This document shows positions 1-64,000 of a DNA stretch of 64,000 bases, piece after piece. Below the pieces are notes generated by a model that had not been told where the DNA came from, did no database searches, and saw nothing but the letters and a program-made list of their open reading frames with translations. Source of the DNA: Cyathus striatus (lineage: Eukaryota > Basidiomycota > Agaricomycetes > Agaricales > Nidulariaceae). The DNA is taken from contig JAOVFP010000017.1 in the NCBI GenBank assembly GCA_025738555.1, positions 2,170,001 through 2,234,000 of the forward strand, given 5' to 3'. The position numbers and the translations under genes are program-made. Within the stretch, counting starts at the first letter, position 1. The number at the start of each line of letters is the position of its first letter.

Positions 1-1584
1 CAAGGCAAAGCCAGAACACAAATGGGCATGTAGAATGTGGTATGTGTTTGTAGCGAAGTCGATGTAACATGGAGGGTGGTGACAAGGAAGGATCCCAAAG
101 TTGATGTTCCCCGGGAAACACTTTACGGAGTAAGAGAGAGAGGGAGAGACCATGACGAAAGGCTGAAGATAGGGTATTCCGGTTGATGTTCAATGTACGT
201 GATTGGACGAAAGTGTATCTGTCTGCAAACTCAGAATTTCAGGCATAACATACATATCAAAACGATAGTACGTACTTCATCAATTACCATTGAATCTCTA
301 CAGGTGCAAAAGGAATGTTGGGTGGTGGTCTCATCATAGTAGCCCCTACAACTAACAGTTCACCATCCGACCTCTGCCCTGAATCACACACTGATTCCCG
401 CCCCCACGACCAGCGTCGTATCACACCTGAAACGTTATTCACAGGCCTGTAAATTGCTTTCCTTGCCTACCGCTAAACGCTGAGCGCTCAGACCAACATA
501 GGTAGGGTCATCGAATTGGCCCTTGGGGATTCGGGAGCTCGGTGATGATGGCAATCGAACCAGTTGAGATGTTGCACACGGAACACGTCAAAAGAGGTCA
601 CCAGGAAGTACGAGTGTGCGAAGTAGGTGGGGGTGGGGGTTGGAGGGACAATGTAGGCATACTGGGTGACGTAGCCAATCTTGGCACACGTTGTGGTGGT
701 AAGTGTGGGGGACGATTCGGAGGTGAACACCAGGAGACGAAGAGGGGGATTGTAGGAGTTGAAGAGTAGCTCAGAATGAATTTTTGTGCGGCAGTGCCCC
801 GCATACGGCAGAGGCAGAGAGTGGAGAGACACTAGACCGCTATACTTTCAGATGTACAGTTGAAAAAGAGAATGGATGAGCCTATAACTATCCGCAACGT
901 CAGTACTTCAAACATTTCCACATATCGCTGGGAATACCTCAGGTTGGTATATTCGCACTGCGCAGCACTTTCGTGATCACGATTGTTAGGACTCTTTGAC
1001 ACTTGATTTATCTTGATAGAGCTTTGGCTCGATTTTCCCTCGATTGCCCTCGACGGAATTTTCACCGGGTCTGAATGGGTAACATTGCCAAATGAACAGG
1101 GAAAAAGTGGACGAGCAGGAAAGTTAGTGGTGAAGACGAGAACGAGGGAAAAGGATCTGAGACGAGTGAAATTCGTCAGCGGTCACAGGATTGTCACAGG
1201 ACTCCAGCCAATCAGGTTGAGATCCCGTTCATGAACCTGTAAATCGCCTTATACGGAAATCAGACGTCCCTATAACCCAACTACCTTAAAAGGTAGTGGG
1301 AATAATTCCTTGTAGCAGTTTCTGACAGACGTAAGTAGTTAGAGGTTTCAATTGAGCCATAGCACGGTTTATTGATTAGATACAAGTTCGCTTCAAAAGA
1401 CATTTTCTTGGGAATTCATCAATCATAGATCTAGTGGTTAACTTTCTGCTTTCCACATGGACAGCAGACAATTTCTGAAGTCTAGATATCAATCATTAAG
1501 TTAACAGTTACAGCTATACATAGTTCCGTTCGACCGCCCCAATTTAAGCACCAAGTACGTCCATACCGGTGTCTGTCCTCTTAA
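1..1584. other. No recognisable gene; left edge
   Basis: I recognise no gene here. A minus-strand open frame at 488-832 (114 codons, Ser/Thr/Pro-rich, no domain I know) is the only sizeable one, and it has no convincing splice context. The last few hundred bases lead into the inverted F-box fragment that becomes readable near 1585. Confidence 0.4.
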
Positions 1585-2250
1585 TCAAAATCTCACATTA
1601 CGACACTGAAAATCACCCAGACCGACTTTGATAATGTAACCTACGTGCTGGATTTTCTTCATTGCCCAGGTCTTCGACAGCTCCACCTTCATTGTACTAC
1701 AAAAAACGAGTTCTTCTCCTTTATGGATCCCACTCCTTATGAAATTGCGGAATCGAACTGGCCCAAAGTTTCGAGCTTTTTAAAGAGGTCCGGATGTCCT
1801 CCTCTCGAAATTCTAGAGTTGGAGGCTTATTCATTCACTGATACCATCATGTCTGTTCTTGAAGAACTACCGACGCTCCAGAAGCTGTCACTAGTCGAAA
1901 AAGAAGCACACAATGCACATTTCATTTGTCTTACAGAGAAACTCGGCTCTGACTTTGATCCCCGATTTAACATCAAGTCCAAGACAGCATTTCTCCCATT
2001 GCTCAAGGAACTGCGCTACGTTTCCTCTCACCAGTGGTACGGCGATGCGGGTCGTGCCACAATTCTCTTACCCATGTTCCTCAGAATGCTGCATAGTCGG
2101 CATTACGCACCAGGGTTGTCACGTTTGGAGGTTTTCAGCGTGACGATGAATTTTTTGTATAATGACACCGGCCCGGCGGAAGTTGAAGTGTTGAACGGCT
2201 ACAAGGGGCTTATAAGAGACGGGATGCGGGTAAGGCGACAAGATCGGAGG
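1585..2250 (+). pseudogene. F-box/LRR protein, C-terminal half (detached)
   Basis: The frame is open from 1585, just after a TAA at 1582, and reads as the LRR-like C-terminal half of an Agaricomycete F-box protein. It contains the segments ITTLKITQTDFDNVTYVLDF, LDFLHCPGLRQLHL and PPLEILELEAYSF. No F-box and no proper ATG precede it, and the frame would need a GTG at 1645. Homologous-looking sequence stops near 2245; beyond that the frame runs antisense to the minus-strand F-box fragment at 2250-3010. The two pieces are complementary halves of one protein pointing toward each other. I infer one gene broken by a local inversion; two independent decayed paralogues are the alternative. Confidence 0.6.
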
Positions 2251-3010
2251 AGAATTTACTCTGGAACCAGATATACTGTTCAGATACATTTAAGAAGTGA
2301 CAATGTACGAGATTTTGTGAGGAAGCACGGAGGACTCGAATGACTCCTTGTCTGGGTAGGCAAACGTGCAAAGAGACAAATTGGCGCCATGGGAGCTGGA
2401 TAGCATGACGGGTACATCCAGTCATCATTGAAAATGTTTGAAGTTTTGGGGCGATGCGAAACATGTCCATTCCTGATAGTAGCCTTTTATTGCTACCATT
2501 ACCCACTAGCTGTTCGAGATGAAGCGACCGTAGCAGCGGAAGGCGACCTTTGACATTTCCGAGCAACGTCCGAAACTCGTCTTCCGGCTCCAGAATCATG
2601 CAGATATCGAGACACTCCCATCTCTCGCAATGTTCTATAAGCATCTCGAGTGCAAACCATACCTGACCCAAAGGAAGCTTCCATGCATGGTTTATGTCCT
2701 CGACACCAAAATATACCGACAACGGGTGATCCTTCGAGTTTGTTAGATATAAGTCCAGTAACTTTAACTTCAGAGTTCGATGTGTGGAGGATAGTTGAAG
2801 GAATATGGAGGACCATAATCTCGGTGTTGTCCATGCGACGTTGTACCATGTTCTGCATACGGATCCGAGCGTCAGAGGGTCGGAGGTGGTAGTCTTCGTT
2901 AGATGTCGTCGGTCATCGAATCTGACGCTGCATGCTGTAATGAATATCTCGCGGAGAATGTCGTAGGGTATGCGGGGAGTGAAGGTGGGGTTGGATAGCT
3001 GGGCGAACAT
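2250..3010 (-). pseudogene. F-box protein, N-terminal half
   Basis: It starts with ATG at 3010 and contains an F-box at residues ~10-55 (RIPYDILREIFITAC, then SVCRTWYNVAWTTPRLWSSI). The usual spacer follows, with LRR-type motifs such as LPLLRSLHLEQLVGNG and, near residue 230, SQNLVHCHF, which ends the N-terminal module in this family. The open frame stops at 2210 after about 266 codons, roughly half of the 450-550 aa typical for these proteins. The missing half lies next to it on the opposite strand. F-box proteins are SCF ubiquitin-ligase substrate receptors; with no C-terminal repeats this one is probably non-functional. Confidence 0.65.
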
Positions 3011-3611
3011 GACGGGTTGGATGTGCGTTGGCCAGAGAACTTACGCTTTTTTTTGTGAGCCTGTGACTCAGTTCCCTACATGGTTTAATGATCACAATTA
3101 GTACAGTAAAAGACATCTGATGTGCATGATGCTTACCGGTCACTGTTAAGTTATCGCATCTGGTTGAATGTCAGATATAGAGTTGACATTGTGTGAGATC
3201 TAAAACGATATTTTAGAAACGCATCAACTTGATCATGATGATGTACGAAACCTGTTTGCAATTTGGAGAGTATCATTTATTGAAAGGGCTTGGGCATGAG
3301 CTTTGAAACTTTGAAGAGTTACTAGGAAGAAACAATTTGGTTCAAGATGGGAGGCGAGAGCAAGTAAGTAATCGGGCAGGAGCGAGGCAGGTGCCAGAAA
3401 ACATATCTACGTACTTAGGTAAGTGAATTATGTAAGCCAGCTACTACTCACGACCCCTCGCATTCATGACTAGTTCAACATGACGTTGAGCCTCGTTGAG
3501 CTCGAACCTCTTGCGAACCTCAACTTCAATCTCTGCAGCTGGCATTTTAGATACCCTATAACCTCCGGACGATACTTATACACTATCATGACCCCTAACC
3601 ATCTTGTCAAT
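3011..3611. other. Intergenic, no gene seen
   Basis: This lies between the minus-strand F-box start and the plus-strand APN1 fragment and could hold divergent promoters. I see no further coding sequence or repeat. Confidence 0.4.
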
Positions 3612-4310
3612 ATGACAAAAACTCGTCGCGCAAGCGCACTCGCAATAGCTACCACCGAGGATCTCCCCGAGCTGCCCGTGAAAAAGTCAAGCTGGACAAG
3701 GAGGAAGCTATTGTGACTGTGGAAGGAGATGCGAAAACAAAGGTAGTCTTTGTCTTTTTGAAGGAAATACTAGCACTAAGTAAGCTCTTTTGAAGAGACT
3801 GCAGATCATAGTTCCAGTACAGTCGCAACGAAGACCAAGCGCACCGCAAAGAAAATCAAAGCCGCCACGAACGAAGTTGACAAAAGTGCGCTTTTGAAAC
3901 GCGTGTCATGTTGCTGGAAAGTCGGAGCTCATGTACCGTCCAGTGGAGGAGTGGAAAATGCTGTGATCAACGCTGCTACCATTGGGTGCGACTTTCGTTC
4001 TCTTGAGGTTCGAACTGGGGTAACTGATGTGGTACAGAGCCAACGCATTCGCGTTACTCGTCAAGTCGCAGCGTAAATGGGTGTCTCCACCTATGCCAGA
4101 AACTTATATTAGTGATGTGGTACTTCCTCATGGAAGCCAATTTGGGCAACCCAGACGCGTGAGTTGTATACTTCCCTTCATTGTATCTATAACTTACGTG
4201 CGGGGTGTGAAAAGAGAGAAAAGTCTTACCAGTGCTTCCCGAACGGCTTGAAACGATGCAAAGCACTGGATTTGAAGACGTACATTTTCCGATCTAGTGT
4301 GGGCGCGAGC
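3612..4310 (+). pseudogene. APN1: AP endonuclease 1 (endonuclease IV family), N-terminal half
   Basis: Spliced reading gives a Lys-rich leader and then WKVGAHVPSSGGVENAV, NAATIGANAFALLVKSQRKW and SPPMPE, the diagnostic N-terminal blocks of the endonuclease IV family, which cleaves DNA at abasic sites. An intron at ~3989-4040 restores IGANAFA exactly. Damage follows. About 20 residues are missing before VLPHGS; a frameshift splits PHGS from NLGNPDA (~4137-4157); after an apparent intron the frame resumes as KSYQCFPNGLKRCKALDLK (~4222-4280), and a stop follows near 4335. The leader also seems frameshifted near 3660. The C-terminal half is on the minus strand at 5309-6137. I judge this a dead gene; the cell must have another APN1 copy elsewhere (inference). 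Confidence 0.75.
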
Positions 4311-4495
4311 CTCGAGTACATCTTGCGCTGTGTTTAAATCCCTGTAAGTATAGCATATATCATGGGAGAAGTGCAGGAGGCCTCGAGCATCATTTTATGA
4401 TGGCGAAGCAAGCTAAGTAGCAAAATGAATCTCACCTTTTATAATCCATTTGGATAGATTATCAGGTAGTCACTCGACTTAAGAAAACTCAAGAA

Positions 4496-4987
4496 CTATC
4501 TCGGGGGTTTTAAGGATTGCCCATCAACATCCTCAAGGTAGTTAACGATTTCCCCATCCGTTTGGTGGATGGGATCAACCTACAAGGAGTAAAAAAGACG
4601 AGATACACTGCTAATGCAGTGAGTGCATAACGCATGGACAAGGAATGTTATACTCACCTGGCGAAAGCTAGCCCTCGGAAATGAAGGCTGTGGGTTTAAG
4701 TTTACAGTAAACGGAATAAAGCTCCTCCCATGATTGTTATTAAACTGCAGATTTATTAGATCATAGATATACAGCTCAAGTTGAGGCTTGGTTGAGGCTT
4801 CGAACCGCTTAGCATCGCAAGCTTTGCGTTTTGTTTGCGTCGGGGATAAATTCGATAAAACACCTGTTTGTTCGACGACACTATAAGCTTCTGATCCAAA
4901 CAACAACCCGGTATCTGGGTCTGAGGTCCAGGAGGCTGGCAATGGGCTTGGGTTTAGAGTAAAACTTGTGCAACACTTTGATATCAT
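4496..4987 (-). CDS. Small two-exon gene, unrecognised protein (137 aa)
   Basis: Exons 4987-4658 and 4579-4496 join in phase: the donor is CAG|GTGAGT, the acceptor TTGTAG, and the stop TAG at 4496. The 137-aa product has no signal peptide, TM segment or motif I recognise, and it ends in an acidic stretch around EIVNYLEDVDG. Upstream sequence to about 5230 has short open stretches that might be extra 5' exons, but I could not join them, so the start is uncertain. The gene sits between the two inverted APN1 halves and may have been carried in by the same rearrangement. It may not be expressed. Confidence 0.35.
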
Positions 4988-5308
4988 CGACTACAGAAAG
5001 GAGGGCGTTCGTAATAGACACAGGCTAGTATATTCTGAGGATATAGATCTGCAGCCACAAGAGCGGAGTTAGCAGAAAATCCACTGCGCTATCCTGGAGT
5101 CGAAGAGTGACGTAGAAAGTTGACCGTTGGCGTCCAAACATCGGGAGCTCTAGGGACAGGAAGGCCCCAGCATGTTGCATTCAGCCGCAAATGTAGTAGC
5201 CTGAGATTCGAGCAAGAGAAAGGTCACTGAACCATCCTTTACCTACGAATCAAAGTCAGCGTATGCACTACGCAGAGCCCACAAAAACAGGATCCACAAA
5301 CCATTCTC

Positions 5309-6137
5309 ACTAGGCCTTCTTCCCTTCTGCAATTCTCCGCGCAGGCGCCTTCCTCCCTTTCACAGCTTGTCCCACAACCGTCGTAGTCATCATCATCGTC
5401 GTCCACCTCGTCACTTTTTTCATCTTCGTCGTCTAATTCAGCCCTTCTTCCCCTTTGTTACCCCTTTCCCATTTGCCTTCGCTACCTTCGTAGCCTTTCG
5501 CGCAGGCGCCTTGGTAAACTTCTTGACTACCACTTCTTCTTCCTCCTCTTCCTCCTCCTCCTAAGCATCTTTCTTCTTCCCCTTCCCCTTCTTCGCAGCC
5601 CTCTTCGCAGCATTGACGGCCTTAACAGCGCTTCTACCCGCAGCTTTAACAGGTTCCTCAATCTCAACCTTCAACTTCGCCGTCTCCTCCACTATCCCGC
5701 TATTCCCTATCCCCCGAAATCCTCTGTAGAACATCCATCTCCTTTCCCCATACCTCCTTTGGTATTTCAAAGCTCACTGTTTCGAGGATGAGGGGGATAC
5801 ATTGCATACGTGTGTCGTTTAGGGTGTGGCTGAATGCTGAGAGGGTCACGTGACCCCTGCGGAGGAAGGAAGGAGAAGGAGGGGGTTAGGTTAGATATCG
5901 ACTTGCTGGAGAGACGGAGAGGAACGTACGGTCCTATATTCTCATATCTATCCTTCTTCGATCCCAGGTCGGCTTTCGAGTCGTTCAGGTGCATACTGCG
6001 GAGGTACGATATACCCACTATTAGAGTCATACTTCGACACTAGGATATACGGTTAGCATTTGTTCTAAGAGCGCAGAAGTGACATTACTTGTTTTCGTTC
6101 GTATATTGTACCCCGCCGTAAACGCATGGTCTAGAAA
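5309..6137 (-). pseudogene. APN1: AP endonuclease 1, C-terminal half (inverted)
   Basis: Read on the minus strand with introns at ~6060-6108 and ~5863-5930, it gives [64 protein letters not shown] and VWGKEMDVLQRIS. These are the metal-binding and C-terminal blocks of endonuclease IV in order. A Lys/Ala-rich and Glu/Asp-rich tail follows, as in other fungal Apn1 proteins, but it is interrupted by a stop at ~5561 and by frame changes. A one-base shift also lies between SKYDSN and VGISYL (~6025). About 70 residues that should connect it to the plus-strand N-terminal half are absent. Evidence for identity is strong; that an inversion produced the arrangement is inference. Confidence 0.75.
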
Positions 6138-6503
6138 ATAGAAAGGGCTAGAGACTTAGAGTGAAGGAAGAAGAAAAGGACACACTGACTGGAACTTTCA
6201 AGTGTCTTGAGGAGCACTGGAACTTCACTAACTCCTCTCTCTGTTATCACCTGTGCGGCGTGCCCCATCCTCCAGCCTCCAGCCTCCGACGAAGACCCAT
6301 CAAGGCCTCACCCCCATCTCACCCGCCTGCGCCTAGCAATCCACAATCACGCCTTTCCTCAAATGCACTGATCCCTCTACATCATCCGTTGTTCAGAACG
6401 GTTCATCCACGAGTCAATTCGTCGAGACTTGATCCAGATCTCAAGAGATTGATTCGCAAACTAAATCTCGTGTAGATAAGCTGTTACATGTCTTTTATGA
6501 GGA
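6138..6503. other. No recognised gene
   Basis: A Pro/Ser-rich open frame runs at 6161-6475 on the plus strand, but its only start is GTG and it has no homology I can see. It could be 5' leader or a decayed upstream exon of the gene that starts at 6504. Confidence 0.3.
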
Positions 6504-7389
6504 ATGCTCTGTTCAATGGACCTACTACTGCACACGTTCCTTTTTGATGAAGCTAAAGCGATGCACAAAGAAGCGGAAGAAGAAGGTCTTCTTCCACCAG
6601 GAAGTCCTGAGGCTGAATATATCAAGGCGATGCTAACAACGTAAGTTTATCATTTTACTTCGTTGTTTTAGTATAAACTTGTTCATTCCCGAATTCTATA
6701 AGGCTCGAGCAAAAAATGCTTTCTCTGATAGACGATACAAATAGCAGGATTACATTATCTGACGAAGTTTTCGCGATGCTCCGAGGACTTACCAGGGATA
6801 TCAATCGAGGAATGATAGAAGTTAAAATATTTAAATCGGCTATAACAGTGAGGAGCTATATCTTTTATACCATTCTAGCGCAAGGTTTTGATAATTTGGA
6901 TTAGACCACAAGCGAGGAGCAAAGGCTTCGCAGAAAGGTGTCGACTCAGTTGATGTCGCACATCTTAATGTGAGACAAATAGACAGTCGTGTTCAAGAAG
7001 AAGGTATATTGCCTCTGGTTTAAATTGGAGCACTATGTTTATCTGGTTATTGTCACAAAAATATAGACATACCTGTCCCACCAGCAGCCTATGCGGGTTC
7101 CCCGAGGCCGTACACTACGACCTTACACCCTGCTCATGCCTTCTCTAGGCCTCAGCCGCCATTACCTCTGCACAATGGCTGTAAGAAATAATGATTTTCG
7201 CCTATACAAGACTCACAGCTTTTTATCATCTCAGCTAAGGTAGCCCCATCGTCTTGGAGTCATATCTCTTTGCACATTCCATTTACGAAGCTACAGCGGA
7301 CACTTGAGTATCGTTTGATGAAATCTCGTCAGCCTTCTGCACCTCAGACAGCGGAACTATTCCCAGACATGGCGTCACTTCCAGTGTAA
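6504..7389 (+). CDS. Unrecognised five-exon gene (206 aa)
   Basis: Exons 6504-6640, 6703-6847, 6934-7003, 7067-7180 and 7235-7389 join in one frame (621 nt, stop TAA at 7387). All introns have GT...AG ends and are 52-86 nt. The start could instead be the ATG at 6516 (202 aa). The product has an acidic N-terminal helix-forming region (HKEAEEEGLLPPGSPEAEY), a middle section with LEQKMLSLIDDT, a Pro-rich stretch coded by exon 4 and a Ser/Pro-rich C-terminus. It has no signal peptide or membrane segment. No family is recognised. The closing of five exon phases argues for a real gene rather than chance frames. Confidence 0.6.
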
Positions 7390-8171
7390 CGTAATTTAGT
7401 TGCGTGGCGTATCTTACGCTCTACGTACCCAAGTAATATTTCTTATGCTTCCATCTTTTACTTGTACCTATTATATTCAATGAGACCGCAGGACATACTA
7501 AGGCACGTCCAAATATGTAGAAACACATACTGCTCAGAATGATAATAAGAATATGTGTATATTATTCTTTATGAAGATGTTACCTGAGAAACCAATCATC
7601 AATCATATTTCAATATGCTGGCTCTTATAATGTGATCGATAAAAGAAGGAATGTTGGGTAAAATAGATTTTGTCTGATAAAGATGACAAACACGGGCGGT
7701 CTAGTGGTTGGATTTTTCCAATTTCGCATGATGTATTTTACAACTGAATTTGTATTATTGGCAGTTTTCCTGAAAAACACTTATCGCAGCTGCCATGTGA
7801 GAAGTATAATGTGTTTGTCAAAAACCTAATAAAACTCAGGAAAAAAACCTCCATTCTAAGAAAAGGTTAAGTAGACGTTGACGGCGCATGCCGTGCTTCC
7901 TACGGACGCACTGAGGGATCATGGGCTTTGTGGAAAAGACTCTACACTATGATAGAAGAGCGTAAAATGGCAAAGAGAAATTGTACCACTCGAAAATCAT
8001 GAAGACATATGAGGTACTGATGGTACTAAGCAAGTTGTTACATTTGCGAATGACAGAAACTAATTGGAAACTAATATAAAATTCATGTCACGCTCAAAAA
8101 CGCCGAATAGCCGGTCGAAGACTCACAAGTAAGTATCTAGTAATTCCGGAATGATTATTTTGCAACAATCA
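7390..8171. other. AT-rich intergenic region
   Basis: It lies between two convergent genes. I see no open frame of note, no repeat and no RNA gene; it probably holds 3' untranslated regions. Confidence 0.5.
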
Positions 8172-9420
8172 TCAACGTAAATTGGTGCCGTGTTTTATCC
8201 CTTGTGATTGTATAGTGGTGTTCTGCATGCTGTCTGTATCACCAGTAGTTGTATTCGTTCCAAACCGTAATGTTGAGATTGCATGACGTCCTCCATGACC
8301 AGCGACAGCACTCATGAGAACTTCATGGGTTCTCTCTGACCAAGCTTTCCCATGCGCAACACGGAATGTAATTAGAAGAGGAGCAAGAATCTGCTAGGTG
8401 GGTCACTTCATACTATACAATTGCAGCACATGGTTAACACAGCTTACCTGAACCTGAGACACAATCTGATATAAAATATCAACTTGAATGTCGTTAACAA
8501 AAATTCCAATAACCAACGCTACATCCAAGAGTACAACGAGAAACTGAGATTCAATCACCATTGAGATTATTCCGGTGTAAACAGAACCATATTCTTTTCC
8601 TAATGCTCGCGATACCTGCCTCCGGTGAATTGCAAGACGGAGAACAATCATTGTTGTCACCATGGTATTCAATGTGAATGTCGTGATCCAGTGAATATAC
8701 AGGAAAAGGTTTTGGTTGTCTTCTGCTGATGGTTGATTTTGATTGCTGGAGACAAGAAATATGGTACCCGTTCCTAAACAGGGTGTTTATTGGTGAAAGA
8801 ATAAACGTGTGGACTGCCTCACATACCCACGGACCCGAGCAAAAGTAATATTGCCAGGACTATAGCCAATTTCCACAAAGGCATCCTACAGCCTTGATAA
8901 ATTACTGCACACCGATAAACCTAATGCAAATGCACCAATCGATAAGTAGAAATTACTTAGGTAACGCGAATAAGTATATTGTAATTTAAATGAAACGTAC
9001 GAGAAGTGCATCGGCCCCCCAATTTGAAATCATGTAACCCACATTTTCAAATACTTCCCTCCCAATGGTGGGCACTAAAAACCACCGCACACTGGTACCC
9101 GGGACTGGCACCCCATTCACCTCATTAGGGTATGTTATATATGATTGTGGTGGAACTTTGATGTTGTGGTATACACTGTACATATCTGAAGCAAGGATGA
9201 ATAAGCTCAGTAAGCACATGTACGTTACATATGCAATTAGCAGGATATTCTTTAGACTTGATGTAGGTGTTTTGTCGTCTCGCGAAAGATGCAAGATACA
9301 GAAGAACGAAATTGTCAATATGGCGCCACATATGAGACTGGAAATTATCGTTCCTTGAGCTTGTGCTGCCACTTGAGTGTAGTATTGCTGTGTGCTCGTA
9401 TCGGGCACCTGGGTATCCAT
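8172..9420 (-). CDS. Seven-TM membrane protein of an Agaricomycete orphan family (352 aa)
   Basis: Four exons (9420-9001, 8920-8827, 8773-8448, 8390-8172) join in phase to 1,059 nt with stop TGA at 8172. The protein has a short N-terminus with no signal peptide and then about seven hydrophobic spans, including GAILTISFFCILHL, LAIVLAILLLLGSV, SMVIESQFLVVLLDVALVIG and ILAPLLITFRVAHG. A cytosolic loop between spans 5 and 6 carries HRRQVSRALGKEYGSVYT, and a soluble C-tail rich in Thr/Gly follows the last span. The loop and the motif SQVQILAPLLI are hallmarks of a large, uncharacterised basidiomycete family; its function is unknown, and receptor-like roles are only speculation. A second member lies at 54698-56178. 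Confidence 0.8.
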
Positions 9421-9987
9421 AACTTTCTATCGGTGGTAAGTGGAATAACAAAGCAACCAAATGATAGAAGTATATATGAGGGCAGGCAATACTGTGATAT
9501 GGTTTCCGCTGACAGTGATCAATCACTGTTATAAATCTTTCATTCAGCTGTAAGTATGCTGTTGTCTCCCAGGTAATGATGTTGGAACTGAAGATAAATA
9601 TGGAAGAAATGCCTGGTTTCACAGGCTTCGACGTAGAGGTTGATGATTCCGTTTTGGCAAGGTGTTCCCGGACCATATAGGAAATCGATGGCAGAAAAGG
9701 GTCTTTGCCATTAATTGACCACGGGATCTTGATGGTGGTGCATTTGATGAGTCCGAGGCAATGGGAGCGGCACAGGAGGAATGAAATCAACTTCTTCGCG
9801 AAGAGGCAAGGAATGAGGTTCGAAAGAGAGCGTGTTGTCCGTGATAGCAATGAATGATAGAGTAAAAATGAAAGGAGTATTTAAATAAACTAGAAATCAG
9901 CTAGGAATAAAGTGAGCATAGTAGAAAATAAAATGATATGGAAGGGAAATAGATAGAAAGAGTGACAATGAAAGAAGAAGGCTATAA
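9421..9987. other. Upstream region of the seven-TM gene
   Basis: This AT-rich stretch lies between the seven-TM gene start and the gypsy remnant. It probably holds the promoter. No gene was seen. Confidence 0.45.
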
Positions 9988-10725
9988 TTATGTATCAATA
10001 TCACCTTCCCTGTCATGTGTGAGATCCTCTAGCTCGTCAGGAGGGATATCATTGAGACTGGTGACGGAAATGAAGCGGGGGTCACGTGGATGATATGGAA
10101 CGACACGATACGCTGCATATCAAAGCTTTGAAAGTGTGCCGTCGAGTTCACCTAGGATATAAGAACCACCTTGAGTGCGACGGAGTACGATCATGGGACC
10201 AAGATAGCATGGCTTCGTTTTGTGTCCTATGTCTGAGTCTAGGCGTGAATTTCGAACGAGTATGAGAGAGCCCAATTTAAAGTTGAAGTCGGTCATTGAG
10301 CGAGCAAAGGTTTCTTTGAAATGTCGAACTGAGTCATATCTAGCTTTGAGGACACGTTCCTTGATGCATGCAAGATCAGTAGGACGCTTCTGGAGTTGAA
10401 TAGCGCGGTATGCAATAAGGTCTTCAGTGGAAATAGGGTGCTCAAGACGAGGTGACAGATAAGTTGCTTCTGTGATATCAAATGGAAGCAGTGGTTTGAG
10501 ACCGTGAGCGATAAAATATGGGGAGTACCCAGTAGAATGCTGAATAGAAACACATTCAGCCCAAATTATGGAGTGTACAACCATTGTCCACTTTGAGCGA
10601 TTGCCTTCTGCAGCTTTGAGAAGGGCTTGACGAACGTCAAAGTGTCGTCTCTCCACGAGACCATTAGCCTGTTTGTTATAAGGGGATATGCATATCCATG
10701 CACACGCTCTCGCTATCGTTCATCG
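9988..10725 (-). pseudogene. Ty3/gypsy polyprotein remnant, integrase C-terminal end
   Basis: Reading down from the copia LTR boundary, the minus strand gives ISPYNKQANGLVERRHFDVR, then HSIIWAECVSIQHSTGYSPY and, after a linker, MTDFNFKLGSLILVRNSRLD. These are the end of the DDE integrase core and the C-terminal GPY/F-like module of Ty3/gypsy pol. A TGA at ~10120 interrupts the frame; it then continues as AAYRVVPYHPRDPRF and ends in an acidic tail at 9988. The preceding pol segment (ALEWLSS...) reappears on the far side of the copia element at ~17,490-17,520, so copia inserted into this older element. Confidence 0.8.
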
Positions 10726-10994
10726 TATTGTAATAGTACCTAAATAAATTAGTACTTACCAAGGCATGCAGGCAACTAAGACTTAAGATCACACAATTAG
10801 GAGTGGGGAATGGGGGAATAGATTCACTCTTAATGTACATACAATTTCGTTGTAATTTTATACTAGTTAATATATCTACAACATTCTACATAATTCTACA
10901 TGATGTATTCTACAATGTGCGCATTCTCGGACATACCAGTGAACTTGTTGATGCACGAATGTTCGTGCCGCTTCTGGCTTGCACATGCACAACA
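10726..10994 (-). repeat. Copia LTR, 3' copy
   Basis: It matches 17217-17485 over its whole length with 8 substitutions. It keeps six CpG sites, all lost in the other copy. It is preceded on the minus strand by the polypurine tract at 10995-11003. Confidence 0.9.
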
Positions 10995-11004
10995 CTCCCC
11001 CTCA
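10995..11004 (-). promoter_or_regulatory. Polypurine tract of the copia element
   Basis: The minus strand reads GAGGGGGAG immediately before the 3' LTR, the plus-strand primer site expected in an LTR retrotransposon. It overlaps the pol stop codon (TGA, 11002-11004). Confidence 0.8.
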
Positions 11005-11850
11005 AGCCGGAAGTAGGCCCAAAGTGCTTCTAAACTTTTCATGCTTAGGTTTAGCAAGTGCCTTAGTAAATATATCAGCACTCATTTCGTCAGTAGGACA
11101 ATAGAATAATTCAATGGTGGAATTCTCAACTTTTTCCCTAACAAAATGGTTCTGAACATCGAAGTGTTTGGATCGCACGTGAAATTGAGGATCTTGAGTG
11201 AGCGCGATTGTGGATTGATTGTCGCAATATAACGTTGCTGGCTTGACTTGTCGATGGTATAAGTCTTGAAATAAATTTCTGAGCCAAATGATTTGATGTG
11301 TTGCGTGTGCGACGGTGCTATATTCGGCTTCGGTTGAAGATAGCACAACAGTGGTTTGCTTCTTGGAGCTCCAAGCAACTGCTGCACCACCCAGCATAAC
11401 GGCGTACCCGGAAATGGACTTATGGTCGTCAATATCTGATGCATAGTTGGCATCAGAGTACACTGTAAATGAAATATTTTGTTCCGCACTCGGATCGGCG
11501 CGATAAGTGATAACGTAATCACGTGTTCCTGCAAGATACCGAAGAACACGCTTAAGTGCTGTCCAATGTGTCGGCTCTGGTCTTGCATTATACTTGCTCA
11601 GCTTCGTCACTGTGAATGCTACGTCTGGTCTTGTATTCACTGCAGCATACATCAAGCTTCCAATGGCTTCTGCATAGCCTCAAATAAGTCGTCCATCAGT
11701 GGAATTGGTGGAACTTGGGTTGTCTGAGTCATTCTCTGGGTTTTGGTGAGTGCCTGACTCTTTTGACAAGATTACATTTGGATCTAATGGTGTTGCAACA
11801 GGATTTGCTTTGTCCATACCATACTTCTTTCATCAGCAAATACTCACATT
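11002..11850 (-). pseudogene. Copia pol: end of RT, connection and RNase H
   Basis: Entered as KKYGMDKANPVATPLDPN near 11,830, it continues to AEAIGSLMYAAVNTRPDV, LRYLAGTRDYVI, FTVYSDANYASD, LSSTEAEYSTVAHAT, LYCDNQSTIALTQ and MSADIFTKALAKPKH. These are the conserved copia RNase H blocks (catalytic D in YSDANYA, E in STEAEY, D in CDNQS). A TGA interrupts LI*GYAEA near 11,680; CGA (Arg) is the likely original codon. The part from 11,655 to 11,002 is fully open. Confidence 0.85.
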
Positions 11851-13690
11851 ACAAATTTAGTGAATTAAGGTTGAAAAAAGCTTGGTTTAAGGTAAATTTA
11901 GTCGAAAAAAGGACAATAAGGCATCTTAGGTAAATAAGCTGAGGTCCCGTACTTATTCTGACTAAAAAGGTCGAGGTAAGGAGTCATTAGCTTGAATTTA
12001 GGTAATTTAAATTATGAATTAGTGTAATTTAATCACATTGTCTCACTTATATTAGTTAGACTTTAACCATTTAAGTTGCACATAAATAGGAATAGGTTGC
12101 GTGAACAATTCAATATTTTATATTAATCTAAATACAATACAATGACTATAATATAGGTAGCAACAATTGTGTATGTATAATTGGAGTGACAATGAGGTAA
12201 TAAAGGAACTACTAACATTTTCTGTGGTCTATGATACAAAGTCAATTTTTACACACTTCAGGAAAGCGGTAAGTTGTGGAAGCAGCAGAGGGAAGTAACG
12301 GACAAAAGCAAGAGAGTGATGACAAGCAACAGATCATAGGAGAGGGAGTGCGAGCTCATGGGAGAGTGAGAGAGCGAAAGCAGGGGAGAGAGTGAGAGAT
12401 CATAAGAGCAATAAGTGCAAGGGAGAGCACAAGAGTGAGTGCAAGGGAGAGCATGACAAAAACAAGGGGCAGGAGAGCACACACACAAGAGAGGTGGCAA
12501 GGGAAAGAGTGTGAGAGCATGCATGCAAGAGAGTACAAGCAGAATGAGAGTAACACAGTGCACTTGCAAGAAAGAGACCAAGAGAAACATGGTGCATGCA
12601 CACAAGATAGAGTGTGAAGTCGGAAGGAGAGAGTGCAAGAGTGCAAGAGAAAAAATGAGAACTCTCATCCCCATAGTTAATGAGTAATTGATGAGTCCCT
12701 GTAGCCATTGTTCAAGCTTCAATAAGGGAATATGCCAGTAGAGAGAATGGAAGGACGTACTGGTATTGAAACACAAACCAAGTACACCCAGATTCTTGAA
12801 TATTTAAGCTTTGAAGAGTTGAGCCAGGAGAGAGAGCATGACATGTACAAAGCAGACGATAATGGAACAGACAAGAGGGAGAAAGCAAGGGGAAGGGAGA
12901 AAGCAAGGAGAAGGGAGAGATGAAGGGAAATTGAATGAAGTTGAAAGAGTTCAATGTGTTGGACTCATGTTGACATGGGATTAGTCACATGATAAGCAAT
13001 CATGTCACTTTCCTAATTATTTGATTGGCTGACATCTCATTGGCTGACTCAACATATTTCGGCTCACTCGTGCTCACAAGACTTTGCAATTTAGTTGTGC
13101 ATTATGTTGGGCTTGTAAGTCCTTAGTGCTTAGCACTGACTTGCTTTGCCCTGGAGACAATTGTATTATGTTTAGTTTATGTCATGTCTTTAAACTTACT
13201 TGTAATTAATGTGTAGTCTTATTATAAAGAGATGTTTTGGGGACCTTGCAATAATAACTAATACTACTAACTAATACCAAGTAAGCACTTTGTATTTGCA
13301 CTTACAGATAATAAAAGGCCAAATTAATAGGTACTAATTGTTGCATAGACCTATTATCATCTTAAATGTGTGTGAAATAGTATATTTAAGCCAAGATTAG
13401 TGAGCTGTATGTGTGCACATTAGTATGATTAAGCTGAAATATGTTACATTTAAGGATATGTAAGGAAATATAAGGTAAGGGGTACATCTTAATTTAACTA
13501 ACTTAACTAATTTAGTTGATGGGGAATTTGCTGATGCTTAGGACTCTGTTTATATGGCTATTCTGGCCAATAGAAATTGATTTACTTGTTCTGTCTCAAG
13601 AGATTTCCAGTCCTAGAAGGAGTTTGGGCTTTCCCAACTCTTTTGTTTCAAACACATCCTTTAGGTGAGTTTTTACTTCTTTCATTTCAC
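11850..13690. other. Non-coding insert inside copia pol, with a purine-biased tract
   Basis: This segment separates RT (ending just past VWVDN) from the RNase H half. About 60-80 codons of RT that should be here are missing. From about 12,260 to 12,920 the plus strand is strongly purine-biased, with repeated GAGAG, GTGCAAG and GGGAGAG words; the rest is AT-rich. I find no transposase, terminal repeat or promoter I can name. A 12-base word, TACTTCTTTCAT, occurs near both junctions (11,822 and 13,674), which might be a target duplication or chance. Long frames across the purine tract are compositional artefacts. Confidence 0.5.
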
Positions 13691-13695
13691 TAACT

Positions 13696-14343
13696 TCATC
13701 TGTTAGTAGGAGTATATTCAATATTGTCTACCCATACTGTGAGCATCACAAGTCGTCCTTCAGTTACACATGTATATATGCAATGGTCTGCTTCTGAATG
13801 CTGAAATCCAATTTCCATCAAGGTTTTATTCAATTTTCGATTCCATTCACATCCCAATTGCTTCAAGCTGTAAAGGGTCTTCAAAAGTCGACATACACAT
13901 CCTGAACCATTGTCAAATCCATCTGGTTGGGTCATATATATCTCTTCCTGTAAATCTCCATTCAGGTATGCACCTTTAACATCTAACTGTTCTATTTCCA
14001 TGTCTCTAATTGCCCCAATTGCTAGCAATGATCTCAGAGAGTCCAAATGAACTACTGGGGCAAAGGTTTCAGTGTAATCCATGCCTGGGACTTGGGAATA
14101 GCCTTTGGCAATGAGCCTGGCCTTATACCTCCCATCCTCTTTCTTGGTGAACACCCAGTGGCATCCTACTGCTTTCCTTCCTGCTGGTAAGTTCTCTAGC
14201 CTCCAGGTCCCTTTCTGAGCTAATGTATCATATTCTTCATTTATAGCTTGCTCCCATTTGTCTGCCTCAGGTGAGGACCTTGCCTCAACAATATTTCGAG
14301 GTATTTCTTCAATTTCAGTCCTTTCTGACAGCAAATAACACAT
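13696..14343 (-). pseudogene. Copia reverse transcriptase (N-terminal and catalytic part)
   Basis: The segments KWEQAINEEYDTL, HWVFTKKEDG, KARLIAKGYSQVPGMDYTET, FAPVVHLDSLRSLLA, QLDVKGAYLNGDL, IYMTQPDGF and TLYSLKQ are classical RVT_2 blocks, followed by the catalytic strand region. There the expected YVDD reads WVDN: the second Asp is changed to Asn, a G-to-A change that would abolish polymerase activity. The frame stops shortly after, where foreign sequence begins. Confidence 0.85.
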
Positions 14344-14409
14344 CTTGTTGTCTTCTAAGTAATTGGACTGCTCCTCTTTGCTGAAATTTGCATCAGTTGG
14401 TTTATGACT

Positions 14410-15960
14410 TCATGGGGCTGCTGGCAAACATGAATTCAGATTATCTAACTTCCTGTAGTTATGATCAGTGGTAGATCTCGAAGATTGACGTGGTGCGATG
14501 GGATTTAGTACTGGTAAGTTATCTTCAGTCTCTGGACTCTGTTCTACAGGCACTAACTTCGATTTCTCAACTGTAGCTTGTATCTTCACATTCTGGTTCT
14601 CCTGTTTCACACTGAGTATGTGTGTATTCAATTCTGTGTTCATTTCGTGCTTATTACCTTCTATTTTTGTTTCTAAAGGTTTACTTTCCGATTTAGACAT
14701 TGTAGGAGACTGTGGATCGATATTTCCACTGTTCTCCCCCTCGAGCCTCAGTCTAGGCATACTGGGCAACTCAACGGCCTCAATTTTGACTTCAGCCTCG
14801 GAAAATATGAAATTTCGAGAAACTTTAACTCTCTTCATGTCCAAATCATAATAGCAGACAGCTCCAGGTCCATCCTCGAATCCTACAAAGGTGTGTCTCA
14901 TCAATTTAGGTGCTAGCTTCGATTGCTTAACACCCTGGTGCAATATCCAGACATCACACCCAAATTCCCTGAAATGCAATACATCTGGCCATTTATTATT
15001 CCAAGCCTCCTCAGGTGTCGCTCCCTCAAGTGCTTGCATTGGTGCTCGGTTCTGTAGATATGCAGCATGTTGAACTGCTTTGGCCCAAAGTGAGGTAAGT
15101 AAATTCTTCTTGATAAGCATTGCTCTCACTAACTCAATTAAGGTGTGATTAAATTGTTTGGCCACTCCATTCTGTGATGGTGAGTAGGGGGCTGTGGTTT
15201 GCAGCTCAATTCCCTTCGTGCTGCACCACTATTTTACCTTCTTATTGATATACTCGCCTCCATTGTCAACTCTGAAGGTCTTGGGGCAACATTCAAACTT
15301 GTTTTCGACGTAAGATATTCTTTCAATTTATTGCTTGCTTCTGACTTCTTCTTCATGAAAAGCACAGTGCATCATTGTGTCACATCATCTGTGAAGGATA
15401 TATAATATGCAGAGCCTCCCACTGACTGTACATGAGCTGGACCCCAAACATCACTGTGGGTGAGTTCTCCAGGTGTCTCAGATTGATTATCAGCCTCCTT
15501 AGGGTATTTCTGATGTGTTTGCTTCGCTTGTACACAGGAATTGCACTGAATAAATGGCGAGCTGTTTGGATCAATGGTAAGTCCTTCAACTAGTCCTTTC
15601 CTGATGAGTTTCTCAAGTCCTGTAATCCCTAGGTGCCCATACTTCTTATGAAGCGAATTCCAAGTGTCTACAGGTGCTACAGCTATATTAGCTTGCTCAC
15701 TAGCATCCTGGACCTTCGCTTTTGCATTCATGGTATATAAATTGTGTCCTGTAAGTGTTCCTGTGGCTAAAATGCGATTAGATGGATCAATAAATCTGAT
15801 TTTTCCTTGTCCTAGAATGCTTCCAAACCCTGCTCTATCAAGTCTACCAACTGAAAGCAAGTTATTGTTCACATTTGGTACATACAATGCATTCTGTAAG
15901 TGGTTAGTGACAATTTTACCTTCTATTTGACACTCTAACTCAATTGTACCTCATCCTAGG
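14410..15960 (-). pseudogene. Copia protease end, GAG-pre-integrase and integrase
   Basis: In order it shows the protease tail; the GAG-pre-integrase region (MYVPNVNNNLLSVGRLDR...); a zinc-binding HHCC (HKKYGHLGITGLEKL, CNSCVQAKQ); the DDE core (ELTHSDVWGP; RVDNGGEY); and the C-terminal segment KQFNHTLIELVRAM with AAYLQNRAPMQALEG. Nonsense codons interrupt it after FTDDVTQ (~15,372) and after KKVK (~15,230), and one precedes GTIELEC (~15,950). Each fits CGA-to-TGA or CAG-to-TAG. The C-terminal 100 residues form the usual low-complexity linker before RT. Confidence 0.85.
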
Positions 15961-16018
15961 GCCTTAATGGATGTATTTCCAATGCCTTTAATCAATTTTG
16001 ACATCAGCGGCTCAAAAG

Positions 16019-17132
16019 TTATGAAGGCATTACAGTCATTACAAATATGCAACATTGTTCCAGAATCTGCGAGCCAAGTATCTTGTGATATCTCACTAGA
16101 AACTGTCCATTGTTAAGGTAAGTTCTGTCCTCCAATTTCGAATTTTTATCAGAATTGTACTCACTGCAATTATATGCTGCATCCTTTAGGTCTGTATTCG
16201 CTCCCGATGATTCAGCCTGGTTGGCATGGTCACTACCACTGCCTTTCCGCTTTTTTTGACATGGCCCTTTACCTTCAGATCTGCCACCTTTTGACCAACA
16301 CTCATCCCAAGTGTGACCTGTCTTGTGGCAATTATAACATTCAATTTTCGATTTGTCCTGCAGCTTTGATTTCAACATTCAAGCCTGCATCATAATATCA
16401 TTCGCATTCTGGCCAAGCTTCTCCTTCTGATGGTGATCTTCCTCAAGAATTAGGGAAATAAGCTCGAAGGAAGTTAAAGACCATAACTTCTCTTTCATGG
16501 TACTGTCCTCTGTCGATTTATCATCTGACTTTGACTTACTCACAGAAGTGTTTGCACCTAGATATGCTGTAGTGAACTGGTCCCAAGACTCTGGAAGTGA
16601 AGAGATTAATATTGTCATGAATTCATCGTCTTCTATCAAACTATTAGGTAAGTGTAATTCTTCCTGAATTCTTCTCAGCTGTGATATGTGTACTGATATC
16701 CATTCCTTCTTCAGCCACAGTGCAATACAAACACTTACGTGCCAAGATTATGCCCATTTTACCTTGTGGCTCCTTTACCACCTTCAACTGGACCCACATT
16801 TGCACAGCGGTCTTGGCTCCTGTGATGTGTATCATCTGCGAGTCACTCAAGGTAAGCTCTATTTGAGTTTGTGCTTGCATGTCACCATCTATTCATGTCT
16901 CTAACTCTTTCTCATTGTCCTTCTTTACCTTCTCAGTTGCTTCATCTGATGAGCTTTCCTTTGAGGATTTCTCTGTTGGCTTGCTTAAGGTACCTTTGGC
17001 ATATTTCAAGAGATTTCAGTCATGCAAAATGCTCGTAATATGGTGCTTCCATGGTAACCAATTGTCTTCTCGAAGAAGCTCAATGCAGTAAAGGCTTGAT
17101 GGGGTGGAGTCAGATGATGTGGAATTCGACAT
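16019..17132 (-). pseudogene. Copia gag with CCHC zinc knuckle
   Basis: It begins at ATG 17132 with a Ser/Thr-rich start and LRGE-like gag motif (LLREDNWLPWKHHITSIL). It continues through TLSDSQMIHI and the UBN2-like region, with FMTILISSLPESWDQF, to a CCHC knuckle CYNCHKTGHTWDEC at ~16,310-16,350, followed by the start of the protease (DSGTMLHICNDC). Two in-frame TGA codons (HD*NLLKYA and ET*IDGDM, expected R and W) and frame changes near 16,640 and 16,080 break it. Confidence 0.8.
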
Positions 17133-17204
17133 TTCAACTTAGGTGGTGCTCAGGATGTACAGGGGTTAAAAGTATGTATTCTAGTCTTTAGTTACTGTAG
17201 GGCA

Positions 17205-17216
17205 GGGCCCATAACC
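17205..17216 (-). promoter_or_regulatory. Copia primer-binding site (internal initiator-tRNA-Met fragment)
   Basis: Directly inside the 5' LTR the minus strand reads GGTTATGGGCCC. This is complementary, with one mismatch, to the anticodon stem-loop region of initiator tRNA-Met rather than to its 3' end. Drosophila copia is known to prime from such a half-tRNA. Confidence 0.75.
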
Positions 17217-17485
17217 TATTGTAATAGTACCTAAATAAATTAGTACTTACCAAGGCATGCAGGCAACTAAGACTTAAGATCACACAATTAGGAATGGGGA
17301 ATGGGGGAATAGATTCACTCTTAATGTACATACAATTTCATTGTAATTTTATACTAGTTAATATATCTACAACATTCTACATAATTCTACATGATGTATT
17401 CTACAATGTGTGCATTCCCAGACATACCAGTGAACTTGTTGATGCACAAATGTTCATGCCACTTCTGGCTTGCACATGCACAACA
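17217..17485 (-). repeat. Copia LTR, 5' copy
   Basis: It pairs with 10726-10994. It contains no CpG dinucleotide at all, whereas the other copy has six. Confidence 0.9.
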
Positions 17486-17578
17486 CATCATACTGCTCAG
17501 CCACTCCAAGGCTTAAGGCCTTACAAGATGTTTTTGACTTTTGTGACATGTTATCCTTGGCAATCAATGTACTGCATA
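17486..17578 (-). pseudogene. Gypsy pol scrap between copia and the Tc1/mariner-like element
   Basis: Minus-strand reading gives ALEWLSS, the motif that precedes the YGI-H-I-ISPYN block in gypsy integrase. It fits as the upstream continuation of the remnant at 9988-10725 after copia is removed. It is short and out of frame, so this rests on motif order. Confidence 0.45.
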
Positions 17579-17628
17579 TAAGGTAGGGCTCAGATAAATC
17601 CGGCACCCCATTATGTAAGCGATTTTAT
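17579..17628 (+). repeat. Left terminal inverted repeat
   Basis: It pairs with 20740-20788. The inner part TTATGTAAGC is conserved after a 2-base length difference. Confidence 0.85.
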
Positions 17629-17972
17629 TGCCCAACGTCAACGACATCTGCTCAACCACACGCAACCTTATCACACTTATCGCTTCTAGGATGTATTGAG
17701 AAGAGTGTAACCTATGTTTCCTAGAAAGAAAAATAACTATAACTATTATTTTAAGGAAGCAGATACAAGTTTTTTTTAAAGTATAGATAATGCATATTTC
17801 ATTCATTTCCGTGCGATTGGGAGCATTTCGAATTTTCGAATTCAAAATTTGGCCTGTCACATAGCGTGACATTACGTGACAAGTAACGTGTCACGTGACA
17901 TTCTAAGCGCGGCACAGCCCACCATGAGGTGCAACGACAGGGCCCGAAACGAGCAGAAATCCCTTCAATAGC

Positions 17973-20677
17973 ATGCCTCCCCAGTCAAAGGCTCATAAAG
18001 CACGCGTGCTAAACCTTAAGTATGGTAATAGCAAGAAGAAAGACCAAAAATCTTCGGGTTTAACACCTGAAAATAGTGTGAATAGCGCTAAGGTTGTTCA
18101 AGAGACCCCTACATCACCTATTGCAAGCCAAGTGGGTGAAGACTCCGATACAGACATGATTGGGGGTGAGCTTGGGGGTAGGGATGGGCTGGATACAGCA
18201 GGGATTGATGCAGAGCGAAGTGAATGTGAGTCTGAATCCGATGATTCAGACTTTGAGGATGAAATTGCAGAACTTACTGCACTGGAAACATTCACGCGCA
18301 TGCTGACAGCGGCGCAGCAAGCTGCTGAGGAAGCAGAGGAGAAACGACGTGCGCAAACGAAGCGGCCAAAGCAGTATCTTGGAAACTCTGGCCGTAGCAA
18401 GCGTCGACATTTACAACAAGGGCACGAGCTTGCACAGAAAGGATTTCCATCTGTGGCTGCGTTCTTCTCGCGTTTACGCCAGGATATACAGCAACGAAAT
18501 CCCGAGACAACAGTAGAGGAAGGGGATAAGGTGGATCCTATGGAGCAAACTGGTGGGAAGGATGAGATTCTGGGAGGGAATGAGAATGAACTGGTGCGCA
18601 TAAAATCTATATTATTGGCACCAGAGTGATTAACATATCTAAAGCCTCCAGATGAACAGGATTACATACCTAAACCACCTCCTTATGCTGAAAATAAAGT
18701 GGAGACGAGCCTGGAAGTTACAGAGTCCAGTGAAGACAATAGTCCAATGGTTTCCGTCGAAGCTGTGGAACCATGGCAAACGGTTGAAGAGATGTTGGAT
18801 GCGTTACGATCAGGTAAACGGCCAACAGATTCCACAGAGGAGACAGCTACGGACAAAGGGCTTGAGAACTGGAGGGATATTCCAAAGTTACGACGGGCAA
18901 AAGCGGCACTTACAGTGAGGAGTAAAGATACATCATTTGATGTATTCTTTCGTGCACGTTTGATGGGCATGCTTGGAATGCTCAATTTATATCTCAATCC
19001 AAGTCTAAACTATACCTGGCGAGAAGCATCGTTGGTTACAGCACGATCACAAGGTCATGGAGTTGCTCATGCAAGGAATATACGTACCTGGATGCACCAG
19101 TACCTCGACAGCAACCTAGAGGTACTTCCTCATCACCATTATGGAAGGTTACGCTCTGTTATACTTCGGGACGAAGACTTTTCACAAGCTATTCAATTAC
19201 ACCTGCAAGAGAAGGCAAAGACTGGGTACATACAAGCTCAGGATATCGTTGATTTTATCAAAAACTCGGAGGATATTCAAGCCAAACTTGACGAGATGCA
19301 AGTGAAGAAGAAGACTATTAGTCTGAGCTCAGCCAAACGGTGGCTAGAAATAAACGGCTGGCATTACATAAAGAAACAAAATGGGATGTACATTGATGGG
19401 CATGAGCGCACAGATAATGTTGAATATCGCGTGAAGTTTGTTGAACGTTGGGTTCAGTACGAGAAACGGATGTTTCTGTATGACAAGGATGGGAATCTGG
19501 TTCAGATACCAGATGGGTTTCCTGTTCCATATGGCCAACGATTCCGATTAATTCTTGTAACTCATGATGAATCAACGTTTTATGAAAATGACCGGCGAAA
19601 AATGAGCTGGAGCCATAAAAACGACAAAGCAACTCCACAGAGAAAAGGGGAGGGACAATCGGTGATGATATCTGAGTTCCTGACAAAAGAGTGGGGAAGG
19701 CTCATTCACACGGATTCGTGAGTCCAGCATCTCATCTATCTTAAGATTTATCTAATCTATTTTAGTGAAACAGGAGAATTCATGGACTCACGAGTTGTCT
19801 TCAGAGCAGGAAAAGAACGTGATGGATATTTCGATGCAAATGATCTATTGCAACAGACTGACTATGCCATTGACATCTTTGAGGCAAAGACAAATGGAAC
19901 CGCAACAGGATTATTCTTATTCGACAATGCACCTAGCCACCAAAAACGTGCAGCTGATGCTCTCTCTGCAAGAAAGATGCCAAAAAAACCCTCAGAAACA
20001 TGGACACACCACAAAGATGGTCCTCAGATGCGTTCCACAATGTTACCAAATGGTGAAATACAGGAATTGTATTACAACGAAGATCATCCTACTATGCCAA
20101 GATGGTTTAAAGGCATGGAGCAAATAATTCGTGAGCGTGGATTATGGCCTGAGGATGGTTTACGTGCTCAGTGTAATGGCTTTCACTGTGAGCCAGGTAA
20201 CACTAATTGCTGCTGTCGACGTGTTCTTTTCACACAGCCTGATTTTGTTAATCAGAAGTCACAGTTAGAGGAGCTTATAACGAGACGGGGCCACATATGT
20301 GATTTCTACCCAAAGTACCATTGTGAACTCAATTTTATAGAGCAGTACTGGGGAGCTGCAAAACTTCGATATCGCAATACCAAGCAAACCTCAGGACAAG
20401 ATGCTATGATAAAAAATGTTTTGGCATGTCTTGATGATATTCCACATCTTCAAATCATCCGGTATGTGTTTGTATGTCTACAAGTGTACCACAAACTAAC
20501 TACTGCTTATTCTATTGTAGCTATGCAAACAGAGCAGCTAGATTTATATTTGCGTACCAGAAAGGACTTGATGGTTCTGAGGCAGCCTGGGTAAATCGGA
20601 GGTACCATGGACATCGCACATTACCTCCAGGGTTGTTAGCTATTGTACGGAAGGAAGTTTCGGAGTCAGATCCTTAG
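17973..20677 (+). CDS. DDE transposase, 865 codons, one in-frame TGA
   Basis: Exons 17973-19717, 19766-20461 and 20521-20677 join in phase (2,598 nt, stop TAG). The acidic, low-complexity N-terminal ~215 residues end at an in-frame TGA (18627-18629), after which the same frame continues with KPPDEQDYIPKPPPYAENK. The DDE triad candidates are D in LVTHDESTFYENDRRKMSW, D in LFLFDNAPSHQ and E in HCELNFIEQYWGAAK. Between the second D and the E lies a Cys/His cluster (CNGFHCEPGNTNCCCR) that may bind zinc. The TGA probably arose from CGA by CpG transition, so the protein is truncated unless read through. A helix-turn-helix lies at about residues 400-460 (KKKTISLSSAKRWLEINGW). Confidence 0.8.
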
Positions 20678-20739
20678 ACTTACAATGAGATGTAACTTTT
20701 TGTTTTTTCTAAAACATATATTTGGCCGCTCTTGGCGCT

Positions 20740-20788
20740 TATGTAATTGCTTACATAAGGGTGCCGGATTTATCTGAGCCCTACCTTA
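20740..20788 (-). repeat. Right terminal inverted repeat
   Basis: Inverted copy of 17579-17628. Another inverted motif (GCGCTTATGTAATTGCTTACATAAG) lies inside it and could form a small hairpin. Confidence 0.85.
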
Positions 20789-20790
20789 TA

Positions 20791-22415
20791 TGTAACTTTT
20801 TTGGTACACAATTCCAAATATTTATCCATATGCAGTGTTAGGACTAATTACTCGGTACTATGTAATGGTAGAAATATGTTTCACTCAGGAGAGGTAATGC
20901 TAACATTGTGCAATTTTTTATTCATGGGTCAGCATACCTTATTAATTTAGAAAACAGAACTCAAGGCCTACTACAAATGTCAACTTTGGAGATCAAGGGT
21001 CCTCATTGCATCCAAGCTGGAGTTTCAAGTTTGGACCCTGACATACCCAGATTTCAAAAGGAAATATCCTTCAAAAGCATCATCTAGAGAACGGGAATAT
21101 CCTTCTGGTTTACAATTTGCTATGATTCCATAGACTGCTTGGTTACTTACCTTTGTCTTTTCCTTTTCATCAGTGGATAGTATGTTGTTATCTTGAGTGT
21201 TTCCCTTGATCTAATCAGACATAATAGCAAGTGCTGCAGCTGTTACAACTCCTGTTACACTTTACAGTGTCCAACCTACTTTAACGAATCCAGCATATCT
21301 ACACCAAGTCCTTCCATTATATACTCTGTGGCTGGCATAGGGGTGTAGAGCATCCAGTTTGCCTGTGATGTGAAACTCATGTTTTTCATTACCGTTACAC
21401 ATTTCATTCTTACTGTCGCTTACTCATACATACCACATTTGTTAGCTACTTAAACTGTCATACCTACTCTCTTTGAATTCAGGTTTTCATTTCCCCCATT
21501 TCAGCTTGAATCGTACCTCACTAGAACTGGAGGATTGACGGATGTCATTCCACTTGCATATTCTTTGTCAAGAAGATACCCCCAAGCTAGTATCTTCCTC
21601 CACAGGGGAAGATGGCCTAATGGCATATGTTGAAGAAATACATCAGAGCCAACTCTTTTATACTCTAGTTTCCGATGCAACTTTTACTGTTGATAAAGAA
21701 TCTCTGCTTACCAGCACAATTACAACTCCAATGATCGTCAACATCCTCGTCATAACTTATCATAGTATGCAACATGTGTGCTATAGATTCTACATGCTCT
21801 GCAATCTAACACCAAGCAAATATGTTTAGTTACTCTCGAGTCCCATTGAGGGAGCATCTGAATATAAATATATTCTCCACACAACTTCACAGTTGGCACC
21901 TATTGGAGGAGACTGATTGTCACTGGGGTAATGATGGTGTTGGGACATGTGTGGTGAAATACTGGGTTACTGATGGGACCAAAACTGCAACAGGGACGTA
22001 CACTGGCACCATTGTTCCAGTGCACAGTGTCGTTTCTGGTCCCAACCAAGCTGCACGGCAAGTGGTGATTGGGATATCAACATCTTCATTGGTTCTTATC
22101 ATCACCATTATCTGCATGATATATAGTCCCATTTGAGTTGATGAATAATAGTGACATTAGTAAGTGGTGAATGGTGATGAATTGACATATTTTACTAGTC
22201 GATCTAAGGAAAAAGCTGAAGCAAATCCAAAGCATCTGTTGTTAGAATACTTACAGTCATCAGCACCCTGGATTAGCAAAATCAGAATATAGGATAGACT
22301 TATTATGCATGGAAGGCAGGCTAAATGAAATCTTTGCAGTGGCCCCCAAAGCATCTCTTTTTCTAAACTTTTTCATCGAGCTCCTCACTGACAAACTGTA
22401 ACATAAATTTGGTTA
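20791..22415. other. Unresolved region between two transposons
   Basis: Short open frames exist but I cannot assemble a gene. The plus-strand frame ending at 22136 reads as a Thr/Gly-rich ectodomain followed by one TM segment (GISTSSLVLIITIICMI). A minus-strand frame at 22157-22354 is hydrophobic (LACLPCIISLSYILILLI). Either could be a decayed membrane-protein exon. No repeats or RNAs were seen. Confidence 0.3.
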
Positions 22416-24340
22416 CCTGTTAGTAGTGCAGCCCAAATTAGGTCCCACAGCTGGTTCGCATATGTGATGTATGTTGCTGCATGGAGGGGGTCTATTTCAC
22501 ACTGAAATAGTGCTAATTAGCAGGGGTCCAGGGGTGCACCCCCTGGACAAAAAAATGCTAATTAGCAATGTGAAATAGCAAATTTGGTGCTGTTTCACAT
22601 GCAAATTAGCATTAGTCAGCATATATCTACAGCAAGGTAACACACTACTCTATCTACTGCCAGTGCTATGTCTATTGTCCCCATTTCCACATTACTAGTT
22701 TATCCTATCTATGTCATTAGCCAGTCCTCTGCTGTTGGCATGGTCTGAGTAGCAAGAACAGTATCTGTCAAACCTGTAAGATCAGCACTAAAAGTAGCAG
22801 AAATGCTTGCTGCATCTTCATCAACAGCCTCATCATCAAGGATATCACAATAACATGATATGTCAAATTGGGAGGTAAGGGAAAAGGTATAGTCAGCCTC
22901 CATCTCTGTTCCATCTGGTAGACCCTCATTGAGCCATGTCAGAGCATTGCTTCCTAGATCCTTAGACATTGAATCAGAACCAGACTCAATCTTGTTGTCA
23001 TTGTCATCAATAGGTACATTGGCCAGTGCTTCTTTAGTCTTTGACATCTGGATAGTAGATCTTATATCATGCCACTTCACACAGATTGGTTTATACTTGT
23101 GTCATGTCCCATTCTGTTCTACTAGGGACAAGAACCTCGGAGGAGATAGTCTAAGTAGTGGAGTAACTTGTACAATGTTAGTAGGGTGTGTGGAGATAGT
23201 GAACAAGTATGGGAGTAGTAAAATGTTGGCTTCAACTTGTGTGTTGTACCCCTTGGACTTCCGGTTCTGTATTTAGAACAAAGCAGAGTAAGTGGCAAAA
23301 TAACAGAGTTGGCTCAAGGCCCAAGTAGGAGAAAGGGTGTAAACATAGTTGATTTGAAACTGAAGTCTATCTACATTACAGGAGTAGTTTATATAGTAAA
23401 CTACTTTGTCCAAATGTGTACAGAGTAATGCCCATGGGTATGTGGCATCCTAGGGGTAAGTAAACTCCATGAAATGTAGACCATAGTAAAACTAGTAGTA
23501 TGCCTCTAGATTATAGTTATAGGAGAAGTGGCCACAGCCAGAGAACAAGGTAGTAATATTAAAGGGAGGGAACAAGTAAACATTAGTAAGGAAGAGTTCG
23601 ATATATAACAAGTATACATAGTCTGGAGGAAATGTACTAAAAGTGGAGTAGACCTGGAGTTGACTCCAATGGTACAGGGATTGTCACAGATATGACAACT
23701 TGGGGTCTTCCCATTCAGAAGTGTGGCATGAGTTCATTAGAAGACATATTGGATATGATGGAGCAACAGTAAGTCTACCTTCTCACTAACCATTTTATTG
23801 TACTGATGAATAATTAGGTGATCAGCAATAGTGGAGACAAGTCTTCATTAGCCACTGGGAGAGATGGAGGAAGAGCCTTAAGGTATGCTCAAAGTGTGGA
23901 TATGGTATGCTGATTTTGATTTATAATAATGAATATAGAGCTTTAGTTTCAACAAGAAATGTATGAACAGCAAGTATGGGTGGAAACAGGTGTTCTAGAG
24001 TTCAACTATTCAATGCTTGGCAGACAAATATCTTATATTGAGCTCATAGTCATGCAATATGCATGCAACCACTGATGAATGGCAATGATACAGTTCAATT
24101 ACCCTTTACTGATGATTATCTACTATACCTGAGCTCACTCATTGGTCAACAAGACTGCTTAGATACTGTTGTAATACCAGGTGCAGTTGGTAGTCAGCTG
24201 GAAATAAATTGGAAATAGTTTTAGCTAATTAGCACTATTTCACATGTCATTTCTCATTCGCTCAGAGCACCTGCTAATTAGCCATGCGAAATAGCTTGTG
24301 TGAAGTTCGCAAACCTAATTCGGGTTGCACTACCTGTTAC
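22416..24340. mobile_element. hAT-like non-autonomous DNA element (1.9 kb)
   Basis: The ends read TAGTGCAGCCCAAATTAGGT at 22424 and, inverted, TAGTGCAACCCGAATTAGGT ending at 24332. The TAGTG start fits the hAT YARNG rule. Flanking octamers CCTGTTAG (22416-22423) and CCTGTTAC (24333-24340) match at 7 of 8 positions, the 8-bp target duplication of hAT elements. Subterminal copies of GCTAATTAGC and TATTTCACAT occur near both ends. A minus-strand frame of 123 codons at 22709-23080 (acidic, unknown) is the largest inside; no transposase is recognised. Confidence 0.7.
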
Positions 24341-24798
24341 GCTGTTTACCATTGTGTGGATATGTGTGTATACATATTACATGCGTAGCCAAACAACACG
24401 GTCACATGACGTACATTAAGTATACCTTGTTTCTTGTACTTCGGCTTTGTACTTGCCAACTCCTTGTTCTTTTTTCATTAGACTTCGCTGCTATTGTCCT
24501 TATTTGGTTCTCCCTTTATTCCAACTCTACTAGCGAATCTACTAATGCCGCATAGTATCCATGCTAGCAATGCCTCATGGTAAAGCAGATTCCAAGTCGT
24601 ACAAGTTCAAAGAAATGGAAGTGGCTTTATCTACCAATCAAGTTTATTTCGGACATTTTAACACATCTTGTAATTGCATTACCTCGTTACCGTCGTTAAG
24701 AAATAGATGCGGAATTGATGCCTTGTTTTTGCGCATCTTATATAACCCTTCGTTGGGGCGGTGTGAAGAGTGACTCTGGTCACTCCTCTCACTCAAAC
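24341..24798. other. Probable promoter region of the orphan gene at 24799
   Basis: No gene is seen. CAAT- and TATA-like words occur (TTATATAA at 24738, about 60 bp upstream of the ATG). Confidence 0.35.
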
Positions 24799-25732
24799 AT
24801 GCAGAACACCCGCCGATTCAAGAACCGCCCCAAACTCGACAAACCAAAGCTTTCTTTTTCTTATACCTCCTTTCTTGAAGCTGTTTCTCAATCCCAAAAA
24901 TGGATTAACATTCAAGCGGAGGCTCTTCGATGTGGACCCGACATCAGAACTATAACCCCGCTCGAGTGCACTGTCAAGAGCAAACACGAAGAACGGGATC
25001 TAAGAACGGAGAGCGACAAGAAACAAGCCCTATTGCGCGGAAGGTAAGACACCTCTAACACATGCAAGATACGATCTACCCTATTTTCGCAGTCACGTCA
25101 AGATAAATTTTTACTTGAGCATCAGCGGAATTCACCACGAAAAAACACCGGATAGTTCGTGGTACCTGACACGGATGAGGAATGGTGACATCGATTTGTC
25201 GCCTTTGTTGAACATATATGGAATTCCAAATCTTCAAGTATGTATTTAGACTTACCGTGTTCGAACAGTTCGATGCCAATGTTCTATTAGGTGATAGATC
25301 CTATGCGGTGGACAGAATTTGTGCCTGCTCGGCCTTATAGGCTATCTCCGTTAGCAATCGAAGCCCTACGTTTGAACGATTCTGAGCGTGGAATTCTAGT
25401 TACAGGTATATTTTATACTTTCTGAGGTTAAGGATCGCTAACCATATAACTATCCAGAAACTCCGGTACCCTTTGTCACACAATCCCAGCGCAATATTCG
25501 CATCGCCTACTTAATATGCTACTTCTACGCATACTCACTATTCCACCTTGCGATTCGTGGAGGTCTTGAGCGCAAAGATGTTCCTGTTCCGTTAGGGAGC
25601 CACTATTGGACTGTATACAGTGCCACCAAACGAGGAAGAGCATTTATGGTGTCTACGAGGGGTTTCGTGATCGAAAACTGGGAGAAAGTCGTCTTAACTT
25701 TTATTGTGATTTATCTTTTCTTCTTCTGTTAA
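24799..25732 (+). CDS. Unrecognised four-exon gene (259 aa)
   Basis: Exons 24799-25043, 25093-25237, 25291-25405 and 25458-25732 close in one frame (780 nt, stop TAA), with introns of 49, 53 and 52 nt. A TATA-like box lies ~60 bp upstream. The protein begins with a basic segment (MQNTRRFKNRPKLDKPK). It has a hydrophilic middle with many charged residues, a Pro-rich segment (DPMRWTEFVPARPYRLSPLA), an aromatic region (AYLICYFYAYSLFHLAIRGG) and a very hydrophobic C-terminal end (VVLTFIVIYLFFFC) that may be a tail anchor. I recognise no family; a nearby decayed transposon origin is possible but no motif supports it. Confidence 0.6.
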
Positions 25733-26289
25733 TATGTTTCGGTAGTCTTGTGGGTTGTTGCCGTATGCTCACCTCTTGTTATGCCCTTACTATGTTCTAT
25801 GCCATCTTCTCGCATTATTATGTTTACTTCACTTCATTGTTAACAATTGAAAATTTGTACATCATTACTACTTACTTACCTACATATGCATTTTCTTTCG
25901 TGTCAGTGGTTCATTTATGTCTGAAGACCTACCAAACTCCATACGCGGCTTTCGAAGTGGCGAACTTATCCTGAAAACATAAATAACAAGGTAGCCAGCT
26001 TCTCGCCGGTCCAGCCCGTGCAGGGTTTTTATTAATAGGCAGAATATTAACCTAAGGTTAAATAGATACATAATAGTTCTCTCCTTGCTCTGGCTTCTTT
26101 TTAGTGGTCACATATGCGAGCCGTTAGGGATTCGCTGTGCAAGAATCGCCGGTACATACAGTTAGTTTTGTGCCCACGCTGTGTAGTAATTTGAACCTGT
26201 GTAACAAGCTAAGACTATAACGCGGGCGTCATTGTAAATTTAACGCAGTTCTCACACTCGTAACCCCTGCCTGTCCGGCATTTCTGTAG
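25733..26289. other. AT-rich intergenic region
   Basis: No gene is seen. A frame at 25606-25974 overlaps the last exon of the orphan gene in another phase and is discounted. Confidence 0.45.
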
Positions 26290-26378
26290 AGTCTGTAGTA
26301 TTGTGCTATATCTCGATAACGGATCGGTACCATAATGGTACCGATCCGTTATCGAGATATAGCACAATACTACAGACT
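26290..26378. repeat. Perfect 89-bp palindrome
   Basis: Two 44-base arms (26290-26333, 26335-26378) are exact reverse complements around a single A at 26334. The right arm ends where the hAT-like MITE begins (TAGTGTTGCC at 26378). The octamer GTACCATA at the centre (26327-26334) recurs immediately after the right end of that MITE. Confidence 0.95.
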
Positions 26379-27066
26379 AGTGTTGCCGCCGCTCAGCTCA
26401 GCTCAGCTCCCGCTCGGCTCAGGGTAGCTTTTCTCAATATCAGCTCAGCTCATTGCAACTCCGCTTGATGAGCTGCTTGAGCGGCCGCTCAAGCACAAAT
26501 ATAAGTGGGTTGTTGAAAAGTAGTAGGCTGTGAAGTAATAAACTGTGTTTCTTGTGTATATACCTGTAAAAATAGCTAGGAATATATTATACTTCACAGA
26601 ATGTTCAAAATTATTGTGCTAAAATGATTTCAGTGGTGGCCAGATAGCTATCTAGCTGAATTATTTGGAAAGAGAATACGAAAATAAGCGCTTATGTAGT
26701 AACATTATTATTAAACGTCACGTCAAACTTTTCGACCCTGAAGGCCTGACATCCCAGACGGTCATTGATCGTTCTGACTTCATTTGTCTCTCTAGTGCAT
26801 AAGAGTGCATAGCGTTGCTCCGTTAATCAGGGAGAATCACATAGTGTTTGTTTTTAACAGGATACTTCACAGATATTTGAAGAATTGCTATGTAAGTAGT
26901 AATAATACTGCTTTCAGGTTGAATTTTCATTTACATCTGTGTGAGCGGCAGCTTAAGCTAGCTCAGGACTGACATGAGCGGTGAGCGAAAATGCACGCTC
27001 AGCTCGCTCAATTTACCGCTCCGCTTAGCAGCTCAGCGGCTCGGAGCTGAGCCAGCGGCAACACTA
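26378..27066. mobile_element. hAT-like MITE (689 bp) rich in GAGCTGAGC repeats
   Basis: The terminal inverted repeats begin TAGTGTTGCCGC (26378) and end as its complement at 27066, again fitting the hAT YARNG start. Within 150 bp of each end are many GCTCAGCT and GAGCGG words in both orientations, typical of hAT subterminal transposase sites. There is no coding capacity. The octamer GTACCATA follows the right end at 27067-27074. The matching left octamer is not adjacent but 44 bp away, inside the palindrome. Confidence 0.75.
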
Positions 27067-27074
27067 GTACCATA

Positions 27075-28192
27075 TAAGGAAATGGATTGTTCCGAGTCAG
27101 GGTCATCAAAGGGTCGTGCCACGCCAGCTCAGAAGCACGCCTATGATAACTGAACCAGCGTTCCCCGCCTTGCGTCTGCAATCACTGCTCTTGTGAGCAT
27201 ACGTAGCAAATAAGGAAGTAGAGTAAAAAAAATAATTTGTGATAATGCATGAAATGTTTCATAGGCACATATACGACAAAAATATATCAGCTCACGCTAT
27301 TATAGTATAAATCAATAAGAATAAAGTAATATCTACTGCTGGTTATATAGATATTCATTTCAGTGTAGTACAGTAGTAAGTAACAACACGATATAAATAA
27401 GAGCCGGTAGGCTGACTTTGGCCCAAGGTATTTAGCCCTATAATAACTGAATCAACGTGCGGTATTGTTTCACCCACTATAAGTTACTGTTTAAGCAACT
27501 TAATCTAAGATACTCGCATTTTTAAAGTATGGTAATACTAATTAATTGTTTTTCTTGCCTCCTGCACTGGTACACCGTTAAAAGGCTGTTAAAAATTGCT
27601 TGGTAATGAAGTATTTTATATTCTACCTGCTTTGTATCTACCTCGTTATTTATTTTTATTTTTATGTTCAGTCTTGTTCCATGAATTAGTAACCTTACCT
27701 ACAACGCTACTTGTGAACAATTGCAAGCTTCATTCCCGGTGTTAAAAATGACTAATAGTATTTATTTATGAGTATAATAATTGGTTCTATATACTTATGC
27801 GTAGGAACCCCTTGGAACCTCACCAAGAATTGTCGAAACGACGCTGAGGGAGCTGAATCAGCTGTGAGAGCGCATAATTCCCACACCTGGCTCACGGGTA
27901 GACGCGTAAACCAGTCGTAAGCGCGCATTCGGCTCGGCGGATTAGCCTGAGAAACGTCACGTGCATATCGGCAGATCGGATCGAGATATAGCAAGATACA
28001 CAAGACCGATTTCTGTAAGACCTGACCACGATTCCAGACCAGAACAAGTCGGCATAGAGTCCACGTATGCCGGTGCGTCGGAAATTACGCCACTTACTCG
28101 CTTCTAGTATATAGGTGGTGACGACAAAGGCAAGTATAAAATGCTCTCCACTGACCCGGCATAATTAGAGCAACACCAAGTACTAATAGCAG
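27075..28192. other. Intergenic, upstream of the glutathione transferase gene
   Basis: AT-rich in the left half. A minus-strand frame at 27752-28003 has no recognised features. A probable TATA box, TATAAAA, lies at 28135, 58 bp upstream of the GST start codon. Confidence 0.4.
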
Positions 28193-28988
28193 ATGATTAC
28201 CTTCTACGATATTCACTCTACGGCGCCGAAAACCGCCTGGTCATTGATGGCCTGGAAAATACGGTATGTTTGTTCTTTCTAAGTTGTCCGTACCTGTGTT
28301 GATGTAGCCCACTAGCTATATCCTTAATTATAAAAACCTACCCTACAAAACCATATATCTTGAATATCCGGACATAGAAACAACCTCTAAAAATTTGGGC
28401 ATACCGCCTACAGCTACAAAGGTAGACGGATCACCGTACTATACCCTGCCAGCGATATATGACTCAAGTACCAACAAAGCTTTCGCTGACTCACTTCGGA
28501 TAGCACAGTACCTTGATGCAACATACCCCAACACACCACCAGTAGTGATGAAAGGCACGGAAGTGCTTAGTCTTGCGTATATTGACATATTCTTTAGCAA
28601 ATTCGCCCCATTATACATGTGTCTCCTTCGATCTATCGACAAAATCCTAACACCTCGAAGCGTGGAGTACCTTTCGGGGAAGTTATTCTACGGGAGGACG
28701 TGGGCCGATCTAATGACCCTGACGAAACAGGACGAGGAAGAAGCATTGAAGAAGGTGAAAGAAGCATTGGGGGTCGTTGATGGATGGTTTAATAGTGCTG
28801 GTTTGGAGGGGAGCTTCGTGATGGGAGAGAAGCCTATGTTCGTAGACTTTGCGGTGGCAAGTATGTTTGTATTCATTCGTACTGTGACGGGTGAGGAGAG
28901 CGAGGTGTGGAAGGACATCGTTAGCTGGCAAGGTGGTCGGTGGGAGAAGCTTTTAGATGACTTGAAGAAATGGGAGGTTGTTGTCTAG
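28193..28988 (+). CDS. Glutathione S-transferase, Ure2p-like (247 aa)
   Basis: Exons 28193-28263 and 28316-28988 join in phase to 744 nt. The N-terminal thioredoxin fold begins MITFYDIHSTAPKTAW and has YKNLPYKTIYLEYPDIE. The cis-Pro/glutathione-binding region reads YYTLPAIYDSSTNKAFADSL, where LPAI gives the cis-proline and DS the gamma-glutamyl contact. The all-alpha C-terminal domain has the N-capping box-like segment FVMGEKPMFVDFAVA and ends with WQGGRWEKLLDDLKKWE. This layout is that of the large Ure2p-like/GSTFuA-type families in wood- and litter-decay fungi, which conjugate or deglutathionylate phenolic or plant-derived electrophiles in the cytosol. Length is normal and no defects are seen. 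Confidence 0.88.
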
Positions 28989-29500
28989 ACGTTGCAGTGG
29001 ATGATCGATGTGTATAATGACAAAGCATAATCGACCTCCAGAGTCCGGAGCGAATGTATCTACAGTGACGAATAGAAAACGAAAGAACCTTCGGTGGTGG
29101 AAAATAAGCACGCAGCAATAGACAGATAAAAGTAGAGATGACCAACGGCGAAAGACGAAAGATTGAACAAAGTCTTGCGTGAGGGCGCAAGTTGCGGTTG
29201 AGGCCTGAGGGAAAAAAGTTGTAATACTGGACCCGTTGAAAATGTTGCTCTCCAGAATTTAAATACTAAAACGCGATGAATGATGTTGTATTTCACAGTA
29301 CAATTCATTTGAAGACGGTATACAGTTTAGGTTCAAAAAGTACAACAGATGCACATCACAAACTAAGTCGGTATAAAGTCCGTATGCAGTGCCAGTGCAA
29401 AAAACATATCAAGAATGAATGCATAAACGACAAGTGATAACAAGAATCGATAATGGTCATAATAAAAGCAGACTGATGGCAAGATTGAACGAAAGCGACT
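28989..29500. other. Short convergent intergenic region
   Basis: It lies between the GST stop and the Argonaute stop. It probably contains both 3' untranslated regions. No other feature. Confidence 0.5.
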
Positions 29501-32500
29501 TTACAGGAAATGCATTTCTTTTGAGAGCCTCGAGTGTACTGGCTTAAACGCCTCTTCCCAGGCTTGCAGATTGAAAGGTGCTTCACCGGATCCGCTTGAA
29601 GTACTAGCGGTATCGCTGAATCCGTACTGTAGTGCATGGTTATTGGGATCGAAATGGGATGCAGCCGAAGTGCAAGCCATCTAGAAAGACAAAAATCCTG
29701 GTCAGATAGATTATTCAAAGAAGAGAAGTAATTCGTTACATCGGCGTCTACCGAAAAAATAAATTTAGTAAATGTGAATAATATCTAATGCCGAAGTCAA
29801 CTTACAGTAAACAGGCGTCGGAATTGAGATTGAACGAGTGCAATTAGCGTAAATATGGCATAGCGCGTAACAAATCTGCTGGAGACTTCGATTGTCGTCA
29901 TTTCAGTGTTGCAAGGAACAACAGAATCATTAAGCTTACTATGCTACGTTAGCCGTACCGAAAATTTCGTCCTTCAAGATCACGTAGTGGCCAGAACGCG
30001 AAGCTAGCCATCATGGTCAAGGCACATTCCAAAGACTGTCAGAAAGGTTTATTATACGTACTTCCTTTTATACCACTGTGGGACTGCAAGAAGAAGTCAC
30101 GGATGGCAGGTTGTGTTATATCATTGTCGACTAGCGTTCCAGGAGGACAGTTTCCAGTCTTGTCGACCTGATAGCTGAATTATCTAATTTTAATGCATGC
30201 CTAAATAAAGGTATTGAAAATCTGTACCTTCTATCGCGTGTATCTGGGAAGAAAGAATTGTGATGTCTATATGGATTAGTGACCATGTTCAATAGGTAGG
30301 AGTGCCAATTACCTTTTCCCAACCACAAGATAAAGTAATTTTGGAAACACTTTCGCAGCACCCCACTCATTCTTAACCATAGGCGGCGCGGAAGGATCCG
30401 CTGCGATTTCATTGAAGGCATCTAGAGCGGCATAAGTTATAGAAACAAATAATTGCTTCTAATGACCCACCGTATATCGCAGCGATCTCCACACTTTCTA
30501 CTTGCGAGTACTCTCCTTCGGAGACGCCATCTCGAAAGAATATAATAGACTTTGGCATGAACTTATTAATCAAAAAGAAGTTCTGGAGAGCCTCGATCAT
30601 CATATTTTTTAGATCGTGAATAATCTCGATTCTCGGATGTTGGACACGCTGACGACAGGCATATCGCGAACCATGCTGATCGTAAGACCATACCAAAGAA
30701 GTTATAGATGGCTTTCTGGCCTGTGGCCCAGGATGACTGACATCAGCGCCTGAAAACATAATTAAGAGATAAAACCATCAAAAGTCCAAGGAACGAACCA
30801 ATAAGCATATAAGGGGACTTGGACAATTCTCTCATTGCGAATGTGTCAATAGAAGCGTTTGTACCACCAAGGCGAGCGTTAAGTCTGATCAAAGCCGAGT
30901 CCAAAATTAGAACACGCAATTTCAACCATAATTGATTTAAGTACTTACTTCAGGACAACCAGATTCATGAATTGATTATTGGCACCCCCCAACTTCGACG
31001 ACTTGAAACATTGCGTCATAATCCCTACCGGATTGTTAGGGCTTATTTCCGACAAAAAATTCTGTATATTACCTTGTACACAGTCTCCCCAGAACTTAAC
31101 GCGATGCTTGACCATCTCCGCACTGTCTGGTAAGATGACGAAGATGATGAATTCTTTCGAATCAAGAGGTTTCGTGAGCTTCAGCGTTTCTCGAGTCTGC
31201 CGAAGAACGTCGTTTAAGGACTTGGGGAAAATCAGAATTATCCAACACCGATAAAAGACATAGTTCACCTCCTCTACATTACTCGGGTTTCCTGCTACCC
31301 ACGCGGTAGGCGCTCCAGATCCTGATAAATATTATGATTACAGGGAAGCTTGTTGAAGAAACCTGAGAAAGACCCACCGACTTGAATACCTATTCGAGAA
31401 ATGAGAAAGTAATATTAAGAATGGGTAACTATAATATGTATAAACCCCGGCTAACCTAGATCGCGACAAGCATCAATCAATTCCTTAAATTTGGGTTCAA
31501 ATCGATCGATATTTGTCGAGGTGTCGAAGTTCACAGCAGCCCAGTACCGAAGGCCTTTAGAGAGCAATACTTGTTGTCTTCGCATATCCCACGACCCATT
31601 CCTTGGATTCTGTAAAGTCATTTAATGAAAAAGAAAACAGACAGTATAATAACCTCGCAACTTACAATAGCACTATTACCCCGTGTAATAACGCGGGGGG
31701 CACTCAGGAACTTGGCATCAATGCGGATGGGTTCGCGGTCAACTATCATGCCAGCTTCGCGGATAAACTCCGACTGCTCATAGAGTCGAATCTGTACGTG
31801 TTATAGCTAAGCATGCAAGAAGTGAGTAATAGTCGATTAAACCATACCGGCGATAGAATCCCTCTTTCATTCCCTGTTCCAGTGATTCTTCTAAGGCGTT
31901 CATCAGGACGGATTGCTGTAAATTTGACCATCTCGCTTGTCATTCTGGGCGTGAGCTGTTTCTTGTAAAACTGTCCCGGTATCACTTCACATAATTCGAG
32001 GGGAATTAAAACAGGATGCGGTGCGTTTTTTCCTGAAGTCTGGACGCCGATGATATCGGGAAATTCGAGCCGAATGTTATGAGTCTTCTTGTAGTATTCC
32101 TATGAACAGTGATATTAGCTATATGCTCGAGAACAGTGAAACCCTTCTTACCTGCACAGTGGTCTCCCTTCCAGACTCATCCAACGTGAAAGAATATTGT
32201 CCGACGGCTTCTCGTAATTCACGGACAACCTTGGTTCCCTTGATGGTTTTGACCTTGATGCGCAGATTGTGCAGATGTTTCTGCAAGGCTCTAAACTTGG
32301 AGTCACTGGGCCTTAAGCGAAGATCTCGAACGTCGGGTCTTCTATTGCCAGAAGCTAAGAAGGTCAAGCAAAGATCTATGAGTCGTCCGCTTTGATATCT
32401 AAAATTGGAATATTAAAAGTGCAATTTCCCACGAAATGTCTACAGCTTACACAACCGTCGCGGAAGTGTCAATATTAATTATCATGCGTCCAACAGCGGG

Positions 32501-33476
32501 CCTAACGCTCCTTAAAACGCTTCAATTAGAATTGAAACACAAGAAAAGAGATGACAGACTTACTGGTAGAATCCCTTCCATATCTCTAGTCCATTGTCGA
32601 TCTGCTTTTTACCTTCCGGGACAAAGAAAGCTCGGGCATTTTGGACAAGGTCTCTGTTACGATTTTTCAGTTAAAATCCGAGGCGCGGCAACAGAGAATC
32701 AAAAACGTACTGGTTAGGACTCTGTTTGACGATGATTTGAAGGAGATTAATTGCGGTAGCGGCTGCAGCTGGAGACAGCTGTTGCTTTCCCGACACGAAG
32801 CCCTCCAGCGCTCTAGGATCTGTATTAGCCAATATAATCATCAGGGATGTAGTCAGTACGACGTACCTTGGCGTAATAACCCCTCCAGCCGTCAGACTCA
32901 AGATAATCTCAACTGCCCCCTTCGTGCCTAGGGGAACCGTCTGGTTTTTAGCAAGTGTTATACAGAACTGGAAGTAAGCAAAAATGCGAGAAGTGAGTTC
33001 GCTATAATACAATAATTCTAGGAGACATTATCTTACTCTTCCACTCTGCCCTCCCGGAAGCCGAAGCTCATGGGAGGAGTAAAGTATCGCCTTGCCGTCA
33101 TACAAGGCCCTCGGATGGAATATATCGGGTTCTACGACAGTCTGAAGGTGGTGGAGTAGCTGCTGTCGTTTTCTAGGGGGCTTTATTTCGGGATTTATAA
33201 CTGGATGCAACACGGCGTTATCTAAGGCTGCGCAATGGGCAAGGGGCGATTCTTACCGACTAAACAAGCGCATACATCCACCATAGTTAGTACTAGCATG
33301 TTCAATGAGACTCAGAAATGCCTACCATCGTACTGCCAATACGTCTTTCTGGGAAGCCTGCACTCCGGTTAGCACTTCTGACAACAATCTAACGATCTAG
33401 TTTCGATGAAATCTCACTGAGTGATTGCGAAAGAGTTGGAAATGATTGATATTTTCGTGACACCAGACTGAGACAT
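29501..33476 (-). CDS. Argonaute protein (about 885 aa, ~24 exons)
   Basis: RNA-silencing effector. Splicing from ATG 33476 to TAA 29501 gives, in order, an N domain (SNSFAITQLPRKTYWQYD; PRALYDGKAILYSSHEL), L1 (IDNGLEIWKGFYQSVRPAVG), PAZ (~270-380; GRLIDLCLTFLAS), MID (PRNGSWDMRRQQVLL; FIIFVILPDSAEM; QCFKSSKLGGANNQF) and PIWI. The PIWI motifs are GADVSHPGPQARKP, IIFFRDGVSEGEYSQV, RHHNSFFPDTRDRS and SIPTPVYYAD. The catalytic set would be D (GADVSHP), the Glu finger, D (FRDGVSE) and D (YYAD) in place of the more common His. Two microexons are needed: 31378-31389 (12 nt) and 29740-29747 (8 nt). The intron around 33222-33325 is uncertain. All other phases close, and no stop breaks the frame, so the gene appears intact. 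Confidence 0.88.
29740..29747 (-). other. 8-nt microexon of the Argonaute gene
   Basis: It lies between GGTAG acceptor and GTAACG donor. It supplies the end of Y plus A and D of the conserved PVYYAD motif and restores phase to the last exon. Skipping it breaks the frame. Confidence 0.7.
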
Positions 33477-34084
33477 GACGAAATTGCAGAAGAAAAGGGC
33501 GTTGGAATGCAATGGATGTGGGTGAGAAACGAGCGATGGTGATGGTATATAAGTAAGATTCGCTATGCCAGCCTCAGTGCAAACAAGCACTTCCGCATTA
33601 AGTAATAGATGTACACACGATTATCGCGATTGCGCGCCTAACGCATCAATTTGTAGACGGCGTGAGGACCAAACCATGTACTTCTGGAAAGGCTCATTTA
33701 TTGTGATTCCAACATATAGCAGTCACATTTACAATTATTCAGAACACCGAGAGGATTTCCACCAGATAAATCGATTAAACCTTGATAAAGCAGCGAAGCG
33801 CCACGTCATGCTCAGGGACTGGGGACCTTTCTTTCTGAGAACAAGACATGTGTCATAACTGGCCCATAAAAAGAATGGCATACGAAGTATTCTTATGACA
33901 TGCATAGTATATACGGAGAGCTTAAGTGAAACGATCGTCCAATGAGCGCAGAGAAGTAAAGTACGTGAGTCCGAACGTCTCAGACGAGGAGGTGAAATGC
34001 TATTGGTATCGGTACAAGTGCTGTAGGTGGGGTACTGAACATATTCTGGTATGGTGATTAAGGAACTACATTTTCCAACGGGTA
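33477..34084. other. Upstream region of the Argonaute gene
   Basis: It also contains the 3' end region of the BEM2-like gene. A TATA-like word lies at 33547. No other gene is recognised; the plus-strand frame at 33565-33858 has no support. Confidence 0.45.
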
Positions 34085-37000
34085 TTAATTAGGGGTATAA
34101 GTTTCTGGCTCATGGGTGTACGGTTGTTCTCGCAAAGGCTCCTCGTCTTCCTCTTCGTCTTCTTCAAGGATTGGGGGGTCAGTCTCGTCATCGGAGTGAG
34201 CCTCGGGTTCAGCGTCAAAAATGACGTGGAACTACGGGTATATGCGTGAGCCTTAGCTAGCTGCACTAGGAGAGTAACAAACGCACATGAGTAATAAGTG
34301 CCTTAACCAGTTTGTGAGCATGGCCCATGTTATTCAAAATCATAACGAAATCATTCTGGGGAGCCCGCAGCAAGTTTGGACTGAAAACGATAGCTAGCGC
34401 CTCAGCTGTCATATGGTTGTGTTCTTCAAAGTCGGTGACACTAGGAGACTGGAATGAGGTAACTAGAATGAAACAACCAGCTATAGCTTACTGGTCCAAG
34501 TGTTCCGAGACACGTCTAAGAAGATCGAAGTTGGCCTGAGGAAGTGTCTGAACAACGTCACGAACGCCGGCCAAGCGCGAATCTAAATCTTCTAACTCTG
34601 GAATAACAGAGTGTTAGTGCGGCAGCCAACATTATGGAAGGCGTAGAACGTACTCATGGCGTCTATGACCCGGTAATACGAGGGCGCTGGGAACACGGGC
34701 TCTGGTAGAACGCGGAACCAGGACTTCACAAGGTCACAGACCGCATGTATGTCCGTAGTCCGTTTGATGGGCGATTCACCTAAACATTGATAGGCAACTC
34801 GACAACAATGTAGCATGGAATCTTAACATACCTCGGTTATAAGCTTCTTTGAGAGTGCTGATTTCCGACACGGCACCAGCAATCCGGTCTATTGACAGTG
34901 TAAGTCATAATACCTACGTCAGAGATTGAAGAAAACATACAGATCCCAACCTCAGTCAAGCCGCGCTCTTCGATTTCCCTAAGACACTGCTCAATAACAC
35001 TGGGTATGGTTCCAGGGGGAATAATATCTGATCCAGCCTCCCGCCGCAAGAGGAAATCGAGCTCAACACCGAAGACTAGAAAAGACATCAGTAAACAAGA
35101 AGCTAAAGCTACATAGAGAACATACCAGCTTTAGGGTCGCGAGAAGGAGTAATGGGATGATCGTGAATATGATCAGAGATACGAGGTTTGGGTGAGTTTC
35201 CGAGATAAGTAAGGCGACGCTTAGCAGCCATCTTCGTAACGCGAGCAATGGTCTCGATCCATTTGGTCATCTCCCGTTTGCTCACAGCCTGCAGCAAATA
35301 ATGACCACCGTCCTCGGTATCCAACTGAAACATGTAAGAGCGCTCGTTATTGATAAACTGCGCAACACGGGCATCCGTTATGCTAAGGACCAGTGACGGC
35401 TTGCCAGATGGTGTAAAATCTAGCTCGGATGCTGTCCTTTTGGCTCCGGTAGGCTGTAAAGTCTCTGCACCAAAGGCGCTAGAGATAGGCCGCATGAAGT
35501 TCAAGAATGCAGACATGCTTTTCTTATTCCTATGTTGCTTCTGTTGTAGTGAAGGTTTACGAGGACGCATTGCTCTATTGAGGAGGTCGTCACGCCGCTC
35601 GTTCTTTACGATCTCGTGCTGCTTCTCTTTCTGCAGCCGGACACGTAAATTTTTGTCGCGTCTATTCTTGTCCATCTGCATCGAAACAATGCGTTGGAAA
35701 GGTCGTACAGGCCGCTTTACGGAGGGTGTACCATTAGGACCATTACTTGATGTTGCCTCCCGAATAGCTTCTTCCCTGATGCCCCGATGGTCGAACTGTG
35801 TAAGAAGTACCTCCTTCTCGATGTTGTTCAGCCGCTCGAACCCTCTACGATTGATCTCATCTGATTGAATGGTACGCCGCACAGCAGGGAGTGAGCGAGC
35901 CTTTGTGATGAGGTTACACAAGTGCCTGTATAACGACGTGAATACGCGTAAAGAGATATCAGCAAAACACAGCGTACCTTCGCTTATTAAAATTCACCAA
36001 GCTGTGTCCCTCGGGTGTCGTCGCGTCAACAACATCAGGGCTACCAATTATTTCTAACATGCGCTCCAACAACCATCCCATATCAACAGTCAATGGGTCC
36101 TGGGACGTAGTCGTTTGGTTGTACGGTCGCTGAAGAAGGGCAAATAACGAATCATTCTGGCATCTACGGCTGACAGCCACGCTCTGCCAGGCGCGGTGAT
36201 GCATTCGACTTTCAACGCTGAGCAAAGCAGACGTTGCAACAGCTTCCACAAACGACCGTATACAGGGTTGATCGGTAATACGAGTGGGAGACGACGAGTG
36301 CCCTTCAGCGTTCCGTAGCCGTGCTATTTCGATAGCTTGTAGAAGCAGTTCAATGCGCGCCTGCCTGCCACGTAGCCCCAGCCGAGGAGCAACAATTTTA
36401 GCAATGAGCCATTTCCTAATGATCCCGTATGCTCTGACACAGCTACGGACACCAGGAGGAAGCAGGCGATACAGCGCTTCCTGCCCAAGCTCAGAGATCA
36501 TTGACGAAGGTTCAACCTCTTGTATATGGGAATAAATCGTCTGAATCTCTACAGTCTCATCAGATTGCAGAGGATCACGTTGAACGAACCAGCCAGTGCG
36601 GTCGGCCGATTGCACTTCCAAAAGGTCAGCGGTGATGTACAAATCCTGTTCGGACAAACATTAGAAGGCGGTTTCCGATCCAACAGACAGAACTCACCTC
36701 TTCAGTTACGTTGCTTAACGCGGCACAAGCCATGCCATCCAGATTATCGACGAACTCCTCGGGATCCATACGATCAAGGTCAGGAGGATCACGAGTACTA
36801 ACATTGCGGGTGCGAGCTCCATTGGCAGTAGTATTGGGTCGATGATGATGAGGACCACGATGAATAATGGGACGCATCGTTTGGGACGTGAACGTCGCAG
36901 TGAAAGATTCCTTGGCTTTGGTAAGATTGGCCCAAGACTGCACGACAGCCGGTTCGTGGAACGTCGCCGACTTGTACACAATATGATCAGAGCTGCTGTC

Positions 37001-40000
37001 AAGGAATGTTCTCACAGCGGTGAACAACTGTGGATCATCGAGCACATCTTGTGCCCCAGCCCCACTCATCAACCACTCTTTCATCGTCTCCAGCACCTCA
37101 ATGCGTGATGTCATCACTTTCAAATACTCAGGAATAGGCGGAACAGAGCCCGATGGCTGAGTAGTAATATAAAGTTTACGCAACAGCTGCAAAAATATGT
37201 TAATCCCCAACCACAACACTGGAGCAAACACAACATACCTCAAAGAACACCAGCGGCGTAACAAAACTACGAAACACATTCCACCACACCCTCGCAAACT
37301 CTCCATGATCAACAATCAGATCACGAGTCATCCCTTCGCGAAGGGTCATTTCGCCGTTATCGTCCGCAACGGAAACCGAAATGTTTTGAAGTCCATGAAC
37401 AAGAATGTCTACCAGATGGTTGAGCGTCCCAGCCTGTACGATCATGCGCAGAGGAGGCTCTGATGATGGTTCAGACGTAACAAAGTCTTGGCGCTGAGAG
37501 ATGGACGGTAATGAATTCCGCCTCGCAAAGCTAGTTTTCTTCTCCAACCCATGCGACGAATTGGGCTTAACTCTGATCGAAGGGGCCCGACTTAGCGACT
37601 TATCCCCTCCAGAGGACTCCATGACAGAGCTAGGAGGGCGCGATGGCGCACGAGACGGGGGAGTTGAATCCATACCGCCCGGCTGTATCGAAAGTAGTAA
37701 ATCCCCATTAAACACAGAGATCAACGTCCCTCCCTGCCCAAGAATAGCTTGTTTCGTGGAATCCTTTCCACTATCAAGGCGCTGCAAATTACGCCGTTCA
37801 TCCAACCGCAATTGGGCATCGATACCCCGCAATAGCTGCATATCGGCATCACTATCCATGCGACCTCTAATGAGCTGAGCCCTGTCAATGAGGCTGATAG
37901 TAGGCAACGCCTCAGGGAAAAGAAGAGGGACAAGAGACGCATGCGGAGTACTACTAGATGATCTAGTCCAGAAGTGCGGCTCAAAAAGTCCTCTACGCCG
38001 CGGTTCGGCCGCCAACGATAACGACATGAATTGCTCGATACTAAAATAAGCATTAGTAACGCAAATAACGGAAACGAATCAAAACTACCTACCGCTGGAA
38101 CTTAGCAGCCATGCTCCCCGACCCTCCCCCCTCAGCAGCCATCTCTCGCCAGTACATAATCATCTTCCTCACATCCGAGTCAATCTCCCCATCAATAACG
38201 CCCACTTTCCTTGGACATTTTGAAATAAGTCTCTTGACGCTATCAAACAATGACCTGGCAGCGCCCAACGGGTCAACATGTAACATCTGCTCTCCATCTC
38301 CCTTCGCACGATTCAACTCTTCTCCAATACGAGCTTTCATGTCCCCAGCCCAAGTCGTAACATGCGGCTCAAAAACGGAAGCGATATCCCCGCTGCTATT
38401 CGGGTAAACCCAAGACTCGACAGCAGCCAACGCCTGAGGATCGACTCTCTTCCAGACTTTATCCAAACGAGCGATAGGTCGAGAACATAGAGCGGCAACG
38501 ATAGCTCGCCAGGAGCACTCATCCCCCGCTGTACGACACAGCTCTCCAACCTTGGCCCAAACCGAGATAACCTCCGACCGGGAATGAGTCCTCGACGTCT
38601 GCGCAGACCGATCTTCCGATTTACGCGGGGAGGAAAAGTGGCTTGTAGAGTGAGCCGGGGACGCCCCGCTCCCAGACGTATCCGCCCCAAGAATCTGCAA
38701 AAGCAAAAGCTTGGTCAACCAATGTGGCTGGTCTTCATTCCCAAACAAAGGTGCGAACGTCGATTGTGGAATGTCTTCATCATCGTTACCACCGTACGGT
38801 TCATTACCAGCAACGAATTCAGCTGTAATATTGTCCGGGGTCTGATCCAAAATCGAACGATGGTATAGTGTCAAACTGCGGGCAATGAGATACGGGTCCA
38901 GATGGAACAACACATCCCTCGACAGCCCCTCTTCGTTAAGTGCGCCCCAAGGCATCCTGCTGATAGTATAGGAATAGCTAGGATGCAACGAATTCTGATG
39001 TTCAAACGTCCTAAGGTCAAGAGACTGTTTCGAAATGGACGTTTGCACAATGGGTGAATCCAACACTTCGATGATAGACATGAGACGGGGACCGTCAGGC
39101 CGAGGAGAAAAGGTGTTCACATTCGGCGAAGTATCTGTCGACTCCGTGTTCGTTTCAGGAGAACCCACGTTACCGGCAGCTTCATCCTCCGAAAGAGAAA
39201 CAGACAGCTCAACGCCAGGTATAGTTTCCTCCCTGAACTGATCCCAAGACTCAGGATCGACAGGGGTCCCATGGTACCGCACGTACTCCCTCGCAAGCCA
39301 TACCACTCTAGACACCTCCTGCTCCTTCAAATTTTCATCGGCCCCACTGACGAGGTACGAACAGCAGCGGGCAAACTCGAGCTCGAAAGCGTTCCGTCCT
39401 ACGATGGACGGAAGAGCGAAAATGAGCGTGGAAGCAAAATCTCTCCATTCCTGGAGCTGTCGCTCTTGCTCCGTTTCGGCCTTCTTCCCCTGTTTCTTCT
39501 CCCTGTGCTCGTCACCGTCTCCGCCCTCGCTACCTTCGTCACGCTCCTCCTCCTTCTCTCTTTCCTCATCCGCATTCACAACCAAGAAAGTAGTAGCAAA
39601 AACAGCCTCATGCACAAGCGCCTCAAAAGTCCCCTTCTCAATCCGTCCATTCCCATCTCTTGCAACATCAGGATGTGTTCTCCGTCCCCAAAACGCACGT
39701 TTCTTCCTCCCAGTGGTCCCGCTCCCACTAGAAACGACCACCTCCCTCCCCTTGCCCTTCTTCTCCTCCTCCGCCTCCTCGACAAGGGCTTCCATCTCCT
39801 CCTCAATCTCCTCCTGCGAAGGCGGCACAAGGCCGGTAGGGAACAGGTCTTTTACGCCCGTATTCCGATCCCCAGGTGGCTTGTAAAAGAACACCTTGGA
39901 CCCCTTAATCTCAGCCTTGTAAGGCTTCCACCCCTTCGTCTGGGCAAACGATATATTATTCATATGACTCGGCACGTCCACTAATCGATTCAAAAATCCA

Positions 40001-41457
40001 CTGTGGTATATGATCTGCGAGGATCGCCGTGGGTCAATGTGATCATGTTCCTCCACATCCTGTGGTGGCTCGATGATCAACGGAGGAGAGAGATGTACGG
40101 TAGTGCTTCGATTAGCGGGTGCAGAGGAAGGGGAAGAACCAGGTTGTTGTTCTAATGTAAGTTTTGTAGTACTTCCGCTCCCGAATAACCCGAAGGATGT
40201 TTTAATTGCGGGAGCAGTAATTGGTGTTGGTGGTTTATCATATTCCTCCACACTCCGCTCAGACGAAGCTGACCCCATTCGTTTCGGACTCGAAGGAAAC
40301 CTAGGGGTCGACAACTTCGACGGTAACTTGGGCGTAAACGAATGCGAACGCGTGTGAACATGTAGAGGTGGCGGAATCCCCCCACTACCCCCAGCCGTGT
40401 CCGTCTGCTGCATCCCAGGCGCCGAAATCGAAATCGACACAGGAAGTGGAAGCGTGGAGCTCCTCGGAGGTGAAGTCGACGGCGACCCACCACTTTTCAA
40501 CGACGGAAACGGATGGCGCCCAACTGGAATACTCGAAACCGACGTGGGAGTAGAGGGGGACATCGCACTCGCATTGCTGTCGCTCCTATTACGGTATTCG
40601 TGGATCTTCTCCTTGAAGGAGGTGTTGATGGGGGAGAAGTTGGCCGTGGATATTTTACTGAGGTCGTCCGCAGATTTTGACCATCCCCTGCGGGAGATGT
40701 TACGCAGGTCACCGAGGCCGCCTGGGTGATGTGATACGACGGGACTGGAGGGTGTACTGGGGACGTGAAAGTGCGGGCTGTCAGCTGATCCTGGCGGTCC
40801 CCGGGTTGTAGATAGGTCAAGCACGGATCTAAGAGGGGAATGAACATGTCAAGTTAGTATGGAGTTCACAACGCAGATCAAAAGGAGTGGTGATAGCGCG
40901 TGGCGTGAAGGATGGGGGAAAAGCCCCTGAGCGCCATAAGAGATCGACACGAAAGGTCGCATTTTCACGATGAATGACGTGTGAGCCCAGCCCAACACAA
41001 AGAGCATCGGTATACCCAAAGATACACCGATAATCTCGTAAAGGGAGATGATAACCACTGCCAATCCATCATACGGCAGTTCTACGTCACCTTATCAACA
41101 CCCCCCTCCCAAGCTTGTTTCCCCAAGCTTCGCTCAAATAGTAGTGTGTATGCGTGCTCACCTGCTTCCTGGACCTGCATAGCCGTCTAAAATGGGCCGG
41201 GGATCCGTAGGGCGTGATATCTTGTGCTTGCGCCCGCCAGCCGAACTCAGACTGGACCTCGGTGGATCGTTTGCCATGCTGGAAACTTTCGAAGCGGATG
41301 CGCTTCGATTGAACCATTTTACGGGGCGTGTAAAGAGTTGAGCGAGTGGCGAAGGTGAGGTAGAGCGAGAGGTAGAGGGAGAAGGAGGGCCGTGGGGGGA
41401 GAGAGAGTCGTGAGGAGAGAGGGTATTGGCGACCTGACCACCGCGCTTAGGAGCCAT
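34085..41457 (-). CDS. BEM2: BEM2-like RhoGAP with RasGEF-like and PH domains (2,171 aa)
   Basis: Twelve exons (41457-41162, 40828-38093, 38040-37239, 37186-36698, 36645-35978, 35925-35126, 35075-34941, 34888-34832, 34779-34654, 34597-34492, 34440-34287, 34231-34085) total 6,516 nt with all phases closing. The N-terminal ~350 residues are Ser/Pro-rich and disordered. A PH-like segment follows (GFLNRLVDVPSHMNN; WKPYKAEIKGSKVFFYKPP), then a RasGEF-related region (DVLFHLDPYLIARSLTLYHR), a RasGEF N-terminal motif (VQAGTLNHLVDILVHGLQN), a second PH (MFQLDTEDGGHYLLQAV) and the C-terminal RhoGAP (FGVELDFLLRREA; EVGIYRIAGAVSEISTLK with the arginine finger; VLPEPVFP). It ends acidic. Architecture and length match yeast Bem2p (about 2,167 aa), which restrains Rho1/Cdc42 in bud emergence and polarity. 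Intron 1 is unusually long (333 nt). Confidence 0.9.
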
Positions 41458-43762
41458 GTCGTTATCGTTGAAATATATATTCGTAGTCCTTTTCTGGTTC
41501 AAAAGAGAGACTTGGTGTGGTTTCTTGAATAATTACGAGGGTACTGGTGCAGCTCCCCGAGGAGAGCTCGCTATCAGGAATCGCTGAACGAAACTTTTGC
41601 GTTTCTGGGTGAATTTTGGTCAGAAAAGAGCGTGGAAAGGGCGAGAAAGCTGGAGGCTACTTTGGTTATGAGGTATATGTGCAAAGAAGAGTAGGAATAG
41701 CGAGTGAACGGGCAGGACAACCAGTGTGGATCGCCCAGGTCATGGAGGACCAGGTGAAGGGCAGGGACGCGCGGGATAAACAAACCCTGGCTGAAGCGGA
41801 ACAGGGCTTGTTTGCTCACTTGTTGGTCTTCTTCCATTTCTGCTCAACTCCCCAGAATTCAACCAACCCCCTTCTCATCTGCCACGCTCATCTCTGCAAA
41901 AATGATGCCCGAAGAAGGGCCCAAAAATATATAGGATACCTGATACATATCATTATCATATATCATTCAAATTCATTGTCAACTGCTCAGCCTAGCTATT
42001 AACTCGCCTCACCGCAGCTTCTCGAATTTCTGTCTCACTCTAAAACTCACCTGGGCTGTTTCTTTCAAAAATACTATTCTGGGGATCCTCGCCACCGGGG
42101 CTAGCCAACAAAGCCGTCTCTCTTACCTCTCTGATTCTGAAACTCTGGGGAGCATAGCATACTAACTCGCACTACTACTGTCTCCAAGATGTCAACAATG
42201 AAGCATCTCTAGCGTCGTCGAGTTACGTTGTCGCCTCTCCTTCTTTGTTGGTGGCGGCAGATCTTGTGATATACCCACATCTTCGCGGGGGGGGTCAAAA
42301 TCACGTATATCTCCTATTATAGCCACCCGCCACAAACGTGGTATTTCCCAAGTAGCAGAGTACTCTCGGACTGCGTCAGCTATCTTTGCAGCCACGTTGA
42401 GACAGGAAATGATTGCACTCCGATCGTTGTCTTGCGTCAACGAACCGGTGCTCGCCACATATCTCCTTCTCCTGCATACTAATCCGCTTCCATCCCTCAA
42501 CAACCCCATTATATACATCCAATCAGCAACCAATACTCCCATCTTATCTCTCTCCTCTTCTCCTCTTCTCCCAGAAAACCAACTTCCATCCTCAAACGGG
42601 AACCTCTAACCCCGGACCAACATCCATCAACTTCTTTCTGCCCACGGCCAACTCACGGCAAGCGAAGAGTGGACTCCGCATTGATAAAATGATACTGATA
42701 AGTATTAAATACTACCCAGCTATCAAACCCCTTATGTCATTACAATGTCAGAAATGTCGTTTTTTGTCGACGGTCTCAAGGCGGTCTTTGTCTCCGCTAC
42801 GTATCTCGGCGCCATTTCTCACATATCTTCCTCCCACTCCACTCCGACAGGGCGCGGCGCCCCCTGGCGCCCCTCGGTATACCCAAATACGGAACCATTC
42901 GGGGGGCCGTAATATCACCCTCCACTAACATTTCGCAACGTGTCGAGTACCTTTCTCCGGGAAGAACGACTTTCTGGAGTTGACAGAGCCATCATGACAC
43001 GTACATATTTACACTTCATAGCGATATGATAAACTCACACCCGACCCCGAGCTCAGTCAGCAGCCAGCACGGCTGTCAGCGGGTGAAGTTTGGGTGAAGT
43101 AAAGCAGAAAACCACAAAGTCTCGAACGTCGGGGACACGGTGTAAAGGGTGTTGCTCTGTGCAACTACCTATCTTCCCGCTGAGTAACGGCTGTAGCAGT
43201 TATCTAACTTATCTTCCCCGCGGAAGCTAACAAGTGTTCAACAGGAGTCAACAGGCTAAACATTACCCCGCTGCCTAGCGCCTCCCGCAGTACTCGCCTA
43301 ATTTCCCACTCAACAGGCACCGGTGGGTTAGCGAGTTGGCGTCGCCTAAACGCAGAATACGGGGGGACAGGGGGAGACGGTCCACAGATACGACATACCA
43401 CAGCATAGAAACATGTTTATGCCAAGTAATAAGTGAGTGAAACTTCCGCTTTGCGACAATGCAAAGTCTTTATAAATTAAAGGCATTGTACGATTTAATT
43501 AGACCTATACGTGGTCGTTGATTGAAGCCTCGCTCAGGATATGTAGTTAGTTCAAGTTTAATTGGAAGGTACGCGGAGGACATATCCAAAGTGCCAAGCA
43601 ATAAGTATGTGTGCATGTGAAACTTCCGCTCTGCGAACTGTCCAAGTACGTGATCACGTTTGTAGTTTAATCCAGCCAGTAAGTATCATCGCTACGTTGA
43701 ACATATCCATATTTGCTGAACATCAATTAGTTCATGAGTTAACAAACCAACTCATTAAACAC
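41458..43762. other. Long intergenic region
   Basis: The first few hundred bases must hold the BEM2-like promoter. The rest is moderately GC-rich without an open frame I can support; a Cys-free Pro/Ser frame at 42413-42928 looks compositional. No repeat or RNA gene was identified. Confidence 0.4.
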
Positions 43763-45169
43763 TCACAGCAGGGCTCTATGGTCATGTTGTCGTCTTATAA
43801 TAACCATCATCCCATCCCCTATCAGGTCGTGAATCTTCCCCATGACCTCGGCGTGATTCATTTTGGAACGTTTGGTTTTAAAATACTTGTACGTGCGCGT
43901 CTCCTCTATAATAGCTCGTTCAAGGCGGAAAGTACCACATTTTTCGCACGCCATCTGCACCAGACACGGAAGCTCGGTGACATGGGGGGGACCCGTATAC
44001 TGGAAAGTCTTCATGTGTGGTAAAATATATCTTGAGCTATCGCATAAAGCTTCCCAGAATCCATCTATAACCCACTCCGCTGAGAAATATAAAGATAATT
44101 CTTCCAACGATGTCAACATGGCCAAAAGTGAGACCAGGTCTTCCACTGAACTTCCCTCTAAACCGTTGACGTCCATACCATTAAGCGTCAATTTATTCAG
44201 AGTACAGTTGGACTTCCTGATAAATCTTCCTACAGCCTTAAAAGAGATGGAACATATAAACCGTGGCTTTACTACGAGTGTACGCAGAGACGGAGTTATG
44301 AGATTGTGGAGCAGCGCACTCTCGTAATTCCCGAAAAATGAGAGACCTTTCTCTATAGAGACTACCAGAATTTGTAGCTTCGGGAGATGATTTCGTCAAC
44401 GAAACAGCAATGAGGTTTGAGCTCGACTGAATCAAATGCAATATCGACCGCTGATGGACACTTCTTCATGATATCACTGATATATAGAGATGAAATTGTA
44501 ACGCCGAACACAAATCGTGACAAACCGTCCAGTCTGAAGTTGCGCCATGGTACTTCTATAAAGCGGACAAAATGGTCATCTAGGTTTGTGATCCTCAAAG
44601 AACGGAGAGAACCCAGATCACTGAGATCTGGCCAGGACGTGTCGAGGTTAATTTTTGTGATCACCAGTGAAGTGAGCAAGGGATGGTGGCGGGTGCCATG
44701 AACTTGTGCTCATGTTGCTGAGCATGCGTACAGTTTCATAGAAGAGAGAAGTATTTAAGGATCTCCATCGGCTTATGCAGGGAATAAATGTCATAATTAC
44801 ATCGAATATATGACCTTGATATCCGACGCAGAGATTCTGTATGCTGTCTTTCTTGGTATCGATAATGATGCCTAAAGGAAGGTTTTCTGACATGTATAGC
44901 CATTTCGTTATGGTTGCATGCATACCCTTGTAGTACCGCCATGGTACCAAAACTCGGATACGCGTCCAAAAAGTTGGCGAAGAGTAGACAATGTCTTTCC
45001 ACTGCAGACAGATGCTGGATAGGAAGAATGGCGTAATTCCGACTGACTTTGGATCATGAATCAAGAGCGTGAACATATGAAAGAATATTTCATATGGGCA
45101 TTGGTTAAGTATGGACCCGTGGTGATTTATTTGAGTCTGGGACGCAGTGGAGCCTCTGCCCTTGAACAT
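43763..45169 (-). pseudogene. F-box/LRR protein gene with two frameshifts
   Basis: The first frame starts at ATG 45169 with an F-box (LNQCPYEIFFHMFTLLIHDP; CLQWKDIVYSSPTFWTRIRV). Near 44,700 the reading moves to a second frame (HHPLLTSLVITKINLDTSW; LGSLRSLRITNLDDHFV). Near 44,385 it moves to a third (HLPKLQILVVSIEKGLSFF; LITPSLRTLVVKPRFI; LLAMLTSLEELSLYFSA), which ends at 43763. Joined, the blocks form one ~460-residue SCF receptor of the family's usual length. No intron with GT-AG ends explains either change, so I call frameshift mutations; assembly errors are possible. Confidence 0.7.
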
Positions 45170-45989
45170 TCCATGACATTGCGAAAATGGATATGAACTT
45201 TAACGGCATCGGGTGAAGAGGGTAAATGTCTTCAAACTCGATGTGTGGTAATACCTACATACGAGTTTCTCTGATGAATTCATTCGGTAATTGCTTGCTC
45301 GAGGTCGATCATTTAATGGACTAGGTACCTTGGTGTACCTGTATCCTCTTCGGTCACTCACCCACAATCACCTAGAAGCAGACTTCAAGTTCTCTGCCGT
45401 TCTCCCGAGCATATATACGTGAACAAATGATACGGAAGCTAGTTCTTGAGGTGCGTATCCAAGAGGAACGGCTCCCTCTTCAGGTTACAAATCCAAACAT
45501 CGCATCCTAAAGTTTCCAAGTGTGCCAGCCTCTGATTCTACAGCATGAAAGTCAATTGTGTTGAGTGTCGAACGTCGATTATGAATACGCAGAGAAAACT
45601 TGTTCATAAGTTGAGAAGTAGTTTATAGTTCAGCGATATCTACGCTCTAGAAATATTGGAGAGACTATCTGCACTAAGTATTGGTTTCTTTTGTTGTTTT
45701 TTCACTGCAGTGGCAACGTGGGAACTTTAGGAAGTTCATCGGCAAATCCCTTTCATACATTTCAAGTTCATGTGTGGTAGCGTGCAGATTTCCGCCTCTC
45801 GCCACCGATTCAGCAATCATTAACAAGGTGATGTCGGACCCCGCGGGCTCCTCGCGTCACCTGCCGTACTCCTCGCATCAATCATTGAGTCAAAAGTTGC
45901 TCAAAAATCAATCAAGATTGAAGAAGAGATATAAATATGCCATTGCGAGTCACTGACAACCTTTTGCATCTGTCTCCATCAATTTCCAC
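45170..45989. other. Intergenic with a diverged direct repeat
   Basis: It lies between two divergent F-box genes. The stretch 45288-45650 is similar to 50845-51150 in the same orientation. No protein gene is recognised; the plus-strand frame at 45681-45956 is not supported. Confidence 0.45.
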
Positions 45990-47307
45990 ATGTCGTTCTC
46001 AACTTACCCGCAAGAAATATTCGAAGAAATTCTCTCGCACCTCTCAGACGATATACCATCCCTCAAATCATGTGCACTCGTTTCGCATTTCTTTTACTCA
46101 ATCGCCTTTCAGCTCTTATTTGCTGTCGTTGAATTTCATCCAGATCCGAGCCATCGAAGAGATATACCCCCTCCACAATTTGAATGCTTCTACAAACTCC
46201 TCCAGGAATCCCCGCGTGCTGAACGCATATCTTCAGCTGTAAAAGTTCTCAAAATTTCTAACGGGAGACCTTTGTTCTTTGCCTGCGAGTGGGATACATA
46301 TCCCAATTGGGTGTCCAAAGAGCCAGACCGAATTGGCTACTTTCTAAGGATGATGCAAAACTTGAAATCATTGTCGATGATGCAATACGGTTTTACGAGG
46401 GAGCAGAGTCCTCCCCTATTCCTGAAACTTTGCTCAGAGACATAGAGCATATCATTATGAATGGGTGCTTAACTTCACTGCTGTTGCGGGGAGTTTCGAT
46501 TAGAATCAATTCTCTGGCCTACTGTTCTGCGACGCTTCAGGATTTGTCCATTGGATATTTATCTGCCCAGCAGGTTTCCCCTGTGTATTCAGATGATCCG
46601 CTTCCATTGCCCCTTCATCGTTCTTCCATGACACAAATAAAGACACTTTCATATACGCAGTATGGGCGTGAGCTTCTGGAGCTAATGAGGACTATCTCCA
46701 ATTCTCGTTCCCATAGTCTCCCGCTTTCGGAACTTCAACATATCGCTATCACTCGAACCGCAAGTGCACTTGATTTGAATGCTTTGGAAATTATGTTGTC
46801 GCAAGTTACAAGAGGCCCAATTGAAACATTGAGCATAGAGTTAGAATGGAACAAAAGTAAGTACGTATACAACTTATTTTACTTCTGCTAATTAAAACTC
46901 GATTTCCAGGTATGACTAATGTTCTGTCTCCGAAGGCGCTTTCTCGCGTTAAACATCTAATTCTTCGAAGTCGTCTCCCATTAAATCTTACAACCACCAT
47001 AAAAAATATCCAGTCCGACGCAATCATTCAAACGATACAACTCAGATTCTGGCTAAATAGCCCACGCAAAATGTTTTCCACTGACCAGGTGGAGGCTTTC
47101 GAGGCGGAACTCCTCCAGCTCACGGTGAGAGTTCAGACACTGGAGAACATCATGATCCGCGTTGAGGTTTCGGCTGGGAGACCAAGTCGCTCCAGTACCT
47201 CTTTTTCTAGCGAAGAAATTTTTGGTAAGGAAAGGGAGATTATAGAGAAGTTTACGACCTTGATCGGGCATCCATTAATTAAGTTTGAGTATGGGCATTC
47301 TAGTTGA
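45990..47307 (+). pseudogene. F-box protein gene with one frameshift
   Basis: It starts at ATG 45990 with a clear F-box (YPQEIFEEILSHLSDDIPSLKSCALVS). The first frame runs into a stop at 46443, but the adjacent frame carries the continuation (PIPETLLRDIEHIIMNG; LTSLLLRGVSIRIN; LSELQHIAITRTAS). The shift most likely lies in the C-run at ~46,405. A normal intron (46857-46909) then joins the last exon (VLSPKALSRVKHLILRS; LLQLTVRVQTLENIMIRV), ending at 47307. Joined length would be about 420 aa. One indel separates it from an intact gene, so it is either a very recent pseudogene or a sequence error. Confidence 0.7.
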
Positions 47308-47566
47308 GAAGGCAAACAAGAAGGGTAACGCTAGTGATGTGGGATAGCAGCATCATAGGTTCACGGAGAAATTCAGCAAAAGCACTTTGTAGTAACTGTG
47401 GGTGTTCAGTTTTTGCTTCATCATGAACGGCTATTGGAATATTTCCTTAGAGTGAAAGTTTGGAAGTACTCGGTATTTATTAGTAATATATAACACAGCT
47501 GTCTTATTGCAAAAAATCAAATACGTAACCATTCATGTCTTATGAACTATCAACTTTGTAGCTATA

Positions 47567-49231
47567 CTACGGAAGAGGACGTGTATATTCCACAACCACC
47601 GCATTTTTAAATTTTTCTCTGAACAACTGTATCCCTTCATCCGAGAAGTGCACAAACTCCGGGGATCGCTCTAGGACGAGTCTTCGAATAGGGTGTTTGA
47701 TTATAGCCCTCATATGGATAAAGCTATGAACAGGCTGAAGAATATTTTTACCCAACCGTTTTTTCGGCTCCTGCTCGAACTTGACGATAAGGGTATGAAG
47801 AGAAGGTAAGGCGATGGGAGGCTTCTGCTTTACTTTGCACTGAAGGAAAGGATCCAGTAACCTAAGTTCCCCATGCAACGTCGTCACTTCTTGAAGTTTT
47901 CTCAGCGATTCATAAATTTGCCTTATAACGGTGCCATGCCAGTAGATCGATCCAAAATTGGAAGGGTCGAGTCCAAGAAAAAGGGTCTGAATGCATGCGC
48001 TTGCATTGCCCGCATGGAAGATGTTAATAATGCTGTCTATGTCCACGCCTTCATCTCGGTCGCTTTCAATGCTATTAAAAGACAAATAAATCGGAGGGGT
48101 TATAGAGCTTAGGTCTCCAGTTGCTTTATGATTCGCCCATTTTAATTCTGACCGGTATTTGTCACAGTTAAAATGTACAGTTTCATACAATACGGGTGTT
48201 TCCATCAATTTGTTTGATATAAATTGCGCAAATGGTTCAAAAAATGCTCGTGCAGAGCGAAATGCACCATTGCACTCCAGGTGTACCTCAGTAGTTGATG
48301 ATGTATGAAATCGAGAAATGAAGTCGGAGCAGAATGTGATCGGGCCTCTGATATCTAGTAACTGAATGTGTGGAAGAGAAACAGGTTTCTTCGGTAATAT
48401 TTCGTCAGACATGTCATAGTTTGTGAGAGGTTTATTGAAAAATATGCTAAGCGATCTAAGGTTGGGCATTTCGGATATGATCGAGAGCCACTTCTTAGTA
48501 GAGTCCATCGGTACTTCAGTAGTTTTCAGGTACTGAAGTGACTTCAGGTTAATAGTTTTGAAATCTATGCTATGCTTCTCCAGCGTTAATGAGCATAATT
48601 TTGGAAGACAACCCTTAAAGAAAGGGAGAGAAGACCCGTTCAACACAGGCCAATAATACGTTGTAGCATTAACTATGTGGGCAACCTTCAGCTGTGGTGC
48701 TGGATTGCAGGTAATCTTTTGATAAGCATGTAACCACTCCTGATGCATCCTAATATTCGCACCGACAGTTAAATGGGGGTAATCGTTGGTATATAGGAAG
48801 AACGACCGGATACGATAAACTTCAGATTCGAGGCGATGGAGGAATTCTGCATGGGTGACATGGACATCAAGTAGGGCTGACTTCGAGCGTTCTAGCATAG
48901 CAGTAACTTGTGCTTTATTGACCTGCACAGAAGTTCCTGTGTCGACTATAGAGCTCCAAAGTGTAGAGCATGTTAGCATAACGTCCCGTAAATATTGGGA
49001 AACATGCGAAGCTGCCATTATATCAGCATAGTGGTATGCTGAGGGCCTATGCGGATTTTGCTCGATATCGGATGGGAGAAGGTACTGGAAGATTTTAATC
49101 AAAACGTCTGGCATAAGCTTGGAGATCGAAGTATGCGGCATGTCAGTCCCTGGCTTGATAACGATAGTGGGAGGCATAAGCAATGGACTGGTAATGACAT
49201 ACAGATGGTTAGAGGCGTCGACGTGAAACAA
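47567..49231 (-). CDS. F-box protein (554 aa, single exon)
   Basis: One uninterrupted frame. The F-box lies at residues ~38-95 (ISKLMPDVLIKIFQYLLPSD; ASHVSQYLRDVMLTCSTLWSSI). Degenerate LRR-like segments follow (LPKLCSLTLEKHSI; MPNLRSLSIFFN; LPHIQLLDIRGPI; LPSLHTLIVKFEQE; HPIRRLVLERSPEF). F-box proteins pair with Skp1 to recruit substrates to SCF ubiquitin ligase. The start may be the internal Met at residue 19 (MPPTIVIKPGTD), closer to the F-box. It is the only apparently intact one of the three F-box genes in this cluster. Confidence 0.8.
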   Translation of the reverse strand: MFHVDASNHLYVITSPLLMPPTIVIKPGTDMPHTSISKLMPDVLIKIFQYLLPSDIEQNPHRPSAYHYADIMAASHVSQYLRDVMLTCSTLWSSIVDTGTSVQVNKAQVTAMLERSKSALLDVHVTHAEFLHRLESEVYRIRSFFLYTNDYPHLTVGANIRMHQEWLHAYQKITCNPAPQLKVAHIVNATTYYWPVLNGSSLPFFKGCLPKLCSLTLEKHSIDFKTINLKSLQYLKTTEVPMDSTKKWLSIISEMPNLRSLSIFFNKPLTNYDMSDEILPKKPVSLPHIQLLDIRGPITFCSDFISRFHTSSTTEVHLECNGAFRSARAFFEPFAQFISNKLMETPVLYETVHFNCDKYRSELKWANHKATGDLSSITPPIYLSFNSIESDRDEGVDIDSIINIFHAGNASACIQTLFLGLDPSNFGSIYWHGTVIRQIYESLRKLQEVTTLHGELRLLDPFLQCKVKQKPPIALPSLHTLIVKFEQEPKKRLGKNILQPVHSFIHMRAIIKHPIRRLVLERSPEFVHFSDEGIQLFREKFKNAVVVEYTRPLP

Positions 49232-51211
49232 CGTGAAGCATAGTCCAAGTGCGATTCAATTTATAAGCGGCTCATGGTTGCACGCAGCACAGCCTCAACC
49301 ATCCATCCTGGCTCACGTCATGCACAACTCTAGGCTTAAGCGCCTGATACATTATAGGCGTGCCAGTTACTACGAACAATCACCTGTGGTACATAAAAAG
49401 GTGCAATGAAGATGCTCGAAAGAAAGTAACAGAAAGATGAGCCATACAGCATGGAAGGTGGTACACGAGAATTTACCATATGCAGAGGACCAACACTTCA
49501 AGTGTACAGGAGAGGAAGGAACTATCAACAGGGATGTGGTGGCAGGAGCATGCTGCAAGTAAAAAACGCGTGGCAGCGAGAGGAGATGAAGGCACTCTGC
49601 AGGAACACATAGCAGAGTCTGAGTTGCGCTAATGGAGATCAATGAGAATGTACTCACAGACGGAGGCGAGCAACGCGCAGGGGATTGGCAGCAAGATTAA
49701 GGAGACCTTCGTGATAGTGATGGGCAGCTGCCAGGTGTCAAGAGTAGGATCGGGGACGCAAGGGGAAAGAATAAGGAGCATAGGAGTCGTACCACAAAAG
49801 GGGAGGAACGACAATTTCGGGCACGTAGATAAGGAATAACACGTCGACAACGTGAGTAACCAAATGCTGGCGATCGGCTGCTGAGAGTGAGCACAGTCAG
49901 TGGCCAGAGCAGGTTATGCGTTAAGGAGGGAAGAGTGTCGAGGCGGTGGAGCACAATCTGCAGTAACGCGTAACATCAGCCAAACGCACCAAGGGAGAAA
50001 GCCGCTTAACGAGAACGTACCACAGCGGAGGTGAATCAACGCCGTCGAACGCTCGCGATGCTGAGGTACTGTTGGGCTAGCCACATAATGACAAGAGCAG
50101 GAAACAGGCGGGGGACTGATGGGTGGTTATAGGCGGCAGCGAGGTATCATACAGCATAGGAGCCTGAAGTGACACGCAATAGTCAGTGAGCCGCACTAAT
50201 AGACCTCAATGAGAGTGTACATACCAAAGGAGGTAAACAACGTCATTCAGCGTGCGGGAGAGAACGTGGATGTTGACAGTAGGATGAAGCAAATCGAGTT
50301 GGTGATGGTGGTGGTGGTGGTGGTAGGCAACTGGAAAGAGCAGGATCCAGGATGGGAGGAACACGTCGATAGGGGAATAACGAAATGAGGGTGGTCGGCC
50401 GCCTGGGAGGGCTATGATCCGAAGGTCCATGACGAAAGATTAGCAAACGGTAGGTCAGCTCACTGGAGGGGACCAGTCAACGAGGACATCACACGTAGAG
50501 GCGAGCCAGCAAGACTCGCAGCTATATGCATAAAGCTCAGCGCTCACTCTTTACTGTCACTAGAATACAGTTAGAATATACGAGAGAGTGACTGTAACCA
50601 CTATTCACCTTTTCCTACATCTTCTCCCTCCGTTGCCCATCGCCTAGAACCACGTTCATCCCAGGACCAAATCTTGCGCTTGCGATGGCGAGAAGCATCT
50701 TCGTCCTAAGATAAAATAAAAGGAAAGTTGAACGATGGTAAAAAGAATTATATTCCAACGTCTTGATATGTACGTAGTGACAGAAGGTAGTATAGAAGAT
50801 TATAGATTATACCTTTCCCTGTGCACGTTCGTTGATCAGTTATACTGTAAGCTTGTTCGAAGTTGATCATTATGGACTTACCTTGGTGTACCATATCCTT
50901 ATCGGCCACTCGCCCACAACCGCCTAGAAGCAAATGATAAAAAAACATAGCATCTCCCTCTTCAGGTTACAAATCCACCTGCCCGAAAGCCAGAACCTAA
51001 CATCTTTAGCTCCCAAGTGTTCAGGCCACTGATGCTACAGCGTGATAATCGATAATCTTGCATTGAGTGTCGAACGTCAGTTAGGGATGTACAGAGGAAA
51101 CATGTTCACGAGTTGAGGATGGAGTTGAGCGATATATGATATCCAAGGGCTAGCATATCAACGCAGTCCGACAAAGCCCGATGCAGAAGTGATCCAACTC
51201 AGAGCAAGAGC
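49232..51211. other. Non-coding region with a diverged tandem duplication
   Basis: Segments around 49,620-49,860 and 50,188-50,410 share words in the same order at an offset of about 530-570 bp (for example CTAATRGANMTCAATGAGARTGTAC and AACACGTCGA). No gene fits; Pro/Leu-rich minus-strand frames are compositional. A possible terminal exon lies on the minus strand at ~50,610-50,710 (KRKIWSWDERGSRRW), too little to define a gene. Confidence 0.35.
50845..51150. repeat. Diverged copy of 45288-45650 (direct repeat)
   Basis: Shared blocks in the same order and orientation include CAGGTTACAAATCCA, TTGAGTGTCGAACGTC and CGCCTAGAAGCA or its variants. The two copies flank the two F-box genes at 45.99-49.23 kb. 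The nature of the repeat is unknown. Confidence 0.55.
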
Positions 51212-51323
51212 AAATGATTTCCAAATATGTTTATTAGGGTTATGTAATTACATGCAGAGCCAATCAGAAAGCGTAAACTAAGGTTAGGGTTAGGACGGCG
51301 GAGAGACCAAAAAAAAGAGCCCG

Positions 51324-51491
51324 CCCAGCCAGAGTGGCCGAGACAGGACAGGAAAATATTTAGACGGTGCATAAGCCTGAGCCTATACAAGCCGCAAACA
51401 CCCCCTGGGGACAAGGTCGCCGTGCTATGGGGGATCCCCACGGCCCACAAACTCAGTTCCATGAAGGAGCCTGTGCCATCAAGGTAAGTAT
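51324..51491 (-). ncRNA. U1 spliceosomal snRNA (left arm copy)
   Basis: Exact inverted copy of the gene at 51737-51904, transcribed away from the shared centre. The RNA starts ATACTTACC at 51491 and is about 168 nt. All structural remarks for the right-arm gene apply, including the altered loop of stem-loop I. Confidence 0.8.
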
Positions 51492-51517
51492 GAGGTGTTC
51501 GTATGGGTGGGTGAGCG

Positions 51518-51525
51518 TTTATATA
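51518..51525 (-). promoter_or_regulatory. TATA box of the left U1 gene
   Basis: TATATAAA on the minus strand, 34 bp upstream of the RNA start, mirrored exactly in the right arm. Confidence 0.75.
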
Positions 51526-51585
51526 CGGTGGGAGGACGCGCACGAGCCACGGCCAATCTTGAATGAGCAATTGCGTAATACTACG

Positions 51586-51694
51586 ATGGTCCGTGCACAA
51601 ATCAATACAAACTGTGTGATCGATCAATGGCCCGTGCACACAACTGAATTCCCCTGCGATTTCTGCGTGATCGTCTGATGGTCCGTGCGCGTCC
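51586..51694. promoter_or_regulatory. Shared U1 upstream region with repeated GTCCGTGC element
   Basis: ATGGTCCGTGCAC (51586-51598), ATGGCCCGTGCAC (51627-51639) and ATGGTCCGTGCGC (51678-51690) recur in the spacer. The copy next to the right gene, GGTCCGTGCGCGTCC (51680-51694), ends exactly 8 bp before the TATA box. The third U1 gene has GGCCCGTGTGCATCC with the same 8-bp gap. I propose this as the fungal snRNA proximal element (inference). Confidence 0.6.
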
Positions 51695-51702
51695 TCCCAC
51701 CG

Positions 51703-51710
51703 TATATAAA
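51703..51710 (+). promoter_or_regulatory. TATA box of the right U1 gene
   Basis: TATATAAA with its first base 34 bp upstream of the RNA start at 51737. The same distance holds in the third copy. Confidence 0.75.
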
Positions 51711-51736
51711 CGCTCACCCACCCATACGAACACCTC

Positions 51737-51904
51737 ATACTTACCTTGATGGCACAGGCTCCTTCATGGAACTGAGTTTGTGGGCCGTGGGGATCCCCCA
51801 TAGCACGGCGACCTTGTCCCCAGGGGGTGTTTGCGGCTTGTATAGGCTCAGGCTTATGCACCGTCTAAATATTTTCCTGTCCTGTCTCGGCCACTCTGGC
51901 TGGG
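51737..51904 (+). ncRNA. U1 spliceosomal snRNA (right arm copy)
   Basis: The 5' end ATACTTACC is the exact complement of the consensus 5' splice site and the invariant start of U1. Stem-loop I pairs CACAGGCTC with GAGTTTGTG through two G-U pairs. A GCCGTG/CACGGC stem and further hairpins follow. GATGG near the 5' end can pair with CCGTC just before a U-rich Sm-like site (AAATATTTTCC). A terminal stem (CTCGGCCA / TGGCTGGG, loop CTC) closes the RNA. Length is about 168 nt, against 164 in human U1. The stem-loop I loop reads UUCAUGGAAC, departing from the U1-70K recognition core UCACGAA, so this variant may bind U1-70K poorly. U1 recognises 5' splice sites in the nucleus. Confidence 0.82.
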
Positions 51905-52016
51905 CGGGCTCTTTTTTTTGGTCTCTCCGCCGTCCTAACCCTAACCTTAGTTTACGCTTTCTGATTGGCTCTGCATGTAATTACATAACCCTAATAAACA
52001 TATTTGGAAATCATTT

Positions 52017-54697
52017 ATTTCTGTGTTCAACTGCGCTACGTCAAGCGTGAAATGCTCCGAAACTTCAAAGCCCTTGCATAGGCTATTGGCATCGATAACT
52101 TATGGTCTATCAACTGCTTTTGAACTTTTGACTGTTGTTGGACTACGTGCAAGTTGTAACACTACTAGAACACGAATGCACGACTTGTGCATGACGGTTT
52201 GCTCACTACACAAGTACATAATACCTTCGACTATAGGCGAGTTCTCATTTCTATATTACACCTTCGGTATGATTCTACGAGACACTCCATGCGCTGGGAG
52301 AAAGGGTAGAGCTAGGATCGGGAATGAATGTTTGAAGGGAAATTGGCGACGGTGAACGGCGTATTGGGGGTACTAATGCAAGATTCTGTCATATCTACAG
52401 ATCCTCCCTTTAACTGCTCAAGTTGGGTAGCACGAGACATGGTTGACGACGACCGCCGAGCGAGCAATGCGTGGAGCGTTATACTTAGGTGCGAACGGTA
52501 TGATTAACTCGTAGCCCACCCTAATAAACATTGTTTTTTCTTTTCGTTTCGACCACAGCTTGCGCCTTTAAAAACCGTAATGCTCACAATATTCGTCAAT
52601 ACACCGTGTTGGCTGTGGACTACCAGCGGACCGACAAGTTCTATTACTTGATTCGTGGACTACTTCTGCACTCTTGACTAGGTTCTACGCCGTGACTGCA
52701 ATTGCAACAATCAGCGCTTCTTCTCTCAGCCTCTGCTTTCTTATGATATCGGTCTCAAGTCACCTCGTTCTGTAACCACTGTTTCGCTAATGCACTTGCA
52801 GGCTAAACGTTCGTCTTTGCCGTGTCTGATTGAACTCTTTTCAGCGTAATCGTTTTTACTTGCTCATGGAACAGTACCTCTAGGTTTGGATATTTTCACA
52901 CCGACTTCTCGCTCTATCGGTTTGCGCTGTGGTGTATACCTGCGCGGATCGTACTCGTATTGACTTTTATATTACATATCTTCAAAGTTCATACTACTAA
53001 CTACTTCAAAGCTCTTAAGTGAGTTATTGAGGTTTAAGCCAGGTCAGCACGATAGGCTAAGGATCAAGCTAAGGTGAAGACTCACAGGTTGGTATTAAAA
53101 TAACGGTTACTCTGTGACTCCTGTTAGCGCTATACGTTGCTACGTTAAACGTAAACAACGCATGTTTCTATACCTTATACACAGCGGACCATTACACACT
53201 TGGGATCACGAAATCGTTGCTAATGATAGCCTTCCCTCAAATGCCCGAAGCTCAACCTGATAAAGTGAGGTCGCATAACGCACATGCCTACTGTGGTACT
53301 TAACTGATTAACTGTGCGTTCCACGCAGGGCATACTAGGTGTTCCCTGGTGGTGTGCACTTGGCGCTTGTCGAGCTAACTCAATCCATGACGCGATAGAC
53401 TGCAATAGTTTGGTGATAGATGTCGAAACAGCATATTTTCTAGGCGTCAGGTACTAAACTCCGCCGCTTAGGATCTGGGGTTCTATTTTACTCCTGAACA
53501 GCTCATGAGGGGCATGAAGCTATTTTCGTGAGTATACTGAAGCCCCTCCCGCCATTCATGGGACTGTCGTCTGTCACTGACTGCATCATGGCGAACATAA
53601 TGCTGTATTGGTTGAATCTAACTAATTAAATGCATTATCCAGTGTTGGTAAAGATTAATGATTCGTAATTTTGCCAACGTTCCGAGCTTTTGTAGTTAGG
53701 TCGCTGCAACTCCCAGCGTTCGAGGAGGGCTGCCGCGTACGATGTACGTGCTGTCATGAGTCTCAGAGTTTACACTTAACTGTCGTTTTTAAGATCTGCA
53801 AATGTTGATAATTTCGAAATGAACCACCATGCACCAGGCTTGGACGCTGGGAATTCTTAAGTCCATTTTTGTTTGTAGCTCCTGATATTTACTCTTTCTC
53901 TTTTCTATATGCTGTGCCTTCTATGCATCGACAAAAATCACATTATCTTTTACATCACTTATCGTTCAATCAACCAGCCACATTGACCATCATTGTGATG
54001 TGCTAGCCATTCGTGTATCTGCAGAACTCGGATTCACTGTAATTGCATTTCGACAGCCTCTACATGCAAGCTCCAATCTCAGTTGTGATTGCATTTATGG
54101 CGCCTAAAGTTTAAAATTTGAACTATCTCCTCATTCTTCAGGTTGCGCCTACAACTTCAGTGTTAGAAATTTTTTTAGGTGAGATCAGAGTCCGTCGGAG
54201 AGCTCAGAGCTCCTTACTACGGTCCTATTTTTAAACTCTTCTATTATACTGTTTATATTCAGCGCTGTATAATTATAACTCATACTATCCAATAATCTAT
54301 CATTGATAGTGGTCTGCGCGCACCGATCTGCCAACGTTTGGCAGTGAATGGCAGGGCTCTCAAGCTTATTTACTTGTTTAATGCTGGACCACGTGCTAGC
54401 CTAAAGTTTAAGGTGTAAATGTTTCCCCCAGTTTCAGTTCGGGGCTATGTTCTCTCCAACGCGGCCATCTAGATTCCTCACTGGTAACCAACCAGAAAAG
54501 TCTAAGTCTGCTAGCATCTGCCCTCATAAAACTCCGCATGATCATGAGTTCAAGGCTCAGCTTACGACCTTGGGTAACTACGTACTAGTACGAGAGAATG
54601 AAACGGAGGCTTATTGATAGATTCCATGCTATATATAATCGCTACGCATCGTTTTGAATTTTAAGAGCGAGGACTGTGTACGGACTATATCTACATC
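52017..54697. other. U1 downstream flank and intergenic region
   Basis: The stretch from 52017 to about 52,720 is a diverged copy of 56,770-57,570, so U1 and its 3' flank were duplicated together. It contains no gene I recognise. From 52,720 to 54,697 I see only short frames. A word resembling an LTR polyadenylation signal (CTAATAAACA) occurs in both duplicated flanks. Confidence 0.45.
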
Positions 54698-56178
54698 ATG
54701 GCCCCATATTACGGACCAAACGCCTCTCCTTATGAAATCTTTCTCGAACGAACATTTGTAGCTAGCGATTTTATCGGCGGCTTTGGCTATGGTATGACTC
54801 TCTAGTTCATTATATTTGTCACAGGATGATTTAACATTACTATAGGCATTCAGTGCATTTTATATATTTCGTGTGCCATATTCCTCTGGAAACAGCGAAA
54901 ATCGAGAGGAAAGCAATCTACTTTCCTACTAGCTTATATGACCCTCCTCCTCGTCATACAAACGATATTATCTGCAGTTCAAGTGAGGACTGTTCAAGAT
55001 ATCTATATTGATAATAGAAACTATCCCGGCGGCCCATGGGCATACTTCCTAGCCACTCAGAATCTCCCAATCAATGTGATGTTCTATGCGACTCTATTCC
55101 TCGTAACATTCCTTGCGGATCTTTTAGTTGTAAGTGCAAATAATCAAATAGTCTTATGAAGTAACATTTCACTCCGGATACTGAGGATGAGCCCCTTTCA
55201 GCTTTGGCGTTGTTGGGTCATATGGAATGCGGCTGGGCAACTGATTGCTTGTATTGTGCTTGCATTCCCAGTTCTTTTGCTATTGGGCTCCTTTGGTTTG
55301 TACCTGGACCCCCTAAATCCATGATTTAATGCTAATCCTTGTAAATGACATGAATAGTTATGGGAACTCTTTGGACTTTGCAATCGAGCCAACCAGGGTT
55401 GTCATCATCATCATATAGCAAGCTACCGATGGCGTATGGGACAACATACTATGTCATCTCCCTCAGCGTTGACATTATCCTTACCATCCTGATTTCTATC
55501 CGGCTATTCATATATCGTCGTCATGTAGAAATATATTACTAATCAAATGTCTTCATGATCATCAGCGCCCGCTGCCTCCACATATGCATTTGGATAGTTT
55601 ACTATACTTTTTATGTATTCTCCAGACAATGTGCTCCGCTTTTTTGTATTTAAGTAATTTACAATGTACCGTAAATACTTATCCATTTGCCTCTTGCTTC
55701 CTCCCCTTGAATGCTTTGAGGCCAAATGTAACGTCATCGTCGTCGATGCGTCGTTTATTTCAACACGTCAAACTGTCGTGACCCTTCCAGTGGAGCACGC
55801 AAAACAATATGCATCACTGGCTACGATCTTCATCGAATCCGCTGCTTTATATTCGATGTTTGCTCTAATCTTCATTATCTCTTATGCCGTCAACAATCCA
55901 ATCAACCAGGTCTTTTTGGCTATGGCGTCTTCAGCACAGGTGAGGAGGGACGCATGCGTGTCGTGATGTAATACTGAGTAATTTTCCTTCAGCAAATTGC
56001 GGGCTACCTCATCATCTACCGTATAGCTCAAGGTACTGCGTGGAGCACTGGTACCCTTGAAGGGAAACTTCCCACATTGCAATTTACCTCCAATACACAG
56101 AATCCAGGAGATACTAGCATTACAACAGGACCGATTGATATCTATCAGGCCCCCAAGGCACCATTAACTCCTATATAA
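54698..56178 (+). pseudogene. Seven-TM orphan-family protein, probably disrupted
   Basis: Exons 54698-54791, 54846-55129, 55202-55295 and 55358-55524 join in phase (spans ILYISCAIFLW, TLLLVIQTILSAV, FLVTFLADLLV, LIACIVLAFPVLLLLG, VISLSVDIILTILISI). They end at the loop FIYRRH. The continuation (VEHAKQYASLATIFIESAALYS; FIISYAVNNPINQVFLAMASSAQ) resumes at ~55,790 and joins the last exon 55993-56178 (QIAGYLIIYRIAQGTAWST). Between 55,525 and 55,790 there are ~265 nt with stops, and I found no GT-AG pair that restores phase. It is either a long intron with a missed microexon or an insertion that killed the gene. Same family as 8172-9420. Confidence 0.6.
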
Positions 56179-56444
56179 AGAACTCGATGTCGAAGCCGGG
56201 AGATGAAATATTATTTTACAGACATTTATATTATCTTTCATACTAGGCTTTGAACTTGGATTTTGTAGTTACGCATGGAATTTTATGCTGTGCAAAGAGC
56301 AGTTGACTTCAAAAGGTAGTATCATGCAAGGTGAAAGCCATGTTATTTGTGCACGGACCATCATGGTATTACGAAACGTTACTCAAATTGTGATCGGCGC
56401 ATTGCGCACGGACCATTGCGATTTTGTATGCGCCGATTGACTGT
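56179..56444. promoter_or_regulatory. Upstream region of the third U1 gene
   Basis: It contains two inverted copies of the U1 upstream element, GTGCACGGACCAT (56349-56361) and GCGCACGGACCAT (56404-56416). No protein gene is seen. Confidence 0.5.
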
Positions 56445-56475
56445 GGCCCGTGTGCATCCTCTCTAGATATATAAA
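56445..56475 (+). promoter_or_regulatory. U1 promoter: upstream element plus TATA box
   Basis: GGCCCGTGTGCATCC (56445-56459), an 8-bp gap, then TATATAAA (56468-56475), 34 bp from the RNA start. Sequence between the TATA box and start is not conserved with the other copy, while the spacing is. Confidence 0.65.
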
Positions 56476-56501
56476 CCCCTCCCCGCCCTCTTGAAGACTT
56501 C

Positions 56502-56669
56502 ATACTTACCTTGATGGCACAAGCTCCTTCACGAAATGAGCTTGTGGGCCATGGAGACTCCCCATAGCACGGCGACCTTGTCCCCAGGGGGTGTCTGCGG
56601 CTTGTATAGGCTCAGGCTTATGCACCGTCTAAATATTTTCCTGTCCCGTCTCGGCCACTCTGGCTGGGC
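56502..56669 (+). ncRNA. U1 spliceosomal snRNA (third, diverged copy)
   Basis: It starts ATACTTACC at 56502 and matches the palindrome copies over the whole RNA with scattered changes. In stem-loop I, CACAAGCTC pairs perfectly with GAGCTTGTG. Compared with the other copies both strands changed (AA/TT-GC versus GG/TT with G-U pairs), so pairing is maintained. The loop reads UUCACGAAAU, containing the U1-70K core UCACGAA. The terminal stem CTCGGCCA/TGGCTGGG is unchanged. Of the three copies this one fits canonical U1 best and is the likeliest to be functional. One base of the second stem (GCCATG) is mismatched. Confidence 0.85.
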
Positions 56670-56679
56670 GGGCTCTTTT

Positions 56680-58057
56680 TTTCGCCTTTCCACCGTCCTA
56701 ACCCTAACCTTAGTGTACGCTTTCTGATTGGCTCTGCATGTAATTACATAACCCTAATAAACATATTTGAAAATCGTTTATTTCTGTGTTCAACCGCTAC
56801 ATCAAGCGTGAAATGCTCCGAAACTTCAATACCCTTGCATAGGCTACTGACGTCGATAACCTGTGGTCTATCAACTGCTTTTGAACTTTTGACTATCGCT
56901 GGACTATATCCAAGCTGCAACACCACTAGGATTTAGGTGCACGAAGGCTCACTACAAGTACCAGAAGTACTTATACACTATAAAGTTCGGTTGGCTCCAC
57001 TATGCCCCCCACCCATCCCCAGTCTATAGGCGACTACTCATTTCTATATTCCACCGTCGTTTGGATTCGACGGGGCGCTCTAGGGTAGATCTAGGATCGG
57101 GGGAGAAGGTGTGAAGGGAGATTGCATTTGGCGACGGTGAACGGCGTATTGTGGGTACTAATGCAAGATGAGAGACCGATACTGTCACATCTAAGGAACC
57201 GGCGCTTCCTCCTTTTTAACCATCGCGGCTGTGGCCAGCGCGCCAACGAAGGAACGAAGGGCAAAAGCGGGTGACGGCGACGAATAAGGGTGATGGGCGG
57301 CAAGATTTACGGTAGACGACGACCGCCGAGCGAGCAATGTGGGAACGTTGTATATAGGTGAAAACGGTACGATTAACTCGTAGCTCACTTAATAAATATC
57401 GTTTTTGCTTTTCGTTTCCACCGCAGCTACCGACTTCAACAACCACAATGTTCTGAATCGTTGTCGATGTGCTGCGTTGGCGGACGGACGACTTGTACTT
57501 ATTGATTCATCGACTACTTTTGCACTTTTGACTAGGTTCTAGTACAGCGTGACTGCAATTGCAACAATCGGCGCCTCTCCAACAAGCTTTCAGTCTCTGC
57601 CAGCTCCTTATGATGTCGATACCTCGCTAATGCGTAGTCGCGAGGCACTAGTTCGTCTCTGTCGTGTACGATTGAATTCTTTGCAACTTCCTCATTGTTA
57701 CTTGCTATTCTTATGTTTTCATACCGATTTTTTGCTCTATTGTTTTGCGCTGTGGTGTCGTATCATTGATTCAATTCTTTCCAGCTGAGTCTGGTCGTAC
57801 TTCGTTTGCATCGGAGACCTTGTACTTGCTATTGGCAGTGGTGAATCTAGGTCTACAAATGCAAAACTGATATCACTGGTCGCGGAATCGATATACAAAT
57901 TGTGATGCGCCATTACCAAGGTCGCGCGAATCCATCACTCATACCAACTCACAACTTATGTCCGTTAGTAGCAAGCCAATGCGGCACATGGATCACTACG
58001 TGCGTATGATACGTACAGATTTATAATTCGATAAGCACAGAACAAGGAAGATATCTG
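56680..58057. other. U1 downstream duplicated flank and intergenic region
   Basis: 56,770-57,570 is homologous to 52,017-52,720 but has an extra ~100 bp around 57,180-57,290. No protein gene is recognised. It is followed by the 3' end of the DUF6533 gene. Confidence 0.45.
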
Positions 58058-59812
58058 TCATGGATCTGTCGCGGATGTATTATCGAGACGAGGTGCAAAA
58101 ATTATCGAAGTGAACTGCCTCCTACTACTCTCCATCGGTTTTCGCGTCATACGACGAAGGTTCAATATAAGGTGCGATCCCTGTTTAGTGAGTATATATA
58201 TTTATCAGCAATGTAGCATAGCAAAGCGCAAACTTACTGCAACGGAACGGACTGCAATGATCCATCTATACAGTGTATATAGCACGTCAGACAAACAAAT
58301 TGGGAAGTAAGCTCGACTAACGGTAATAATGCTTCACTGCTCATCGACAGCGGCGTATCGGCGCAAGCCTGAATCACCATGATTAGATCCACTACTATGA
58401 AATGAAATCAGCTGTAAGAATTTATCTATTGCAATCTCTTTTCACTTACCGAATATCAAAAAGAAGAAAATTGCCCCGTCTTTTAAGATCAGTGAGAGCA
58501 ATGGATAAACCTTGACCTGTCTGCAGGGGAGTCTCGAATTTTCGCCCACAGGAAGCTGCCAGCAGGTTGCCAGCGTCATGAGAAACAATATAACTAGATC
58601 CATCAATGGTTAGAGACAGCTTCGTTATAAAAGTATGATAAACTTACGGCTAATAGATAAACATGGTCCCCTAGTAATAAGAGGCAATTAGAAATAACAA
58701 TAATACAGGAGATGGGAGACAACTACCAAAATATTGCCACGATCCAACGCTTGGTATGTATACTTGGAGGTAGTAGTATTTGGCAACCGGCCAAAGACAC
58801 CGCGGAAATATCAGGCATCTCCCTGACTCGTACGTATGTCAGTGCTCCGAAACTAGCTTATTTAAAATTATTATCGTGCATTGATAAACAGGTAAGTAAA
58901 AGATAGTATACCGAGGTCTGTACTGTAAAAGACGGCATGAACATTTTTTCGAACGTAATTTTTGACTTACTAACCTATCCAAAGTGCGAACAGAAACCCA
59001 ATCACTTCAATATATTGTATGAAAAGTTAACTTATCGATGGATATTAAATAGAGAGAGCGCACCACATCGTGAATTCCCATATAACGCGCTTACACGCAA
59101 CATAAATATAACACTGATTATCGCCGTCATTAGCGGAACACCACCGCTATATCGAATTATGAGTTATTTAGCTGATAAATGTAAGGAGTGAACTAACTAT
59201 TCCGTGTACCATCCTAGAATGGAACGGCAACTAGAAACTTGTCATAAGACCTCACGTCGCTGCTATCATACACACAATATGCACTCACAACTTCGAAATG
59301 GTCAAAATAAATGCCAAATAAATACAGTATGCTTGTGCTTACATGGTCTGTAGCGTTAGGATTTGGACTAGAGGCTTTATTTTGAATCTTAATACTTAAT
59401 CTAAAATCAGAAGAGCTTCCGAGTGCTCACCGTTTATTTCGATCCTGTCATATGTTTTCAGTATACCAAGTCTACGAAAATGAATGGATACTTGCAGTGC
59501 AAAAAGGAATCCTTGGTATCGGGATAATAGATAAAGATATTTTGGTATACTGACCCAATCCATTCCCCTGTTATGTTCTTATTGGTTAGATTGTCCAGCC
59601 AAGTAAAATTTTGCTACCCACATCCAAATATACCCAATTTCATCCGGAAGATGTAAGACAATATCGTATGCAATTGACGCTAGGCACATTGCTATAAATT
59701 TTCGAGAATGGATATCACCATGTGTGAATCTTGTTGCAAACAACGTACTGTAAGAATACCCAACGTCCGTCCTAAACTGCAGTGCCTGTGAAATGTCGGG
59801 GCCGCTAAGCAT
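58058..59812 (-). CDS. DUF6533-domain membrane protein, copy 1
   Basis: It starts at ATG 59812. Exons give MLSGPDISQALQF, then the DUF6533 core MCLASIAYDIVLHLPDEIGY and IPKYLYLLSRYQGFLFALQ. Further TM spans follow (IISVIFMLRVSALYGNS; FLFALWIG; LIL-DGAIFFFLIFG), then a C-terminal GSHLILNLRRMTRK and a basic tail ending at TGA 58058. Introns are about 45-60 nt. DUF6533 proteins are a large Agaricomycete family with about seven spans; function is unknown. The exon order and sequence match copy 2 throughout, so the gene model is supported by comparison. Some internal exon edges (59,200-59,340 and 58,240-58,310) are not settled. Confidence 0.7.
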
Positions 59813-60349
59813 TAGTGTTAAGGAGACGGCAGGACATGCCACTCCAAAGTTAAGTTTATATAAAGTCGGTTTTGTTTCAGAAATGAATGGTAGGCATAAA
59901 CAAGAGCCTCGACCATATTATTGGGTTCCAGTGTCAGGACTCGTACGTCATATATATAATATAAATTCCTAAGGGCCAGTAGCACATCAGAATTCTTTCA
60001 AGTCAAGTATGGTGAGGAGCAAAGTGTTCAATTGCATGTTAGCGTTTTGGCTGTTGCATTGCTCACGAGGTTGAAGCGTTGATGGGCTACTTACTATGTA
60101 GTGCAATGACTCGGTCAATCATTGGGACAACTTACAAGTTACGCGTTACGGCTGAGCATCGTCGGAAAGATTGAAGCTCCGTGACGGTGGGACTCAGGCT
60201 CGAGGCTCGTCGCTCCTTGATGTAGAAATGACATAGCATGTGGAGGTCGCGATGGCATTCTTCGGATTGATGAGTTCAAATAGGCTGGTCACCAGATGAT
60301 TTGAAAAATTATATAATGGGACAAACTTTGTTCACATCACTGTAATTAA
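59813..60349. other. Spacer between tandem DUF6533 genes
   Basis: The first ~70 bp upstream of each copy are similar (TATATAAAG at 59,857 in copy 1), probably the promoter. The rest shows no gene. Confidence 0.5.
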
Positions 60350-62132
60350 TTAACCTGTAGAGGGTATATTATCAAGGCGGGCTGCAACTTGTGCAAAAAA
60401 AATTGAAGTGAAGTGCTGTCTACTATAGACCGTCGATTTATACATCATACGGCGAATATTCAATATAAGACGTGATCCCTAGTAGTAATATGTGAGCGTA
60501 TTAAACTATCAGCGCTGTAAGATAACGAAGCACAAAGCTCACCGCTACAGAACGGATTGCGATAATCCATCTGTACATAAACCTCAGATACGCCAAATGT
60601 TCAAAATAAAATAAAATCGACGAACGGTAGTAAGTTTTCACTGCTCGTCGTCAGCGGCGTATCGGAGCAATCTTGAATTGTCATAATTAGATCCGCTACT
60701 TCGAACGAAGTTAGCAGTAAGCGCGCATCTATTGACATTCCCTGCACACTTACTGAATATTAAAAAGAAGAAAATTGTCCCATCCGTTAAAATCAGTGAG
60801 AGCAGCGGGTACAGTTTCACTTGTTTCCACTGTCTGCATGGGAGTCTAGGACTTCCGGCGAAATAAAGCTTGCAGCACGTTGCCAAGGTCATGAGAAACA
60901 ATACCACTAGGAAAGTAGGAAAGTAGTCAGAGACAGCCTTCGGTGCGCTATAAGAGATTTACGGCTGTTAAATAAACATGGTCCCCTAGTAATACGAGAC
61001 AATTAGAAATAACATAGTGCAAGAGAGGGGGGAAACCCACCAGAATATTGCTACGGCCCGACGCTGGGAAGATATACTAGGAGGAAGTAGTATTGCGCAA
61101 CCGGCCAAAGGGACCGTGAAAAGATAAGGAATCGCCTTTATAAGAATAAAAGTCATTAATCCGAAGCCAGCCTACTCAATTCAGTATCAGGTGTTGATAA
61201 TGGAGCATATATAAAAGATATACCAAGGTCTGTACTGTATATGACGCCGTAAGCGACTTGTAAGTTTGAAAGTGATTTTTGACTTACTTATCCAAAGCGC
61301 GAGCAGAAACACAACCACTTAGAAGGTATGTAGCATTAAGTTCATCAACATGATGTAAAAAGTGGAGGAAGAGGCTCACCAAATTTCGAATGCCCATATA
61401 AAGCACTTACGCGCAACATCAGTATGGCACTAACCATTGCCGTCATTAGTGGAACTCCACTATATTAAATTGGGAGCCATTAATTTGAAAGAGTGTAGGA
61501 ATATGTCGGTTAAACTTACCATTCCGTGTACCATCCTTCAATAGATCTGCAACTAAGGACGTGGTTTATGACTTCGCCGATACCATCTACACCAATAGCT
61601 ACTCACAGCTAGGAAATGCTGAGAATAAATACCGAGTATACACAATTGAAGAGCTTACCTGGTCTGTCGCATTGGGATTTGGGCCAAGGGCTATACTTTC
61701 AATCTTAAGGCCTCAACTAAAATTAGAATAGCTGCAAAGCGCGTACCGTTAATTCTAATCCTGTGGAATGTTTTCAACGTACTTCTAAATGAACTTGATA
61801 TGGGTACTCACAATGGAAATAGAAACCCTTGATATCTGGATATTAGATAAAGGTACTTTGGTACACTACACCAATCCATTCCTCTGTTATAAGTTATGTC
61901 ATCAATCCATCATCCAGCAGGATAAAATACTTGCGTACATCCAGATATACTCTATCTCATCGGGAAGATGTAATGCAATATCATATGCAAGCGACGCTAG
62001 GCATATGGCTGTAAATATAAAGAAATGAATATGGCCGTGTATGTGTTTTGTTGAGAACTTCGACGTACCGTAAGAATACCCAATGCCCGTATTATACTGC
62101 AGTACCTGATAAATGACAAGGCTGCTAACCAT
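60350..62132 (-). CDS. DUF6533-domain membrane protein, copy 2
   Basis: Paralogue of copy 1, starting ATG 62132 and ending TAA 60350. It has CLASLAYDIALHLPDEIEY and VPKYLYLISRYQGFLF, LMTAMVSAILMLRVSALYG, VVVFLLALWI, FTVPLAGCAILLPPS and LFLMTLATCCKLYFA. LSLILTDGTIFFFLIF and GSRLILNIRRMMYKSTVYS follow. Residues and intron places correspond one to one with copy 1. The paralogues differ at many silent and replacement sites, so the duplication is not recent. No stop was found in the reconstructed frame, but a few exon edges remain unverified. Confidence 0.7.
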
Positions 62133-63688
62133 CAGCACGAATAAATGGCATGGAAAGATTGAATACCCCAGACTTATATAGTCGGGCCTGTTTCAGAAAT
62201 AAATAGTAGGACGTAAGGCTACGTACGTCCTAAGGGTCCTGGTCCAGTACTTTGGTTAAGATCTAGTCTGATTAGTAGTCGCTGTACTTATGTAAATATA
62301 ACTTTTGCACATGCATCCACAATAATGGCCAAGCTATGGATATGGACCTCCGCTGATCATGAATTCCAGACTCACTGTTGCACATCAGAATCATCCCAGT
62401 ATTTAAGATGAGTACTTAGCAACGTATTAAATTTCACTTCGGCATTTTGACTGTCAAGGTGCTAGTGAAACCAAAGTGAGACTGACAACGTCATTAGCGA
62501 CCTGGTACATGATTTTCTGGCAATCGGAAGACCCGACCACCGACCTCAAGTTTAAATGAAAGCGCCGAATGAATCAATTTGAAGTTCTGATCAATAGGCT
62601 GACGCTAAACTTCTCAAGTCGGAAGTATTACCCAGTCTTGACCCAGTCTTAACCTTTATGTATACATAAAGGGTTTTTATTCCTTCTTGTCATCGAATCC
62701 AGCTCTTAGTCTCTCTTAATCTGCTGGCAGCTACTTAGCTAGATAAGCTTAGCAACTCCGGACTCCGATCATCGGTCTCTCAGGTTTCTTCAATAGTGCT
62801 AGTGAACATCAATCTCTCTTCAATGATCATCCGTCCTCGTGAAGTTTGAACTACTCTTACTGGCTAGTGATTTAGCGACAAGATAGCGAGTGAGGGAGGA
62901 AACGAATTGGAAACGAAAGTGTTCGCCATTCAACTCAGCGGCCTTTGTAAATTGTTACTGTGTTACTATGTTGATTGACGATCGCCTGGTACAAACCTTC
63001 AGCAGCCTCTCGCTCAACATCTGCCAAAAGTTTGCCAAACGTTCTACAGGCTCTAGCAATCCCTACTCCTCAACAAAATTGATATATACCAGTCATGCTT
63101 AGCTTCAACGAGGCATATAATGTATTCTTCCCTTCTCCTGTTGGTTCACCACACTCTCATTTCAGCTGCGTCAATGTAATCTCGCGCACATCATCGCACA
63201 CGATACGTCCATATAACACCAAGTACATACGCGTCGTTGGAAAGCGACCATGCGTTGACCATGCACTAAACCTTCCTATTATTAATATTGCCATCTATGG
63301 TTATATGGGCAAACTAGGCCATGGTTGAGTGTTAACATTGAGCACCTTGTTCCGCGCCGTTGGTCCCCATTGATACAACCAACCCACATGGGTCTACCAC
63401 AAGTACCAGAACGAGTACGAGCCCTGTCCTACTAAAGCAAAGCATGGCGGGTAATGAATCATGTATGACAGATTGACGCGTTCAATCGCTCCTACTTAAT
63501 CGTTACTCCAAACTTATGCCCACTCTTAAAGTTTAACCATCTATGTATGTACCTTCTCAAGAATGATACTACTATTCTGCAATGGACCACTGGATATATA
63601 AATCCTGGGATCGGGCTTGGCCTCCTTTTCTTGTTGCCTTATCTACGACTCCCACCAAGAATCCCGCAATCCCTTACTGTAACACGCC
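62133..63688. other. Intergenic region
   Basis: A 25-bp near-perfect palindrome (centre TGTATACA, ~62,651-62,675) followed by a T-run stands out. No gene was recognised; frames at 62890-63328 and 63547-63828 lack support, the latter overlapping the monooxygenase start in another phase. Confidence 0.4.
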
Positions 63689-64000
63689 ATGGCACATTCC
63701 GCCGCTCAAGTTCAGACCCCCATCCGCATCATCATCGTAGGCGGGGGAATAGGCGGTCTATCCACAGCATACACGCTAGGCCGGGCAGGGCACAGCGTTA
63801 CCGTCCTCGAAGCTGCATCCACCTTTGAAGAAGTGGGCGCGGGGATCCAGCTTACATCCAACGTCACCAAGCTTCTAATTCGATGGGGCCTGGGTGAAAG
63901 GCTTAAAGAAGTCGCGGTTGTACCTCAGGAGTTGTGTTTGCGTCGATGTATGTTCACAATTATCTCTTTGAGTAGCTCGCTGAGTTGTCTTGCAGATCAA
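63689..64000 (+). CDS. FAD-dependent monooxygenase, N-terminal end (partial)
   Basis: Exon 1 is 63689-63947; donor GTATGT and acceptor TTGCAG (63995) lead into exon 2, which leaves the window after a few bases. The product begins MAHSAAQVQTPIRIIIVGGG and has the Rossmann GxGxxG dinucleotide motif in VGGGIGGLSTAYTLGRAGH, with the acidic ribose-binding end of strand 2 in VTVLEAASTFEEVGAGIQL. GIQLTSNVTKLLIRWGL is the usual salicylate-hydroxylase-like continuation. Such enzymes hydroxylate aromatic substrates with NAD(P)H and O2; the substrate cannot be told from this fragment. Confidence 0.85.
   Translation, partial: MAHSAAQVQTPIRIIIVGGGIGGLSTAYTLGRAGHSVTVLEAASTFEEVGAGIQLTSNVTKLLIRWGLGERLKEVAVVPQELCLRRCMFTIISLSSSLSCLADQ

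Follow-up and report, generated by a model that had tools for sequence, protein, structure and literature searches.

The inverted repeat at 51212-52016 very probably carries a divergent pair of fungal U1 snRNA genes, each with its own promoter and a telomere-type 3′ element, in arms apparently homogenised by recombination. U1 is the RNA needed for intron removal from messages. The window analysed was the whole 64,000-nucleotide stretch at positions 2170001-2234000 of contig C17, and one genome was searched (107.45 Mb, 24 contigs). The following features were located in the window:

51212-51544, minus strand: left arm of the perfect 333-bp inverted repeat (arm-to-arm comparison)
51279-51293, minus strand: U1 3′ element CTAACCCTAACCTTA, downstream of the minus gene
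51319-51491, minus strand: U1-like snRNA of about 173 nt, start 51491 (structure; Rfam RF00003 alignment 1-166, 21.8 bits)
51518-51525, minus strand: TATA box of the minus gene, TATATAAA at -34
51537-51549, minus strand: upstream element of the minus gene, TGGCTCGTGCGCG at -58
51545-51683, no strand: 139-bp spacer separating the perfect arms (arm-to-arm comparison)
51587-51599, plus strand: extra upstream-element-like copy in the spacer, TGGTCCGTGCACA (repeat family search)
51628-51640, plus strand: extra upstream-element-like copy at -109 of the plus gene, TGGCCCGTGCACA
51679-51691, plus strand: upstream element of the plus gene, TGGTCCGTGCGCG at -58
51684-52016, plus strand: right arm of the perfect 333-bp inverted repeat (arm-to-arm comparison)
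51703-51710, plus strand: TATA box of the plus gene, TATATAAA at -34
51737-51909, plus strand: U1-like snRNA of about 173 nt, start 51737, identical in sequence to the minus copy (structure, arm identity; unlisted by cmscan)
51935-51949, plus strand: U1 3′ element CTAACCCTAACCTTA, downstream of the plus gene
56502-56673, plus strand: third U1-like gene in the window, single (arm match 56444-56779, 89%)

A repeat search paired 51212-51549 with 51679-52016 (338 nt, 99%). The perfect 333-bp repeat of the preliminary description was exact, with no mismatch between 51684-52016 and 51212-51544; the first mismatches were at 51683/51545 on the inside and 52017/51211 on the outside. The RNA start ATACTTACC was also found at 51491 (minus) and 51737 (plus), which places the two U1-like genes head to head as described. 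Each arm does contain a U1-like RNA, but its length judged from structure was about 173 nt and not the 168 nt first given. Elsewhere in the window, the ORFs at 14410-15165 (minus) and 18699-20594 (plus) resembled, by eye, copia-type retroelement or transposon proteins. Positions 18699-19721, the only part of these two ORFs that was tested, gave no Pfam match. The window also encodes a RasGEF protein with at least 120 relatives; the four listed with an organism name belonged to Coprinopsis, Ephemerocybe, Lentinula and Butyriboletus (37-44% identity), all agaricomycetes, and we accordingly regard the host as agaricomycete-like.

A DNA search of the genome with the arm found 13 places. Eleven opened with an exact ATACTTACCTTGATGG and were counted as intact copies, spread over five contigs. 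Another copy, on C20, lacked its first 36 nt, apparently through a deletion between short GGAACT repeats; it had no end to pair with the 5′ splice site and kept its promoter and 3′ element. The last, C17:2360994, was a 3′ fragment of U1. Six places with a single mismatch to ATACTTACCTTGATGG were rejected as U1, since the 140 nt inspected by eye showed no likeness past the start; this inspection covered the single-mismatch places.

The intact copies included a second back-to-back pair (pair B, C17:2351128-2351979), 130 kb from the pair described above (pair A). Two U4 genes on C8 were likewise head to head, with 259 bp between their modelled starts. The layout had been presented as unusual, but pair B and these U4 genes show that it is not unique, and divergent snRNA pairs recur here: 4 of the 11 intact U1 copies and 2 of the 3 U4 copies belonged to one. 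The C8 pair comprised two U4 types that agreed at about 82% over 114 nt, and a near-copy of one (98%) lay about 7 kb away.

Pair B also bears on whether the palindrome could be an assembly artefact. Read errors or chimeras can yield exact inverted repeats. However, pair B is independent and has the same layout with differing arms (92.9% over 340 nt), and the spacer and two flanks of pair A are distinct sequences. In addition, several contig ends carried telomere repeats among the matches listed, which is typical of a long-read assembly, and for long reads 805 bp is a short distance. We therefore give very little credence to an artefact. A foldback or terminal-inverted-repeat mobile element that had captured U1 would account for inverted arms and a spacer at two places, and for single copies scattered over several contigs. 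Such an element is highly improbable, as the palindromes made up only 2 of the 13 genome matches and the homology between pairs A and B continued, with gaps, through the two flanks for about 4 kb in all, the pattern of a segmental duplication. Moreover, only about positions 37-277 of the 338-nt query were spanned by the matches on C8, C10, C13, C23 and at C17 3.28 Mb.

No match was found in the window at the cut-off of any Rfam family. The comparison with RF00003 proposed in the preliminary description came out in part: under a permissive threshold the minus copy aligned end to end (model 1-166, E 0.0033 for 931 bp and 4227 families), at 21.8 bits, below the cut-off of 69.5. Nine further loci were scanned with RF00003 and two copies reached 28.9 bits, the best score, still under this gathering cut-off, which is a property of the model and not a biological feature. 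At E up to 10 for pair A and up to 1 for the further loci, cmscan listed only three intact copies out of 11, namely A-, C23 and the one at C17 3.28 Mb; A+ was not listed, though its RNA is identical to that of A-. With U1 below the cut-off of the standard model, an annotation might overlook the gene and predict false proteins in its place; as had been anticipated, false ORFs were present at pair A, where three of at least 60 aa overlapped the region (220, 103 and 121 aa). A genome search with RF00003 at E 0.001 gave no match among the 41 of 1728 candidates scored, so a low-scoring U1 could lie elsewhere. Other snRNAs were readily found in the same genome, with 14 matches for U2, 3 for U4, 3 for U5 and 18 for U6 (17 over the cut-off).

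The identification as U1, which our results support, thus draws mainly on comparison among the copies and less on the weak Rfam match. Nine distinct copies were aligned; C20 was left out, as were A- and B- because their RNAs equal those of A+ and B+ (175/175). RNAalifold, which was not supplied with the U1 plan, recovered a four-way junction formed by a closing helix and SL1-3, then a single-stranded Sm region and SL4. This consensus had 56 pairs in all, and in 5 of these both sides had changed. A structure of 49 pairs had been drawn by eye from the same nine sequences before the RNAalifold result. In it, 98.0% of 440 cells were paired, against 96.7 in shuffles, and both sides had changed in 11 cells, where shuffles averaged 4.5; none of 500 shuffles was as high on either measure. 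Double changes fell in 4 pairs, and neither this count nor that of pair types exceeded the shuffles (74/500 and 484/500 as high, respectively). Sliding the 49-pair structure by one column lowered pairing to 44-48%, a control that leans towards any structure drawn, as this one was, from the same sequences. When each row was folded on its own, 7 of 9 gave the U1 plan, and C10 and C13_1.24 gave a different one. A short SL2 (48-53 with 68-73) was also considered and rejected: 94.4% of its cells paired and 3 of its 6 pairs were broken in one copy each, none compensated. Lacking covariation support, it was set aside in favour of the long SL2. The U1-like stems of the preliminary description are accordingly backed by folding and by pair counts over the nine distinct copies, and this alignment could seed a better U1 model.

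The 5′ end that complements the 5′ splice site, ACUUACCU, was exact in all 11 intact copies, which had themselves been collected by their start. Between the junction and SL4 an Sm-like AAUAUUUUCC was invariant in the nine rows; the usual Sm site ends in a closing G, which was absent. The SL1 loop, which in U1 binds U1-70K, read CUUCAHGNA against the Rfam consensus GAUCAaGAAG, with only UCA.G.A in common. In SL2, AUAGCAC was also invariant (9/9), within a larger loop; the U1A-type loop is AUUGCAC. Domain searches found U1-70K and U1-C domains encoded in the genome. The U1-70K N-terminal domain (PF12220) was above cut-off at five places (C1, C6, C8, C13 and C17), one with an internal stop; U1-70K is usually a single gene. 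The U1-C search was not very specific, since it also matched in the E. coli control genome. Each gene of pair A would be expressed as a functional RNA, about 173 nt long. The 5′ end of this RNA, AUACUUACC, could pair with GUAAGU 5′ splice sites, and the comparison of paralogues supports a fold into the U1 four-way junction, Sm region and 3′ hairpin.

The TATA box had been placed 34 bp upstream, and the match does begin at -34 in both genes. The single shared promoter proposed for the pair is contradicted by the same region, as each gene carries a TATA box (-34) and an upstream element (-58) of its own; the promoters are back to back. Among U1 genes, every one of the 11 intact copies had TGGYCCGTGCGCA, with up to two mismatches, at -58/-59 and TATAWA between -33 and -35; A+ and B+ had a second copy of the upstream element at -109. 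The upstream element (up to two mismatches) was present in 11 of 14 U2 genes, and TATAWA at -29 to -32 in 12 of 14. Two of the three U4 genes carried it exactly and the third with 4 mismatches, and all three had a TATA box. In U5 neither TGGYCCGTGCGCA nor a TATA box was found (0/3). By eye, the three U5 genes and 10 inspected U6 matches (of 18) had a common element of approximately ACCCCGCGRGCTGAACAAAATGCAAAAC at -65 to -38, with the same spacing. We therefore distinguish two snRNA promoter classes, U1/U2/U4 and U5/U6, a division that is directly testable. The TGGTCCGTGCGCA form of the upstream element occurred exactly at 48 places in the genome and is not exclusive to snRNA genes. Polymerase II would be the enzyme used by the class of U1, most U2 and U4. 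T-runs were observed downstream of the U5 genes, and U5 may be made by polymerase III in this fungus, which to our knowledge would be very unusual. Two of the 14 U2 genes (on C9 and C18) were clearly of a different type in their stems and promoter letters.

Downstream of the RNA, all 11 intact copies carried an invariant CTAACCCTAACC, consisting of two telomere-type repeats, starting at +196 to +203, which is 24-30 nt past the last paired base of SL4. The element was also kept in the 5′-deleted C20 copy and in the 3′ fragment, and the letters surrounding it varied between subfamilies. The 15-mer CTAACCCTAACCTTA had 10 exact matches in the genome, every one at a U1 locus; in the copies on C10, C23 and at C17 3.28 Mb the last letters of this 15-mer differed. 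Among the matches listed, the same repeat as CTAACCCTAACC formed long arrays at contig ends. Neither CCCTAA nor CTAACC occurred within 130 nt downstream of 14 U2, 3 U4 and 3 U5 genes. When 3′ flanks were folded, three U2 flanks formed strong hairpins (-32 to -40 kcal/mol) and three U1 flanks formed none (about -6).

Lying about 25 nt past the RNA end, CTAACCCTAACC probably serves 3′ end formation or termination. One could go further and propose that CTAACCCTAACC, its C-rich strand always being the sense strand, is the 3′ signal of U1 genes but not of the tested U2, U4 and U5 genes, and that a telomere-repeat-binding protein of Tay1/TRF type acts at U1 genes and sets the point where transcription stops. 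This more specific proposal is speculative and we consider it unlikely. If true, it would tie U1 dosage to telomere proteins. The 3′ element itself is directly testable. Among titles and abstract openings of the open-access literature, we found no paper on the structure of U1 genes in basidiomycetes, on palindromes of U1 or on telomere boxes at snRNA genes.

These elements argue against two other readings of pair A. The copies could be dead or decoys, that is, U1-derived repeats or pseudogenes spread by duplication while the working U1 lies elsewhere; dead copies do exist (the 5′-deleted copy on C20 and the 3′ fragment on C17) and Rfam scores were low. Neither arm, however, has lost the start, the stems, the Sm region or the promoter and 3′ elements. 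Where copies differ, the pairs are mostly preserved, and no other RF00003 candidate appeared at E 0.001 (41/1728 scored) in a genome where U2, U4, U5 and U6 were readily found. This makes dead or decoy copies very improbable. The second reading, a functional RNA from the opposite strand such as a spliced-leader RNA with donor AAG/GTAAGTAT, is extremely improbable. The complement of AUACUUACC is a perfect splice donor, but it is so by construction, and the TATA box, upstream element, fold, Sm-like region and 3′ element are all in the U1 orientation.

The arms of pair A were compared with those of pair B. The preliminary description had read the arm identity as very recent duplication or ongoing gene conversion, and homogenisation is indeed supported: the pair A arms were 100% identical over 333 bp, up to the homology edge. 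In pair B identity was complete in the RNA (175/175) and lower in the 3′ part (97/105) and promoter (41/60). The RNAs of the two pairs differed at one position (T at RNA position 147 in pair A). Members of a pair were therefore more alike than the pairs in the RNA, and outside the RNA this held for pair A only. The promoter and 3′ part of B+ were nearer to A+ (52/60, 99/106) than to B- (41/60, 97/105), and B- was nearer to the single copy at 56 kb (49/60 in the promoter, 98/104 in the 3′ part). Had the A arms diverged like those of B, the probability of finding no difference at any of 105+44 sites would be about 1e-11, a figure that is illustrative only.

The A spacer (51560-51668) matched the B spacer on the plus strand at 92.8%, whereas the flank pieces (near-left, near-right, far-left and far-right) matched on the minus strand at 72-79%, near-right only in parts. 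These opposite orientations of spacer and flanks point to recombination of the arms, through crossover or through conversion from one locus to the other. On the first view, an arm-to-arm crossover in one of the pairs would have turned its spacer round; on the second, one pair would have received its inner part from the other as an inverted copy. Judged from these alignments, flipped copying may fit a little better, because spacer identity exceeds flank identity, though promoter constraint could also cause the higher spacer identity. Conversion within the pair would keep the arms identical, and an arm crossover, or flipped conversion between the pairs 130 kb apart, would have left the spacer reversed relative to the flanks. 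Palindromic pairs of this kind are a small natural system for the concerted evolution of an essential RNA gene, in which promoter and flank differences mark conversion limits to the base.

Compared with U1 of RF00003, the RNAs share the 5′ end AUACUUACCU, the closing helix, SL1, SL2, SL3, a single-stranded Sm-like region and SL4, and align to model 1-166; their SL2 loop includes CAUAGCAC, against CAUUGCAC in the consensus. They differ in score (21.8-28.9 bits vs 69.5), in the large SL2 loop, in the Sm-like site and in the SL1 loop. The animal PSE/SNAPc and plant USE/TATA snRNA promoters have a fixed upstream element at a fixed distance to the TATA box and start. The same arrangement is seen here, but with TGGYCCGTGCGCA or a variant plus TATA in U1, most U2 and U4, and another element in U5 and U6. 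In Euglena gracilis (PMC2784804), linked U3-U5 genes occur in several variant copies, with U5 downstream of U3 in the opposite, convergent orientation, and PCR by its authors for head-to-head U3-U5 pairs found none. Small-RNA genes are thus paired in opposite orientation in several variant copies in both organisms, but convergently in Euglena and head to head here. The human Y palindrome P6 (PMC3723533) shows arm-to-arm conversion and rare inversions. As is proposed for pair A, its arms are nearly identical by conversion, and crossover between arms inverts the palindrome; unlike P6, the fungal palindrome has arms of 333 bp, each with an RNA gene and its own promoter.
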